Origin: an uncultured Roseiflexus sp.
GTDB taxonomy: Bacteria > Chloroflexota > Chloroflexia > Chloroflexales > Roseiflexaceae
Length of the DNA: 57,428 nt
Direction: 5' to 3'
Assembly (NCBI GenBank): GCA_937935075.1
Contig: CALGYB010000014.1
Span: forward strand, 1 to 57,428
Shown here: positions 1-57,428 of the stretch, piece after piece
Numbering within the stretch: position 1 is the stretch's first letter
Layout: every line of letters starts with the position of its first letter
The notes under the pieces: generated by a model
Databases searched by the model: none
Seen by the model: only the letters and a program-made list of their open reading frames with translations
What the model was told of the DNA's origin: nothing
Program-made: the position numbers and the translations under genes

Positions 1-327
1 AGATCATGGACGAGCGTTGCAACGACCCCGGCCTTCAGCCAGCGCTGGGTTTGCTGATAGACGGTGTACCACGGCGGCGGAGCGTTGGGCATTATGCGCC
101 AGGGCGCTCCCGTGCGATGCGCTGAGCCTGCCGAAGCGCGGACGATGCAATCGCCCCCCCCTGCCCCCCCCGCAGGGGGGGGGCAGGGGGGGGGCGCAGC
201 GCGTGGTTGCGCTGCGGGGCGTCTTCGGTCATGAAGGTCAGGGAGGGAGCGCAGCGCCTGAGCCGGTCGAAGCGACGAAGGCCCGCTCCTCGTCGCTCAC
301 ATCGCTTGGATAGGGTTGACGTGTCAT
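1..327 (-). pseudogene. IS5-like transposase remnant, 5' part only
   Basis: On the minus strand an ATG at 325-327 opens with MTRQPYPSDVSDEE, typical of the N-terminus of an IS5-family (DUF4096-type) transposase. The similarity resumes in other frames: a piece reading MTEDAPQR near 200-230, and a piece reading RTGAPWR followed by PPPWYTVYQQTQRWLKAG between about 5 and 115. The pieces are separated by frame breaks and non-transposase DNA: a segment with a GAGCCGGTCGA core near 245-270, a C/G-run palindrome at 153-195, and a GAGCCTGCCGA hairpin near 119-139. The gene runs off the window edge, so the DDE catalytic part is not visible. It is certainly inactive. Which IS group it came from is inferred from remembered family motifs. 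Confidence 0.75.
153..195. repeat. C-run/G-run inverted repeat inside transposase remnant
   Basis: The sequence reads G, eight C, TG, eight C, then GCA, nine G, CA, nine G, C. The two halves are near-perfect reverse complements, giving an extremely GC-rich hairpin of about 19 bp per arm. It interrupts the transposase reading frame. Homopolymer runs of this length are also prone to sequencing error, so exact counts should be treated with care. Confidence 0.8.
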
Positions 328-509
328 ACTGAAATCATACCACGTGTATCTCTGAAGTGCATAACAGGCTCTTAGTATAACAATGCGAGACCGCAACTCA
401 AGGCATACTTTCTTCGCCCACGACACTCCAAAAAAGTGACGGTTGCTGTCACAACCTTCTGGTATGCTGCTGATGAGCCCGGCATCAGATCATCGAGGAG
501 TGTGTGACA

Positions 510-1292
510 ATGGCAACCTTCACACCCACTGGTCATTCTGCGACGCTGAAGCACCGACTGATACAGACGCTGCTGATCGCACCCGAAGGTCCGATCATTG
601 TCGTCCTGCTGGCTATCAACGCCATCGCCCCATCGATCTGGATCGGAGCGGGAATTATGCTGCTGGTGGTGACCTTTACCAGCCGCATAATGGCGCTCTA
701 CCTGACCAGTCGCGCTCTCATCAATGCACGATGGGATACTGCCGATGCGCTGGCGGCTGTAGCATCCACGCTGCATCCCTGGTCGCCGGATGCCCTGGCA
801 TTGCGCGGCGCCATTGCGCTGGCGCGCGGCAAAAGCGCGCTTGCCGTGCGTCTGTTGCAACGCGCGCAGCGGCTGGCGCCAAACCGATCGTCAATTGCCG
901 CAGCTTTGAGCGGCGCCCTGCTCGAACAGGGAGAGGCACAGGCTGCCGAAACCGCTGCACGTCGGGCGCTGGAGATGGAACCTGGGAGTGCCGCAGCGCG
1001 TCTCTACCTGGCGCAGGCGCTGGCTGCCGTCGGGGCGCAGGCTGAACTGATCGAAGAGCAACTGCGCGCAGGGCTGGCGCACCAACCAGAACCGGACGCC
1101 GAGGTGTCACTGCGCTGTGCACTCGCACAGCACCTGGCGCAGGAAGGAAGATGGGCAGAAGCGGCGCTGGCGCTCAGCGCCGCGCGTGCGGTACTGCCCC
1201 ATTGCAGCGCCGCTCAACGCTCAATTGTGATCCAGCGTATCGCGGACATTGACAGAGCAATACGTTCAGGGCGCGAAGGCTACGCCGCCTGA
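510..1292 (+). CDS. Membrane-anchored TPR protein
   Basis: This is a 260-residue protein of unknown specific role. The N-terminal 70 residues hold two hydrophobic stretches (around LLIAPEGPIIVVLLAINAI and GAGIMLLVVTF), predicting two membrane passes. The rest is alanine- and leucine-rich helical hairpins with the spacing of tetratricopeptide repeats, for example around ALALRGAIALARGKSALAVR, ALLEQGEAQAAETAARRAL and LAQHLAQEGRWAEAALAL. TPRs mediate protein-protein contacts, so it is likely a scaffold on the cytoplasmic or outer face of the membrane. The ATG at 510 is chosen over the in-frame GTG at 504 because GAGGAG at 495-500 is correctly spaced only for 510. It is convergent with the slipin gene on the other strand. 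Confidence 0.75.
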   Translation: MATFTPTGHSATLKHRLIQTLLIAPEGPIIVVLLAINAIAPSIWIGAGIMLLVVTFTSRIMALYLTSRALINARWDTADALAAVASTLHPWSPDALALRGAIALARGKSALAVRLLQRAQRLAPNRSSIAAALSGALLEQGEAQAAETAARRALEMEPGSAAARLYLAQALAAVGAQAELIEEQLRAGLAHQPEPDAEVSLRCALAQHLAQEGRWAEAALALSAARAVLPHCSAAQRSIVIQRIADIDRAIRSGREGYAA

Positions 1293-1317
1293 CCGTCGTG
1301 CGCAGGCGATTGTATGT

Positions 1318-2199
1318 TCACGATCTCAAGGCATCGTCACTATCGCCGTGGCGCGCCACTGCCTGACCGTCGTGCTCGTGTGATTGCTCACCGACCTCTT
1401 CACGGCGCACAACGGGTGCAACGCCGTTGCGCCGCATCTGCTCCAGACCATCCATAAAGACCTTGATCGTATCGACCGGCAGAGGAAAGATGATAGTGCT
1501 GTTCTTTTCGACGGCGATCTCGGTCAGCGTTTGCAGATAGCGCAACTGAAGCGTCACCGGCTCGCTGGCGATCACGGTGGCTGCTTCGGCAAGCATGCGC
1601 GACGCAGCCAGTTCGCCGTCGGCGTGGATGATCTTGGCGCGCTTTTCACGCTCGGCTTCCGCCTGCTTCGCCATCGCGCGCTGCATCCCTTGCGGCAACT
1701 CGACATCCTTCACTTCGACAATCGTGACTTTGACGCCCCACGGTTCGGTCTGTTCATCGATAATCCGTTGCAACCGTTCGTTGATCGCTTCGCGGCGCGC
1801 CAGCAGTTCGTCGAGTTCGACCTGCCCGACCACACTACGCAGCGTCGTCTGCGCAATCTGCATGGTCGCCCGAATGTAATCCATCACCTTCACAATCGCC
1901 TTTTCGGGGTCAACAACCATGAAATAGAGCACGGCATTGACCTTGATCGTCACGTTATCGAGCGTAATGACTTCCTGCGGCGGCACGTCCATCGTAATGA
2001 CGCGCTGATCGACCCGCACCATCCGCTCGATGATCGGGATCAGGAAGAACAACCCCGGTCCGCGCGCGCCAACCAATCGGCCCAGGCGAAAGACGACGCC
2101 GCGCTCGTACTCTGGCACAATCTTGACTGCGGAAAAGCCGATCATTAGAATGGCGAACAAAAGAACGCCGAGACACAAGAATAACGCTCCAGAACCCAT
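1318..2199 (-). CDS. Slipin/stomatin-like SPFH protein
   Basis: This 293-residue protein has one N-terminal membrane segment (residues about 3-25), followed by the SPFH/band 7 core: [35 protein letters not shown], and [24 protein letters not shown] helical segment rich in A/E/R follows ([21 protein letters not shown]), then a conserved tail ending [11 protein letters not shown]. Slipins form membrane-bound oligomers. In prokaryotes they pair with NfeD proteins, and the gene upstream here (15-nt gap) is an NfeD-like protein, so the two are probably co-translated partners. The last 35 residues are polar and not part of the conserved fold. A role in membrane protein quality control is inferred from the family. 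Confidence 0.93.
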
Positions 2200-2214
2200 G
2201 ACTTGCTCCTTTGC

Positions 2215-3609
2215 CTAGACGACGCGCCCTTCGGAGGGGGATTGCGCTTCGCGCGCCGTTGACTCCTCACTGCCAAGCGGTCGCACGATCAACTGAAGAT
2301 TGTGTACCGCAACCACGCGCACCCAATCGCCCACTTCCACCGGATCAGTCTCGCTGATCGCCTGCCACAACGCACCTTCGACGAACACCATACCGCGAGG
2401 GTCAAGCCGTTGCCGCACCTGCGCCAGGCGCCCGACGAGCGCTTCGACGCCGGTAGCGGCCGGGCGCTTGCGGCTGCGCAGGGCAAGCGCCAATCCCAGC
2501 GCAGCGGTTGCCGCGATCCCGCCAATGACGATCAGCAGCGCCCACCAGGCGACACCGGCGCCGGGCGCCTGCGTCGCATCGATCAGATTTCCTCCGCCAA
2601 TGCCGAGCATCACCAGACCTGTAATCATCAAACCGCCATGAGTTGGCGCCACAAACTCGGCGCCGATCAACACCAGACCGAGGATGACCAGCGTCATTGC
2701 CCACCATAGCACAGGAAGCGCCAGGAATCCGACAGCCGCGCCAAGTAGCAGCAGCAACCCGGCGCCGGCGAATAATCCAACCCCTGGCGTACTCAACTCC
2801 AGATAGATCGCCATCGACCCCAGCACCAGCAGCGCAAACGCAACGGTTGGATCGGCAAGCGCCAGACGCAGGCTCTCGAAAAGAGTCGGCTCGATCAGCG
2901 TCGGCGTGCGCCCGATCGACGAAATGCGCACCGTTCGGCCATCGTCGAGCGTCACAATCCGCCCATCGATCAATGTCAGCAATTCGCGCAGATCGGCGGC
3001 AACCAGATCGATGGCCGGCGGATCGAGGCTAACCGCCTGCTGATTGTTGAGAATGACCCCTTCACGAACCGCACGATCGATCCATTCCGCATTCCGCCCG
3101 CGGGTTTCATTCCACTTGCGCATCTGCGCACTGACATTATCGAGGAGGAGGTCGCGTGTTTGCTGGCTGAGCGTTTCGTCCACCTGCGCCAGCGGGAACG
3201 GACTGCCAAAGCTGGTATCGGGTGCAAGGGCGCTGATATGCGCTGAAGTGACGAACAGGGCGCCTGCGGGGCCGGCCTGCGTACCGCGAGGGGTGATAAA
3301 GACCACCACCGGCACCCGCGCCTGAGCGATTTCCGCTGCGAAGACGCGCACCTCGCGGAGCACGCCGCCGGTGCTGCTATACGAAATAATCAAGGCATCG
3401 GCGCTCGACGCTTCCGCAATCTGCACTGCCCGCCGCAGATAATCAAGCGTTGGCGCGGTGACAATACCGCTGACTTCGACCAGATAGAGCGGTCCGCCGC
3501 TCTGTTGCGCTCGCGCGCCTCTGGCGGGCCAGATGAGAAGAAGCAGCACTATCGCCAGCGCCGCAATGAGTATGCTGCTGCGCTGATGAGAGGAGCAGTT
3601 TGCAGGCAT
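2215..3609 (-). CDS. NfeD-like membrane protein with lost protease dyad
   Basis: This 464-residue protein starts at the ATG at 3607-3609, giving a signal peptide (LIAALAIVLLLLIWPARGARA). Then come a ClpP-class serine-protease-like domain (residues about 40-215), a block of membrane helices (about 270-415), and a C-terminal OB-fold NfeD domain (GLVGRLAQ-type start, VEGALWQAISE, VEVGDWVRVVAV). In characterised NfeD proteases (Pyrococcus PH1510) the nucleophile is the Ser of an AASAG motif and the base is a Lys about 40 residues later. Here the first motif reads TPRGTQAGPAGALF, placing Pro114 at the Ser position. The stretch matching the Lys (LSQQTRDLLLDNVS) has no Lys. So the fold is kept but proteolysis by this dyad is unlikely. 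It precedes the slipin gene by 15 nt. Confidence 0.88.
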   Translation of the reverse strand: MPANCSSHQRSSILIAALAIVLLLLIWPARGARAQQSGGPLYLVEVSGIVTAPTLDYLRRAVQIAEASSADALIISYSSTGGVLREVRVFAAEIAQARVPVVVFITPRGTQAGPAGALFVTSAHISALAPDTSFGSPFPLAQVDETLSQQTRDLLLDNVSAQMRKWNETRGRNAEWIDRAVREGVILNNQQAVSLDPPAIDLVAADLRELLTLIDGRIVTLDDGRTVRISSIGRTPTLIEPTLFESLRLALADPTVAFALLVLGSMAIYLELSTPGVGLFAGAGLLLLLGAAVGFLALPVLWWAMTLVILGLVLIGAEFVAPTHGGLMITGLVMLGIGGGNLIDATQAPGAGVAWWALLIVIGGIAATAALGLALALRSRKRPAATGVEALVGRLAQVRQRLDPRGMVFVEGALWQAISETDPVEVGDWVRVVAVHNLQLIVRPLGSEESTAREAQSPSEGRVV

Positions 3610-3702
3610 CGTGGTGCGCCTCGTTTCCAGGCTGACAGTTGATACACAGCACGCATACACATGATACCGCGATCCGCCATTGCGTGCCAGTAGCGCCAAC
3701 CG

Positions 3703-3903
3703 TCACGATGCACGCTCGACGATACGTTTGACGCGGCGCTCGAAATCGGCTCGCAACAGCATGACCTTACGATTGCAGGTCAGGCAACGGATGCCGATCT
3801 CCGCGCCGATCCGCACGACTTGCCATGTATCTCCGCCACACGGGTGCGGCTTACGCATCTGAATGACATCGCCAACACGAATGTCGAGCGGTGGTTTCGA
3901 CAT
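3703..3903 (-). CDS. DUF951 family protein
   Basis: This small protein of 66 residues reads from [25 protein letters not shown], with a later pair of cysteines in [11 protein letters not shown]. That is the full-length signature of DUF951, a short conserved bacterial protein with a KPHPCGG motif and a CxxC, probably binding metal or nucleic acid. The exact function is not established. The start at 3901-3903 matches family starts. A longer in-frame start four codons upstream would overlap the MazG gene. It lies 5 nt after the MazG stop and is very likely translated from the same message. Confidence 0.85.
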
Positions 3904-3908
3904 GCCTG

Positions 3909-5456
3909 TCACCACCCAGGGTCAGCGCCATCGGTCATGTTACGCGCGCGCTCCCACAGAACCAGTTTTTCCTCGACGCTCAGCGTGTTAAGATCGCGCC
4001 CATCAAGCAGCGTTTCGAGCCGCGCGAAGCGTTGTCGAAAGCGCGCAACCGCCGCGCGCAGCGCACTCTCCGCATCCACATTGAGCCGCCATCCCAACCG
4101 GGCAACCGCCAGCAGCACATCGCCCAATTCCGATTCCGCCTGCGCCGGATCGGTTGCAGCGGCGCGCAATTCGGCGATTTCTTCCTCCAACGACTGCCAG
4201 GCGTGGTCAATCTCCAACGCATCGAACCCGGCTCTGGCCGCCTTCGACGTCACTTTCTGCGCCGCCGCCAGCGCGGGCAACGACGGCGGAACACCGTCGA
4301 GTGCGCTCTGGCGCGCCACTCCCTTGGCGACATGCTCGGCATGCTTGATCGTCTCCCAGTTGCGTAACACCTCATCGCTCGCCCCCACATTCACATCACC
4401 GAATACGTGGGGATGGCGGCGGATCAGTTTGCCGGCAACTGCACTGAACACGTCGCCAGCATCGAAACGCTCCGCCTGACGCGCCATTTCGCTCAGCATC
4501 AGCACGTTGAGCAGCAGATCGCCCAGTTCTTCGAGCAGCGCCTCGTCGTTGCCAGCATCGAGCGCTTCCAATGTCTCGTGCACCTCCTCAAGCAACGCTG
4601 CACGCAACGATTGCGGCGTCTGCTCGCGATCCCAGGGGCACCCGCCAGGTCCAAGCAACCGCGCGACGATACATGCCACGCCCTCCGCTCCACGCACGTC
4701 GGCGAGCGGCGTCAGCGGCGGAACGAAGAGACTCGTCAGATGGTCGAAGTCGCTGCGATGGTCGAGGGTGTGGAGCGGCAGTTCGACAACGGATTCTTCG
4801 CCAGCGACCCCGGCGGCATGCGTGAGCATTACCGGATGGTCAGCCGGATAACGTTCCATCAGCGACAGTTTGACGTGCGACGCAACCGACCGGCTGTAAA
4901 CCTGGCAGATCAGCGCAGGGCGCGTTGGCGTCAGCGGAAATGGCAGCAGCGGCGGCGTGTAGGTCAAGCCGTGGAGCGACGCCCACGACGGCGTATCATC
5001 GGGAACCGCCGCTTCATCGACCACCAGATCGAACGCATCGAGCAGTTGCAGACCGTGTTCCAGCGGATCCACGCCGAGCAGTGCACAGACCGGCTCGACG
5101 AAACTGACGCCGGGGATGATCCGCACCGGCGCCCCCTGCGCGCGCGCGCGGCGCAGCAGATGGCGCGACGTGGCTTCCGCCGTCAGCGGGTCGCCCGGCG
5201 TTGCATACACCACCGGCTCACCGCCGCGCGCGCGCGCGAGCAGTTCTTCGGCGATCCGCTCATACACCTCGTCGAAACGTTCCGCCCGATCATACAGGTC
5301 GTCGAATGCGCGAATGACGACCGACGACGGCAGCGCAGCGACCGTCGGATGCACTGCGGTGCGCAGATAGAGCACGGGCGTTGTGGAAATGACCTCCCAC
5401 GCCGCGCGCGTGATCATCCCCGGATCGCCGGGACCAAGACCCACAAGCGTGATCAT
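3909..5456 (-). CDS. mazG: Tetrapyrrole methylase-MazG fusion protein
   Basis: This 515-residue fusion begins with MITLVGLGPGDPGMIT, the opening strand and glycine motif of SAM-dependent tetrapyrrole (corrin/porphyrin) methylases. The methylase-like domain runs to about residue 220 and includes VVYATPGDPL. After it lies a MazG nucleotide pyrophosphohydrolase: GGCPWDREQTPQSL, then the metal-binding helices EEVHETLEALDAGN and LLEELGDLL, and a second degenerate repeat with EEEIAELRAA and ESELGDVL. The layout matches Bacillus YabN. MazG hydrolyses NTPs to NMP and PPi for house-cleaning or alarmone control. The methylase substrate in such fusions is unknown. Its start codon overlaps the stop of the parvulin gene (ATGA), so translation is coupled. 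Confidence 0.93.
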   Translation of the reverse strand: MITLVGLGPGDPGMITRAAWEVISTTPVLYLRTAVHPTVAALPSSVVIRAFDDLYDRAERFDEVYERIAEELLARARGGEPVVYATPGDPLTAEATSRHLLRRARAQGAPVRIIPGVSFVEPVCALLGVDPLEHGLQLLDAFDLVVDEAAVPDDTPSWASLHGLTYTPPLLPFPLTPTRPALICQVYSRSVASHVKLSLMERYPADHPVMLTHAAGVAGEESVVELPLHTLDHRSDFDHLTSLFVPPLTPLADVRGAEGVACIVARLLGPGGCPWDREQTPQSLRAALLEEVHETLEALDAGNDEALLEELGDLLLNVLMLSEMARQAERFDAGDVFSAVAGKLIRRHPHVFGDVNVGASDEVLRNWETIKHAEHVAKGVARQSALDGVPPSLPALAAAQKVTSKAARAGFDALEIDHAWQSLEEEIAELRAAATDPAQAESELGDVLLAVARLGWRLNVDAESALRAAVARFRQRFARLETLLDGRDLNTLSVEEKLVLWERARNMTDGADPGW

Positions 5457-6466
5457 GGCGCTGGAGTCGGCAACGGAGCAATCGTCGGCAACGGTTCAGG
5501 CGTCGGCGTCGGGAAGACCGGCTCGACCAGACGCTGCTCCTGGATCGCCTTCTGTTTTTCACTCTGCAACAGACTTTCGAGCGCACTCTGCTGCTCAAAC
5601 GGCAGCTCCTGCGCCACCCGCCGCTCGATGACCGCCGGCGCGTTGGCAGGATCGAGCGCCGGCGCCTCCCCGCGCGAAACCAGACGGATCACGTGCCAGC
5701 CAAACTGCGTCTGCACCGGTGTCTTTGTCGTCTCACCCGGTTGCAGGTCCTCGAACATGGCTTTGTCGAATTCGGGAACAAACTGCCCGCGCTGGATATT
5801 TTCGTAGACGCCGCCGTTACTCGCCGAACCGGGGTCCTGCGACAGTTCCTTTGCCAGATCGGCAAAATCCTCGCCCTTGTCGAGGCGCTCAATCACCTGC
5901 TTCGCCTCGTCTTCCGTTGCTACCAGAATATGCGCCACTGTCGCCACATCGACCATGCGCTGCGTATCTGCCATCACTTCGTCGGAGATGCGCTGGCGAA
6001 CATCCGCTTCGGAGACCAGCGTCTCGCCAAGTTTCTGGCGCGCCAGAAAGTAGGTGACGAACAGACGAAACTCCGGCGACGACTCGCCTGGCAGTCCGAG
6101 TTGCTCCTGGATGGCCTGTTCGAGCGCCATGCCGCTTCCCATCTGGATCTGCTGGCGAAACCGCTCGATCTGCTCATTCACCTCGGCGTCGCTGACGGTA
6201 ATGCCGCGCTGCCGCGCTAACCCGAGGGTCAACTGCTGATCGATGAATTGCGACACCAGTTCTTGCTCGATCTCAAGACGCGATGGTAACGGGAAACCCA
6301 TCCCCGCTTGTTGTTGAAACCCTTTTTCGATGCGACTGATACGCTGGTCGAGGTCCTGGCGCGTAAGCGTCACATTATCGACCCTGGCGACAGTCTGCGT
6401 TCCGGCGCCGCATGCAACAAGCGCCAGCGCGACCAGGATTGCAGCAATGGCATGTTTGAGGTTCAC
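5453..6466 (-). CDS. Parvulin-type peptidyl-prolyl isomerase lipoprotein (PrsA/SurA-like)
   Basis: This 337-residue protein starts at a GTG (6464-6466) preceded by AAAGGA at the right distance. The upstream TTG at 6484 is less likely. The N-terminus is a lipoprotein signal (AILVALALVACG, with lipidation at that Cys). A SurA-N-like helical region follows (QELVSQFIDQQLTLGLARQRGITVSDAEVNEQI). Next is a parvulin domain from about residue 180: VAHILVATEDEAKQVI, GEDFADLAKELSQDPGSASNGG, VPEFDKAMFEDLQPGE, QTQFGWHVIRL. The tail is Pro/Thr-rich. It would act outside the membrane as a foldase for secreted proteins. It shares an ATGA overlap with the MazG gene and lies downstream of lepA. Confidence 0.92.
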   Translation of the reverse strand: MNLKHAIAAILVALALVACGAGTQTVARVDNVTLTRQDLDQRISRIEKGFQQQAGMGFPLPSRLEIEQELVSQFIDQQLTLGLARQRGITVSDAEVNEQIERFRQQIQMGSGMALEQAIQEQLGLPGESSPEFRLFVTYFLARQKLGETLVSEADVRQRISDEVMADTQRMVDVATVAHILVATEDEAKQVIERLDKGEDFADLAKELSQDPGSASNGGVYENIQRGQFVPEFDKAMFEDLQPGETTKTPVQTQFGWHVIRLVSRGEAPALDPANAPAVIERRVAQELPFEQQSALESLLQSEKQKAIQEQRLVEPVFPTPTPEPLPTIAPLPTPAP

Positions 6467-6510
6467 AAAAGGTCCTTTCACCAATGGTTGCCCAACCGGA
6501 GAAAAACGGC

Positions 6511-8319
6511 TTACGTATCGGCATTCAACGAGAGCACCGCCATAAACGCTTCCTGCGGTATCTCGACGCTACCGACCATTTTCATGCGCTTTTTGCCTTC
6601 TTTTTGCTTTTCAAGCAGTTTACGCTTACGGGTTACATCGCCGCCGTAGCACTTGGCGAGCACATCTTTGCGCATTGCCCGAATGGTTTCACGGGCGATC
6701 ACCTTGCTGCCAATCGCCGCCTGAATCGGCACCTCGAACATCTGGCGCGGGATCAATTTGCGCAGCCGCTCGACCAGCGCGCGCCCCTGCGCATAGGCAA
6801 ATTCGCGGTGGACAATGAGCGACAGCGCATCCACCGGTTGCCCATTCACCAGAATATCGAGTTTCACCAGATCGGCGGGCTGATACCCGGCAAGGGCGTA
6901 GTCGAGCGATGCATACCCCTGCGTGCGCGACTTGAGCTGGTCGTAGAAATCGACCACAATCTCGGAGAGCGGGATTTTGTACTTGAGCGCTACCCGCTGC
7001 GGATCGAGATGTTCCATCGTCTCGAAAACGCCGCGCTTGCCGGTGACCAGTTCCATGATCGCGCCGATATAGCGCGTTGGCGTGATGATCGTGATCAGCA
7101 TGATCGGCTCTTCAATCGACTCGATCCGCCCGGCGTCCGGCATATCCGCCGGATTATCGACGGTGATCACGTCGCCGTTCGAGAGCAATACCTGATACTC
7201 GACGCTTGGCGCAGTAATCAGGAGATCAAGACCATATTCGCGCTCAAGACGTTCGCGCACGATCTCCATGTGGAGCAGGCCCAGAAAGCCGCAGCGAAAG
7301 CCAAAACCGAGCGCTGCCGATTTTTCGGGAACGAACGACAGCGCCGCATCGTTGAGTTTCAATTTTTCGAGCGCTTCGCGCAGGTCGGTGTAGGCATTGG
7401 TATCGACCGGATAGAGACCGGCGAAGACCATCGGTTTGGCGGGACGATAGCCGGGCAGCGCACGTTCGGCTGGCATGTCGGCAAGGGTGATGGTATCGCC
7501 CACCTGGCATTCGCCGATCTGCTTGAGACCGGTGGCGACATACCCGACTTCGCCGGTGCCGAGGGCGTCGAGCGGCGTCATCTGCGGGCGGAACGCACCC
7601 ACTTCGAGGGCGTCCGCCTCGGCGCCGGTGCCGAGCATGCGCACGCGCGCACCAGTCGGAAGCGCCCCATCGACGACGCGCACATAGGCGATAACCCCCT
7701 TGTATGGATCGTAGTGGCTGTCGAAGATCAGCGCGCGCAGCGGGCGGTCGTGCTGACCATGCGGCGGCGGGATGCGCTCGACGATCGCTTCGAGCAATTC
7801 GTCGATCCCGATCCCCTGCTTGGCAGAGACGCGCAGCACATCTTCAGCCGGCAGACCCAGCACCTGCTCGATCTCCATCGCCACGTGGTCGGGATCGGCG
7901 CCGGGCAGATCGATTTTGTTGAGCACCGGGATGATCGTCAGGTCATTCTCCAGCGCCAGATAGACGTTCGCCAGCGTTTGCGCCTCGATGCCCTGCGATG
8001 CATCGACAACCAGAATGGCGCCTTCACCGGCGGCGAGCGCGCGCCCGACTTCGAATCCAAAATCGACGTGACCAGGGGTGTCGATCAGATTGAACTGGTA
8101 TGTCTGGCCGTCGCGCGCGACGTACTGCATGCGCACCGCTTTGCTCTTGATCGTGATGCCGCGTTCGCGCTCGAGGTCCATTGCATCGAGCAACTGTTCA
8201 CGGCGCTCCCGTTCGCTGATCGTCCCCGTCATTTCGAGCAGACGGTCGGACAGGGTCGTTTTTCCGTGGTCGATATGGGCAATGATTGAGAAGTTTCGGA
8301 TATGCTGCTGATCGGCCAT
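6511..8319 (-). CDS. lepA: Elongation factor 4 (LepA), ribosomal back-translocase
   Basis: This 602-residue GTPase has G1 [15 protein letters not shown], a switch region with RERGITIK, G3 [10 protein letters not shown]4 [13 protein letters not shown]-Tu-like domains, and the LepA-specific C-terminus ([29 protein letters not shown]). LepA binds stalled or mistranslocated ribosomes and is nearly universal in bacteria. The start at 8317-8319 ([11 protein letters not shown]) fits all family members. An open frame continues upstream but would run through the promoter. Downstream lie the parvulin lipoprotein, MazG, DUF951 and NfeD/slipin genes on the same strand. Confidence 0.97.
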
Positions 8320-8363
8320 GCTGAATTTCCAGGAGACGCTGCGCACTACTCCAACAGGATGGA

Positions 8364-8392
8364 AGTATAGCAGATGCAGTGGTGTGCCGCAA
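8364..8392 (-). promoter_or_regulatory. Predicted sigma70-type promoter for lepA
   Basis: On the minus strand TTGCGG (8387-8392) and TATACT (8364-8369) are separated by exactly 17 nt. It sits about 45-70 nt upstream of the lepA ATG and diverges from the promoter at 8399-8427. It was identified by consensus only. Confidence 0.6.
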
Positions 8393-8398
8393 CGAAAG

Positions 8399-8427
8399 TT
8401 GACAGGCGCCGTCATGATCGAGATAAT
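8399..8427 (+). promoter_or_regulatory. Predicted sigma70-type promoter, leaderless arrangement
   Basis: TTGACA (8399-8404), a 17-nt spacer and GATAAT (8422-8427) form a near-consensus promoter. The expected transcription start near 8434 falls practically on the ATG at 8436, so the mRNA would be leaderless unless a start further inside the gene is used. Confidence 0.6.
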
Positions 8428-8435
8428 CGGCGCCG

Positions 8436-10706
8436 ATGCGGATTTCGACTCTTAGCGCACCTCCTGGCACGGATGCGACGTTGCTGCTGACAACGCTGCG
8501 CGATGGCGCACTCTGGCGCATGCTGGCGCTCTTCGCGCTGCTGCTGACGCTGGCGGCGCAACTGCCGCTGCACTACGCCATCGATGTGGGACGCGAGGAC
8601 GGACCCGGCAGCGACCTGCCGCTCGTGCGCGGGATGTTCCCTGTTGAAGATTCTCCCTCTGGTCTGTTCCGCTGGACGACCGAACACGCCATTGTGCGAC
8701 TTCCGGGCATCGGGCAACGTCCGCTGGCGGTGACCATCCGCGTGCTGGCGGTGAGCGACGAAGTGGCAACTCGCGGCGCGCGCGAACTGGAACTCTGGTC
8801 GTCCGGTCAACGTCTGACCTCGCTGCCAGTGCGTCAATCCGGCGCGATCTATCGCCTGCTGATCCCGCCTCCTGCCGATCAGACCGGCGATTACCAGATT
8901 GCAATCCGCAGCGCCACTGTAATCCCAACCGGTGATAAGCGCGCCCTGGGCACGCCGCTAACGACCGTAACGCTCTTCGCGCAGGCAGGACCGGCGCTGC
9001 CGCCGTGGCGTTCGACCCTCGGCTGGCTCGGCGCGGCGTTGGTGCTGTGGGCAACGCTGCGCCGGGCTGGCTTTGAGCGGGGTGTCATCCAGGCAATCAT
9101 GCTCCCGCTCCTGGCGCTGGCAACGGTGGGCGCGTGGCTCGATCCGCCGCGCTTCGCCTTTGGCGCGGCGCCCGCCTTGATTGCCCTGGCGGTTGCATGG
9201 GCGCTCGTGCTGATGCTGTGCGCCGCGCCGGAGACGCTGCGCCGCGCCGGCCTAGCGCTGATAGTGATCACGGTGGCGTTGTGGCTGATCGACTGGCGTG
9301 GACCGGAGATCGATCTGGGACGGGCGACTGCGCATCTGCGCGCCGTTGCCGCACTGGCGGCGCTGGCATTCCTGGCTGCTGCCGCGATTCGCCCGGCGCT
9401 GACGGGAACAATGGTGCGTCTGGGCATTGAGGTCCCAGCGGCGCACTGGCGCTGGCTGCTGCTGATCGTGATTATCGTTTTTGCAACTCGCTACGGCGGG
9501 AAAATCTACCCCGACTCGATGCCCGGCGATATTGGGTTCCACGCCAACCGCTTCGTCGATGCAACGTTCGGCAGGGTGCTGCTGGTATCGCGCAATCGCG
9601 GAGTCGATTTTCCCTATCCGCCTGCTTTCTATCTCGTTCTCGCACCGTTTACGCTGCTCGACATTGATCGGCGCGCGTTGCTCCACCTTGGCGCGGCGCT
9701 GCTCGACGCCTTCAGTCCGCTCCTGGTCTATGCGCTGGCGATGGCGCTGCGCCGGAATGCCGGCGCTTCATCACACCGCGCGGTAGACCGCTCGTTCCCG
9801 CTGCCGCTGGTCGCAGCGGCGCTCTATGGGCTGGCGCCCGCCGGTTACCTGACGACCTGGTGGAATTTCAGCACCCACATTTTTACCCAGTTTGCGCATC
9901 TGCTGCTGATCACGATCCTGGTCGTCACCTGGAATCTCACTGCCTCCCCGCCAGAAGACGCCGTAGCAAAACCCTTTTCGCTGCAACCCTGGAAACGACG
10001 CGCTCTCCTGTTCGTGGCGCTGGTCATGGCACAACTCCTTGTGTACCTGGGGCACTTTGGGTTCTGGATGAACATGTCGCTGCTGGGAGGCTTTGCGCTT
10101 GCCACGTTGATCGTCCTGGCGCTGCGTCGACGACGTGCCGCCCTTCAGTCGCTCACGTTCTACGGCGTCGCATTCGTTACGGCGCAAATCGTTGCAGTGC
10201 TCTTCTTCTATAGCGCTTACGCGGGCATGTTTGTGCAACAACTGGCAGCGACGACGACCGGCGGATTGACCGGGCTGGCGGGGCGTGAGCCGGCGCCATT
10301 CGAGGCGCTATGGCGCACACTGTGGGACGCAGGGTTCCGGCAACACTACGGCTTTTTTCCGCTGGCGCCGCTTCTGGCAGGCATCGCCTGGCTGATGAAC
10401 GGCGCAGCGGTGCAATTAGACCGCTACCGCGCTCCTGCCATCATTCTGGCGGCGGGAACGGTCATCGTCGCCTGCGGGTTCGCGGCGTTGCCATTCTTCA
10501 GTGGTTCGACCCTCTCGACGCGCTGGTTGATGTTCTCCGCCTGGCTGGTCGCTGTCTGCGCAGCGGCGGGTGCAGCAGCGCTCTGGCGACAGGGATGGGC
10601 AGGGCGGCTCACAACACTGGCTGCGGGCGGCTATGTCGCCTGGGTGACCGCCAGTATGTGGCTGGCTGCGCTGCTGTGGCGCGTGCGCCCGCCGGAGCCG
10701 TTTTAG
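8436..10706 (+). CDS. Large polytopic membrane protein, possible GT-C-type enzyme
   Basis: This protein has 756 residues. One N-terminal membrane helix ([19 protein letters not shown]) is followed by an extracytoplasmic domain of about 150 residues (to about residue 185). About twelve or more further hydrophobic helices then run to the C-terminus. The topology (TM1, soluble domain, many TMs) and motifs such as [15 protein letters not shown] and [21 protein letters not shown] resemble polyprenol-sugar-dependent GT-C glycosyltransferases or related Chloroflexi membrane proteins. No catalytic motif is certain, so a sugar-transfer role is only a suggestion. The gene stands alone between lepA (divergent) and a hairpin just after its stop. 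Confidence 0.8.
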
Positions 10707-11219
<513 letters not shown>

Positions 11220-13277
11220 ATGAAACGAATTGTGAGCATCAGTCTTGGTTCCGCGCGGCGCGATTATCAGTTCGTTGCAACCGTCCTGGGACAACCGATT
11301 GAAGTGCGGCGCATTGGCGCCAATGGCGATACGGCGCTTGCCGCATCGCTGGTGCGCGACTTTGATGGCAAAGTAGATGTCATTGGGCTGGGGGGATTGA
11401 CGCCGGTGTTCCATGTGGGCGCGGCGCGCTACCCTCATCACGAAGCACTAACAATTGCGCGCCAGGCGCGTCGCACGCCGGTCGTCGCCGGCAACCTGAT
11501 CAAACAGACCCTTGATCGCTGGTGCGTGCAGCAGGCAAACCAGGCGCAGCGCGGCATGTTCAACTACCGCCGCATTCTGGTGACCAGCGGCGTCGATCGT
11601 TACGCGCTGGCGCAGGCGCTGGCGCAGTACGATGCCGAGTTACGCTTTGCCGATCCGGTTGTTCACAGCGGATTGCCATTTTTGCCGATGCCGCGTTCCA
11701 TTCCCCAACTCGACATGTATGCCGCAACGATCCTGCCGATTGCCGCCCTTCTGCCGTACCGCGTGTTGCATCCGGTGGCGCTGGGCAGCGAAGGGCACGA
11801 TGCGCGCGCCGAAAAACATTTCGCCTGGGCGGACGTTATCGCCGGCGATTTCGCCTATATCCGGCGTTTCGCGCCGCGCGACCTGAAGCACAAGGTCATC
11901 GTCACCGATGATCCGTCGCCTGAGGAGATTGAAGACCTGCGCGCGCGCGGCGTGCGCACGCTCGTCACCCTCTCGCCGCGACTGGCAGGCGGCGACGCCT
12001 TGCGCCGCCCCTTCGTCTCCGCCGATGTGCTCGAAGCCATCGTTGTGGCAATCCTGGAGTCGGGTCCGACCCCGACCGAGGGCGAGATTATCAATTTTAT
12101 CGATGAAGCGGAGTGGGGTCCGGAGGTGATAACGCTGAGCGACGAGGCGGAGAAGCCGCGATTTGCCTTCGTCATCCATCCATTGTCGCCGAAGTACATC
12201 GCCAATCACCCGCGGTTCCGCTTCACGCGCTACCTGCCAGAGCGCCTGGTCGAGCGGGTGGCAGCGCACTTCCCGCCGATGTACATCTCGAAGATGCGCG
12301 GCATCCGCTCACAGGCGACCGGCGAGGAGATCGAAGGATTGCTGTTCACGCTGGGCGCAACGCCGCGCGAGTTGATGCGTCACGACACATCGTTCACCTA
12401 TCGTCGTCTGATCAAATGCGCCCGTATGGCAGAACGTATGGGGGCAAAAATCATGGGGCTTGGCGCGTTTACGTCGGTCGTCGGCGATGCAGGCATTACC
12501 GTCGCGCAGAAAAGCGACATCGGCATTACGTCGGGCAACTCGCTGACCGTGGCGGCGACGCTCGAAGCCGCCAAACAGGCGGTCATCAAAATGGGCGCAA
12601 CCGATCTGACACGCGGCAAAGCGATGGTCGTCGGCGCAACCGGTTCGATTGGCTCGGTCTGCGCCCGCCTGCTCGCGCAGGCGATCGGCGATGTGGTGCT
12701 GGTGGCGCCGCGGGTCGAACGTTTGCTGACGCTCAAGAAGCAGATCGAGGCGGAAACGCCTGGCGCCCGGGTGACGGCGGCGACCAGCGCCGATGCGTAT
12801 CTGGCGGAATGCGATCTGATCGTCACCACTACATCAGCCCTGAGCGGCCGGGTGATCAATGTCGATAAACTCAAGCCCGGCGCTGTCGTCTGCGATGTGG
12901 CCCGCCCGCCCGATGTCAAAAAAGAGGACGCCGCTCGCCGTCCCGACGTGCTGGTGATCGAGTCGGGCGAAATTCTGCTCCCCGGCGAACCCGATTTTGG
13001 CTTCGACATTGGATTGCCGCCGGGCACGGCTTATGCCTGCCTCTCCGAGACGGCGCTGCTCACCATGGAGCATATGTATGGCGATTATACCCTTGGCCGG
13101 AATATCGACATCGAGAAGGTCAAGGAGATGTATCGCCTGATGAAGAAACACGGTCTTCAGCTTGCCGGTCTGCGTTCGTTCGATGAGTATGTCACCGACG
13201 AGATGATCGCAGAAAAACGGCGCCTGGCGGATGAGCGGCGTCGCCAGCTTGGGATGCCGGTCACTGCATCAGTGTGA
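11220..13277 (+). CDS. Acyl-ACP-reductase-like dehydrogenase with extra N-terminal domain
   Basis: This is a 685-residue protein. The C-terminal ~360 residues resemble cyanobacterial long-chain acyl-[ACP] reductase (AAR): a region with GLGAFTSVVGDAGITV and ITSGNSLTVAATLEAA, a Rossmann motif VVGATGSIGSVCARLL (glycines near 472, 475, 478), DVARPPDV, and a tail TAYACLSETALL followed by LGRNIDIEKVKEM. The first ~300 residues form a second domain (SLGSARRDYQFVATVLG, VDVIGLGGLTPVF, RGMFNYRRILVTSGVDRYALAQAL) of the type annotated shikimate/quinate dehydrogenase-like in Chloroflexi. Cyanobacterial AAR is about 340 residues and reduces acyl-ACP to aldehyde for alkane or alcohol production. The substrate here is unknown, and no aldehyde-deformylating oxygenase gene lies nearby. 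A NUDIX gene starts 3 nt downstream. Confidence 0.75.
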   Translation: MKRIVSISLGSARRDYQFVATVLGQPIEVRRIGANGDTALAASLVRDFDGKVDVIGLGGLTPVFHVGAARYPHHEALTIARQARRTPVVAGNLIKQTLDRWCVQQANQAQRGMFNYRRILVTSGVDRYALAQALAQYDAELRFADPVVHSGLPFLPMPRSIPQLDMYAATILPIAALLPYRVLHPVALGSEGHDARAEKHFAWADVIAGDFAYIRRFAPRDLKHKVIVTDDPSPEEIEDLRARGVRTLVTLSPRLAGGDALRRPFVSADVLEAIVVAILESGPTPTEGEIINFIDEAEWGPEVITLSDEAEKPRFAFVIHPLSPKYIANHPRFRFTRYLPERLVERVAAHFPPMYISKMRGIRSQATGEEIEGLLFTLGATPRELMRHDTSFTYRRLIKCARMAERMGAKIMGLGAFTSVVGDAGITVAQKSDIGITSGNSLTVAATLEAAKQAVIKMGATDLTRGKAMVVGATGSIGSVCARLLAQAIGDVVLVAPRVERLLTLKKQIEAETPGARVTAATSADAYLAECDLIVTTTSALSGRVINVDKLKPGAVVCDVARPPDVKKEDAARRPDVLVIESGEILLPGEPDFGFDIGLPPGTAYACLSETALLTMEHMYGDYTLGRNIDIEKVKEMYRLMKKHGLQLAGLRSFDEYVTDEMIAEKRRLADERRRQLGMPVTASV

Positions 13278-13280
13278 ACC

Positions 13281-13877
13281 ATGCCGCTCGCGCCTGCCAT
13301 CGAAGCCGATATCGCCGCGCTTGCGGCGCGCTATGGCGCTCCAAGACGCATTACTGCCGCACTCGACGGCAAGCCCTTCAATCCGGTCACGCAGTCCGAC
13401 CGCTACGGCGAGGTGTGTATGGTCGTGCGGCGGCGCAACGGGCGCTTGCTTACGGCGATCAAGACGTTCTATCCCGCCGGGTGTTTCCGGTTACTGACCG
13501 GCGGCGTGGCGCATGGCGAGACGATCGAGGCGGCGTTGAACCGCGAGGTCGAGGAGGAGACCGGATTGCAGACGGTTATCCGGCGTTTCCTGGCGGTTGT
13601 CGAGTATCACCCGTATGCGTTCGCCACGTTCGCCTTCCTGCTCGATGAGTGCGGCGGCACGCTCGGATCGCGCGATCCGCACGAGCGTATCGGCGCATTC
13701 CGCGACATCGATGTGAGCGAATTGCCGACGCTGGCGACGACGCTGGAAGCCGCGCCGGATCGGAACGACCACGAGATTGACGGAAACTGGCGCGATTGGG
13801 GACGCTTCCGCGCCATCGTCCATCGGGTGGTGTATGACGTCCTGACCGATGGCGCAGCCGACAGTACGCCCGGATAG
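13281..13877 (+). CDS. NUDIX hydrolase
   Basis: This 198-residue protein carries an intact Nudix box from about residue 73 (GGVAHGE, then REVEEETGL with the expected spacing GX5EX7REUXEEXGU). The acidic REVEEE cluster binds Mg2+ for hydrolysis of a nucleoside diphosphate linked to another moiety. The flanking regions give no clear substrate class. Its ATG lies 3 nt after the stop of the AAR-like gene, so the two are co-transcribed and probably translationally coupled. Confidence 0.92.
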   Translation: MPLAPAIEADIAALAARYGAPRRITAALDGKPFNPVTQSDRYGEVCMVVRRRNGRLLTAIKTFYPAGCFRLLTGGVAHGETIEAALNREVEEETGLQTVIRRFLAVVEYHPYAFATFAFLLDECGGTLGSRDPHERIGAFRDIDVSELPTLATTLEAAPDRNDHEIDGNWRDWGRFRAIVHRVVYDVLTDGAADSTPG

Positions 13878-13912
13878 ACGCAGCAGGCGCGACGGGCGCC
13901 GCCCCGCAGCGG

Positions 13913-13960
13913 GGCGAATGGTTATTCGCCAGAGGGGAGGGGCGAATGAGTATTCGCCCC
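13913..13960. repeat. Two tandem GGGCGAAT/ATTCGCCC hairpins
   Basis: GGCGAAT...ATTCGCC (13913-13930, 7-bp arms, 4-nt loop) and GGGGCGAAT...ATTCGCCCC (13939-13960, 9-bp arms, 4-nt loop) lie 8 nt apart downstream of the NUDIX stop. They are two related copies of one palindromic unit and may also terminate transcription. Confidence 0.75.
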
Positions 13961-14048
13961 CACAGCAGCGCAGCATGCGCTACGTTCTGTTGCGTCCTTG
14001 CGCGGATAGCGTTTTGAGCCTGTCAAAGCCAAAGCCGGGTAGATCACT

Positions 14049-14399
14049 ATGAGAACTGCTCTCGAACTCACACCCCACATCCCCTGGCTGCGTCGCGTGG
14101 CATTGAGTCTGACCTTCGCCGTTGCGGCTGGGCTGCTCGTCTTTATCGTGGCGCGCGGCGTTTCCGGGGCGTTGCTCTTTATCGAACATCAGGAACTGAT
14201 CCGTTCGGCGGCAGCGACGTTGCGCAACGGCATCGAAGGATTGCCGACCAACGACCTGCGTGCGGTGCGGTTGCGCGCAGAGCAGAGCGAATATGCTCAT
14301 ATGCGCATTGGATTGATGCTGGCATTCGTCACGGCGGCGCTCACAGCAGCCGGCAGCTTTCTGTGGCTCGAACAACGCGCCATGTCGAAAGACCGCTAG
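14049..14399 (+). CDS. Small two-TM membrane protein, unknown function
   Basis: This 116-residue protein has two hydrophobic segments (ALSLTFAVAAGLLVFIVARG at about 19-38, and LMLAFVTAALTAAGSFLWL at about 88-106). They are separated by a ~50-residue polar helical loop (LRNGIEGLPTNDLRAVRLRAEQSEYAHMR). I do not recognise the family. It ends 2 nt before the ATG of the eIF2B-like gene, so the two are likely in one operon. Confidence 0.6.
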   Translation: MRTALELTPHIPWLRRVALSLTFAVAAGLLVFIVARGVSGALLFIEHQELIRSAAATLRNGIEGLPTNDLRAVRLRAEQSEYAHMRIGLMLAFVTAALTAAGSFLWLEQRAMSKDR

Positions 14400-14401
14400 C
14401 C

Positions 14402-15199
14402 ATGCCCCATACACCTCTCCACGCTGCCAGACGCCTGCACTGCGACGAGACACACGGACACGCGACCTGGACATCGCCGGCAGGTGAGACGCGCGAGATC
14501 GCCAGCATCAGTGATACGCTCGACGCCGTTGCCGGACTGGAGCGCGGCTTTGATGCCGACATCGTCGGCTTGGCGCTCCACGCGCTGATCCTGACGCTGC
14601 GCACACGGCGCGGCTACCCGCTGGACTTCGCGCGCGGCGCAGTAATCCAGGCGGCTGAAACGCTGCGTGGCGTCATCCCTCCACCACACGCGCCGATCCT
14701 CGACCAGGCGCTCGCCATTGCCGATGGCGCCTTGTTGAACGGCGATGACGACGTACCGGCGTTGGTCGCCTTCACCGCCGATGCCATTGCGCGCCTTGAT
14801 CGCGCTGCGGAACGGTGTGGACGGCGTGCGACGGCGCTGATCGACGAGAACGACCGTCTGCTGATCATCGGCGATGGCGCGGCGCTCCGCTGGATGGTGC
14901 AGACCGCCGCTGTCCCAAGGACGACGTTGAGGATTGCCGGGGAAGCGACCATCTGCGTGGTTGCCGACGCATTCGCCGCGATGAACGGCGACGTGGCGGG
15001 CGTACATCCTGAAGCGGTCGATGTAATTGCTCTTGCGCGCGCGCGAGGCGTGCCGGTCTACGCCCTGGCGCCCAACGGACCGACCGCCGCAGCGCTGACC
15101 GGCGCGCGCATCCCGGCGCACCTTCTCAACGCCATCGTGACCGACCGCGGCGTCTACCGACCCGAACGAATCGCCACATACCAGCATCTCTCGACGTGA
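14402..15199 (+). CDS. eIF2B-alpha/MtnA-like family protein
   Basis: This is a 265-residue protein. The C-terminal half has the pattern of the IF-2B family (eIF2B alpha, methylthioribose-1-phosphate isomerase, ribose-1,5-bisphosphate isomerase): LLIIGDGAALRWMVQTA, ICVVADAFAAMNGDVAG, then DVIALARARGVPVYALAPNGP. In active isomerases the second motif reads GADAVxxNGDVxNK. Here the Asn-Gly-Asp is kept, but the preceding Gly of GAD is replaced and NK is absent. The first half is helical and less conserved. A sugar-phosphate isomerase or a regulatory nucleotide-binding role are both possible. The ATG at 14402 directly follows the small membrane protein gene. The upstream ORF extension overlaps that gene and is not used. 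Confidence 0.6.
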   Translation: MPHTPLHAARRLHCDETHGHATWTSPAGETREIASISDTLDAVAGLERGFDADIVGLALHALILTLRTRRGYPLDFARGAVIQAAETLRGVIPPPHAPILDQALAIADGALLNGDDDVPALVAFTADAIARLDRAAERCGRRATALIDENDRLLIIGDGAALRWMVQTAAVPRTTLRIAGEATICVVADAFAAMNGDVAGVHPEAVDVIALARARGVPVYALAPNGPTAAALTGARIPAHLLNAIVTDRGVYRPERIATYQHLST

Positions 15200-15645
15200 T
15201 GCCGCCTGGCGCGCCCAACGCTTCATCTCATCGAAGGTTTCCGCAGGCCGTCGGCGGTCACATCACATCGCCGATACTTCAGCATCGGAACGATCGCGCG
15301 ACGAGCGCCGCCATACTCTCCCTGCGGCGAAGCCGCATACCTCGGCCCCGCCCCGCGTCAGCAGGGCTTCCCTGTCCATAAGAGAGCAATCAACCACAAC
15401 CTGGACCATCAAGGACGTAGAGCAGCGGACGTTGGCTTCGACAGGCTCAGCCAACGTCCGCCGCAAGACGGTCCACACGGGCAAGTAGTGGGCAACATCT
15501 GGTTGTTCGCTTTATGAGCAAGGGCTTCAGCCCGCAGCCCCTCCCCCGGCGGGTCCGCACACCTCGCGCCAGACCCGCGTCAGCGGGGCTTTCACGTCTC
15601 CAGCCCGCAGCGTTACAGACGACAGACACACGCTCAAAACTTCCC
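15200..15645. other. 446-nt intergenic region upstream of rpoB promoter, repeats only
   Basis: No gene is supported here. The region contains the constant-loop hairpin at 15425-15461 and a module at 15511-15592 (AGCAAGGGCTTCAGCCCGCAGC, then GTCAGCGGGGCTTTCA) that recurs in reverse or altered form near 11066, 33159, 40214 and 48598. Confidence 0.6.
15425..15461. repeat. Hairpin with constant loop TCGACAGGCTC, 13-bp stem
   Basis: GCGGACGTTGGCT and its exact reverse complement flank the 11-nt loop TCGACAGGCTC. The same loop (as GAGCCTGTCGA) sits in a different perfect stem at 44281-44311, and degenerate copies occur near 119-139, 245-270, 14010 and 50760-50805. Confidence 0.85.
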
Positions 15646-15674
15646 TTGACACCCCGCCACCGACGTGGTATCAT
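15646..15674 (+). promoter_or_regulatory. Strong consensus promoter for rpoBC
   Basis: A perfect TTGACA (15646-15651), a 17-nt spacer and TATCAT (15669-15674) make one of the best promoter matches in the window. It lies about 315 nt before the rpoB start, implying a long untranslated leader. Confidence 0.8.
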
Positions 15675-15988
15675 TGTAATTCGCAATTTGCAAACGCCGG
15701 AGCGGACGAAGGAGGAACTCACCGGCATTCAATGCGTTATTCAGACGCATCTCCAGATCAGACCCATCAGACGCACGAACACAACCCACGGTCTCTGCCT
15801 CCAAGGAAGACAATGCCGTGAGTTTGTGTTTGTGTTTTCGGTTTTCTACCGCCCAAACAATCTGGATTCGGCAATCAGGCGCCAGTGATCGATGATCCTT
15901 AGCGTCAGGGCCAGGGTGCGTCTACCACTGCCCGTACACGAAAAGGCAACCGAATCTCTGGCGGCTGGCAAGCAAGAGCGAGGTGCCA
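15675..15988 (+). other. ~300-nt rpoB leader
   Basis: Between the predicted -10 box and the rpoB ATG there is about 300 nt of transcribed leader with no convincing reading frame. There is a purine-rich AGGAGGA-type stretch at about 15710-15717 that resembles a ribosome-binding site, but no good ORF of family type follows. In many bacteria the rplJL-rpoBC message is under leader control. Here rplJL is absent, so leader regulation of rpoB is only a possibility. Confidence 0.4.
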
Positions 15989-18900
15989 ATGCCCCCGTTG
16001 ACTGAAAGTGTTGTGCTTCAGCCGTTGATCATGCCGCATGACATTGGCGTCGACAGCCTGCATCGCGGCAAGATCGAGCGTTATTCGTTCGCACGTATTT
16101 CAGACGCTATCGAGTTGCCCAAACTGATCGAGACGCAGTTGAGCAGTTTCGAATGGTTCCGTAGAGAAGGATTGCGCGAACTGTTCGACGAAATTTCGCC
16201 GATCACCGATTTTACCGGCAAAAATATGGAACTGCGTTTCCTCGATTATCACTTCGGGGAACCGCGCTATAACGAGCACGAGTGCCGCGAACGGGGGATC
16301 ACCTATTCGGCGCCGATTCGGGTCAATGTACAGTTGCGCATCCTGAGCACCGGCGAATTGAAAGAAAGCGAGATTTTCCTGGGAGATTTTCCATTGATGA
16401 CGGATAACGGCACGTTCGTCATCAACGGCGCCGAGCGTGTGGTGGTCTCGCAACTGATCCGCTCGCCCGGGGTCTACTTCAAGGAAGAGAAGGATCCCAC
16501 CTCCGGGCGCAGTCTGCACTCGGCAAAGTTAATCCCGAGCCGCGGCGCATGGCTCGAGTTCGAGACCAACAAGCGCGACGTGATTTCGGTCAAGGTTGAT
16601 CGCAAACGCAAGATTCCGGTCACAATTCTGCTGCGCGCCATTCTTGGCTGGAAGGCGGAACCCGATGGCAGCGGGCAGTGGGCGCCGGATAACGAACTCG
16701 ACATGCGCGGGCGCGATGAAGATGTGCTGGAACTGTTCACACATGTGGACACCGGCGAACATCAATACATCCGCGTGACGCTCGACAAAGACCCGGCGCG
16801 GCACGCCAAAGAGGCGCTCCTGGAGCTGTACAAGCGCCTGCGCCCCGGCGACCCGCCAACGCTCGATAATGCGCGCAACCTGATCGAGGCGCTGCTCTTC
16901 AATCCGCGGCGCTATGATCTGTCACGCGTTGGGCGCTACAAACTGAACAAGAACCTGTGGGAGAAGGATACCCGCTCCGAAGTGCGCAGTCAGGCGCCGG
17001 ATCTGAAAGTGCGCGTGCTTCGCCCCGACGACATTTTCAAGATTGTCGAGCGGATCATTCAACTCAACAACGACACCCCCGGTCTGCGCGCCGATGATAT
17101 CGATCACCTCGGCAACCGCCGCGTGCGAACCGTCGGCGAATTGATCCAGCAACAGTTCCGCGTCGGACTCCTGCGCATGGAGCGGGTGATCAAGGAGCGT
17201 ATGTCGCTGCAAGACCCGGAAACTGCAACGCCTAACGCGCTGATTAACATTCGCCCGGTCGTCGCTGCCATGCGCGAGTTCTTCGGCGGCGCGCAACTCT
17301 CGCAGTTTATGGATCAGACCAACCCGCTGGCGGAATTGACCCATAAGCGCCGCCTCTCCGCCCTCGGTCCCGGCGGTCTCAGCCGCGACCGCGCCGGCTT
17401 TGAGGTGCGCGACGTGCATCACTCGCACTATGGGCGCATCTGCCCGGTGGAAACGCCGGAAGGACCGAACATCGGTCTGATTGGAACAATGTCCACCTAT
17501 GCGCAGGTCAACGAGATGGGATTCCTGGAGACGCCCTATCGCAAGGTGTACCGCGAGGTGCCGAACGCGAGCGAGTGGGAGCGCCAGGGGCTGCTGCTGC
17601 GCGATGTGCGCGACCTGCGCACCGGCGAGTTGATTGCAGTGCGCGGGACGCGCGTCGATGCGGCTGTGGCGCGCCGCATTGCGATCTCGTTGCTGCGCGG
17701 GCAGATTCTGCGCGAGGATGTGGTCGATCCGAAGACCGGCGCGATAATAGCCAGCGCCGGACAGGAAATCAACCGCGCCCTCGCGGAACGGATCGTCGAA
17801 ACACCGTTGCGGACGATCAGGATCCGTCCGGTGGTATCGCAGGAGGTCGATTATCTCTCCGCCGATGAAGAGGATAAATTCGTCATCGTACAGGCAAATG
17901 CGCCGCTCGACGAGCACAATCGCTTCCTGGAAGGCACCGTGTCGGTGCGCCATGCGGGAGACTTCGACGATGTGTCGATTGAGCGCGTCGATTACATGGA
18001 TGTGTCGCCCAAGCAGGTGGTGAGCGTCTCAACGGCGCTGATCCCCTTCCTGGAGCACGACGACGCCAACCGCGCGTTGATGGGGTCGAATATGCAACGC
18101 CAGGCGGTGCCGCTCCTCCGCCCCGATGCGCCCATCGTCGGCACCGGCATGGAGTATGTGGCGGCGCGCGACAGCGGGCAGGTGGTGGTCGCTAAAGCCG
18201 ATGGCGTGGTGCTCTCGGCGACCGGCGATGAGATTGTCATTCTCGAGGATGATGGCAATGAACGCATCTACCGGCTGCGCAAGTTTATGCGCTCGAACCA
18301 GGACACCTGCATCAATCAGCGCCCGAGCGTCTCACGCGGGCAGCGCGTCCGCAAAGGCGAGATTATCGCCGACAGCTCCAGCACCGACAATGGCGAACTG
18401 GCGCTGGGGCAGAATGTGCTGGTGGCGTTCATGCCATGGGAAGGCGGCAATTTCGAGGACGCCATCCTGGTCTCGGAACGCCTGGTGCGCGAAGATATCT
18501 TTACCTCGATCCATATCGAGAAGTATGAGGTCGAGGCGCGCGATACCAAACTCGGACCGGAAGAGATCACCCGCGATATTCCGAACGTGGGGCAGGAGAG
18601 CCTGCGCAACCTCGATGATCGCGGCATTATCTATATCGGCGCCGAGGTGCAGCCGAACGATATTCTGGTCGGCAAAATTACGCCAAAGGGCGAAACCGAC
18701 CTGACGGCGGAAGAACGTCTGCTGCGCGCGATCTTTGGCGAGAAGGCGCGTGAGGTGAAGGACTCGTCGCTGCGCGTGCCGAACGGGGTGCGCGGCAAGG
18801 TGATCGATGTGAAGGTCTTCACCCGCGATGATGATGTGGAACTGCCGGTCGGCGTCAATCAGCGCGTCGATGTGTTGCTCTGCCAGAAGCGCAAGATTTC

Positions 18901-19678
18901 GGCAGGCGACAAGATGGCGGGACGCCACGGCAACAAGGGTGTGGTTAGCCGCATCCTGCCGATTGAGGATATGCCGTTCCTGCCGGATGGGACGCCGGTC
19001 GATATCATTTTGAATCCGATCGGCGTGCCAAGCCGTATGAATATCGGGCAGATCCTTGAAACTCACCTGGGCTGGGCAGCGGCGCGCCTCGGCTATCGCA
19101 TCGCCACCCCGGTGTTCGATGGCGCCACCGAGACGGAGATCAAGGAATGGCTCAAACGCGCCGATTTGCCGCCCGACGGCAAGATTACGCTCTACGACGG
19201 GCGCACCGGTGAGCCGTTCGATCATCCGGTGACCGTCGGATACATCTATATGATGAAACTGGCGCACCTGGTGGAAGATAAGATCCACGCGCGTTCGACC
19301 GGACCGTACAGCCTGGTGACGCAGCAACCGCTCGGCGGCAAAGCGCAGTTCGGCGGTCAGCGCTTCGGCGAAATGGAAGTCTGGGCGCTCGAGGCGTATG
19401 GCGCCGCCTATACGCTCCAGGAAATGCTTACGGTGAAGTCGGACGATGTGGTGGGGCGCGTGAAGACCTATGAGGCAATTGTGAAGGGTGAGCCGATCCA
19501 GGAGGCCGGTGTGCCGGAAAGCTTCAAGGTGTTGATCAAAGAACTACAGTCCCTCGGTCTGTCGGTCGAGGTTCTGAGCGCCGATGAAACGCCGGTGGAA
19601 CTGACCGACGATGCGGACAGCGACCTGGCAGCGCTCGATGGCATCAATCTGTCGGGAATGGAGCGCGGTGAATTCTAA
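15989..19678 (+). CDS. rpoB: RNA polymerase beta subunit
   Basis: This is a 1229-residue beta subunit of the transcribing enzyme. Conserved blocks appear in order: the protrusion and lobe regions, the rifampicin-binding region ([38 protein letters not shown]), [45 protein letters not shown], and the C-terminal clamp/active-centre block with [19 protein letters not shown] and a [32 protein letters not shown] tail. The Rif-contact residues that usually mutate to resistance (Q, D, H, R and S equivalents) look wild type, with one N-to-T change in DQTNPL. The ATG at 15989 follows GAGG with good spacing. An in-frame GTG at 15983 is an alternative. rpoC follows after 86 nt. Confidence 0.98.
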
Positions 19679-19689
19679 TCGCCTGGCAG

Positions 19690-19730
19690 ACCCATCCGCC
19701 CGCAGGCTTGAAGCCTGCGGGCGGATGGGT
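19690..19730 (+). terminator. 41-nt perfect hairpin between rpoB and rpoC
   Basis: Two 20-base arms (beginning ACCCATCCGCCCGC) pair perfectly around a single central base, starting 11 nt after the rpoB stop and ending 34 nt before the rpoC ATG. No T-run follows, so full intrinsic termination is unlikely. It could be an attenuator, an mRNA-stability element, or a mobile palindromic repeat. The central AGGCTT-G-AAGCCT resembles other intergenic palindromes in this window. Confidence 0.75.
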
Positions 19731-19764
19731 GTTGTCACCACAGGCGCATCACGTGGAGAAACCA

Positions 19765-24288
<4,524 letters not shown>

Positions 24289-24309
24289 CTCGCCGTGCTG
24301 TCTCAAACA

Positions 24310-24387
24310 GTAGGGGCGACCCATCGGGTCGCCCCTACGAATCCGCCGCGTTGGACTATATGGGCAGGGCGACCCGCCGCGTCGCCC
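24310..24387. repeat. Tandem GTAGGGGCGAC hairpins between rpoC and next gene
   Basis: The first copy, 24310-24338, has 13-bp perfect arms (GTAGGGGCGACCC) and an ATC loop. The second, about 24366-24387, is a diverged copy (GGGCGAC...GTCGCCC). The end of the second copy overlaps the stop codon of the convergent minus-strand gene. Both could terminate rpoBC transcription. Confidence 0.8.
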
Positions 24388-24933
24388 CTACAAATCGATC
24401 CCGATCCGTGCCAGCACCGCAGCCGCCGCCCCGTTGACCCGCATGAGCGCCAATCGCCGCTGAACATAGTCGTAATCGAACGCCTGGCGACGGGCAATGG
24501 CTGTCGCGTCGGCAATATCATGCTTCCCTTCTTCGGGACCACGCGCCAGCAGCGCTTTGTGCAATGCGACATCTTCGGGCGATAATACCGGAACCAGCGA
24601 CCCGAGTAATGGGAGACGCCGCACACGACTGCGCATATCAGCATCGAGCGTAAATGGGTAGATCTCCTGACCGCGCCGGATGGTCAGATCATCAAAAATC
24701 TTGATGCCACGCCAGAGAATGCGCTGACCGTCGAATTGCACTACCTTTTGCTGCTGGTTGAGCAAACGAACCACTTCGGACAACTTTCCCGGCTCGATGA
24801 GGATATCGATATCCTGAATGGGGCGGCGATTGCCGTAGAGATGTGCAGCAGCGCCAGCACATACCGCCCACGCGAGCTGATACGCATCGAGCGTGCGCTG
24901 CACAACGCCGAGATTGCCTGCGATGAGTGACAT
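24388..24933 (-). CDS. Nucleotidyltransferase-fold protein (AbiEii/MNT-like)
   Basis: This is a 181-residue protein. CAGAAAHLYGNRRPIQDIDILIE, at about residues 25-47, fits the nucleotidyltransferase-superfamily signature: a helix with Gly-x-Ala-x-x-Leu-Tyr followed by the Asp-x-Asp metal pair (here DID). The C-terminal half has LSPEDVALHKALLARGPEEGKHDIADA, also typical of stand-alone NTases related to AbiEii or RelB-like sugar/nucleotide transferases. No antitoxin partner is adjacent. Its stop codon TAG is formed by the last bases of a repeat hairpin, so the natural C-terminus may have been altered by repeat insertion. It lies 96 nt downstream of the GNAT gene on the same strand. Confidence 0.75.
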   Translation of the reverse strand: MSLIAGNLGVVQRTLDAYQLAWAVCAGAAAHLYGNRRPIQDIDILIEPGKLSEVVRLLNQQQKVVQFDGQRILWRGIKIFDDLTIRRGQEIYPFTLDADMRSRVRRLPLLGSLVPVLSPEDVALHKALLARGPEEGKHDIADATAIARRQAFDYDYVQRRLALMRVNGAAAAVLARIGIDL

Positions 24934-25029
24934 GAAACACTACTCGCTCACAACACATGTTTCCACTGGTCTCTATCATAACGAAACCACCGCATCTGTT
25001 GCAAGAGACCTGATAGTCCTATCTGCATA

Positions 25030-25653
25030 TCACCCATGATGACCGGCGCCAGTAGGGGTGCGGCGTCTGATCCATTCTTCGCGGTGCAGACGCATCTCAA
25101 AGAACTCGACCTTCAGACCGCGCGGGTCGTCGCGGAAATGGCGGCGCAACGATGCATACATCGGTTGATCGAGCACCCGCCGATCAAATAAGGCGCCGGC
25201 GCTGCGCCAGTCGCTCTCGATGTACTGGAAGCCAAGGCGCGTGTAGCAGCGCACCGCACGAACATTGGGCGCAGCGACATCGAGCGCCATCAGGTGATAC
25301 CTGAGCGTTTCGAAGTAGTAATCGAGGAACAGAGTGAGCGCTTCGGTGCCAAGCCCACGACCAACATACGGCGCTCCGAACGTAACACCGAGGCGCGCCT
25401 GACCGCGTCGCTCATCGATTTCGCGCAGCGAAATGCGCCCGATCAGCGCGCCGCTGTTATTTTCGACCGCCCAGCTCCGCCGATAAATGCCGTGTTCGAG
25501 TAATGCATTCCACATCCCACCGCCGAATGACGCTGGGCGCGGCAGGTTCCAAAGGGGATCGAACGGATCGTTATACGGTGGCCAGTCATCAGCCAGTTCA
25601 TCATCGTGATATTTCCACGGACGAATGAGGACGCGCGGACCGCGCAACTCCAT
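25030..25653 (-). CDS. GNAT family N-acetyltransferase (RimJ/RimL-like)
   Basis: This 207-residue protein has the GNAT fold signature: an N-terminal beta-strand segment (LRGPRVLIRPWKYHDDELADDW), a core strand (GALIGRISLREIDERRGQARLGVTFG) and the acetyl-CoA pyrophosphate loop YVGRGLGTEAL. A RimJ-style C-terminal block (ALDVAAPNVRAVRCYTRLGFQ) follows. It should transfer an acetyl group to an amine, likely a protein N-terminus or Lys, or a small molecule. The substrate is not predictable. It is encoded 20 nt downstream of two sirtuin-like genes, which suggests a link between acylation and deacylation. Confidence 0.9.
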   Translation of the reverse strand: MELRGPRVLIRPWKYHDDELADDWPPYNDPFDPLWNLPRPASFGGGMWNALLEHGIYRRSWAVENNSGALIGRISLREIDERRGQARLGVTFGAPYVGRGLGTEALTLFLDYYFETLRYHLMALDVAAPNVRAVRCYTRLGFQYIESDWRSAGALFDRRVLDQPMYASLRRHFRDDPRGLKVEFFEMRLHREEWIRRRTPTGAGHHG

Positions 25654-25673
25654 AGCGCCTCCTGCTAGCAGGG

Positions 25674-26453
25674 TTAGATAGCATCGACGTGCAACTCTTC
25701 CAGACCGCCAACATCACCAACGATCAATTGCACGAGTTCTGGCATAACAACGCCTGGTGTGGTATTGAGGACATAATCCGCCATCAGCGTGTAGATCGAC
25801 TCATCAGGCGCGATGGTCAGCACGAATGCACCATGACGACGCGCCACGAAAGGGAACGAAGCCACCGGCTCAATGGCGCCGACCGTTCCAACACACAGAA
25901 ACACATCACACTGTTCAACAACCTGCCGTGCCCGGCGCAACTCATGGTGCGGCAATCCCTCACCGAACATGACCACGTCCGGTCGAAGCAGGCTGCCGCA
26001 CTGTACGCAGCGTGGCGGGATCTCACCATCTTCATCCCAGGCAAAGGCGACATGTCCCGACTCATAGCAACGACAGCGGCGCAGGCTGCCATTCAGTTCG
26101 ATCAGATCGCGTGAACCTGCTCGCCAGTGCAGTCCATCGATCGACTGCGTGATGAGCGTAAACGCCGGATAGTACTGTTCCAGATCAACGAGCGCATAGT
26201 GTGCAGCGCCGGGTTGCGCACGCTCTGCCAGCGCGCGACGATAGGCATACCATTCCCACACCAGACGCGGGTTACGCACGAACGCCTGCGGCGTCGCCAG
26301 TTCGCTGACATCATACCGCGCCCAGTCACCGGTGTGCGCTTCACGAAACGACGGAATGCCGCTTTCCGCTGCCACACCGCCGCCAGTCAGCGCCACCACG
26401 CGCTGGGCCTGTGAGAGGCGACGGATCACATTGTCGGGAAGTGTCAGAGACAT
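25674..26453 (-). CDS. Degenerate sirtuin paralogue lacking catalytic His and Asn
   Basis: This 259-residue protein is clearly homologous to the neighbouring sirtuin along its length, including WYAYRRALAE, the zinc-ribbon Cys residues (RCRC, CVQC) and RPDVVMFGE. The NAD-site residues, however, are changed. The usual GAGxSxxSG reads GGGVAAESG (residues 24-32). The TQN(I/V)D Asn is Ser104. The catalytic His of the ELHG motif is Asn121. Loss of this His normally abolishes deacylation. Possible roles are NAD or acyl-peptide binding, ADP-ribosyl transfer (macrodomain-linked SirTM enzymes also lack the usual His), or regulation of the intact sirtuin encoded 49 nt upstream. The frame is intact, which argues against simple decay. 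Confidence 0.88.
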   Translation of the reverse strand: MSLTLPDNVIRRLSQAQRVVALTGGGVAAESGIPSFREAHTGDWARYDVSELATPQAFVRNPRLVWEWYAYRRALAERAQPGAAHYALVDLEQYYPAFTLITQSIDGLHWRAGSRDLIELNGSLRRCRCYESGHVAFAWDEDGEIPPRCVQCGSLLRPDVVMFGEGLPHHELRRARQVVEQCDVFLCVGTVGAIEPVASFPFVARRHGAFVLTIAPDESIYTLMADYVLNTTPGVVMPELVQLIVGDVGGLEELHVDAI

Positions 26454-26502
26454 CGCACAGCTCCTTCATCGACATCAGAACGAAGGATGTGGCAGCGATT
26501 CA

Positions 26503-27246
26503 TCACGCCGCGTCGCCAAAGGCGGCACTCATCATCGCAGGAAGCAGTTGTCCCGCTGGTGCATACAGATGCAGGTCCAACTGACCATCGAGCGCACCAG
26601 GAGCAATGTTGATTTCAACCGTATATGCGCCAGCAGATCGTGCAATCAAGGGGAGATCGGCAGCCGGACGCACGACTCCCGATGTGCCGATACAGAGGAA
26701 CAGATCACACCGTTCGGCAGCCGCCACGGCAGTACGCCAGGCTTGCGGCGGCAGCCATTCGCCAAACCAAACCACATCAGGACGAACCAGACCGCCGCAC
26801 CGCGCGCAACGCGGTGGCGCGTCCTGAGGCACAGTCACCAATTCAACCGGCGTATCATCATCAAAACAGCGATACCGGAACAGGTTGCCATGCAATTCTA
26901 CCACGTTCCGACTCCCGGCGCGGCGGTGGAGATCGTCGACGTTCTGGGTGATGAGGGTAAAATCGGCGATCCGGCGCTCCAGATCGGCAAGCGCCAGGTG
27001 CCCCGGGTTTGGTGCAGCGGCTTCGACCAGCGAGCGGCGATAGGCGTACCACTGCCATACCAGCGTCGGGTTGGCGCGGAATGCCTCGGGTGATGCCAGT
27101 TCGGCCGGATCGTAGCGCGCCCACAAGCCGGTTTGCGCATCGCGAAAGGTTGGCACACCGCTCTCGGCGGAGACGCCGGCGCCGGTCAGCACGGCAACTC
27201 GCTGTGAACGGCGTAAACGTTCGATCAATGGGTCGGGAATCTTCAT
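26503..27246 (-). CDS. NAD-dependent protein deacylase, class III sirtuin
   Basis: This 247-residue sirtuin has all active-site motifs: GAGVSAESGVPTFR (residues 22-35), TQNVDDLH (Asn102, Asp104), and catalytic His119 in VVELHGNLFRYRC. It also has a zinc ribbon (C..., CARCGG), RPDVVWFGE, and a GTSGVV nucleotide-binding loop. The YxxR pair in WYAYRRSL is the class III (SIRT5/CobB-like) signature, which favours removal of succinyl, malonyl or glutaryl groups. The reaction consumes NAD and yields nicotinamide and O-acyl-ADP-ribose. It lies 33 nt after the pseudokinase gene and 49 nt before its degenerate paralogue. Confidence 0.95.
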   Translation of the reverse strand: MKIPDPLIERLRRSQRVAVLTGAGVSAESGVPTFRDAQTGLWARYDPAELASPEAFRANPTLVWQWYAYRRSLVEAAAPNPGHLALADLERRIADFTLITQNVDDLHRRAGSRNVVELHGNLFRYRCFDDDTPVELVTVPQDAPPRCARCGGLVRPDVVWFGEWLPPQAWRTAVAAAERCDLFLCIGTSGVVRPAADLPLIARSAGAYTVEINIAPGALDGQLDLHLYAPAGQLLPAMMSAAFGDAA

Positions 27247-27279
27247 ACGCCAATCCGTAAGTTCACGAGATCAATCACG

Positions 27280-28698
27280 CTATCCCTCAGAACGCACATA
27301 GAGTTGTGAAACCCACCCTTCAACCTGCCGACCGTCGATTTCACCGCGCACTCGCACCCAGGGAACGCCATCGACACTGCGCGGTCCTTCGAGTTTGCGG
27401 AGCCGGGTTCCATTCGGCAGCAATGCGATCACCCGAGTGTTCAGCCCCGGTTCGTCGCGGAGGTTCAATCCCTCGACATCACCGATAGTCACGGTCAACA
27501 CCTCGCCGGAACCATTCGCCACCCCGGTCAGCCAATCCGGCAGAGGAACATTCTCAGGCAACGTTACCTGCGGACGTGGCAGACGAACGTTCGTCAACCC
27601 TTCGATGACCAGACTTGTCAGGACATACGCTCCTGAGCCGACCAGAACAAAGAGCGCCACCATGACGATGAGCGCCGCCAGCGAATGCTGGCGCGTTCCG
27701 CGCATTGCGCTCTGATGAGCCATAGTCGCCATTGAGTCCAACGGCGGCGCCGAAGCGACCGGCTGCAATTCGGGGCGCACCGGCGCCGGGCGGTCAACCG
27801 AAGGCGACGATGCCCGCTGTCCTCGACCATTCACATCAGCGGGAGACGCCGACGGGGTCGCGGCATGGGGCGCCAGGCGATCGGTGGAGTGACTGATAGC
27901 GCGGCGCACATCGTCGAGCGCCTGACTCAGCGCATGTGCGTCAGGAAAGCGTTGAGACGCATCGGGTGCTGTGGCGCGCGCGATCATGTGCGCGAGCGAC
28001 GGCAGGTAGATATGAGGGCGCAGATCAGCGAGCGTTGGAAGCACGACATTTCGCTGCGCCTGGAATATGGCGTTCAGATCATCGCCCTCGACCACGCGAC
28101 GCCCGGTCAGCATTTCGATCAGTAACAACCCCAGGGAGTACACCACGCTGGCTGCAACGGGAGGATGACCGGCGACACGTTCTGGAGCACGGTAACAGGC
28201 AATGTCGGCGCCAAACTCCGCTGGGGTCATGCTCCAGTTTTCGACCAACTTGACACGTCCTTCGTCTACCAGCACGATATTCGCGCTGCTGATCGGCGGG
28301 TACGGCGCGCCGGCGGTCTGACACGCCGCGACAGCACCAACGATCTGGCGAAAGTAGAGCAACGCCACCTCGACGGTCAACGGTCCAAGTTCGCGCAGCG
28401 TCCTCCCCGACACATATTCCGTCACCACAAATGGACGATTGGCAACCTCACCGCTGTCGTACACCTGGAGCAGCGATGGGTGCAGAGAACGAGCGCCGGA
28501 CTGCGCCTCGGCAATGAAACGGCGGCGCAGCGCTTCCTGCGCCGCCAGTTCCTGGCGGAACAGCGCCATCAACGCCAGACGTTGCAGCCGCTCGTCGTAT
28601 GCCCGATAGATGACCGCGAGACGTGTCGCGCCAAGCCGCTCTTCGATCCGGTAGCGGTCGTGCAACAGAGGTGCAGCGGGCGCAGGAGACTGAGCCAT
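27280..28698 (-). CDS. Transmembrane pseudokinase with extracytoplasmic SH3b domain
   Basis: This is a 472-residue protein. Residues about 14-275 have the overall fold sequence of a Hanks-type Ser/Thr kinase (RYRIEERLG at the start, FVVTEYVSGRTLREL in the hinge, CYRAPERVAGHPP, VVYSLGLLLIEMLTGRR). The motifs needed for phosphotransfer are nevertheless gone: the glycine loop reads LGATRLAVIYRA, the VAIK Lys is replaced (LALMAL), HRDLKPEN reads PPISSAN, and DFG reads ENW. A Pro/Ser-rich linker, one TM helix (LAALIVMVALFVLVGSGAYVL) and a C-terminal SH3b domain (GLNLRDEPGLNTRVIALLPNGT, PWVRV) follow. SH3b domains outside the cell often bind cell-wall or other ligands, so this is likely a sensor or scaffold. 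The start at 28698 avoids a dubious 33-residue extension. It heads the sirtuin operon. Confidence 0.9.
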   Translation of the reverse strand: MAQSPAPAAPLLHDRYRIEERLGATRLAVIYRAYDERLQRLALMALFRQELAAQEALRRRFIAEAQSGARSLHPSLLQVYDSGEVANRPFVVTEYVSGRTLRELGPLTVEVALLYFRQIVGAVAACQTAGAPYPPISSANIVLVDEGRVKLVENWSMTPAEFGADIACYRAPERVAGHPPVAASVVYSLGLLLIEMLTGRRVVEGDDLNAIFQAQRNVVLPTLADLRPHIYLPSLAHMIARATAPDASQRFPDAHALSQALDDVRRAISHSTDRLAPHAATPSASPADVNGRGQRASSPSVDRPAPVRPELQPVASAPPLDSMATMAHQSAMRGTRQHSLAALIVMVALFVLVGSGAYVLTSLVIEGLTNVRLPRPQVTLPENVPLPDWLTGVANGSGEVLTVTIGDVEGLNLRDEPGLNTRVIALLPNGTRLRKLEGPRSVDGVPWVRVRGEIDGRQVEGWVSQLYVRSEG

Positions 28699-28731
28699 AG
28701 CAGTATCGGATGCGGGTCGCGTATACGAGGG

Positions 28732-28760
28732 ATTATAGCATCTGGCGTGCGTCGTCGCAA
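28732..28760 (-). promoter_or_regulatory. Predicted promoter of the pseudokinase-sirtuin operon
   Basis: On the minus strand TTGCGA (28755-28760), a 17-nt spacer and a perfect TATAAT (28732-28737) precede the pseudokinase ATG (28698) by about 33-60 nt. Confidence 0.65.
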
Positions 28761-28838
28761 TGGCATGTCGCCACAGGGTGCAGGCGTGATTTGTCACGAA
28801 ACGCCACGGGCAAGGGCGGCCCGGATAACAGGCGCTGG

Positions 28839-29053
28839 TTGCCGGGGGCTAACACTCAATTTCGTTCAGTCAGACAAGATGTTCGCGCGTTCGTTGGGCA
28901 AGGCGCAATGGTCAACGCGCAGCGGCAGGCGTGTCGCGGACGCACAACCGCGCATTGGCATCAGTCCGCCCGGCGGCTCAAGCCGCAGGCTACGGCGGCA
29001 AAGCCCGCGCAGGCGGGCTTTGCCGGGTGATACCGGATTATGTTCTCAAAATA
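28839..29053 (-). repeat. Composite intergenic repeat, inverse orientation
   Basis: This contains two modules also found near 44366 and 48711-48950. One has AGCCCGCGCAGGCGGGCT and a TTGAGAACAT end. The other has the GCGCGAACAT...TGTCTGAC end. Here both are on the minus strand relative to 48.7 kb. No gene is supported between 28761 and 29121. Confidence 0.7.
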
Positions 29054-29121
29054 GTGTACAAGTGACCGCGCATCAGTACATCCTCTGGCCGTTGGGGTCT
29101 CTGTGGCAGGCTTCCATTGGG

Positions 29122-29292
29122 CTAGAACAGCGGCGGTTGAGTCACCACGGGACCTTCTTTTTCTCGCGGGGGCCAGAAGACGCCAAGCACCACCCAGGAG
29201 TTGTAAGGAAACACCGTCTTCCGATAGCCGCGTGAAGGGAGTGGATACGTCATAACCGTGATAAGAACTTTTGTCCTGATGGATGCACTCAT
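29122..29292 (-). pseudogene. Truncated gene, N-terminus of a DUF488-associated protein
   Basis: The frame is 56 codons long. It starts with a sequence reading KVLITVMTYPLPSRGYRKTV, which I recognise as the opening of a conserved protein often encoded beside DUF488 genes, normally several hundred residues long. Similarity fades after about 35 residues and a stop follows, so this is a remnant. Its ATG overlaps the stop of the upstream DUF488-type gene (ATGA), preserving an original operon junction. The partner recognition is from memory and uncertain. Confidence 0.5.
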
Positions 29293-29726
29293 CTCGGCCA
29301 CTCCAAATGGACGACAGGGTGATCGATCCTATCCGACAGCGCCTGAGCCAGCACGTGACGATGGCAGCAGGCGGGATCCGCTTCCACACACACGAGAGTA
29401 CTGGGACGAGTTTCGATGATTTCAGCGACCCGCCGGATGGACTCAACACGATCCTTCAGCGTTGTTTGCGCATATTTGGCAAATAATCGGTCATAGTCTT
29501 CTTTTTTCGCCAGTTCTATTCTGTCCTGACCCGGAATTCCAAGTTCGGGGAAGTGAACGTACTCGTATGGACCGTAGTGGTACGGCACAAACTGATAGCA
29601 GGCGTTCCTGGGACGTGATTGCGTCTCGACGGATAGGAGAAACGCCCATTTCATCAGTTGAACGCGCGAAGCGCGATTGCGCGCCTCACGCAGCATGGCG
29701 ACCAGAACCTTTTGGCGCAGAAGCAT
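29289..29726 (-). pseudogene. Internally deleted DUF4065/DUF488 hybrid
   Basis: The frame has 145 codons. Residues 1-52 (LLRQKVLVAMLREAR, QLMKWAFLLS, YQFVPYHYGPYEY) look like the start of a DUF4065/Panacea-like domain. From VHFPELGIPGQDR onward the sequence is the C-terminal half of a DUF488 domain (RPSTLVCVEADPACCHRHVLAQAL). The first half of DUF488 and the rest of the N-terminal domain are missing at the YGPYEY/VHFPEL junction. The simplest explanation is an in-frame internal deletion of a longer DUF4065-DUF488 protein. A short functional hybrid cannot be excluded, because the frame remains open. Confidence 0.55.
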
Positions 29727-29828
29727 CGTACTCAACTCCGCCAGGGATTTTGCCCGGATAGATCATCTGTTCTTCTCCAGAGAGTATCGCATATCCCGGT
29801 CGGATGCGCAAGATGATGCAGATGCATG

Positions 29829-29951
29829 TATGAGTCCACTGCAAAAAGGCTTAACTACAAAGGCCACGAAGCGCACGAAGGTGAAAATGAAGCGCATTTC
29901 CTTTGTGTCCCTTTGTGACCTTCGTGGTTCGCTTTTTGCAGTGAAGTCATG
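29829..29951. repeat. MITE-like element with terminal inverted repeats, copy 1
   Basis: The ends ATGAGTCCACTGCAAAAAGG and its near reverse complement (GCTTTTTGCAGTGAAGTCAT) form ~20-bp terminal inverted repeats with few mismatches. The interior is a second hairpin built from CACGAAGCGCACGAAGG and CCTTTGTGACCTTCGTGG. No coding capacity is present. It lies in the gene-free stretch 29727-30036. A longer relative is at 32311-32533 and a damaged one at the window end. Confidence 0.8.
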
Positions 29952-30036
29952 TATCGTTGCAGGCTGCTATTTCGCTCTTCGCTTGCTCGCCTGACGACTA
30001 AGGTGGCGGCTATGAGAAGAAGCCAACCTGTGCGGG

Positions 30037-31026
30037 CTACGATGGTGAACGCCGCGCCTGCGCTGCGGCATATCCCTCGAATACACACGATGCATCGGCA
30101 TTTCCGCCGCAAATGACAGCAACCGGCGCCGAGCGGCGAGTGACATCCACCGCGCCGCTCTGGAGAGCGGCGATCACGGCGGCGCCAGCCGGTTCGACCA
30201 GTTGATTGCACTCGGTCCAGAGCCAGCGCATTGCCTCGACCATCTGCTCATCGGTCACCAGCGCCACTTCATCGACATACCGCAGCGCCAGGTCGAGGGT
30301 GCGTTCACTGAGCGCACGTGGCGAGAGGGTGTCGGCGATGCTGTGGACGGCAGGCAATTCCACCAGCCGGCCAGCGTTGAGGCTGACGGTCATCGTCGGC
30401 GCGCCGACCGGTTCGACGCCGATGATGCGAATGCCGGGGCGCGCCTGTTTGAGCGCGGCTGCCACGCCGCCGATCAATCCGCCGCCGCCGACGGCGATCA
30501 GCACGAGGTCGACGCAGGGCGCATCGGTGAGCACTTCGAGACCGAGCGTTCCCTGCCCTTCCAGAGTGCGAACATCGTCAAACGGATGAACATAGTACAA
30601 CCCTTCACAAGCGGCATGCTCAATAGCACGTCGGTGGGCATCGTCCCAGGTGTCGCCGTAGCGAACGATACGCGCCCCCCATGCAGCGATGCGCCGCTCA
30701 CGGTCAACGGAGGCGCGTGCGGGCAGATAGACCGTGGCAGAGACGCCCAATCGCCAGGCGGCGTATGCCAGCGCCAGACCGTGGTTGCCGCCGGATGCGG
30801 CGATCACGCCACGCTCACGCTGCTGTGCGTCGAGTTGGAGCAGATGGTTGAAGACGCCACGCGCCTTGAATGAGCCTGCAACCTGCACGTTTTCCAGTTT
30901 GAGGCGCAGGTTGGGATGGAAGTCGCCACGCGATGCCGGCAGCGGCATGAGCGGCGTGTGCCGGATGAATGGCGCGATGCGCGTTCTGGCGGCATCAATC
31001 GCCTGGAACGGAAGAGGATGCTCCAT
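30037..31026 (-). CDS. Threonine/serine dehydratase, PLP-dependent
   Basis: This 329-residue fold-type II PLP enzyme has the Schiff-base Lys in VAGSFKARGVFNHLL, a substrate loop AASGGNHGLALAYAA, the phosphate-binding glycines VGGGGLIGGVAAAL, and CGGNAD near the end. It lacks a C-terminal ACT regulatory domain, so it is of the short, catabolic or unregulated type. It converts threonine to 2-oxobutyrate or serine to pyruvate. The ATG at 31024-31026 is preceded by GGAAGG with a 7-nt gap; the GTG five codons upstream overlaps that site. It lies 17 nt downstream of the homoserine dehydrogenase gene, giving a possible threonine/isoleucine unit. Confidence 0.92.
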   Translation of the reverse strand: MEHPLPFQAIDAARTRIAPFIRHTPLMPLPASRGDFHPNLRLKLENVQVAGSFKARGVFNHLLQLDAQQRERGVIAASGGNHGLALAYAAWRLGVSATVYLPARASVDRERRIAAWGARIVRYGDTWDDAHRRAIEHAACEGLYYVHPFDDVRTLEGQGTLGLEVLTDAPCVDLVLIAVGGGGLIGGVAAALKQARPGIRIIGVEPVGAPTMTVSLNAGRLVELPAVHSIADTLSPRALSERTLDLALRYVDEVALVTDEQMVEAMRWLWTECNQLVEPAGAAVIAALQSGAVDVTRRSAPVAVICGGNADASCVFEGYAAAQARRSPS

Positions 31027-31043
31027 TGCAGAACCTTCCACGA

Positions 31044-32105
31044 TTAACGTGCCGTAATATCAAGAACATCGCGCAGCATGGCTGCGGCAGTCGGTGTTGG
31101 ATCCGTTTCCAGCGTTGTCGCGGTCTGTCTGCCGGTGATGTCGGTGTAGTAGACCACCCCCATCTCGTCAGCGCTCATCCGCGCCAGTGGGTGCGCAAGG
31201 GGCAGGGGCGTCGGCGCCACGCTCAGACGGAAGTCATCGCCCTGGCGCTCTGCCAGGCAGAGGAGCACCAGGCGTTCACCGCGCTCGAGCGCGGCACACA
31301 GTTGCTCTGTGGTCAGACCGGTGATGCCCTGGACGCGCACGTCCGCCAGCGTCGTCGGTCGGTGCAGCACGGCATTGGCAAGAATGGTCAGTTTACTGGC
31401 AGCGTCCCATCCTTCGACATCGAGGGAAGGGTCAGTCTCCGCCAGACCGCGCCGCTGCATCTCTGCCAGCGCGTCAGCGTAGGAAACCCCCTTTTCCATG
31501 GCTCGCAGGATGCCTTGCGTCGTGCCGTTGAGCACCGCCTCGACGCGCATAATGGTTGCACCGGCCAGGTCGCGCCGTCCAATCGCAATTGTCGGCAGTG
31601 CGCCGCCAACGCAGGCGCTGAAACGCAGCGCGGGCCAGTCACGCGGATCGCCGCGTTCTTCAGAAGCCTCCCCCATGTCGCTGAGGTCGGCAAGTTCTGC
31701 ATACGCGAGCGCCAGCGGTCCCTTATTTGCCAGCACTGCATGCATCCCGCGTTGCAGCGCAGCGCGCACCGTATCGAGTCCTGGTTGTCCCGTTATCAGG
31801 TTGACGGGGGTGGCTTCGAGCAGTATGTCCGCTTCGATACGCCTGACGGCATCAACGGGGGAGATGCCCGGCACACCGCTGCCTGAAAGTGCTGCAACGC
31901 TCTGCCTGCGCTGTTTGAGCGCCAGAATCGCTGCCGGTTCCAATCCTTCCACGTTGATCGCCACGCCACCCGAATCGGCTGCCGCGACCAGCCGCAGTGT
32001 GACGCCGTAGCGTCGCGCGAGGAGCGACGCCTGCGACTGCATGATGGTAAGAAAACTGCGGCCCACATTGCCCAGGCCGCTGAGGAAAATGCGATAGGTG
32101 CGCAT
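31044..32105 (-). CDS. hom: Homoserine dehydrogenase
   Basis: This 353-residue protein has a Rossmann opening YRIFLSGLGNVGRSFL, the ADILLEATPVNL and LANKGPLAL blocks, and the substrate site with NGTTQGIL and ETDPSLDVEGWDAASKL, where the terminal Lys is the catalytic one in this family. It reduces aspartate semialdehyde to homoserine, the branch point to threonine and methionine. It has no ACT domain. The start at 32103-32105 fits the Rossmann strand. The following gene is a threonine dehydratase, and metK lies about 2 kb away, but they are not in one operon. Confidence 0.9.
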   Translation of the reverse strand: MRTYRIFLSGLGNVGRSFLTIMQSQASLLARRYGVTLRLVAAADSGGVAINVEGLEPAAILALKQRRQSVAALSGSGVPGISPVDAVRRIEADILLEATPVNLITGQPGLDTVRAALQRGMHAVLANKGPLALAYAELADLSDMGEASEERGDPRDWPALRFSACVGGALPTIAIGRRDLAGATIMRVEAVLNGTTQGILRAMEKGVSYADALAEMQRRGLAETDPSLDVEGWDAASKLTILANAVLHRPTTLADVRVQGITGLTTEQLCAALERGERLVLLCLAERQGDDFRLSVAPTPLPLAHPLARMSADEMGVVYYTDITGRQTATTLETDPTPTAAAMLRDVLDITAR

Positions 32106-32310
32106 ATCCCGACTGTATTCCTGTCGCTGTGCCAGGCGCATTGTACCACGATCATGCGGGTGGCGAGCGATGAGCGACGAGAGGGGGGAGGGAGGTTTTC
32201 ACTCCTGCTTAGTGTAAAGATTTCTCCTCTTTGTGTTTCGATACTCTTTCTGATCATGCCCGTCTTATGTGCTATAGTTAAGCAATCATTAAGTAACATG
32301 AACATCTCTT

Positions 32311-32533
32311 ATGAGTCCACTACAAAAAGGCTTAACCACCAAGGACACGAAGCGCACGAAGGTGAATAAACATGAAGCGCATTCCCTTTGTGTTCCTTTG
32401 AGACCTTCGTGGTTAGCTGCACAGAGGCTTAACCACCAAGGACACGAAGCGCACGAAGGTGGATAAACATGAAGCGCATTCCCTTTGTGTCCCTTCGTGA
32501 CCTTCGTGGTTACGGCTTTTTGCAGTGAAGTCC
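32311..32533. repeat. MITE-like element, copy 2, with two internal units
   Basis: The ends are like those of the element at 29829-29951 (ATGAGTCCACTACAAAAAGG at left, GGCTTTTTGCAGTGAAGTCC at right). The interior is doubled: two tandem units of about 80-85 bp, each carrying ACCAAGGACACGAAGCGC and a CCTTCGTGGTTA end. It occupies most of the 453-nt gap between homoserine dehydrogenase and the DUF5132-like gene. Confidence 0.8.
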
Positions 32534-32558
32534 TTAATGAAAAAGAAAGGAGAAAGCA

Positions 32559-32897
32559 ATGGCGCTGCTCGAAACTGTTGGTGAAGTTCTGTTCGAGAAA
32601 ACCATTTTTGGCATTCCCAACATCGTGGTAGGCGTGGCTGCCGTCGCTGCGGCGCCGGTTGTCGTGCCTGCATTGCGCCCGGTGACGAAAGCGATTGTCA
32701 AAGGCGGCATCATTGCCGCCGACCGGACGAAGGCGACGCTGGGCTCGGTGGCAGAGCGCACGAAGGGGGCGTTCAGCGAGGCAGGCGAGCGCTGGGGCGA
32801 CCTGATCGCCGAGGCGCGCGCTGAGGTGTACGGCGCGGCTGCGTCGACTCCGGCGCAGACCATCGCGCCGGAAGTGGCTGAGACGCAGGCAGGCTAG
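32559..32897 (+). CDS. DUF5132-like small membrane protein
   Basis: This 112-residue protein has a hydrophobic, Gly/Ala/Val-rich segment (IPNIVVGVAAVAAAPVVVPAL, about residues 19-40), followed by an amphipathic Lys/Glu/Ala-rich tail (KGGIIAADRTKATLGSVAERTKGAFSEAGERWGDLIAEARAEVYG). The pattern (one TM plus a helical cytoplasmic tail with alternating charges) resembles DUF5132 proteins, of unknown function. A related-looking small protein is encoded at 39780-40049 beside a P-type ATPase. A good AGGAG site precedes the ATG. Confidence 0.6.
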   Translation: MALLETVGEVLFEKTIFGIPNIVVGVAAVAAAPVVVPALRPVTKAIVKGGIIAADRTKATLGSVAERTKGAFSEAGERWGDLIAEARAEVYGAAASTPAQTIAPEVAETQAG

Positions 32898-33416
32898 TCC
32901 AGGTGACGACCGTCGCCAACGGTTGCGAACTCGACTGAGTACGATTCCTGGTGTGTGAGCGACTATCTGCGCGCCTCCCTGAGTATCCGGGCGACGGTCG
33001 TCTGCCCCTAGTGTCCCTCCCTTCCTCACAAGTGCAGATTTTTCCTGTAAGCCCGCACTTCCGCGCTCCTCATTCCTTCTTTTCCCCTCGTGGGAGAGGG
33101 AGATGGAAGAGTGAGGGGCGACGAGCGCCGTTGAGATGGGGCGCGCGATACCAGGGCGCTGCGGGCTGAAGCCCTCGCTGAGCACATGAAAGCCCCCGCT
33201 GACGCGGGGTTGCCACGCTCCAACATCCCCTGCGCCCCGTGTGGGAGCAGGGGGACGGGGGGATGAGGGGCGACGAGCGCCGCATCCCAACGCTTCTCGC
33301 GCCTGAAAAAGCCCCTCTTGAGGTGACGGGCGTCTTCGCTGTGCTACAATGAGTACGTAAAGCGTTCGCTGTGTGGTCAAATAGGCGCACCGCCTTCAAG
33401 CAGCAATAATCCAGGC
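32898..33416. other. 519-nt intergenic region with repeat fragments
   Basis: No gene is supported here. Fragments of the composite repeat (GCTGCGGGCTGAAGCCCTCGC at 33159-33180, then GAAAGCCCCCGCTGACGCGGGG) and C/G-rich inverted pieces around 33095-33130 and 33220-33270 are present. Confidence 0.55.
33323..33350 (+). promoter_or_regulatory. Possible promoter for Uma2-type gene
   Basis: GTGACG (33323-33328), a 16-nt spacer and TACAAT (33345-33350) with a TGC immediately before it (extended -10). The -35 match is weak. Confidence 0.35.
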
Positions 33417-34298
33417 ATGGGGATCATGAGCGCAGCGTTGACCGATCAGGCAAACTCTGCCAGCGCAACGGAAACCGGTCCGTTCTACGGATGGCGGTTC
33501 ATTCGCCGTGAACTGCCGGACGGCATGATCGAATGGGACCAGGTTCCGTTGACCTACGAAGACGTGTTGCATCCTGAAGAGGGGGATCAGGTGACCCACA
33601 GCAGTCTTCATCAGCGACGCTGGCACTATCTGCGCGAAGTGTTCGAGCGACAGGTCGCGCACGACCCTACCGCCGTCGTGCTGGATGATGTGCGGATCGA
33701 GTGGGACGTTCCCGATCTCAAGCCGCATGGTCCTGACCTGATGGTGATCTTCGGCGTGAAGGAGCGCAAGGACTGGAGCACCTTCCGGGTTGCTGAGGAA
33801 GGGGTGCGCCCCGCGCTGATCGTGGAAATCGCCTCACCAGAGACGCGTGGGCACGATGTCATCACAAAGGTCGATCACTATGAACTGGCAGGCGTGCCGC
33901 TCTATGTGATTGTCGATGCGGTCGAGCGTCGCGGACAAGCGGGGGTGCGCTTGATCGGGTATACGCTGACGCCGCAGGGATACCAGGCGCTGGCGCCGGA
34001 CGAGCAGGGGCGGCTGTGGCTGGCGCCGGTGCGCGTCTGGCTTGGAGTGCGCGACGGCGAGATCATTTGTTATGACGAGGAGGGAAACCCGCTGGGCAAT
34101 CACCTCGCGCTGGCGCAGGCGTTGCGGGAAGAAGAACGCGCCCGCCGTGACGCCGAAGCCCGCGCCGCCGAAGAAGAACGCGCCCGCCGTGACGCCGAAG
34201 CCCGCGCGATAGAAGCCGAGGCGCGCGTGCGGGAACTGGAAGCGGCGCTACGAAAGATGCAGCAGGGAGAGGGGACGTCTTCAGCGGGGCAGGTCTGA
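33417..34298 (+). CDS. Uma2 family (DUF820) putative PD-(D/E)XK endonuclease with coiled-coil tail
   Basis: This 293-residue protein has a core from about residue 40 to 215 that follows the Uma2/DUF820 pattern: the Asp of PHGPDLMVIFG, then PALIVEIASPETRGHDVITKVDHYELAGVPLYVIVD, where the Glu of VEI and the Lys of TKV form the PD-(D/E)XK-type site. These proteins are abundant in Chloroflexi and cyanobacteria, and their physiological role is not settled. The C-terminus is a charged coiled coil containing two near-identical units (EEERARRDAEAR), reflecting a 38-nt tandem duplication around 34129-34205. The stop codon TGA (34296-34298) lies in the middle of a repeat hairpin. It is convergent with metK. 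Confidence 0.88.
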   Translation: MGIMSAALTDQANSASATETGPFYGWRFIRRELPDGMIEWDQVPLTYEDVLHPEEGDQVTHSSLHQRRWHYLREVFERQVAHDPTAVVLDDVRIEWDVPDLKPHGPDLMVIFGVKERKDWSTFRVAEEGVRPALIVEIASPETRGHDVITKVDHYELAGVPLYVIVDAVERRGQAGVRLIGYTLTPQGYQALAPDEQGRLWLAPVRVWLGVRDGEIICYDEEGNPLGNHLALAQALREEERARRDAEARAAEEERARRDAEARAIEAEARVRELEAALRKMQQGEGTSSAGQV

Positions 34299-34308
34299 AA
34301 CCTGCCCC
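34286..34308. repeat. GGGGCAGGT hairpin carrying the stop codon of the Uma2 gene
   Basis: Two 9-bp perfect arms (GGGGCAGGT/ACCTGCCCC) surround CTGAA. The TGA of the loop is the stop codon of the upstream gene. A related hairpin with GGGCAGGTCT-G-AGACCTGCCC occurs at 52684-52718. It may act as a bidirectional terminator between convergent genes. Confidence 0.8.
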
Positions 34309-34328
34309 GACAGGATGAGCGACACCGT

Positions 34329-35507
34329 TCACCGCAGCCACGACCGCAGCGCCTCGACCTCGTCGGTCGCCTCCCAGGGCAACTCCAGGTCTGATCGACC
34401 GACATGCCCGTACACCGCCAGTCGTCGGTAGAGGTTGCCATTGCACATCATGGCAAGTTCGCGCAACCGGAGCCGGCGAATGATCCCACCAGGGCGAAAA
34501 TCGAAATGCGCGGCGACTTTATCGGTCAGCGTATCGTCATCGATGCGACCGGCGCCAAACGTATCGACCCGCACGCTTACCGGTTCGGCGATGCCGATGG
34601 AGTAACTCAGTTGCACCTCGCATTGCTCCGCCAGACCGGCGGCAACAATGTTCTTGGCGGCATGACGCGCGGCATAGGCGCCAACCCGGTCGATGCGCGT
34701 GGGGTCTTTGCCGCTCAGCGCCGCGCCGCTCTGACGTGAAAATCCGCCGTAGGTATCCACACCGTTCTTGCGCCCGGTCAGACCGGCATGCAACGCCGGG
34801 CCGCCTTCGAAGATCGCACCCTCGGGGTTGATCTGAATCCGGGTGCGGTCGTCCGGCGCAAAGGGCTGATCGACAAAAGCCGGGCGGATGACCTGTTCCA
34901 TCAGGTCGTTACGAAGCGTCGCCAGTGACACGCGCGCGTCTTGCTGGCTGGCGAGCAGGGTAATACTGTCAATGCGCCAGGGCATCTGCCTGGTGAATGC
35001 AACGCCGACCTGACATTTGGCATCGGGCGCCAGGTAGTGGAGCGACTGCTGACGAACCAGGTCATACTGCCGCATCAGGCGGTGCGCGCACCAGATCGGC
35101 AACGGCGCAAGATCGGGCGTGTGAGCGCAGGCGTAGCCAAAGAGGGTCACATTCTCCTGCGCCGTCAGTTGCGTGAGACCGTCCGCATCGTCGAATCGCG
35201 GGCGCAAGCCGTTCATTTCGCTCAGGCTGGTCATTACCGTGCATGTGCGCCCGTTGAATGCGCCACGGTCGTATCCGACTTCGAGAATGATTTCGCGCGC
35301 AGTGTTGGGAATATCGACGACTGCATCGGCGGCTACTTTGACCGAGACGAACAGGATGCCGGTCGAAACGGCGCATTCCGCCACAACCGATGCGAACGGG
35401 TCCTGCCGGAGGTAGTGACCAACCAGCGCATCGCTGATCTGGTCGCATAGTTTGTCTGGGTGCCCGGCGCTGACCGACTCGGACGTGAAGATGTAGTGCG
35501 ATGCCAT
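34329..35507 (-). CDS. metK: S-adenosylmethionine synthetase, divergent form
   Basis: This 392-residue enzyme makes SAM from methionine and ATP. It has SESVSAGHPDKLCDQISDAL (His and Asp of the ATP/Mg site), the block around FGYACAHTPDLAP, GLTGRKNGVDTYGG, SGKDPTRIDRVGAYAARHAAKNIVAAGLA, and SYSIGIAEPVSVRVDTFG. Two spots differ from the common form: the GGPxGDAGLTGRK loop reads GGPALHAGLTGRK (the Asp equivalent to E. coli Asp238 is His), and MARHGGGAFSGKD reads FSRQSGAALSGKD. This probably marks a separate MetK subfamily rather than inactivity. The ATG at 35505-35507 lies 4 nt after the ATPase stop. Confidence 0.93.
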   Translation of the reverse strand: MASHYIFTSESVSAGHPDKLCDQISDALVGHYLRQDPFASVVAECAVSTGILFVSVKVAADAVVDIPNTAREIILEVGYDRGAFNGRTCTVMTSLSEMNGLRPRFDDADGLTQLTAQENVTLFGYACAHTPDLAPLPIWCAHRLMRQYDLVRQQSLHYLAPDAKCQVGVAFTRQMPWRIDSITLLASQQDARVSLATLRNDLMEQVIRPAFVDQPFAPDDRTRIQINPEGAIFEGGPALHAGLTGRKNGVDTYGGFSRQSGAALSGKDPTRIDRVGAYAARHAAKNIVAAGLAEQCEVQLSYSIGIAEPVSVRVDTFGAGRIDDDTLTDKVAAHFDFRPGGIIRRLRLRELAMMCNGNLYRRLAVYGHVGRSDLELPWEATDEVEALRSWLR

Positions 35508-35511
35508 CTCC

Positions 35512-38500
35512 TCACCCCTCCTCGTGTGGCTCCTCCTGGATATGGGAGCGAATGATCTCCTTCTTGATTTCATTGATAACTAACGGCGCAATTGCAGCAC
35601 CCGCCACAATTGCCCAATCGAGCGGTCCAAGCGGCGTTGTGCCAAGAATGCTGCGCAATCCGGGGAGGAACGTCGTCAACGCCTGAAGACCAATGCCGCC
35701 GCCGACCGCCAGGGGTATGTAGGGATTGGGCGGGCATGCTCCACGTTCAAAGATGCTATGGCGTTCCGAACGGCAACTGAGGGCATGGAGCAACTGCGCT
35801 GTCGTAATCGCGGAGAACGCCAGCGTACTGGCGCGCGGTCCGGGACCATAGCGTGACAATCCAATCCCATAGGCGATCAGCGTGCTCACCGAGAGCAATC
35901 CGCCCTCGAATCCGATATTCCGTAGATCGGCGCGCGCAAACATCGGCGCGTGCGGATCGCGCGGCGGGCGCGTCATGACATCCGCTTCGGGCAGTTCGAC
36001 ACCCAGCGCCAGTTCGGGGAAAATGTCGGTCACCAGGTTGATCCAGAGCAACTGGATCGGATTGAACGGTTCGCCTACCCCGATGGCGGTCGCTATCAAC
36101 GTCACCGCGATCTCGCTGGTATTGCTTGCCAGAATGAAATGGACCGCTTTTTTGATGTCGTCGTAGATTGCGCGCCCCTGCTCCACGGCGACGATGATCG
36201 TTTGCAGGTTGTCGTCGCGGACGACGATGTCGGCGACTTCCTGCGCCAGCTGGCTGCCATCGCGCCCCATGGCGATGCCAATGTCGGCGGCGCGCAACGC
36301 CGGACCGTCGTTGATGCCGTCGCCGGTCATCGCAACGACACGCCCGGCGCGCTGGAGCGCCTGGACGATGCGCAGTTTGTGCGCCGGGCTGACGCGCGAA
36401 AAGATGTCGATCCGCTGCGCCAGCGAGCGGAGCACATCAGGCGGCACATGCTCGAGTTGCGCAGCGTCCAGCCCTTCCAGGCGGCCATCGTGGCGCAACC
36501 CGATCTGACGGGCAATCGCATGGGCGGTCGCGCTTTGATCACCGGTCACGATAATCGGGTGGAGACCGGCAGCGCGGAAGCGCGCCATCAACTCGCGCAT
36601 GCCAGGGCGCGGCGGGTCGGCGATGCCTGCCAGCCCCACCCAGATCAGGTTGCGTCGTTCTTCGGGCGGATCAGCGCCGTAGGCGTAAGCAACGCCGAGC
36701 ACGCGCAGCGCCTGGCCCGCCATGCGCTCATTTTCGGTCACAATCCGCACCCGGTCACGTTCGAGCAACGGCTGCACCACACCGTTGCACAGGTGACGAT
36801 CGCACATTGCCAGCACCTGATCGGGCGTCCCTTTGATCGCCAGCAATTCACCGTCGCCATCGGCATGCCACGTGACCATGTATCCGCGCTGTTCGCTGCG
36901 CGGTTGTGTGCGCAGCAACGGATGCCGCTGGCGCAGTGCAACCACGTCGATGCCGGCATCGAGCGCCGCCTGCACCAGTGCAACTTCGGTCGGCGTTCCC
37001 TGCAAGCGGGGTTCGCCATTGATCATCTCGATGCGCACTTCGCTACACAGCGCTGTCAGTTGCAGCAGATAGGTCAGTTCGCCCGTGCGCGCGCCGTTAG
37101 CGCTATCCCCGTCGCGCCGGAAGGTCGCCTCTTCGTGGCGGTAAAGGGTCATCCCGGCAAAGACCGCCAGGAGCGTCATCTGGTTTCGCGTGATCGTGCC
37201 GGTTTTGTCGAGGCAGACATCCTGCACGGCGCCGAGCGTTTCCACCGCAACCAGACGGCGCACAAGAATGTTCTGGCGCTCCAGCCGCCGCAGACCGAGC
37301 GCCAGCGTGGTGGTGGCGACCGTCGGCAATCCTTCGGGAATGGCAGCGACTGCCAGTGACACCGACGTTTTGAGCATCATCAGAAAGCCGTGACCGCGGA
37401 TCAGACCGATGACGAATACGCCGCCGCAGATGGCGAGCGACAGGAGCGCCAGCTGGCTGCCCAGCACCCTGAGTTGCCGCTGCAATGGCGTTTCGGGCTG
37501 TTCCGTCTCAGCGAGCATCCGCTGGATCTGCCCGACTTCGGTGGCGGCGCCGGTTGCAACGACCAGCGCGCGCCCTCCGCCGCCGGTGACGGTAGCGCCG
37601 CGATAGACCATGTTGATCCGGCTGCCGAGCGGCGTCTCACGTCCCAGCACCACATTGGCGCGCTTGACAACCGGGATGCTCTCGCCGGTCAGCGCCGATT
37701 CATCGACCGTCAAATCATCGGTTTCAATCAGGCGCGCATCGGCAGGGACCGATATGCCGCGTTTCAGCACGATCACATCACCCGGCACGAGTTCTTCTCC
37801 CGGCAGATCGTGTTCGATGCCGGCCCGAATCACATGCGCAACCGGTCGGGCGCCGCGACTGAGGCCCGCGATGGTTTTTTCCGCCCAATGTTCGGTGAAA
37901 AAGCCAATGCCCGCATTGATCAGCACCACACTGAGGATGACAACCCCATCCGCAACACCGCCGGTCGCAATCGAGAGAATCGCCGAAGCCCCCAGCAGCG
38001 CCACCGGCAGACTGCTGACCTGTTCGAGCAGCATGCTGAATATCGAACGACGGTGGATATCGGGGAGGGTATTGGCGCCGAGTTCGTGCAGCCGTTGCCG
38101 GGCGACTGCCGGATCCAGCCCGTCGTTCAGTGAAGCGCCAAGGATCTGCGCAACGTCTGCAACGGGCATGGTGTGCCAGGGGTGCTGCGGTTGTGGCTGA
38201 TCGGCTTCATCGGCGCCAACGAGCACGCGGACCAGGCGCGCCTGCACTTCCTCGACGCTCAGTGTTGCGTCGAAGTGAACGAGAACGGCGCCGGTCAGTG
38301 TGTTTGCCGAGACACTGCGAATACCAGGTTGACACGCCAGGCGTCGCTCGATGCGCGCTTTCAGCGCCGGGTTCCGCTGCAGCCCGGCAGGGCGCAGGCG
38401 AACCCGTCCCGGCAACTGATGAACGACGATAACCGTGACGGTCATCGGCGGAGCGGCGGGGGCGGGCGGCGGGGGCGGCGCAACCATCTCACGGACAGGC

Positions 38501-39069
38501 GCTGCCGGAATGGTCAGCAGCGACAGGGGCGTCGTCTGGCTCAACACATGACCGGCAGACACCTGCACCACATCCTGGGCGCCCTGCGGTCCCTCGATGC
38601 GGCGCAGGCGCACGAGCAGGGGTTCGGTCATCCCCAGCCAGCGCAGCCGCATATCGCCCGGTTTCAGTGTTGCATCGCCGCGTTCGTCGATGGTCAACGT
38701 CAGCGTTTGTTCGACATGAACGGTCACCGTGCCGATGGGAGTGCTCTGGGGAATAGCGTGCGGTTGAGCGAAATGGAGTTCGATTGCCGGCCGGTCGTCG
38801 ATCCGCGTGACATAAACCGCATCGAGCGACTCGACCACCTGTGGATAGGGCAGGAACTCATCGAGCGCCTGCCGGACATTGCAGGCATCAAGCGCTTCAC
38901 GCAACGCCGCACCAGAGATCAGGCACGGTCTGCACGCGCTCAACGCAACCAGCAGATCGCGAAAGGTGCCGCCCTTCGCAAACGCCGTTTCGAGAACAGG
39001 CAGGAGATCGGCAACTCCCAGGACGGCTGGAGATGAGGAAGGCTGGATCGCACGGTCTGTCGTTGTCAT
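35512..39069 (-). CDS. P2-type cation-transporting ATPase with HMA-like N-terminus
   Basis: This is a 1185-residue P-type ATPase. Core motifs are the A-domain LTGES, the TM4 motif PEGLPTVATTTLALG (typical of P2 Ca2+/Na+,K+-type pumps rather than heavy-metal CPx pumps), phosphorylation site DKTGT (Asp621), and TGDGINDGPALRAADIGIAMG. A cation-ATPase C-terminal TM block with QLLWINLVTDIFPELALGVE follows. The N-terminus is unusual: residues 1-205 are an uncharacterised domain ending in a Pro-rich linker, and 210-285 form an HMA-like ferredoxin fold (HQLPGRVRLRPAGL...VRVLVG) without the metal-binding CxxC. Large mycobacterial CtpH/CtpI-type pumps are a possible comparison. The transported ion cannot be told from sequence alone. 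Two small membrane proteins are encoded upstream and metK 4 nt downstream. Confidence 0.93.
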   Translation of the reverse strand: MTTTDRAIQPSSSPAVLGVADLLPVLETAFAKGGTFRDLLVALSACRPCLISGAALREALDACNVRQALDEFLPYPQVVESLDAVYVTRIDDRPAIELHFAQPHAIPQSTPIGTVTVHVEQTLTLTIDERGDATLKPGDMRLRWLGMTEPLLVRLRRIEGPQGAQDVVQVSAGHVLSQTTPLSLLTIPAAPVREMVAPPPPPAPAAPPMTVTVIVVHQLPGRVRLRPAGLQRNPALKARIERRLACQPGIRSVSANTLTGAVLVHFDATLSVEEVQARLVRVLVGADEADQPQPQHPWHTMPVADVAQILGASLNDGLDPAVARQRLHELGANTLPDIHRRSIFSMLLEQVSSLPVALLGASAILSIATGGVADGVVILSVVLINAGIGFFTEHWAEKTIAGLSRGARPVAHVIRAGIEHDLPGEELVPGDVIVLKRGISVPADARLIETDDLTVDESALTGESIPVVKRANVVLGRETPLGSRINMVYRGATVTGGGGRALVVATGAATEVGQIQRMLAETEQPETPLQRQLRVLGSQLALLSLAICGGVFVIGLIRGHGFLMMLKTSVSLAVAAIPEGLPTVATTTLALGLRRLERQNILVRRLVAVETLGAVQDVCLDKTGTITRNQMTLLAVFAGMTLYRHEEATFRRDGDSANGARTGELTYLLQLTALCSEVRIEMINGEPRLQGTPTEVALVQAALDAGIDVVALRQRHPLLRTQPRSEQRGYMVTWHADGDGELLAIKGTPDQVLAMCDRHLCNGVVQPLLERDRVRIVTENERMAGQALRVLGVAYAYGADPPEERRNLIWVGLAGIADPPRPGMRELMARFRAAGLHPIIVTGDQSATAHAIARQIGLRHDGRLEGLDAAQLEHVPPDVLRSLAQRIDIFSRVSPAHKLRIVQALQRAGRVVAMTGDGINDGPALRAADIGIAMGRDGSQLAQEVADIVVRDDNLQTIIVAVEQGRAIYDDIKKAVHFILASNTSEIAVTLIATAIGVGEPFNPIQLLWINLVTDIFPELALGVELPEADVMTRPPRDPHAPMFARADLRNIGFEGGLLSVSTLIAYGIGLSRYGPGPRASTLAFSAITTAQLLHALSCRSERHSIFERGACPPNPYIPLAVGGGIGLQALTTFLPGLRSILGTTPLGPLDWAIVAGAAIAPLVINEIKKEIIRSHIQEEPHEEG

Positions 39070-39139
39070 GAAGATAACACGCACAATGTGCGCATCGGCT
39101 AAGCGGCTATCCGAAAATTGCCACGTGACGTGTGGCTGA

Positions 39140-39260
39140 GTAGGCGAAGGCGTTGCCTTCGCCTACCCGACGAACCTGCCATCGGCGATGCTGCGCGGAA
39201 CGAAGAACATTGGCGCAATCGACAAGACAATGCCTTCGCCTACTCGACGAACCTGACATC
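39140..39260. repeat. GCGAAGGC hairpin plus duplicated flank
   Basis: A 12-bp hairpin (GTAGGCGAAGGC, GTT loop) lies at 39140-39166. Its right arm and flank (GCCTTCGCCTAC...CGACGAACCTG) recur at 39232-39260, so the intergenic spacer is a partial tandem duplication of about 77 nt. It separates the ATPase gene from its membrane partner genes. Confidence 0.75.
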
Positions 39261-39267
39261 TATCGCG

Positions 39268-39765
39268 TCAACCTGATCGAGAACTGCGGTCATGGTCCAA
39301 CCGACGGGCGCGGTGCAGCGCCAGAATTGCCAGTGCGTGCGCCATCAGCGTGCTTGCCGGTCCCAGCGCCTGACCACGCAGCGTTTGAATGATACTGGCG
39401 CCGACCAGTCCGACGAACGCCACTTCGAGCAGGTCGAACGAGCCATTCGATGTTCGCTGGAGCATGCGATCAAGCTGATCGATACGCGCAGTCGCAGCGC
39501 TCAACACCGGATTGGCAGCCAGCGGCATCTCTTCGATCACGAACAATCCGAGAGCGACTGCATCGCGTCGCAGGTCATCATTCGTACCGCTGTAGTGCAA
39601 CAGAATGCTGGCAGTCAGCGGGTTGGCTTCGACATACCCGACGCGCGCGCACGCAGCCAGTTCCCGTTCGACGCGCGCGAAATAGGCGGTATCGCCCTTG
39701 CGCGCCGGGATGCGCAGGCGCACACGCCCCCCGATACGATGCGCCACATAACCGACGGGAAGCAT
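39268..39765 (-). CDS. HMA-like domain membrane protein, ATPase partner
   Basis: This is a 165-residue protein. Residues 1-75 (VGYVAHRIGGRVRLRIPARKGDTAYFARVERELAA...ILLHYSG) parallel the HMA-like domain of the ATPase (GRVRLR, then V.AN.LT..IL.H), also without CxxC. This is the HMA_2-type fold. The second half has a hydrophobic segment (VAFVGLVGASIIQTL and LGPASTLMAHALAILAL), suggesting membrane anchoring. Its ATG at 39763-39765 is preceded by GAGGAAGG. It is encoded between the small membrane protein and the ATPase on the same strand, so a role as regulator or assembly partner of the pump is inferred from position and shared domain. Confidence 0.75.
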   Translation of the reverse strand: MLPVGYVAHRIGGRVRLRIPARKGDTAYFARVERELAACARVGYVEANPLTASILLHYSGTNDDLRRDAVALGLFVIEEMPLAANPVLSAATARIDQLDRMLQRTSNGSFDLLEVAFVGLVGASIIQTLRGQALGPASTLMAHALAILALHRARRLDHDRSSRSG

Positions 39766-39779
39766 AGGAGCGCCCTTCC

Positions 39780-40049
39780 TCACGACTCAATACGCACATC
39801 CGTCGGCGCCTGCCCGGCAGCGCCCTGGGTTTGCAGTTCGACCTGCACTTCCGCTGCAATGTCACTGAGCGTTTCGACGAGCAGCGCCGCCATTTCGCGG
39901 CTGCGCTCATAGCCGAGAATTGCCGCCTTCACTCCTTGCTTGAGTGCAGGGCGGGCAAGCGGCGCCAGCAACGGCAGGACGTCGCGTGCGGCGAGAGTCG
40001 CGCCGATGCCAAGCGCCATACCGGTCAGGAGGCTTCGCGTGTCAGCCAC
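39780..40049 (-). CDS. Small DUF5132-like membrane protein, ATPase partner
   Basis: This is an 89-residue protein if the GTG at 40047-40049 is used; a longer frame to 40148 exists but its first 33 residues look non-conserved. A Gly/Ala/Leu-rich segment (LLTGMALGIGATLAARDVLPLLAPLA) is followed by a basic, then acidic amphipathic tail (KQGVKAAILGYERSREMAALLVETLSDIAAEVQVELQ). It resembles the protein at 32559-32897. The arrangement recalls mycobacterial PacL proteins, single-TM scaffolds that stabilise P-type ATPases, but there is no visible metal-binding motif. Similarity to PacL is by layout only. Confidence 0.6.
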   Translation of the reverse strand: MADTRSLLTGMALGIGATLAARDVLPLLAPLARPALKQGVKAAILGYERSREMAALLVETLSDIAAEVQVELQTQGAAGQAPTDVRIES

Positions 40050-40194
40050 GGTGTATTCCCCAATCAGTACGTCAATGCGCGTGTCGATATTATAGCCGTG
40101 AATCGGGCATTCCGCCAAACGCAATGACCTATGTGAGTCTGTCGGCAAACTCGCCTCATGATACTAATGCGCGGTTATTCGTACACTACTGCCG

Positions 40195-40440
40195 GGGCGG
40201 ACGGCAGGATGCCCGGCGGCTGCGGGCTATAGCCCGCGCTGAGGCGAGTGCAAGCCCCACCGGGGCTGCTGATGCCAGGGCGCGTCAGCGTCCACGACTG
40301 CCGGTGCGCATTGCGGGTCGTTGCGCCGTGCGAATCGGGCGCTCGAACATCTTGTCTGACTGACCGCAAGGTAGTATGAGATGCGGTTGGGCGGGCAAGG
40401 GCAGCGCCTTCGCCCACCCAATCGACTTTTTCGACGCGCT
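40195..40440. repeat. Composite intergenic repeat, copy near 40.3 kb
   Basis: Modules in order are GGCTGCGGGCTATAGCCCGCGCTGA (40213-40237), AAGCCCCACCGGGGCTGCTGATGCCAGGGCGCG (split across 40250-40283), a unit with GTGCGCATTG...GAACATCTTGTCTGAC (to about 40363), and an imperfect GCGGGCAAGGGCAGCGCCTTCGCCC hairpin (40389-40419). The last module runs up to the stop codon of the PAS gene on the minus strand. The same modules recur around 48.6-49.0 kb. No gene is supported in 40050-40440. Confidence 0.7.
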
Positions 40441-41001
40441 CTAGCCAAACAACCTGTCGATCACACTCCGGTAGCACTCGTAGCAGATCATATTCACCAG
40501 TTGCGGCGGCGGGGCGCGCTCAGGCAGACGCAGGAGCTCAATCGCTTCCTCGACCTCGAACCACCCCTCGCCGGGGACATGCACCCGTTTGCACCAGCTA
40601 CAGACCGACACAATATCGGCCGATCGTTCCTGTTTGACATCCAGCAACGCCACGTACTCGCGCGCCTCTTCATGGGTGATCCGGCTGTTGAAATCGACGC
40701 TGCCATCCGGGAGCGGCGCTATCTGCAACTCAATGACCCGACGCGCAGTTGGCGAGTCGCAGCGCATGTGAACAGTAATGGCTTTCCCACGACGGACCCG
40801 GCTCAGGATCAGCCGATACAGATGGCGTGTTTCCGGGTCGCTGATGAATTTCCAGAGCGGACGGCTCCAGACATTGGCGGGGGTGAGGTGCGCGCCATCG
40901 TTCTCGCGCGCGAAGGCAAGCCACTCGTCGTTGAAGAAAATAATGCGGTCGTGGTCGTCGATGCGGTAGGCGAATGTGCGAGGTGCGGGAAGGAGTTCCA
41001 T
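40441..41001 (-). CDS. PAS-domain protein with Cys-rich C-terminal segment
   Basis: This is a 186-residue protein. Residues 1-115 fit a PAS-type sensory fold (YRIDDHDRIIFFNDEWLAFARENDG, PLWKFISDPETRHLYRLILSRVRRGK, then MRCDSPTARRVIELQIAPL). The last 55 residues carry SVCSWCKRVHVPGEGWFEVEEAIELL and NMICYECYRS, a four-Cys arrangement also found appended to bacterial sensor proteins, and perhaps a zinc or redox site. No kinase or effector domain is attached, so it probably signals through a partner. It reads divergently from the aminotransferase gene. Confidence 0.75.
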   Translation of the reverse strand: MELLPAPRTFAYRIDDHDRIIFFNDEWLAFARENDGAHLTPANVWSRPLWKFISDPETRHLYRLILSRVRRGKAITVHMRCDSPTARRVIELQIAPLPDGSVDFNSRITHEEAREYVALLDVKQERSADIVSVCSWCKRVHVPGEGWFEVEEAIELLRLPERAPPPQLVNMICYECYRSVIDRLFG

Positions 41002-41227
41002 TGAGAGCCTCTGCCGTCTGGCAGTGACGCGCGGCGGAGGCTGATGCGCGATGCGCCTCCGTGGCGCGTATAATTACCACTTTTATTGTACGACCAGCGT
41101 CAAGGATCATAACACACTGCGTTACAAATGAAAAGGCTGTCCGACAGGTTTTCGGCGTGGCGCGAAATGGCCGGCGCTTCTTCTGGTATCATGAGAGCGA
41201 CACTGCTTGACAACGAAGGAGCCATTC

Positions 41228-42421
41228 ATGTCCGCTGTTTCTGCGCCTGCCCTGAGCAACCTGTATGCCGCGCGGGCGAAGACGCTTGCCCCGGCGCAAC
41301 TCTGGCCCGAACACGAGGGCGATCTGATCACGCTGGCGTATGGCTTCGCTGCGCCAGAACTGTTCCCAACCGACGATCTCCTTGCCGCTACTGCCGAGGT
41401 GCTGGCGGAAGATGCGGCTGAGGGGTTGAACTACGCGCCAACCTACCCTGGTCTGGTGCAGTTTGTGGCGAATCGTCTGCGCGCTCAGGGAACTCCGGCC
41501 GAACCAGGGAATGTGCTGATTTCCTATGGTTCCAGCCAGGTCCTGGCGTTGCTGCCGCAGGTGTTCATCGACCCCGGCGATGCCGTGATTGTCGAAGGAC
41601 CGACGTTTATGGGCGCGGTGCGGCATTTTGCGCTGGCAGGTGCGCGCCTGATCACCGTCGATGTCGATGATCAGGGCATGAATGTGGACGATCTCGAAGC
41701 GACGTTGCGCGATCTGGCGCAACGCGGTGAGCGCCCCAAGTTCATTTATACGATCCCGACTTTCCACAATCCGAGCGGTACGCTGATGCCGCTGGAGCGA
41801 CGGCAGCGATTGGTGGCGCTGGCAAAGGAGTATGGCGTTCTGATCGTCGAAGACGACGCATATGGCGATCTCTACTTCGAGAACCCGCCGCCGCCGCGCC
41901 TCTCCGCACTCGATCACGAGGGGTGGGTGTTGCAGGTCGGCACCTTCTCGAAAATCCTGGCGCCAGGGTTGCGTATGGGGTGGGCATGCGGCAACCACGA
42001 AATCATCCAGCGCCTGGCAAGTTTCAAAGTCGAAGGGTCGAGCGGTCCGTTCCTGACGCGCATGGTCGAGCGGTACTGCGCCGATGGACGCCTGGAGCGG
42101 CATATCGCCGAACTGCGCGCGGCGTATCGGGCGCGGCGCGACCTGATGCTGGCGGCAATTGCACGTGATTGGCCTTCAGAGGTGCGTGTCGCAAAGCCCG
42201 CGGGCGGGTTCTTCGTCTGGGTACGATTGCCGCAGGGGCTGAGCGCAACCGCGTTGCTTGCCGAGGCGGAGAAACATGGCGTCACCTTCGTGCCAGGAAC
42301 GCATTTCTATGCGAATGGCAAGGGTGATGACGCCTTCCGCCTGTCGTTCAGTTTTGTGCCGCATCAGCAGATCGAAGACGGCATCGCGCGCATCGGCGCG
42401 GCGTTTCGCACGATCGCCTGA
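41228..42421 (+). CDS. PLP-dependent aminotransferase, class I/II
   Basis: This 397-residue fold-type I aminotransferase has the PLP Lys in TFSKILAPGLRMGW, with upstream motifs NYAPTYPGLVQFVANRL, IPTFHNPSGTLMP (Asn and Pro contacting PLP) and VEDDAYGDLYF. A C-terminal Arg region (FRLSFSFVP) would bind the substrate carboxylate. It resembles the LysN/2-aminoadipate and aromatic aminotransferase group. The exact amino acid is not predictable. The ATG at 41228 follows AAGGAG with good spacing. The next gene starts 57 nt downstream on the same strand. Confidence 0.93.
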   Translation: MSAVSAPALSNLYAARAKTLAPAQLWPEHEGDLITLAYGFAAPELFPTDDLLAATAEVLAEDAAEGLNYAPTYPGLVQFVANRLRAQGTPAEPGNVLISYGSSQVLALLPQVFIDPGDAVIVEGPTFMGAVRHFALAGARLITVDVDDQGMNVDDLEATLRDLAQRGERPKFIYTIPTFHNPSGTLMPLERRQRLVALAKEYGVLIVEDDAYGDLYFENPPPPRLSALDHEGWVLQVGTFSKILAPGLRMGWACGNHEIIQRLASFKVEGSSGPFLTRMVERYCADGRLERHIAELRAAYRARRDLMLAAIARDWPSEVRVAKPAGGFFVWVRLPQGLSATALLAEAEKHGVTFVPGTHFYANGKGDDAFRLSFSFVPHQQIEDGIARIGAAFRTIA

Positions 42422-42478
42422 AATCCCGTCCAGGCAGAGACGTTGCACCGTAACCTCTCCGCCAGCAGGAGGAACCAC

Positions 42479-44134
42479 GTGGAATCAACCGCAAGCGATC
42501 CATGGGGCGACCGGTTCAGTGACGCGGAGCGCGCGCTGCTGGCGCCGTTCGTGACCGATGTCGATGCACCGGTCTTTGGTCTGCGCAACCTGCCCGATGT
42601 GGTGCGCGGCGCGCTCTTCTCGCGCTACAGCCGTTCCGACAAGAGCCTGCGCCGCATCCTGCTCGATGAGTTCATTCAGGCGCCCGAAGCCGACTTCCAG
42701 GCAATCGTGGCGCTCAGCGCCGATGCCGCCGCGCATCAGATCGTCGCCGTGCATCGCGCCGAGGCGTTCTATGAGCGCGTCCTGATCGGCTACGGCGATG
42801 ACTCGGTCGCGGAGCTGGGCGGCGCGCACGTCGCCTGCGAAGGGGTCAGCAATATTGCCGCCAAGGCGCTCGAAGACAACCGGATCGGCATCAGTCCGCT
42901 CGAAAAATCGACCCGCTACGTCGCGTTCAATCGCAAGGTCGAAGGACGGTACCGCTACCTCCGTGAAGCGACGATTATGGCGTCGCGCCATGCCTCCGCC
43001 TATGAAACGGCGATGGACCGCCTGTTCGACACCTATTCCGCGCTGATCGAACCGACTCTGGCTGCTGTTCGCGCGCATGCTCCCCGTGACGAAGGCGTTT
43101 CGGAACGCGCCTATGCGAGCGCCACCCGCGCCAGGATGTTCGATCTGCTGCGCGGGTTGCTGCCGATGGCGACATTGACCAACGTCGGGTTGTTTGGCAA
43201 TGGTCGTGCATTTGAGCATCTACTGACAAAGCTGTACGCATCGCCGCTTGCAGAACTGCAATCGCTGGCAGCGGCGTTGCAACGCGCGCTCGATGACCAG
43301 ATTCCGTCGTTTGTCAAGCGCGCCAAGAGCGAACGCGGCAGAGCGAACCAGGCGTATCTGCGCGACACCCGTCAGCAGACGCAGGCGCTGACAGATATGA
43401 TTGCCCATCGGCTGCGTGAGGGTATTCCGCTGACGAACGACGCCGCATCGGTGACGCTCGTGTCGTTCGATCCCGACGCCGAGGCGCGGGTTGTCGCCGC
43501 CATTCTCTACCCGCATCTCAATGCGCCGCTCGCAGAAGTGCGCGCAGTGGCGGACGCCATGACCGCCGATGAACGCGCCAGCCTGATTCGCGCATATACC
43601 GGCATGCGCGGCAGTCGTTTCCACCGTCCGGGGCGCGCATTCGAGGAAGCGCGCTACACGTTCGATCTGCTGGCGGATATTGGCGCCTACCGCGATCTCC
43701 AACGCCACCGGATGTTGACCCAGGAGCGACAGCGGTTTGGTGTGCAGCATGGCTATGTTGTGCCGCCGGAAATCGACGAGTACGGGTTGGGCGAGCCGTT
43801 TCGCGCGGCGCTGGAACAGGCGGGAGCAGCGGTCGAAGCCATCGCCGCCGATCTGCCGGAGGAGGCGCAGTATGCTGTTCCATTCGCCTATCGCGTGCGC
43901 TGGCGTGTCACGCTCACGCTGCGCGAAGCCTATCATCTGTGCGAACTGCGCAGCGCACCGCAGGGTCACCCCGGTTATCGGCGGATTGCTCAGGAGATGT
44001 ATCGCCAGATTGCCGCCGTGCATCCGCTGCTGGCGGAAGGCATGCGGTTCGTTGACATGAATGAGTACGCGCTCGAACGTCTCGATGCCGAGCGTCGCCT
44101 CGACGAGAAACGGCGGCGACTGGAGCAAGGGTGA
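42479..44134 (+). CDS. Double-domain ThyX-like protein
   Basis: This is a 551-residue protein that appears to consist of two ThyX (flavin-dependent thymidylate synthase)-like halves. The N-half has YGDDSVAELGGAHVACEGVS and EDNRIGISPLEKSTRY, keeping the ExSxRY end of the ThyX motif but not RHR. The C-half has YRDLQRHRMLTQERQRF, keeping RHR but not the SxRY end. ThyX active sites form at subunit interfaces, so a fused protein could build one site from both halves. True ThyX monomers are about 220-250 residues and make dTMP with FAD and methylene-THF. The GTG at 42479 is chosen because AGGAGG lies 5 nt upstream. Activity is uncertain. Confidence 0.8.
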   Translation: MESTASDPWGDRFSDAERALLAPFVTDVDAPVFGLRNLPDVVRGALFSRYSRSDKSLRRILLDEFIQAPEADFQAIVALSADAAAHQIVAVHRAEAFYERVLIGYGDDSVAELGGAHVACEGVSNIAAKALEDNRIGISPLEKSTRYVAFNRKVEGRYRYLREATIMASRHASAYETAMDRLFDTYSALIEPTLAAVRAHAPRDEGVSERAYASATRARMFDLLRGLLPMATLTNVGLFGNGRAFEHLLTKLYASPLAELQSLAAALQRALDDQIPSFVKRAKSERGRANQAYLRDTRQQTQALTDMIAHRLREGIPLTNDAASVTLVSFDPDAEARVVAAILYPHLNAPLAEVRAVADAMTADERASLIRAYTGMRGSRFHRPGRAFEEARYTFDLLADIGAYRDLQRHRMLTQERQRFGVQHGYVVPPEIDEYGLGEPFRAALEQAGAAVEAIAADLPEEAQYAVPFAYRVRWRVTLTLREAYHLCELRSAPQGHPGYRRIAQEMYRQIAAVHPLLAEGMRFVDMNEYALERLDAERRLDEKRRRLEQG

Positions 44135-44280
44135 CCCCCTCATTATTGCTCTTGCCCGAAAGCATGGCAGACGATGGTACACGGGACGGACGGGGACGGA
44201 TTTAGACGGATGAGACAGTACGACGTCGTCTTTCATAAGCCCTTGCTTACAGGAAGATCGACTGAACTTGCGGGGTGGCT

Positions 44281-44311
44281 GGCGTGGGCTGAGCCTGTCG
44301 AAGCCCACGCC
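44281..44311. repeat. Constant-loop hairpin, 10-bp stem
   Basis: GGCGTGGGCT and its perfect complement flank GAGCCTGTCGA, which is the reverse complement of the loop at 15425-15461, while the outer stem sequence is different. It lies in the gene-free stretch 44135-44466. Confidence 0.85.
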
Positions 44312-44365
44312 GATCACGAGATCGTCCAATATCTGGTTGATCGTCCTCTGAGATGTGGGCTAATG

Positions 44366-44460
44366 GAGTTTGAGAACATCATCCGGTATCGCCCGGTCCA
44401 GCCCGCGCAGGCGGGCTTCGCACCGGTAGCCCGCGGCTTTAGCCGCCGGGCGGGGATGCT
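44366..44460 (+). repeat. Composite repeat module next to subtilase start
   Basis: A unit beginning TTTGAGAACATCATCCGG and containing AGCCCGCGCAGGCGGGCT and GCGGCTTTAGCCGCCGGGCGG matches 48711-48801 directly and 28963-29053 inverted. It ends 7 nt before the ATG of the subtilase gene, so it may alter that gene's expression. Confidence 0.75.
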
Positions 44461-44466
44461 ACATTT

Positions 44467-46854
44467 ATGACCCACACCCCTGATACCCAGCATCCATCCG
44501 CTCCGCGCCAATCCGGCGCCGGTTGTCTGCTGGCAGCGCTGGTCGTCATTGTCACGGCAGCGTGCGGCGCGGTAGGGCTGGCGCTGATCGCGGCGCCGTT
44601 GGCGAATGCACGCATTGCCGGCGCTATCATCATGCCGACTGCCGCGCTGTTTTTCGGTCTGCTCTTCCTGGGGGCGCTGGCGTTCATGCGCGCGCCGCGG
44701 ATGTGCGCGGCGCTGCATGCCTGGTTGCTGGCGCTGCCGCTGACGTGGTTGATGATCCCGGCGACCCTGTTGCCATCGTCTGAGGCGCAGATTGCTGCTG
44801 CCGCACGTGTGGCGCTGATGGCGGCGTACCTTGGCGCACTCTGGTTCGTGGTGCGCTGGCGTTTCCCGGCGCAGCGAACCAGAACCGGACGGGCTGGCGC
44901 ATGGCTCGCGGCCGGTGCTGCGGCGCTGCTGGCGCTCCCCTGGCTGGCATGGGGCGCACTCGGATCGCTGCTCGACATCCTGCTCGGGCTTGCCGCCGCC
45001 GGGTTGTTCGGCACGGCTGCCAGTCTTCTTGCCATGCGGGTGTATCTGCGTCCGCTCCCCGCTGACCCGGAAGGTCCGGGATTGTTTGTGGGCGGCATCG
45101 TGATCGGGGTGCTGCTGCTGATCCTGGGGTGGAATATCGGCGTTGGCGGGCAGGCGCTGTTGTTGCTCCCGCTGCTCCCGACGCTGGGGTGGCTGACGGG
45201 CGCGGTTGCCGATGTCCGGCGCGGATACGTTCCCGACTCACGGGCGCTGACGCTGTTCGTGGCGCTGGCGATTGCGCCGCCGCTGCTGTTCGCCGACCCG
45301 GATACGCTCCATATTGAATTGCTGACGCAGGGACGTGAAGGGATCGCCTGGGCGATGAGCGCAGTCGGGGCCGGCGCACTGCTGGCGCTTCTGTGTTCGG
45401 GTGTCATGCCGCTGCTGCGCCACGCGATGGAGCGCGCGCCACAGATCGGCGTTGCCGGCGCTGCGGCGCTCTGGCTGGTTGGCGCAGCAGTGTACGGCGG
45501 CGTCGGACAACCAGGATTGTACGGTGATCGACTGTTTGTTATTCTGAAAGACCAGGCAGACCTGTCTTCCGTGGCTGTTATCGACGATTACCAGGCGCGG
45601 CGACGCGCCGTGTACGAGACTCTCGTGCGCCACGCCGACGCCACACAGGGCCGACTGCGCGACGATCTCTCCCGATTTGGCATCTGGCATCGCCCCTACT
45701 ACCTGATGAACGCCGTGGAAGTCGAGGGTGGCATGCTGGTGCGCCTGTGGCTGGAAATGCGACCAGAGGTGGATCGGGTCGTCCCCAATCCGGTGCTGCG
45801 TCCGCTTCCCATACCACTGGAAGCGAGCAGCGGCGCTATGCCCGCACCCGACGAACCGCCCTGGAACCTGACCATGATCGAAGCCGACCGCGTCTGGAAC
45901 GAGTTGGGCGTGCGCGGCAAAGGCGTCGTGATCGGGCTGATGGATAGCGGAGTGCAGTGGGATCACCCCGAATTGCGCGACAGTTACCGGGGCGCGCGCG
46001 CGGATGGCACAGTTGTGCACGACTACAACTGGTACGATCCGTGGGGCGACACAAAGGAACCGGTGGACTACAGCGGGCATGGCACGTTTACCCTGAGCGC
46101 AGCGGTCGGCAATCGCGTTGGGGTCGCGCCCGACGCCGCCTGGATCGCGTGCGTCAACCTGGCGCGCAATGTGGGAAGTGCGGCGCGCTACCTGGATTGC
46201 ATGCAGTTTATGCTGGCGCCCTTCCCGCCGGATGGCAACCCGTTGCGCGACGGCGATCCGGCGCTTGGCGCCGATGTGACCAACAACTCCTGGGGATGCC
46301 CGCAAGACCTGGAAGGGTGTGATCCGAACACGCTCCTGCCTGCCGCCGAGGCGTTGCGCGCTGCGGGCATGGTCACCGTTGCTGCCGCCGGCAACGATGG
46401 ACCGGCATGCAGCAGTTTGAATGCGCCCCTGGCGCTCTATGACGCGGTCTTGACCGTGGGCGCGGTGCAAAGCAATCGCATCATCGCCCCTTTCAGCAGT
46501 ATCGGTCCTGTGCTGGCGGATGGAAGCGGGCGGATAAAGCCAGACATTGCCGCACCAGGCGCAGACGTGCTCGCCGCAGCGCCGGGAAGCGGCTACATGA
46601 CCGGCAGCGGCACCTCGATCGCCGCCCCCCACGTCACCGGTGCGGTTGCACTGATGTGGTCGGCAAACCCGGCGCTGATCGGCGATGTTGAACGCACGGA
46701 AGCGATTCTGCGCGCAACCGCGCAACCGGCGCCGCAGGAAGGGGCGGCGCTGGCGCAATGTGCGGTCAACGACCGTTCAACCAACCTGGCGATTCGGTAC
46801 GGCGCCGGCATCATCAATGCGTATCGGGCGGTGCGCGCCGCCCGCGAGATTTGA
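44467..46854 (+). CDS. Polytopic membrane-anchored subtilisin-like serine protease
   Basis: This is a 795-residue protein. Residues 1-355 contain roughly ten hydrophobic helices (for example LLAALVVIVTAACGAVGLALIAAPLA and ALLLLPLLPTLGWLTGAV). After a linker comes an S8 subtilase domain with catalytic Asp493 (IGLMDSGVQWDHPEL), His538 (YSGHGTFTLSAAVG), oxyanion-hole Asn (TNNSWGC region and AAAGNDGPAC) and Ser717 (GSGTSIAAPHVTGAVALM). An N-terminal polytopic domain is unusual, since most subtilases have only a signal peptide and propeptide. The protease should face the outside. It has several Cys that could form disulfides. The start lies just after an intergenic repeat and has no clear Shine-Dalgarno site. 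Confidence 0.9.
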   Translation: MTHTPDTQHPSAPRQSGAGCLLAALVVIVTAACGAVGLALIAAPLANARIAGAIIMPTAALFFGLLFLGALAFMRAPRMCAALHAWLLALPLTWLMIPATLLPSSEAQIAAAARVALMAAYLGALWFVVRWRFPAQRTRTGRAGAWLAAGAAALLALPWLAWGALGSLLDILLGLAAAGLFGTAASLLAMRVYLRPLPADPEGPGLFVGGIVIGVLLLILGWNIGVGGQALLLLPLLPTLGWLTGAVADVRRGYVPDSRALTLFVALAIAPPLLFADPDTLHIELLTQGREGIAWAMSAVGAGALLALLCSGVMPLLRHAMERAPQIGVAGAAALWLVGAAVYGGVGQPGLYGDRLFVILKDQADLSSVAVIDDYQARRRAVYETLVRHADATQGRLRDDLSRFGIWHRPYYLMNAVEVEGGMLVRLWLEMRPEVDRVVPNPVLRPLPIPLEASSGAMPAPDEPPWNLTMIEADRVWNELGVRGKGVVIGLMDSGVQWDHPELRDSYRGARADGTVVHDYNWYDPWGDTKEPVDYSGHGTFTLSAAVGNRVGVAPDAAWIACVNLARNVGSAARYLDCMQFMLAPFPPDGNPLRDGDPALGADVTNNSWGCPQDLEGCDPNTLLPAAEALRAAGMVTVAAAGNDGPACSSLNAPLALYDAVLTVGAVQSNRIIAPFSSIGPVLADGSGRIKPDIAAPGADVLAAAPGSGYMTGSGTSIAAPHVTGAVALMWSANPALIGDVERTEAILRATAQPAPQEGAALAQCAVNDRSTNLAIRYGAGIINAYRAVRAAREI

Positions 46855-47002
46855 CAGCCATAGCGCGCAACCTTTACAATTCAAGTAGCGTAGTAGTGAG
46901 GAGAGGACGAGGCGTTCGCCGCTGCGACTGTGCGGCAAACGTGCGACCCTGGGCGCGCGGGCGCGCGCCGCCGCTCCAGTTCCATTGCGCACACGAGGTG
47001 TC

Positions 47003-48196
47003 ATGCGTCTGATACTGTATCTTGGCAAGGGTGGCGTCGGCAAAACAACCACCTCGGCGGCGACTGCGGTGCGCGCCGCCGAACTTGGCTACCGCACGCT
47101 GGTAGTCAGCACCGATGTTGCGCACAGCCTGGCGGATGCGCTTGATCACCCGCTGGGACCACAGCCGACCCAGTTGACCGACCGACTCTGGGGGCAGGAA
47201 ATCAACGTACTCGAAGAGGTACGGCAACACTGGGGCGAGTTGCGCAACTACCTGGCAGGGTTGCTCAAACGTCGCGGCGTCAGTGATGTGGCGTCGGAAG
47301 AACTGGCGATCATCCCTGGCATGGAGGAAGTCGTCAGCCTGCTTCACATTCGGCGTCAGGCGCGCGACGGCAACTTCGACGCCGTGATCGTCGATGCTGC
47401 GCCGACCGGTGAAACCATTCGACTGCTGACCATGCCGGAGACGTTCCAGTGGTATGCTGCGCGGGTCATGGATTGGGACCCCGGCACCAAGAGCGTCGCC
47501 AAACCGCTGGTGCGCGCCCTGATTCCGGCAACCAATGCATTCGAGACGCTCGACCGGCTGACGAAAGGGGTCGAGGCGCTGCGCCAGATGCTGACCGACC
47601 CGGACGTCAGTTCGTACCGCCTGGTGGTCAACCCGGAGCGTATGGTCATCAAAGAAGCGCAGCGCGCAGCGACGTACCTGGCGCTGTTCGGCTATCCCGT
47701 CGATGGCGTGGTGCTCAATCGGGTGTTGCCGCGCAACGCGGTCGCCGGCGAGTTCATGGAGCGTCTGTACGAGATGCAGTCGTCGTACCGCAAAATGGTG
47801 CACGACCTGTTCGCGCCGTTGCCCATCTGGGAAGCGCCGCACTATCCGCACGACATCCGGGGCATCAAAGACCTTTCGCAGGTCGGGCGCGATATGTTCA
47901 AAGACGAAGACCCGACGAAGGTCTTCTTCCGTGGCACGACGCAAGAAATTGTGCGCGACGGCGATGAATACATTATGCGCCTGCCGCTGCCACACGTCGA
48001 AATCGGCAAAGTGTCGATCACCAAACGCGGCGACGAATTGTTTGTCGCAATCGGCAATTTCAAGCGTGATATGATCCTGCCGCTGACCCTTGCGGAGCGA
48101 CCGGCGAAGCGCGCGGTGTTCCGTGAGGGAGTGCTCGAAGTCCGCTTCGGCACACCGGAAGCCGTTGAGCCGACGGCGGCTTCTGCGGGTGGATAG
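47003..48196 (+). CDS. ArsA/Get3-like ATPase with C-terminal HSP20-like domain
   Basis: This 397-residue P-loop ATPase of the SIMIBI/ArsA-Get3 class has a deviant Walker A GKGGVGKTTTSAATA, switch I VVSTDVAHSLADAL, switch II VDAAPTGETIRLL, and an A-loop region. The end (residues about 325-390: LPHVEIGKVSITKRGDELFVAIGNFKRDMILPL, FREGVLEVRF) matches the small alpha-crystallin-like (HSP20-like) domain found on bacterial ArsA homologues. No arsenic genes or Cys metal sites are nearby. A chaperone-like role in membrane or cofactor handling is more likely than arsenite export. The ATG at 47003 has a CGAGGTG site. The MIP18 gene follows after 25 nt. Confidence 0.9.
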   Translation: MRLILYLGKGGVGKTTTSAATAVRAAELGYRTLVVSTDVAHSLADALDHPLGPQPTQLTDRLWGQEINVLEEVRQHWGELRNYLAGLLKRRGVSDVASEELAIIPGMEEVVSLLHIRRQARDGNFDAVIVDAAPTGETIRLLTMPETFQWYAARVMDWDPGTKSVAKPLVRALIPATNAFETLDRLTKGVEALRQMLTDPDVSSYRLVVNPERMVIKEAQRAATYLALFGYPVDGVVLNRVLPRNAVAGEFMERLYEMQSSYRKMVHDLFAPLPIWEAPHYPHDIRGIKDLSQVGRDMFKDEDPTKVFFRGTTQEIVRDGDEYIMRLPLPHVEIGKVSITKRGDELFVAIGNFKRDMILPLTLAERPAKRAVFREGVLEVRFGTPEAVEPTAASAGG

Positions 48197-48221
48197 AGAC
48201 GATAGCATGGAGTGATGGCAT

Positions 48222-48539
48222 ATGATTACGGAAGAGCTGGTGCGCAGCGCGCTCAAGAATGTGTATGACCCCGAAATCGGGATGGATATCGTCAACCTGG
48301 GCCTGGTGTACAACGTCGATATTCAAGATGGCGGTCGGCGCGTGGTGGTCGATATGACTCTGACGACCCCCGCGTGCCCTGCCGGACCGCAGATCCTCAC
48401 CCAGGCGAAGCGCGAGATCGAAAGCCTCAATCAGGTGTACAGCAACCTGGAAGATGTGCAGATCAACCTGGTGTGGACGCCGTTCTGGAACCCCTCAATG
48501 ATGAGCGAAGAAGCGCGCGAGGAGTTGGGGTTCTTCTGA
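48222..48539 (+). CDS. MIP18/DUF59 family Fe-S assembly protein
   Basis: This 105-residue protein is of the SufT/PaaD/MIP18 type. It opens with LVRSALKNVYDPEIGMDIVNLGLVYNVDI and carries the TLTTPACPAGPQI motif, whose Cys is important in family members. It ends with WTPFWNPSMMSEEAREELGFF. These proteins help mature Fe-S enzymes or metal clusters. Co-orientation with the ArsA-like ATPase 25 nt upstream suggests a joint role in cofactor or protein delivery. Confidence 0.92.
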   Translation: MITEELVRSALKNVYDPEIGMDIVNLGLVYNVDIQDGGRRVVVDMTLTTPACPAGPQILTQAKREIESLNQVYSNLEDVQINLVWTPFWNPSMMSEEAREELGFF

Positions 48540-48589
48540 TCTCAAACTCATGCGCGGTCATCGGTTCAATACTGCCGGCGTGCGCTGCA

Positions 48590-49030
48590 GCGCGCCGGGC
48601 CGCTGCGGGCGAAAGCCCTCGCTGAAGACGCGATTCGACTATGCTCACCGCAAGTGAAAGCCCCGCCGGGGCTGCTGATACTCAGGCGCGGTCCTTTGGA
48701 CCATCATAGTTGTTGAGAACATCATCCGGCATCGCCCGATGAAGCCCACCTGCGCGGGCTTGGCAACCGTAGCCTGCGGCTTCAGCCGCCGGGCGGATTG
48801 AGAACGCGGTTCGACCGTGCGCACCGCCAGGGCTGCTGATACCAGGGCGCAGTCTGCATCCACGACATGCCCGCCGGTGCGCGTTGACCGTTGCGCCTTG
48901 CCCAACGAATGCGCGAACATCGTGTCTGACCGACCGCCACCTGGTGTCACGCCTCTGCTCAAAGACGGGTGAGTCTGAGAGCGCGTCAGACAAAGTCAAT
49001 TGGTTGGGCGAAGGCAATGCCTTCGCCCAC
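48590..49030 (+). repeat. Largest composite intergenic repeat
   Basis: Successive modules are GGGCCGCTGCGGGCGAAAGCCC (from about 48597), GTGAAAGCCCCGCCGGGGCTGC (split, to about 48694), the TTGAGAACATCATCCGG unit (48711-48801), the CGCGGTTCGACCGTGCGCAC and GCTGCTGATACCAGGGCGC unit (48803-48950), and the TGGGCGAAGGCAATGCC hairpin (49005-49029). Each module recurs singly or in other orders elsewhere in the window. No gene is supported between 48540 and 49198. Confidence 0.75.
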
Positions 49031-49198
49031 CTGACGATACTTCCGAATACGCTCCGCTTCCCCCCGGTAAACGCACCCTAACCAGATGTTGCGGGTTCAT
49101 AACTCCGCAACCGCCTTTCCCGCTCTATACTCTCCACGAACTTTGTGCCATGAAGCACGAAGAATGTTCGTCGCTCTCTAGTACTGTTGAGGCGCGCA

Positions 49199-49945
49199 AT
49201 GCATTCTTCACCGCCGCAGGTCAGCGCCACGTCTCTTTCGGGGAGCGTTCGCCCAGTTGCGAGTTCTCCTCCACCGACGCGCTGGATCAGACGAGCACTG
49301 TACGGTGTGGCTGCATCCTTCATTGTTCTGGTCATTCTCATCCTCTGGTTTGCTATCGCCCGTCCCATTCAGGTGTTGCCACGGATCAGCGAAGCGCCCG
49401 CGTTTATGCTGACTGACCAGGATGGTCGCTGGGTCAGCGATGCCGATCTGCGCGGCAGTGTGCTTCTGATCAATTTTGCGCATACGCGCTGCGGTGAGCG
49501 GTGCGCGGCAATGGAAAGCCGCCTGTTGACCCTGGCTGACGCCCTGCGCGCTGATGGTCGGTTGGGAACGCAGGTGCGCCTGATGACGATCAGCGTGGAC
49601 GGCGATCACGATACGCCGCCGGTGCTGCGCGCCTATGCCGCGCGTCTGAATGTTGCGGCGCCGGAGTGGATGTTCCTGACCGGCTCCGCCCGTGAACTCA
49701 AACAGTTGATCGGCGGCGAGTACGGCGTCTACTACCGGGTGAACGGCGAGGCCATCGACCTCGTCGATCAGCGTGTCGTGCTGGTGGATGAAACCGGTCT
49801 GTTGCGCGCCGAGTACGACGGGACGCGCCTCGATCCTGCGATCGTCCTGCGCGACATCGGGCTGGTCGAACAGGAGGCGAACAGCAGCACTGCGGCGCGA
49901 CCCATCTATGAAGCGGCGCACATCTTCGTCTGTTATCCGAGGTGA
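49199..49945 (+). CDS. SCO1/SenC-type copper chaperone
   Basis: This 248-residue protein has one N-terminal membrane anchor (ALYGVAASFIVLVILILWFAI) and a thioredoxin-like SCO domain: FMLTDQDGRWVSDADLRG, then HTRCGERCAAMESRL (Cu-binding CxxxC), ISVDGDHDTPPVLRAYAARL with the ligand His, and VVLVDETGLL. SCO proteins deliver copper to the CuA site of cytochrome oxidase subunit II, whose genes follow at once. The ATG at 49199 is preferred over a TTG four codons upstream. Confidence 0.93.
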   Translation: MHSSPPQVSATSLSGSVRPVASSPPPTRWIRRALYGVAASFIVLVILILWFAIARPIQVLPRISEAPAFMLTDQDGRWVSDADLRGSVLLINFAHTRCGERCAAMESRLLTLADALRADGRLGTQVRLMTISVDGDHDTPPVLRAYAARLNVAAPEWMFLTGSARELKQLIGGEYGVYYRVNGEAIDLVDQRVVLVDETGLLRAEYDGTRLDPAIVLRDIGLVEQEANSSTAARPIYEAAHIFVCYPR

Positions 49946-50053
49946 GGAAGAGGTGAGACGAGATCGGAGAGATGTTGCCCGGCTTGCCACATCGATCCCA
50001 GCATATCAACGGTATCGTGTGATTGTTTCAGACACTAGAAGGGAACCGGACCT

Positions 50054-50227
50054 ATGATCGAACAGCCCGTAACCGAGCATCAGGAACAAGCGGAAGAACA
50101 CGAGAACCACGAACTGCCGCGCGGTGCATTGCTTATCACGCTAACGTACCTGGCGATACTCGCAGGGCTGTGGATACAGGTATATCTGCAACTGCTGGCG
50201 AATGGCGGCGTGAGGGGGGGATCATGA
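50054..50227 (+). CDS. Cytochrome c oxidase ba3-type subunit IIa
   Basis: This short gene encodes 57 residues. An acidic, His-containing N-terminus (MIEQPVTEHQEQAEEHENHE) is followed by PRGALLITLTYLAILAGLWIQVYLQLL, which fits the single TM helix and P(R/K)GAL...YL...W..VYL pattern of CoxIIa, the small subunit of ba3 oxidases in Thermus. A GAAGGGA site lies about 9 nt upstream. The stop overlaps the ATG of subunit II (ATGA), as expected for a co-translated oxidase operon. Confidence 0.85.
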   Translation: MIEQPVTEHQEQAEEHENHELPRGALLITLTYLAILAGLWIQVYLQLLANGGVRGGS

Positions 50228-50730
50228 ACCGAAAATACCTGGGATATCTCTTCGAGATTGCATGGATCCTTCCCAGTGTTGCAGTGCCAATCGCATTTCT
50301 GGTGGCGATCGTGATCACGGCGTTCGCCGTGGGCATTGCGGTGCCGGGAAATGTGGGGCGCGTCGACCCGAAGGCGCTCAGTACAACGGCGCCGTTCGAT
50401 CAGCCAGGGCTGCGTGAACTGGCATCAGGGCGCTATGAAGCAGTGGTCATCGCGCAGTTGTTCAATTTCACGCCCGGGGAGATTGAGATTCCCGCCGGCT
50501 CAAAGGTGACGTTCATCGTGACCAGTCGTGATGTTATTCACGGCTACAAGATCGAGAAGTCGCCAATCAATATGATGGTCGTTCCTGGACAGATTTCACG
50601 GATGACAACCACATTTGACACGCCGGGGGAGTATTACATCTACTGCCACGAATACTGCGGCGCGGGGCATCATCTGATGGTAGGCAAGCTGATTGTTACA
50701 CCGGCGAAGACGGCTTCGGCGAATCGTTAG
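50224..50730 (+). CDS. Cytochrome c oxidase ba3-type subunit II (CuA)
   Basis: This 168-residue protein has one N-terminal TM helix (ILPSVAVPIAFLVAIVITAFAVGIAV) and a cupredoxin domain with all CuA ligands: His in SRDVIHGYKIEK, two Cys, Glu and His in IYCHEYCGAGHHLMVG, and the final Met. It takes electrons from cytochrome c or a blue copper protein and passes them to subunit I. It matches Thermus ba3 subunit II in length and motif spacing, and lies between IIa and subunit I. Confidence 0.95.
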   Translation: MNRKYLGYLFEIAWILPSVAVPIAFLVAIVITAFAVGIAVPGNVGRVDPKALSTTAPFDQPGLRELASGRYEAVVIAQLFNFTPGEIEIPAGSKVTFIVTSRDVIHGYKIEKSPINMMVVPGQISRMTTTFDTPGEYYIYCHEYCGAGHHLMVGKLIVTPAKTASANR

Positions 50731-50739
50731 CATCGACTG

Positions 50740-50812
50740 TCCGGCGAGCGCCGGCTTCGACCGACTCGAATACCTCCGGCGAGCGCCGGCTTCGACCGGC
50801 TCAGCCAACGAT
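50740..50812. repeat. Direct repeats splitting the oxidase operon
   Basis: Two copies of CCGGCGAGCGCCGGCTTCGACC (shown split) lie at about 50739-50760 and 50776-50797. The second is followed by a GGCTCAGCC piece related to the constant-loop hairpins. The repeats fill the 168-nt gap between subunits II and I. Confidence 0.7.
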
Positions 50813-50898
50813 CGCTGTCAGGACAAGCAGAGAAATGGTTCATTGTGTGTCTGCCGCCTGCCACATTTGCGTGCGGCAACCTGGATTGAGGAGCAAGT

Positions 50899-52584
50899 AT
50901 GGCTACAGCGCGTGTTTCTGGCGTTTCTGTCGCCGCTGAACGCGCCGAGGTCGGCGTGTTTGCCACCGAGTATCGCCTGACGGGTCTGAACCTGTTGATT
51001 GCATTCATTGCCCTGGCGATCGGCGGTCTGTTCGGCGTTATGCAGGCGCTCCAGTACAACGGCATCGACCTGTATAAGCCGATCTCGCCAATCCTGCGCG
51101 GCGGGTACTACCAGGGATTGGCGTTGCACGGCGTGCTCAATGTGCTGGTCTTCACCACATTCTTCATTATCGGCTGGCTGACGTTCGTCACCTCGCGGTC
51201 GCTCGGCATCCCGCTGGCAAGCCGCGCGCTCGGCTGGACGACGTTCGGCGTCATGACCGGCGGTTTGCTCATTGCGGCGCTGCCGCTGTTGCTCAACAAT
51301 GCAACCGTTCTGTTCACCTTCTATCCGCCGCTCAAAGCCGATCCGCTGTTCTACATCGGTCTGACGCTGGTGGTCGTCGGCACCTGGTTGTTGCTCATCA
51401 ACCAGGTGATGATGCTGCGGCGGTGGCGCGCCGCCAATCCCGCAGCACGCATCCCGCTCCCGGCATTTATGGCGATCGTCACGATGACGATGTGGGTGAT
51501 CTGTACTTTCGGCGTGGCGACGGAGATGCTGTTCCTGCTGATTCCCTGGTCGCTGGGGTTGGTTCCGGGAACCGACCCGGTGCTGGCGCGCACGCTCTTC
51601 TGGTTCACGGGGCACCCGATCGTCTACTTCTGGCTGTTGCCCGCCTATATTTCGTGGTACAACTTCGTGCCGCAGCAGGCGGGGGGGCGGTTGTTCAGCG
51701 ACCCGATGGCGCGCGTGTCGTTCATCCTGTTCCTGGTCCTTTCAACGCCAATCGGGATGCACCATCAGTATACCGACCCCGGCATCAGCGAGATCTGGAA
51801 ACTGGTGCACGCCATCTTCACCTTCGGCGTCTTCTTCCCCAGTTTGCTGACGTTTTTCAACGTCGTGGCGTCGCTCGAGAACGGCGGGCGGGCGCGCGGC
51901 GGCAAGGGGTGGCTGGTGTGGGTCTTCAACCTGCCGTGGCGTGAACCGAGTTTCACCACACAGGTATTGGCGATGATCCTGTTCGCCTTTGGCGGCGCCG
52001 GCGGGTTGATCAATGCGTCATACAATATCAACCTGGTTGTCCATAACACATCATGGATTTCAGGACACTTCCACCTGACGGTTGGTACGGCGGTGACGCT
52101 CAGTTTCATGGGCATCACCTACTGGCTGGCGCCGCACCTCACCGGGCGAAAGTTGTGGAGTCCGACAATGGCGCTGGTGCAGGCGTGGACCTGGTTCGTC
52201 GGCATGGGTATTTTCTCGCACTGGATGCACACGCTGGGTCTGCTGAGCATGCCGCGGCGCACCGCGATTGGCGCCATGCGCGAACTGCATCCCGAATGGG
52301 AACCGCTTCTGCCCATCATTGCGATCGGCGCGCTGATCATGTTCGTCAGCGCCATTCTGTACTACCTCAACATGGTGCTGACGATTACTGCCGGGAAGAA
52401 AGACGCGGTCCCGATGGTTCCCTTCGCGCGCGCCGTGTCTGGTCCAGAGGACGGTCCGCGAGTGCTGGATAACTTCAAGCCCTGGCTGGTAATTGCGTTC
52501 GCCCTGATCGTGATCAACTATACGCCGACGTTGATCCGGCTGGTGTCGGAAATGCAGTTCATCCCCGGCTTGCGTTCGTGGTGA
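50899..52584 (+). CDS. Cytochrome c oxidase ba3-type subunit I
   Basis: This 561-residue, 12-13-TM heme-copper oxidase has the low-spin heme His in LHGVLNVL, CuB/active-site motif GHPIVYFWLLPAYISWY, STPIGMHHQYTDPG with the adjacent His pair, and HNTSWISGHFHLTVG with the heme His residues. The motif spacing closely follows the Thermus thermophilus ba3 enzyme, a B-type oxidase with high oxygen affinity and a single K-type proton channel. The ATG follows GAGGAG. It ends the operon SCO-IIa-II-I; a hairpin at 52684-52718 lies downstream. Confidence 0.97.
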   Translation: MATARVSGVSVAAERAEVGVFATEYRLTGLNLLIAFIALAIGGLFGVMQALQYNGIDLYKPISPILRGGYYQGLALHGVLNVLVFTTFFIIGWLTFVTSRSLGIPLASRALGWTTFGVMTGGLLIAALPLLLNNATVLFTFYPPLKADPLFYIGLTLVVVGTWLLLINQVMMLRRWRAANPAARIPLPAFMAIVTMTMWVICTFGVATEMLFLLIPWSLGLVPGTDPVLARTLFWFTGHPIVYFWLLPAYISWYNFVPQQAGGRLFSDPMARVSFILFLVLSTPIGMHHQYTDPGISEIWKLVHAIFTFGVFFPSLLTFFNVVASLENGGRARGGKGWLVWVFNLPWREPSFTTQVLAMILFAFGGAGGLINASYNINLVVHNTSWISGHFHLTVGTAVTLSFMGITYWLAPHLTGRKLWSPTMALVQAWTWFVGMGIFSHWMHTLGLLSMPRRTAIGAMRELHPEWEPLLPIIAIGALIMFVSAILYYLNMVLTITAGKKDAVPMVPFARAVSGPEDGPRVLDNFKPWLVIAFALIVINYTPTLIRLVSEMQFIPGLRSW

Positions 52585-52683
52585 TAGATACGAACGATGT
52601 TCGGAGATGGCACGGGTCGCCTTGATCTGCGCACGAGCGCCAGACGGCCGGCGAAGGCGAAAGAGATCGATGGGAAGTGGCGC

Positions 52684-52718
52684 AGCGTAAGGGCAGGTCT
52701 GAGACCTGCCCTTACGCT
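52684..52718 (+). terminator. Perfect 17-bp hairpin downstream of oxidase operon
   Basis: The arms AGCGTAAGGGCAGGTCT and their complement flank one base, followed by a moderately T-rich stretch (TTCGCATCTTTATTTCTTG). It is positioned as the terminator of the oxidase operon and related in core to the hairpin at 34286-34308. Confidence 0.7.
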
Positions 52719-52735
52719 GTTCGCATCTTTATTTC

Positions 52736-52763
52736 TTGACACACGTTTTCCGTATGCTATAAT
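52736..52763 (+). promoter_or_regulatory. Consensus extended -10 promoter
   Basis: A perfect TTGACA (52736-52741), a 16-nt spacer ending in TGC, and a perfect TATAAT (52758-52763). It lies 63 nt before the start of the PPC-protein gene. Confidence 0.8.
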
Positions 52764-52826
52764 CGCGGTAGTCTCCTCATCCGTGGCGCGGGCTGTATCT
52801 TCTCCTGTTCGATCAAGGAAATTGCT

Positions 52827-55109
52827 GTGATACGTCTGTATCTTCGACCGTTGACCACACTGCTGTTTGTGTTCATCGTCTCGATCTCTGCCATTGCCGC
52901 GCCAGCCCGCCTTGCCGCCGCACCACAGGATTTCCGCTGGGAGCCCGCCTCGCGCGCCTATACGGTCACGAATCAGACGCCAAACAACACGGTGCTGGTC
53001 GTCAACGATTTTCGTCTGCGCAACGATGATACGGTAGCGGCGACGTTCACGATTTCCTTCCCCGAGCGACCGAACGGCTGGCAGGTCAGTACGACGGTTG
53101 CACAGCCGATTGCGGTCAATCAGGCGACGACATCAGCGGTTATTCCCATTCGCATCATTATTCCGCCGAATACCCCTAATGGTGTGCGCACGGTGACGGT
53201 GCGCGCTACGCGAACGGACGTGACGCCGAACCTGACGGCAGAGGCGGTGATTCAGGTGACGCTGACCGCGCCGGCGCCGGGAACGCCGCCAATATCTGCA
53301 TGCCCCGAATTGTCCGATCCGGGAAATGATTTCGATAGCGCCTCGCTGATCCTGGTGGATCGCGCCGAACGACACGGCATCTGCACGATCGGCGACGAAG
53401 ACTGGTATAAGTTCGGCGCGGTCGCCGGCAAGTATTATTCGATCGATATTCCCGAAATGGATGCCGGGCTCGATCTGTCGCTCGAACTGTATGACTCGAA
53501 CCGCCGGATTATCGACTCGAACGATGATTTTCCGTTTCGCGGCGGCACCCAAACTCTGACCGACACGCGCCCGCTGATCCAGTCGTTCCGCGCGCCGACC
53601 AATGGGTTCTTCTATGTGCGGGTGCGCGATACGCTGGGCATTGGCGGCGCCGATCTCAGCTACACGATTATTGTGCGCGGTGAGAGTTACGGTCCCTTCC
53701 CGCCGTTCGTCTCATCGCTCTGCAACGACATCTATGAACAGGACGGGCTGCCGGAACTGGCGCGACAGATCAATCAGAACGAGACGCAGCGCAGCCGACT
53801 CCTCTGCCCAAATGGCGATGCGGATTGGGTGAAGTTCTTTGCACTTGCGGGGTATACCTACTATCTTTACACGAATACCAGACCATATGCGCCTGCGGAT
53901 GCCAATGGCATCCTGCCCGGCGCCGATACGCTGCTCTTCCTGTTTGGACGCGACGCCATCACGTTGATCGACTCGAACAACAATATCGAAGGCGGAACCA
54001 CGCTCGACTCGCTGGTGCGCTTCACCCCCTCCGCCGATGGCATTTATTATGCTCAGGTCAAGAATGTCGGCGACATCGGCGGGATGTTTATCCGCTATGA
54101 TTTGACATTGAAGGCGTGCCCGGTCGAGCAACCAACATGCGCCCCCCCGCCGGATATCCTGCCGGCGCCGCCACAGGCGGCCATCGAAGTCGTTCCGCTG
54201 GCGCAGGACGTTGAGCCGCTGATCGAGGCCGGCATGGCGTCACAGGCGACGCCGGAACTGGTTGCGGACTCAGGCGGCGAAATGATCGTGGCGCTGTCTG
54301 GCGCTCAACCGATTGCACGCCAGATCGATCCGGCGTTCATCGCTATCTGGCAACGGGTTGATCTGCCGGTGACGACGGGGCGCGCACAACGCGCCTGGAT
54401 CTGGGGCCCGGCGCCGCGCCTGGCGCGCAGTGAACCGTATGCCCAATCCGAAACCGGTCTGCGTCAGGTGCTCTACTTCGACAAAGGGCGCCTGGAAATC
54501 AATGATCCGCGCCAGGCGCGCGCAATGCCTGCCTTCGTGACGGCTGGCTTGCTGGTGGCGGAAATGGTTGCAGGGCAGGTGCAGGTTGGCGACAATGAGT
54601 ATGCGCCGCATCAACCATCCGCCATCCCCGTGGTTGGCGACCTGGATAACGCCCACACGCCCGGATATGCGGCATTTACCGGTCTCACGCCGCCGGTTGC
54701 CGATCGCACGGGTCTGCCGGCGACCGAGAGGTTGCTGGCGGATGGAAGTGTGCAATCGTCGAACCAGCCTGCCCGCGCAGAGACGCGTATGGTGCGGTTT
54801 GTTGGCGAGACCGGGCACAATATTCCGCGCGTGTTCTGGGACTATTTGACAGCGCCGGGGGTTGTGTACGACAATGGGGTGTATCGCAACAGTCGGGTGA
54901 TGGATTGGGTTGCGGTCGTCGGGCATCCGATCAGCGAAGCGTACTGGGTGCGTGCGCGGATCGGCGGCGTCGAGCGGGATGTGCTTGTGCAGTTGTTCGA
55001 GCGCCGGGTGCTGACGTATACGCCTGATGAGCAACCTGCCTGGCGGGTGCAAATGGGGAATGCCGGTCAGCACTACTACCTCTGGCGCTATGGCAGTCCA
55101 CTGCCCTGA
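52827..55109 (+). CDS. Secreted PPC-domain protein
   Basis: This 760-residue extracellular protein has a signal peptide (TTLLFVFIVSISAIAAPARLAAA), and an Ig-like/NEW3-type domain (residues about 35-150: NTVLVVNDFRLRNDDTVAATFTISFPERPNGW). Two pre-peptidase C-terminal (PPC) beta domains (about 160-280 and 295-425) follow, each with a DWYKF or DWVKF motif and Gly/Asp-rich calcium-type loops. A C-terminal region (WDYLTAPGVVYDNGVYRNSRVMDWVAVVGHPISEAYWVRARI...LVQLFERRVLTYTP) is found on other Chloroflexi secreted proteins. No protease or hydrolase domain is visible, so it is likely an adhesin or surface-binding protein. It has its own consensus promoter. Confidence 0.85.
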   Translation: MIRLYLRPLTTLLFVFIVSISAIAAPARLAAAPQDFRWEPASRAYTVTNQTPNNTVLVVNDFRLRNDDTVAATFTISFPERPNGWQVSTTVAQPIAVNQATTSAVIPIRIIIPPNTPNGVRTVTVRATRTDVTPNLTAEAVIQVTLTAPAPGTPPISACPELSDPGNDFDSASLILVDRAERHGICTIGDEDWYKFGAVAGKYYSIDIPEMDAGLDLSLELYDSNRRIIDSNDDFPFRGGTQTLTDTRPLIQSFRAPTNGFFYVRVRDTLGIGGADLSYTIIVRGESYGPFPPFVSSLCNDIYEQDGLPELARQINQNETQRSRLLCPNGDADWVKFFALAGYTYYLYTNTRPYAPADANGILPGADTLLFLFGRDAITLIDSNNNIEGGTTLDSLVRFTPSADGIYYAQVKNVGDIGGMFIRYDLTLKACPVEQPTCAPPPDILPAPPQAAIEVVPLAQDVEPLIEAGMASQATPELVADSGGEMIVALSGAQPIARQIDPAFIAIWQRVDLPVTTGRAQRAWIWGPAPRLARSEPYAQSETGLRQVLYFDKGRLEINDPRQARAMPAFVTAGLLVAEMVAGQVQVGDNEYAPHQPSAIPVVGDLDNAHTPGYAAFTGLTPPVADRTGLPATERLLADGSVQSSNQPARAETRMVRFVGETGHNIPRVFWDYLTAPGVVYDNGVYRNSRVMDWVAVVGHPISEAYWVRARIGGVERDVLVQLFERRVLTYTPDEQPAWRVQMGNAGQHYYLWRYGSPLP

Positions 55110-55191
55110 CGCTCTCCCGGACGATCCTCCTGCCAGAAACCAGGGGAGAACGCCACGCGATTGCGAAGCATCGAACGTTCTGAGGAGACCC

Positions 55192-55551
55192 ATGCCATCG
55201 TTCAACGAACGTGTTGGGGAAGTTATTAAGCGCAAACGCCAGCGTGATCGATTGACCCAGGCGGAATTGGGAGGGCGCATTGGCGTGAGCGGCAGTTATA
55301 TCAGCAGCATTGAAAATGGTCAGAGCAGCGCCCGGATCGCGGAGATCGAGGCGCTTGCGGCGGTGTTCCGCACGACCGCATTCGAGTTGCTTAGCGAAGC
55401 CGCGGCTGCCGACGGGTATAAGTTCTCGGCGGTTCACCGCGACCGCGAGGCTTTCCTGACCCTGTATGACGCGCTCTCTCCTGACCATCAGCGCATGGCG
55501 CGCGCGTTCATGTTGTTCCTGCGTGAGCAGCAGAATCTGCCCCGTGAGTAA
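55192..55551 (+). CDS. Xre-family HTH regulator
   Basis: This 119-residue protein has a Cro/CI-type helix-turn-helix at residues about 8-65: GEVIKRKRQRDRLTQAELGGRIGVSGSYISSIENGQSSARIAEIEALAAVF. The C-terminal half is helical and may mediate dimerisation (FLTLYDALSPDHQRMARAFMLFL). GAGGAG precedes the ATG. Its last 8 nt overlap the start of the solute-binding-protein gene, a tight coupling that suggests it controls its own operon or the transport process. Confidence 0.92.
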   Translation: MPSFNERVGEVIKRKRQRDRLTQAELGGRIGVSGSYISSIENGQSSARIAEIEALAAVFRTTAFELLSEAAAADGYKFSAVHRDREAFLTLYDALSPDHQRMARAFMLFLREQQNLPRE

Positions 55552-57307
55552 TTCACAATCGTTGCCAGCGCGTTCCGTTTCACTGTTTCGGTCGCCGTTG
55601 CGCCAATGGTTCGGCGCCAGCGTGTTCGGCGCCATGGCAATGCTGGCGTTGCTTACCGGCTGCGGGGCGCCAGAACAACCTCCGGCGCCTGCCGGCACTC
55701 CCATCCCCGCGCCAACCGTAGCACCGCCAACTGCGACTGCCCTGCCACACGGCGGCAATCTCACGATCCGGCTGGCTGCCGATATTCCTGACCTGCGTCC
55801 CTGGCATCCGCGCAATCGTGGCGAGGAACAAATCCTCACACTGCTCTACAGTGGTTTGATGCGCCTCGACGAGACGCTTGCACCGCAGCCGGATCTGGCC
55901 ACCGAGTGGACGGCGTCTCCTGATGGCCGAGTGATTACATTTACGCTGCGGAATGATGCGGTCTGGCATGACGGACAACCGGTGACAGCAGACGATATCG
56001 TGTTCACCCTGAATGCGCTGCGCTCCCTCGAACCAGAGACGGCGCTGCTCACCGGATTGCAACGCATTACAGAGGTTACGGCGCCAACCGCCAATACCGT
56101 GGTCGTGCGCCTTGATGAACGGTATGCGCCGATCTTCAGCCTGCTGACTGTGCCGGTGCTGCCGCGCCATGCGCTGAGCGGCAGAAGCCTGAAGAGCCTC
56201 AATGCCTGGGACGTGCCGGTTGGCAGCGGTCCGTTCCGTCTGGAGCAGCGTGAACCGGGCGTAGCGATCACGCTGGCGAGAAATCAGTCCTTTTACCGTG
56301 GCGCACCGCTGCTCGACCGGGTGGTGTTCGTGGTGGCGCCCGATGCGCGGGTAGCGGCGTCTGCGCTGCGAGACGGTCAGTTACTGCTGGCGGAACTTCC
56401 CTGGAATGAGGGACGCGCCATTACCGAAACGGCGCCCATGGCGCAAACCGGCGCATATGCCGAAAATGGCTACTATTTTCTCGCATTCAACCTGCGGCCC
56501 AATCGCATCTTCAGCGATCCACGGCTACGCGAGGCCCTGGCGCTCACCATCGATCTGCCGCGCGTGGTGCAGGAAGCGACCGATGGACAGGGTATGATCA
56601 TCGGCAGCAGCGTCGCTCCTGGCGCCTGGGCGGATTTGACGCCGCCGCCAGCCACAACGGTGGACCTGGAACGGGCGCGCGCGCTGCTCAATGAGGCGGG
56701 ATGGCAGTTGTCGCCCGACGGGATCGTTCGTCAGAAAGATGGTATCACGTTGACGGCGCAACTCTTTGTGCGCGCCGACGATCCGCGCCGGGTGCGCGCT
56801 GCGGAGTTGATCGCCGGCGCCGCCGAACAGATCGGGATGGACATTGTGGTGCAGCCTGCCGACTTTGCAACGGTCATTCGTTCAAAATACGCGCCACCCT
56901 ACGATTTCGACCTGCTCCTCGGCAGTTGGATCAATGGCGTCGCCGACCCGGATTTTGGCGATTATATGTTCTACGATCCCGACGATTTTGCCCTGTTTCA
57001 TTCGAGTCAGATCAATCAGGGGACTGCGGATATGCGCCCTGCATTGAACTTTGTCGGGTTCAGCGATCCAGTCTACGACGAGCAGGCCAGCGCTGCACGG
57101 CAGTTGTACGACCTGAAGGAACGAGAGCAGGCGATCCGGCGTGCGCAGGAACGGGTGGCGTTCTTGCGTCCCTATCTGTTTCTCTGGGCGGATCGGTTGC
57201 CGGTGGCGTGCAGTCCGCGCGTGAAAACGCCAGAAAGTCCGCTCAACCTGACGACGCCGAATTATTTGTGGAACATCGAACGCTGGTATGTGACGGATGA
57301 AAGTTGA
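55544..57307 (+). CDS. ABC transporter solute-binding lipoprotein, family 5
   Basis: This is a 587-residue protein. The GTG at 55544 gives a lipoprotein signal (FGASVFGAMAMLALLTGCG), then a Pro/Ala/Thr-rich linker and a family 5 extracellular solute-binding domain: NLTIRLAADIPDLRPWHP, DLATEWTASPDGRVITFTLRNDAVWHDGQPVTADDIVFTL, and APGAWADLTPPPATTVDLERARALLNEAGW. The family binds oligopeptides, dipeptides, nickel or other small ligands. No permease or ATPase genes are seen before the window ends. Translation overlaps the Xre gene by 8 nt. Confidence 0.92.
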   Translation: MSNSQSLPARSVSLFRSPLRQWFGASVFGAMAMLALLTGCGAPEQPPAPAGTPIPAPTVAPPTATALPHGGNLTIRLAADIPDLRPWHPRNRGEEQILTLLYSGLMRLDETLAPQPDLATEWTASPDGRVITFTLRNDAVWHDGQPVTADDIVFTLNALRSLEPETALLTGLQRITEVTAPTANTVVVRLDERYAPIFSLLTVPVLPRHALSGRSLKSLNAWDVPVGSGPFRLEQREPGVAITLARNQSFYRGAPLLDRVVFVVAPDARVAASALRDGQLLLAELPWNEGRAITETAPMAQTGAYAENGYYFLAFNLRPNRIFSDPRLREALALTIDLPRVVQEATDGQGMIIGSSVAPGAWADLTPPPATTVDLERARALLNEAGWQLSPDGIVRQKDGITLTAQLFVRADDPRRVRAAELIAGAAEQIGMDIVVQPADFATVIRSKYAPPYDFDLLLGSWINGVADPDFGDYMFYDPDDFALFHSSQINQGTADMRPALNFVGFSDPVYDEQASAARQLYDLKEREQAIRRAQERVAFLRPYLFLWADRLPVACSPRVKTPESPLNLTTPNYLWNIERWYVTDES

Positions 57308-57369
57308 AGGGGATTGCCGCCTGTCCCGTGTGGCGCCCTGACGGCGAGCAGCAGGCAGTGGGCAGTGGT

Positions 57370-57428
57370 GCATAAAAATGAAGCGCATGTCCTTTGTGTC
57401 CCTTGGTGACCTTCGTGGAAGTCATGGA
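57370..57428 (+). repeat. Damaged copy of MITE-like element
   Basis: The right half of the element seen at 29829-29951 (ATGAAGCGCAT...CCTTTGTGTCC...GACCTTCGTGG) is joined directly to AAGTCATG, skipping the GCTTTTTGCAGTG portion of the terminal repeat. It lies at the window edge, so its other side is out of view. Confidence 0.7.

Follow-up and report, generated by a model that had tools for sequence, protein, structure and literature searches.

A conserved gene cluster of Chloroflexales that joins a membrane pseudokinase, a GNAT acetyltransferase and often a sirtuin, which in the family of Roseiflexus lacks its catalytic Asn and His

Five adjacent minus-strand genes in a 57,428-nucleotide stretch of DNA from an uncultured Roseiflexus sp. 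(the window) raise the question of what a sirtuin paralogue without catalytic Asn and His does beside an intact sirtuin, an acetyltransferase and a membrane pseudokinase. The original prediction was a signal-controlled protein acylation switch, with the acetyltransferase as writer and the sirtuin as eraser, encoded by five genes spaced 20-96 nt apart behind one good promoter. Reading of the open reading frames in the window confirmed all five genes at the claimed position (Table 1), and the gaps between KIN, SIRA, SIRB, GNAT and NTR, in that order, were 33, 49, 20 and 96 nt. The single promoter was upheld for KIN and left in doubt for NTR. The promoter scan as a whole was at chance level (3 sites found versus 3.5 expected); the call upstream of KIN is supported because both hexamers and their spacing were kept in five species despite diverged flanks. 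A second element (TCTTG...TATSAT), largely conserved in seven related genomes, precedes NTR, so NTR may be independent of the KIN promoter and probably has a promoter of its own.

Table 1. Positions of the five genes and associated features in the window
Feature	Position	Strand	Description
KIN	27280..28698	-	Membrane pseudokinase; residues ~11-270 kinase fold, ~342-360 hydrophobic segment, ~400-470 SH3b (C-terminal)
SIRA	26503..27246	-	CobB/SIRT5-type sirtuin, catalytically intact
SIRB	25674..26453	-	Non-catalytic sirtuin; Asn -> Ser104, His -> Asn121; Tyr69/Arg72 and Zn Cys retained
Ser104 codon of SIRB	26142..26144	-	Replaces catalytic Asn (TQN -> TQS); from alignment
Asn121 codon of SIRB	26091..26093	-	Replaces catalytic His (ELHG -> ELNG); from alignment
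GNAT	25030..25653	-	Acetyltransf_3 (RimJ/RimL-like) acetyltransferase, GRGLGTEA motif intact
NTR	24388..24933	-	Predicted nucleotidyltransferase of small size (GAAAHLYGNRRPIQDIDIL); matches NTP_transf_5 weakly
KIN promoter, sigma-70-like	28732..28760	-	TTGCGA, 17 nt, TATAAT, extended -10 TG; 10/12
NTR promoter, probable, separate	24975..25004	-	TTGCAA, 18 nt, TATGAT; 9/12

KIN matched the Pkinase (1.1e-13) and SH3_3 (2.4e-07) profiles, and its fold matched PknB at Z 26.8. It shares with PknB/PASTA-type kinases the order of a kinase domain, a single hydrophobic segment (by predicted topology) and an extracellular-type domain, but SH3b replaces PASTA and the catalytic motifs are gone. The window protein has LALMALF at the beta-3 Lys site, PPISS at HRD and VEN at DFG and thus lacks all three signatures of an active Ser/Thr protein kinase; in 53/53 orthologues read, the Lys of beta-3 and the Asp residues of HRD and DFG were missing. 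The expected transmembrane pseudokinase with an SH3b domain was therefore found. Orthologues scored 480-640 bits, compared with at most 228 bits for other kinases, and among 400 sampled genomes of the phylum they occurred only in Chloroflexales. KIN is a Chloroflexales-wide pseudokinase. Described bacterial pseudokinase families are ActPs1-3, GLW, CP1, DYD and DLHK (PMC12599244). Like these, KIN has all catalytic motifs degraded and, like GLW, a membrane segment after the kinase domain; it differs in its confinement to Chloroflexales here, and PMC12599244 mentions neither Chloroflexota, SH3 nor Sir2. Membership in GLW was ruled out by PPISS in place of Gly-Leu-Trp at the HRD site. A role in anti-phage defence was also rejected, as the PADLOC matches for KIN were generic to the kinase fold (PD-T4-6 among them) and PADLOC gave no match for the remaining four. 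One Rfam CRISPR-DR28 match at 29001-29024 was dismissed as a CRISPR array, a second copy not being found nearby.

SIRA matched the SIR2 profile (1.4e-54) and NCBIfam NF001753 (290 bits, cut-off 243). It contains GAGVS, TQNVD, ELHGN and the Zn Cys, passed the test for an active Sir2 deacylase (GAGxS, TQN-D, HG, Zn Cys and GTS) and has every catalytic feature of the CobB/SIRT5 class III deacylases, as predicted. Within the cluster it was present only in Roseiflexus, the nearest sister genus (g5) and one genus of another family (f3.g11), and it is a local addition. An AU test (p 0.33) did not establish that SIRA joined SIRB independently in f3 and in the window's family, f1.

GNAT is likewise the acetyltransferase expected: it matched Acetyltransf_3 (1.7e-17) and passed the test combining this profile with the acetyl-CoA pyrophosphate loop, 31/31 members matched PF13302, and G102, E104, N130 and Y137 were invariant. 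Its matches to named families (spermidine, aminoglycoside and PseH-type acetyltransferases) were mixed and all far below cut-off, and spermidine N1-acetyltransferases are among the closest proteins of solved structure in sequence. Given how weak and mixed these matches are, GNAT is possibly not a protein acetyltransferase and could act on a small molecule. NTR, the cluster partner of GNAT in f1, f3 and f4, matched NTP_transf_5 (1.5e-07), and the predicted nucleotidyltransferase stands on a score of 31.7 bits, barely above the cut-off of 31.2. Its DxD motif is conserved as D[IV]D in f1 and reads TID in one f4 member.

SIRB matched the SIR2 profile (PF02146, 8.5e-43), and in the window it retains the Zn Cys and carries GGGVA, TQSID and ELNGS. 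It failed the active-deacylase test, as did all f1 orthologues read (24 sequences from 9 genera), each of which lacks both the catalytic Asn and His. Across the f1 genera, the NAD site was largely lost (Asn 0/9, His 0/9, GAG Ala 1/9, GTS Ser 0/9), whereas the acyl/peptide positions (Tyr69, Arg72, and Val and Glu in the VxFGE motif) were kept in 9/9. The Tyr-x-x-Arg pair of SIRT5/CobB class III enzymes is present, with Tyr69 nearly invariant and Arg72 invariant; we take these residues to correspond by homology to SIRT5 Y102/R105, and on this basis the acyl pocket is predicted to be retained. The predicted structure of SIRB (pLDDT 89.7) passed the Sir2 fold test against Sir2-Af1 (1m2g; Z 29.5, rmsd 2.9, 243 aligned). 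It also matched PDB 8z58 (Z 27.9), titled as N141V-SIRT5 with a succinylated Prx1 fragment, a precedent for binding by a sirtuin whose catalytic Asn is missing. SIRB is thus similar to the CobB/SIRT5 enzymes in fold, Zn Cys and Tyr/Arg acyl pocket but lacks the catalytic Asn/His and most NAD-site residues.

In Roseiflexus plus g5, omega was 0.064 for SIRB, 0.090 for NTR, 0.100 for SIRA, 0.136 for GNAT and 0.199 for KIN, with dS near saturation in several pairs. Of the five genes, SIRB is thus under the tightest constraint in Roseiflexus, and purifying selection on it is strong. We found that SIRB was the sole Sir2 protein in 15 f1 genomes (9/15 at least 90% complete), among them all 11 genomes of the genus g8, which argues that SIRB is independent of deacylation. 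A search of genome contigs with SIRB also returned CobB-like proteins from other phyla, at no more than 50% identity. Both Asn and His are present in SIRB of f2 and in that of the f4 genera g20, g23, g27, g29, g30 and g31, and we infer that intact SIRB is the ancestral state. The SIRB tree requires two changes for the loss of the catalytic His; an AU test did not reject a single loss uniting f1 with f4.g28 (p 0.37), and independent losses therefore could not be taken as established.

The genes form a genuine cluster that has been conserved in evolution. The order KIN-SIRB or KIN-SIRB-GNAT(-NTR) occurred in four families, with SIRB between KIN and GNAT in two and immediately after KIN in the other two. 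KIN-GNAT(-NTR) was the most persistent part. Five f4 genera have it without a sirtuin, and the cluster sirtuin was absent from g12, g16, g17, g21 and g34. The conservation of gene order that the original prediction called for was thus seen across Chloroflexales families, and the separation of genes in relatives, named there as evidence against a common system, was seen in part. KIN lies elsewhere on the chromosome in g2 and g7, where SIRB-DUF402-GNAT stays joined, so the closest tie of SIRB in these genera is to GNAT and not to KIN; in f3 the GNAT-NTR pair is separate from KIN-SIRB, and KIN-SIRB is retained without GNAT in f2 and f3. A class-III aminotransferase, by best fit of the acetylornithine type, lies upstream of KIN in about 10 f4 genomes and was not seen beside KIN in f1.

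The explanation that we favour, with somewhat less than even confidence, is a membrane signalling cluster, specific to Chloroflexales, in which a pseudokinase scaffold in the membrane works with an acyltransferase and with an ancestral eraser that has become a non-catalytic, acyl-lysine-binding partner. KIN would be anchored in the membrane with its SH3b domain probably outward, sensing cell-wall material, and its dead cytoplasmic kinase domain would dock partner proteins without phosphorylation. GNAT, the product of the most constant partner gene of KIN, is expected to be an acetyl transferring enzyme. In its ancestral form the cluster would have carried a working SIRT5/CobB-type deacylase, SIRB, which on the lineage to f1 lost its NAD chemistry. 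Since it kept its fold, its zinc site, the Tyr/Arg of the acyl pocket and the edge that binds peptides, SIRB is now most likely an acyl-lysine-binding adaptor, which may recognise or shield the acylated target of GNAT, or some other acylated target, at KIN. In Roseiflexus, SIRA beside SIRB could supply deacylation.

The cycle originally proposed, with GNAT as writer and SIRA/SIRB as eraser under the control of KIN, appears quite unlikely. Bacterial GNAT and deacylase regulatory pairs are exemplified by Pat/CobB and AcuA/AcuC; in contrast, the present cluster is tied to a membrane pseudokinase, and its sirtuin is often non-catalytic or missing. Such a cycle would fit best in those f4 genera whose SIRB is intact and lies between KIN and GNAT, and possibly in Roseiflexus through SIRA. 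Writer and eraser together do not make up the conserved core of the cluster, however, with SIRA local and several genera keeping KIN-GNAT-NTR without a cluster sirtuin, and a general switch of this kind is contradicted by the 15 genomes lacking an active sirtuin. The same genomes weigh against an allosteric or heteromeric partnership in which SIRB regulates active SIRA as a deacylase pair, a reading that we consider unlikely. In its favour, SIRA adjoins SIRB in Roseiflexus, g5 and f3.g11, all with degenerate SIRB, and in our sample was never beside an intact one. The sirtuin paralogues FAM118A/B are activated by partnership (PMC12700824), but they belong to a different sirtuin branch, and both need their own catalytic residues (PMC12700824). 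It is also unlikely that the cluster serves, through GNAT and NTR, to modify small molecules or polyamines, KIN and the sirtuins being neighbours in loose association. The spermidine N1-acetyltransferases near GNAT, the aminotransferase in f4, the movement of GNAT-NTR as a pair in f3 and the genera without a cluster sirtuin would agree with it; on the other hand, the GNAT matches are unspecific, the aminotransferase fits the acetylornithine type and is not a neighbour of KIN in f1, and KIN-SIRB persists without GNAT in two families.

Two further readings of SIRB fare far worse. ADP-ribosylation of proteins with NAD, as by the class M sirtuins (SirTM), is very improbable: SirTMs also lack the catalytic His and lie in operons with other enzymes, but they replace it with Gln (Q137) and require Asn118, N118A being dead (PMC4518038), whereas SIRB has Asn121 at the His position and Ser104 for the Asn. 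SirTM-like activity was rejected on these residues, and the neighbouring genes scanned contained no macrodomain or GcvH-L. That SIRB is a functionless relic decaying toward deletion is scarcely credible. Its catalytic residues are gone and some f4 genera have no cluster sirtuin, but full-length reading frames in nine genera, an omega below that of active SIRA and the conservation of non-catalytic residues led us to reject pseudogene decay.

No paper in the literature library searched describes the composition of this cluster, an absence that is no proof in itself. Little is known of bacterial proteins that read lysine acylation, and most bacterial pseudokinases have no known function. Chloroflexales offer a natural series within one order, in which the sirtuin is active, dead or gone beside the same pseudokinase and acetyltransferase, and which would allow one to test the role of the sirtuin fold after the loss of catalysis and to ask what the membrane pseudokinase recruits. 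More speculatively, and with rather low confidence, we suggest that SIRB may found a bacterial pseudo-sirtuin class whose members read acyl-lysine independently of NAD and are tethered to a membrane pseudokinase. If so, two dead enzymes recruiting one live acyltransferase would make up a signalling module, and in g8 this module would work without an active sirtuin in the genome.

Open reading frames and family matches bore out the five minus-strand genes of the original prediction, on a complete contig (57,428 bp; genome 4.85 Mb) with Roseiflexus MAGs as its closest relatives that bear a name. These are KIN (membrane pseudokinase with SH3b), SIRA (intact sirtuin), SIRB (sirtuin without the catalytic Asn and His), GNAT (Acetyltransf_3 acetyltransferase, acetyl-CoA loop intact) and NTR (small predicted nucleotidyltransferase, weak NTP_transf_5 match), and the cluster lies tail to tail with rpoC. 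The KIN promoter was one of three promoter calls over 10 kb, against an expectation of 3.5, so its score by itself carries little weight; its hexamers and 17-nt spacing are kept in five species within diverged surrounding DNA. Ribosome-binding sites are good at SIRB and at GNAT. Since NTR is preceded by a TCTTG/TATSAT element of its own, largely conserved in seven genomes, the single five-gene transcript proposed earlier is read instead as a KIN-SIRA-SIRB-GNAT unit and a possibly separate NTR.

Coordinates of features at the window locus and at loci of relatives (L-numbers, own coordinates; f1, the window's family; f2 and f4, other Chloroflexales families; g, genus)
Locus	Coordinates	Feature	Remarks
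Window	19708-24288	rpoC	Plus strand
Window	24290-24385	Inverted repeat GTAGGGGCGACCCGATGGGTCGCCCCTAC and partial second copy	Between convergent NTR and rpoC ends; may be a bidirectional terminator, or else a REP-like element
Window	24388-28698	Five-gene cluster	Minus strand
Window	28732-28760	KIN promoter
Window	29001-29024	Lone Rfam CRISPR-DR28 match	Barely above threshold; no second repeat nearby
Window	29829-29933, 32310-32418, 32407-32515	Interspersed repeat, ~105 nt	Three copies, 77-93% alike over shared blocks; possible inverted copy, end near 32539
L058 (genome G003)	6211-6441	Tandem array of GCTGCGTCC-like units	Within KIN-SIRA gap (~234 nt vs 37-67 nt in other members of that genus)
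L060 (f1.g2), L062 (f1.g4)	7459-9213, 1938-3536	Intact zinc-ribbon Ser/Thr kinase	Divergent neighbour of SIRB; membrane segment probable; KIN not in cluster
L060, L062	6034-6573, 4562-5080	DUF402 gene	Flanked by SIRB and GNAT; overlap of 4-7 nt with start of GNAT; four f1 genera
L063, L059		DUF402 gene	As for L060 and L062
L136, L084, L144	3611-4990, 7200-8558, 2358-3935	Class-III aminotransferase (acetylornithine-type, NF004426)	Same strand, upstream of KIN in ~10 f4 genomes
Further f4 loci		Class-III aminotransferase
L068, L071, L073 (f2)	5507-6241, 5514-6320, 4579-5379	PlsC-like acyltransferase (PF01553)	After SIRB, in GNAT's stead

The cluster proved to be conserved across Chloroflexales, except that the sirtuins are optional and that KIN or GNAT-NTR lies elsewhere in some genera. 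KIN-SIRA-SIRB-GNAT-NTR adjoins rpoC in the window's genus (genomes readable across the cluster) and in g5. The order is KIN-SIRB-GNAT in f1.g3, g6 and g8, and SIRB-DUF402-GNAT, with NTR further along, in f1.g2, g4, g7 and g9, KIN being at another place in g2 and g7. Eight f4 genera have KIN-SIRB-GNAT (with NTR in 4/8), and in f4.g12, g16, g17, g21 and g34 the cluster is sirtuin-free and consists of KIN-GNAT, sometimes joined by NTR. The order is KIN-SIRB in f2, and the PlsC-like acyltransferase gene comes next in most f2 genomes; f3.g11 has KIN-SIRB-SIRA, and GNAT-NTR lies elsewhere in f3. Under the KIN profile, orthologues scored 480-640 bits, apart from a truncated copy that scored lower, and the best non-KIN kinase 228 bits. 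This gap and the gene-order survey indicate that, among 400 genomes sampled across the phylum, the cluster is characteristic of Chloroflexales and its sirtuins are optional.

KIN has matches to Pkinase and SH3_3, contains a single hydrophobic segment (residues ~342-360) and still has a PknB-like fold (Z 26.8), but does not belong with the active kinases. The window protein lacks the beta-3 Lys, HRD Asp and DFG Asp. All three are absent from 53/53 orthologues with a readable active site, and these orthologues share, in place of HRD, a motif of the PP[IVM]xS type. Because orthologues in sirtuin-less clusters also lack these residues, kinase activity was probably gone before Chloroflexales diversified. 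Membership of the GLW pseudokinase family (PMC12599244) was tested and rejected.

SIRA has a complete set of Sir2 motifs. In SIRB, GGGVA replaces GAGVS, TQSID replaces TQNID and ELNGS replaces ELHGN, and the zinc Cys are retained; it falls within the Sir2 fold family and outside the active deacylases. SIRB has both Asn and His in f2 and in f4 genera g20, g23, g27, g29, g30 and g31; both are changed in f4.g28 and every f1 sequence read, and Asn alone is changed in f4.g26 and f3. On a tree built with the trait columns left out, each residue required at least two changes, and a single loss of His was not rejected (AU test). SIRB also failed the membership test for the SirTM class of ADP-ribosyltransferases, whose Asn118 is retained and which rely on Gln137 (PMC4518038).

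Among nine f1 genera, the NAD-chemistry positions of SIRB are largely lost (Asn, His and GTS Ser, each 0/9; GAG Ala, GAGxS Ser and GTS Thr, each 1/9). In the acyl pocket, Tyr69 and Arg72 are retained in 9/9, as are Val and Glu at the peptide edge. The structure predicted for SIRB (pLDDT 89.7) matched Sir2-Af1 (Z 29.5) and an entry titled N141V mutant SIRT5 with succinylated peptide (Z 27.9), so acyl-peptide binding does not require a sirtuin to have the equivalent Asn.

The signal-controlled protein acylation switch originally predicted is partly supported, by the conserved cluster and one dead sirtuin, and is weakened by the optional sirtuins. Most likely, KIN would be a scaffold anchored in the membrane, GNAT would add acyl groups, SIRB, an ancestral deacylase, would now hold acylated lysines without cleavage, and SIRA, where present, would be able to remove acyl groups; the anatomy, conservation and selection behind this scheme are established, and docking, SH3b sensing, acyl-lysine binding and substrates are putative elements of it. 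One main competing explanation is that SIRB regulates SIRA where both occur. However, SIRB is the sole Sir2 protein in 15 f1 genomes (9/15 at least 90% complete), and therefore cannot serve there merely as a regulator of an active sirtuin. The other is that GNAT-NTR modifies small molecules and the sirtuins are accessory.

No paper on a pseudo-sirtuin, and no cluster of such composition, turned up in literature searches. In Roseiflexus and g5, median omega was 0.064 for SIRB, 0.090 for NTR, 0.100 for SIRA, 0.136 for GNAT and 0.199 for KIN, with dS near saturation in many pairs. That the dead sirtuin is more tightly constrained than its living neighbour is one strong, testable oddity.
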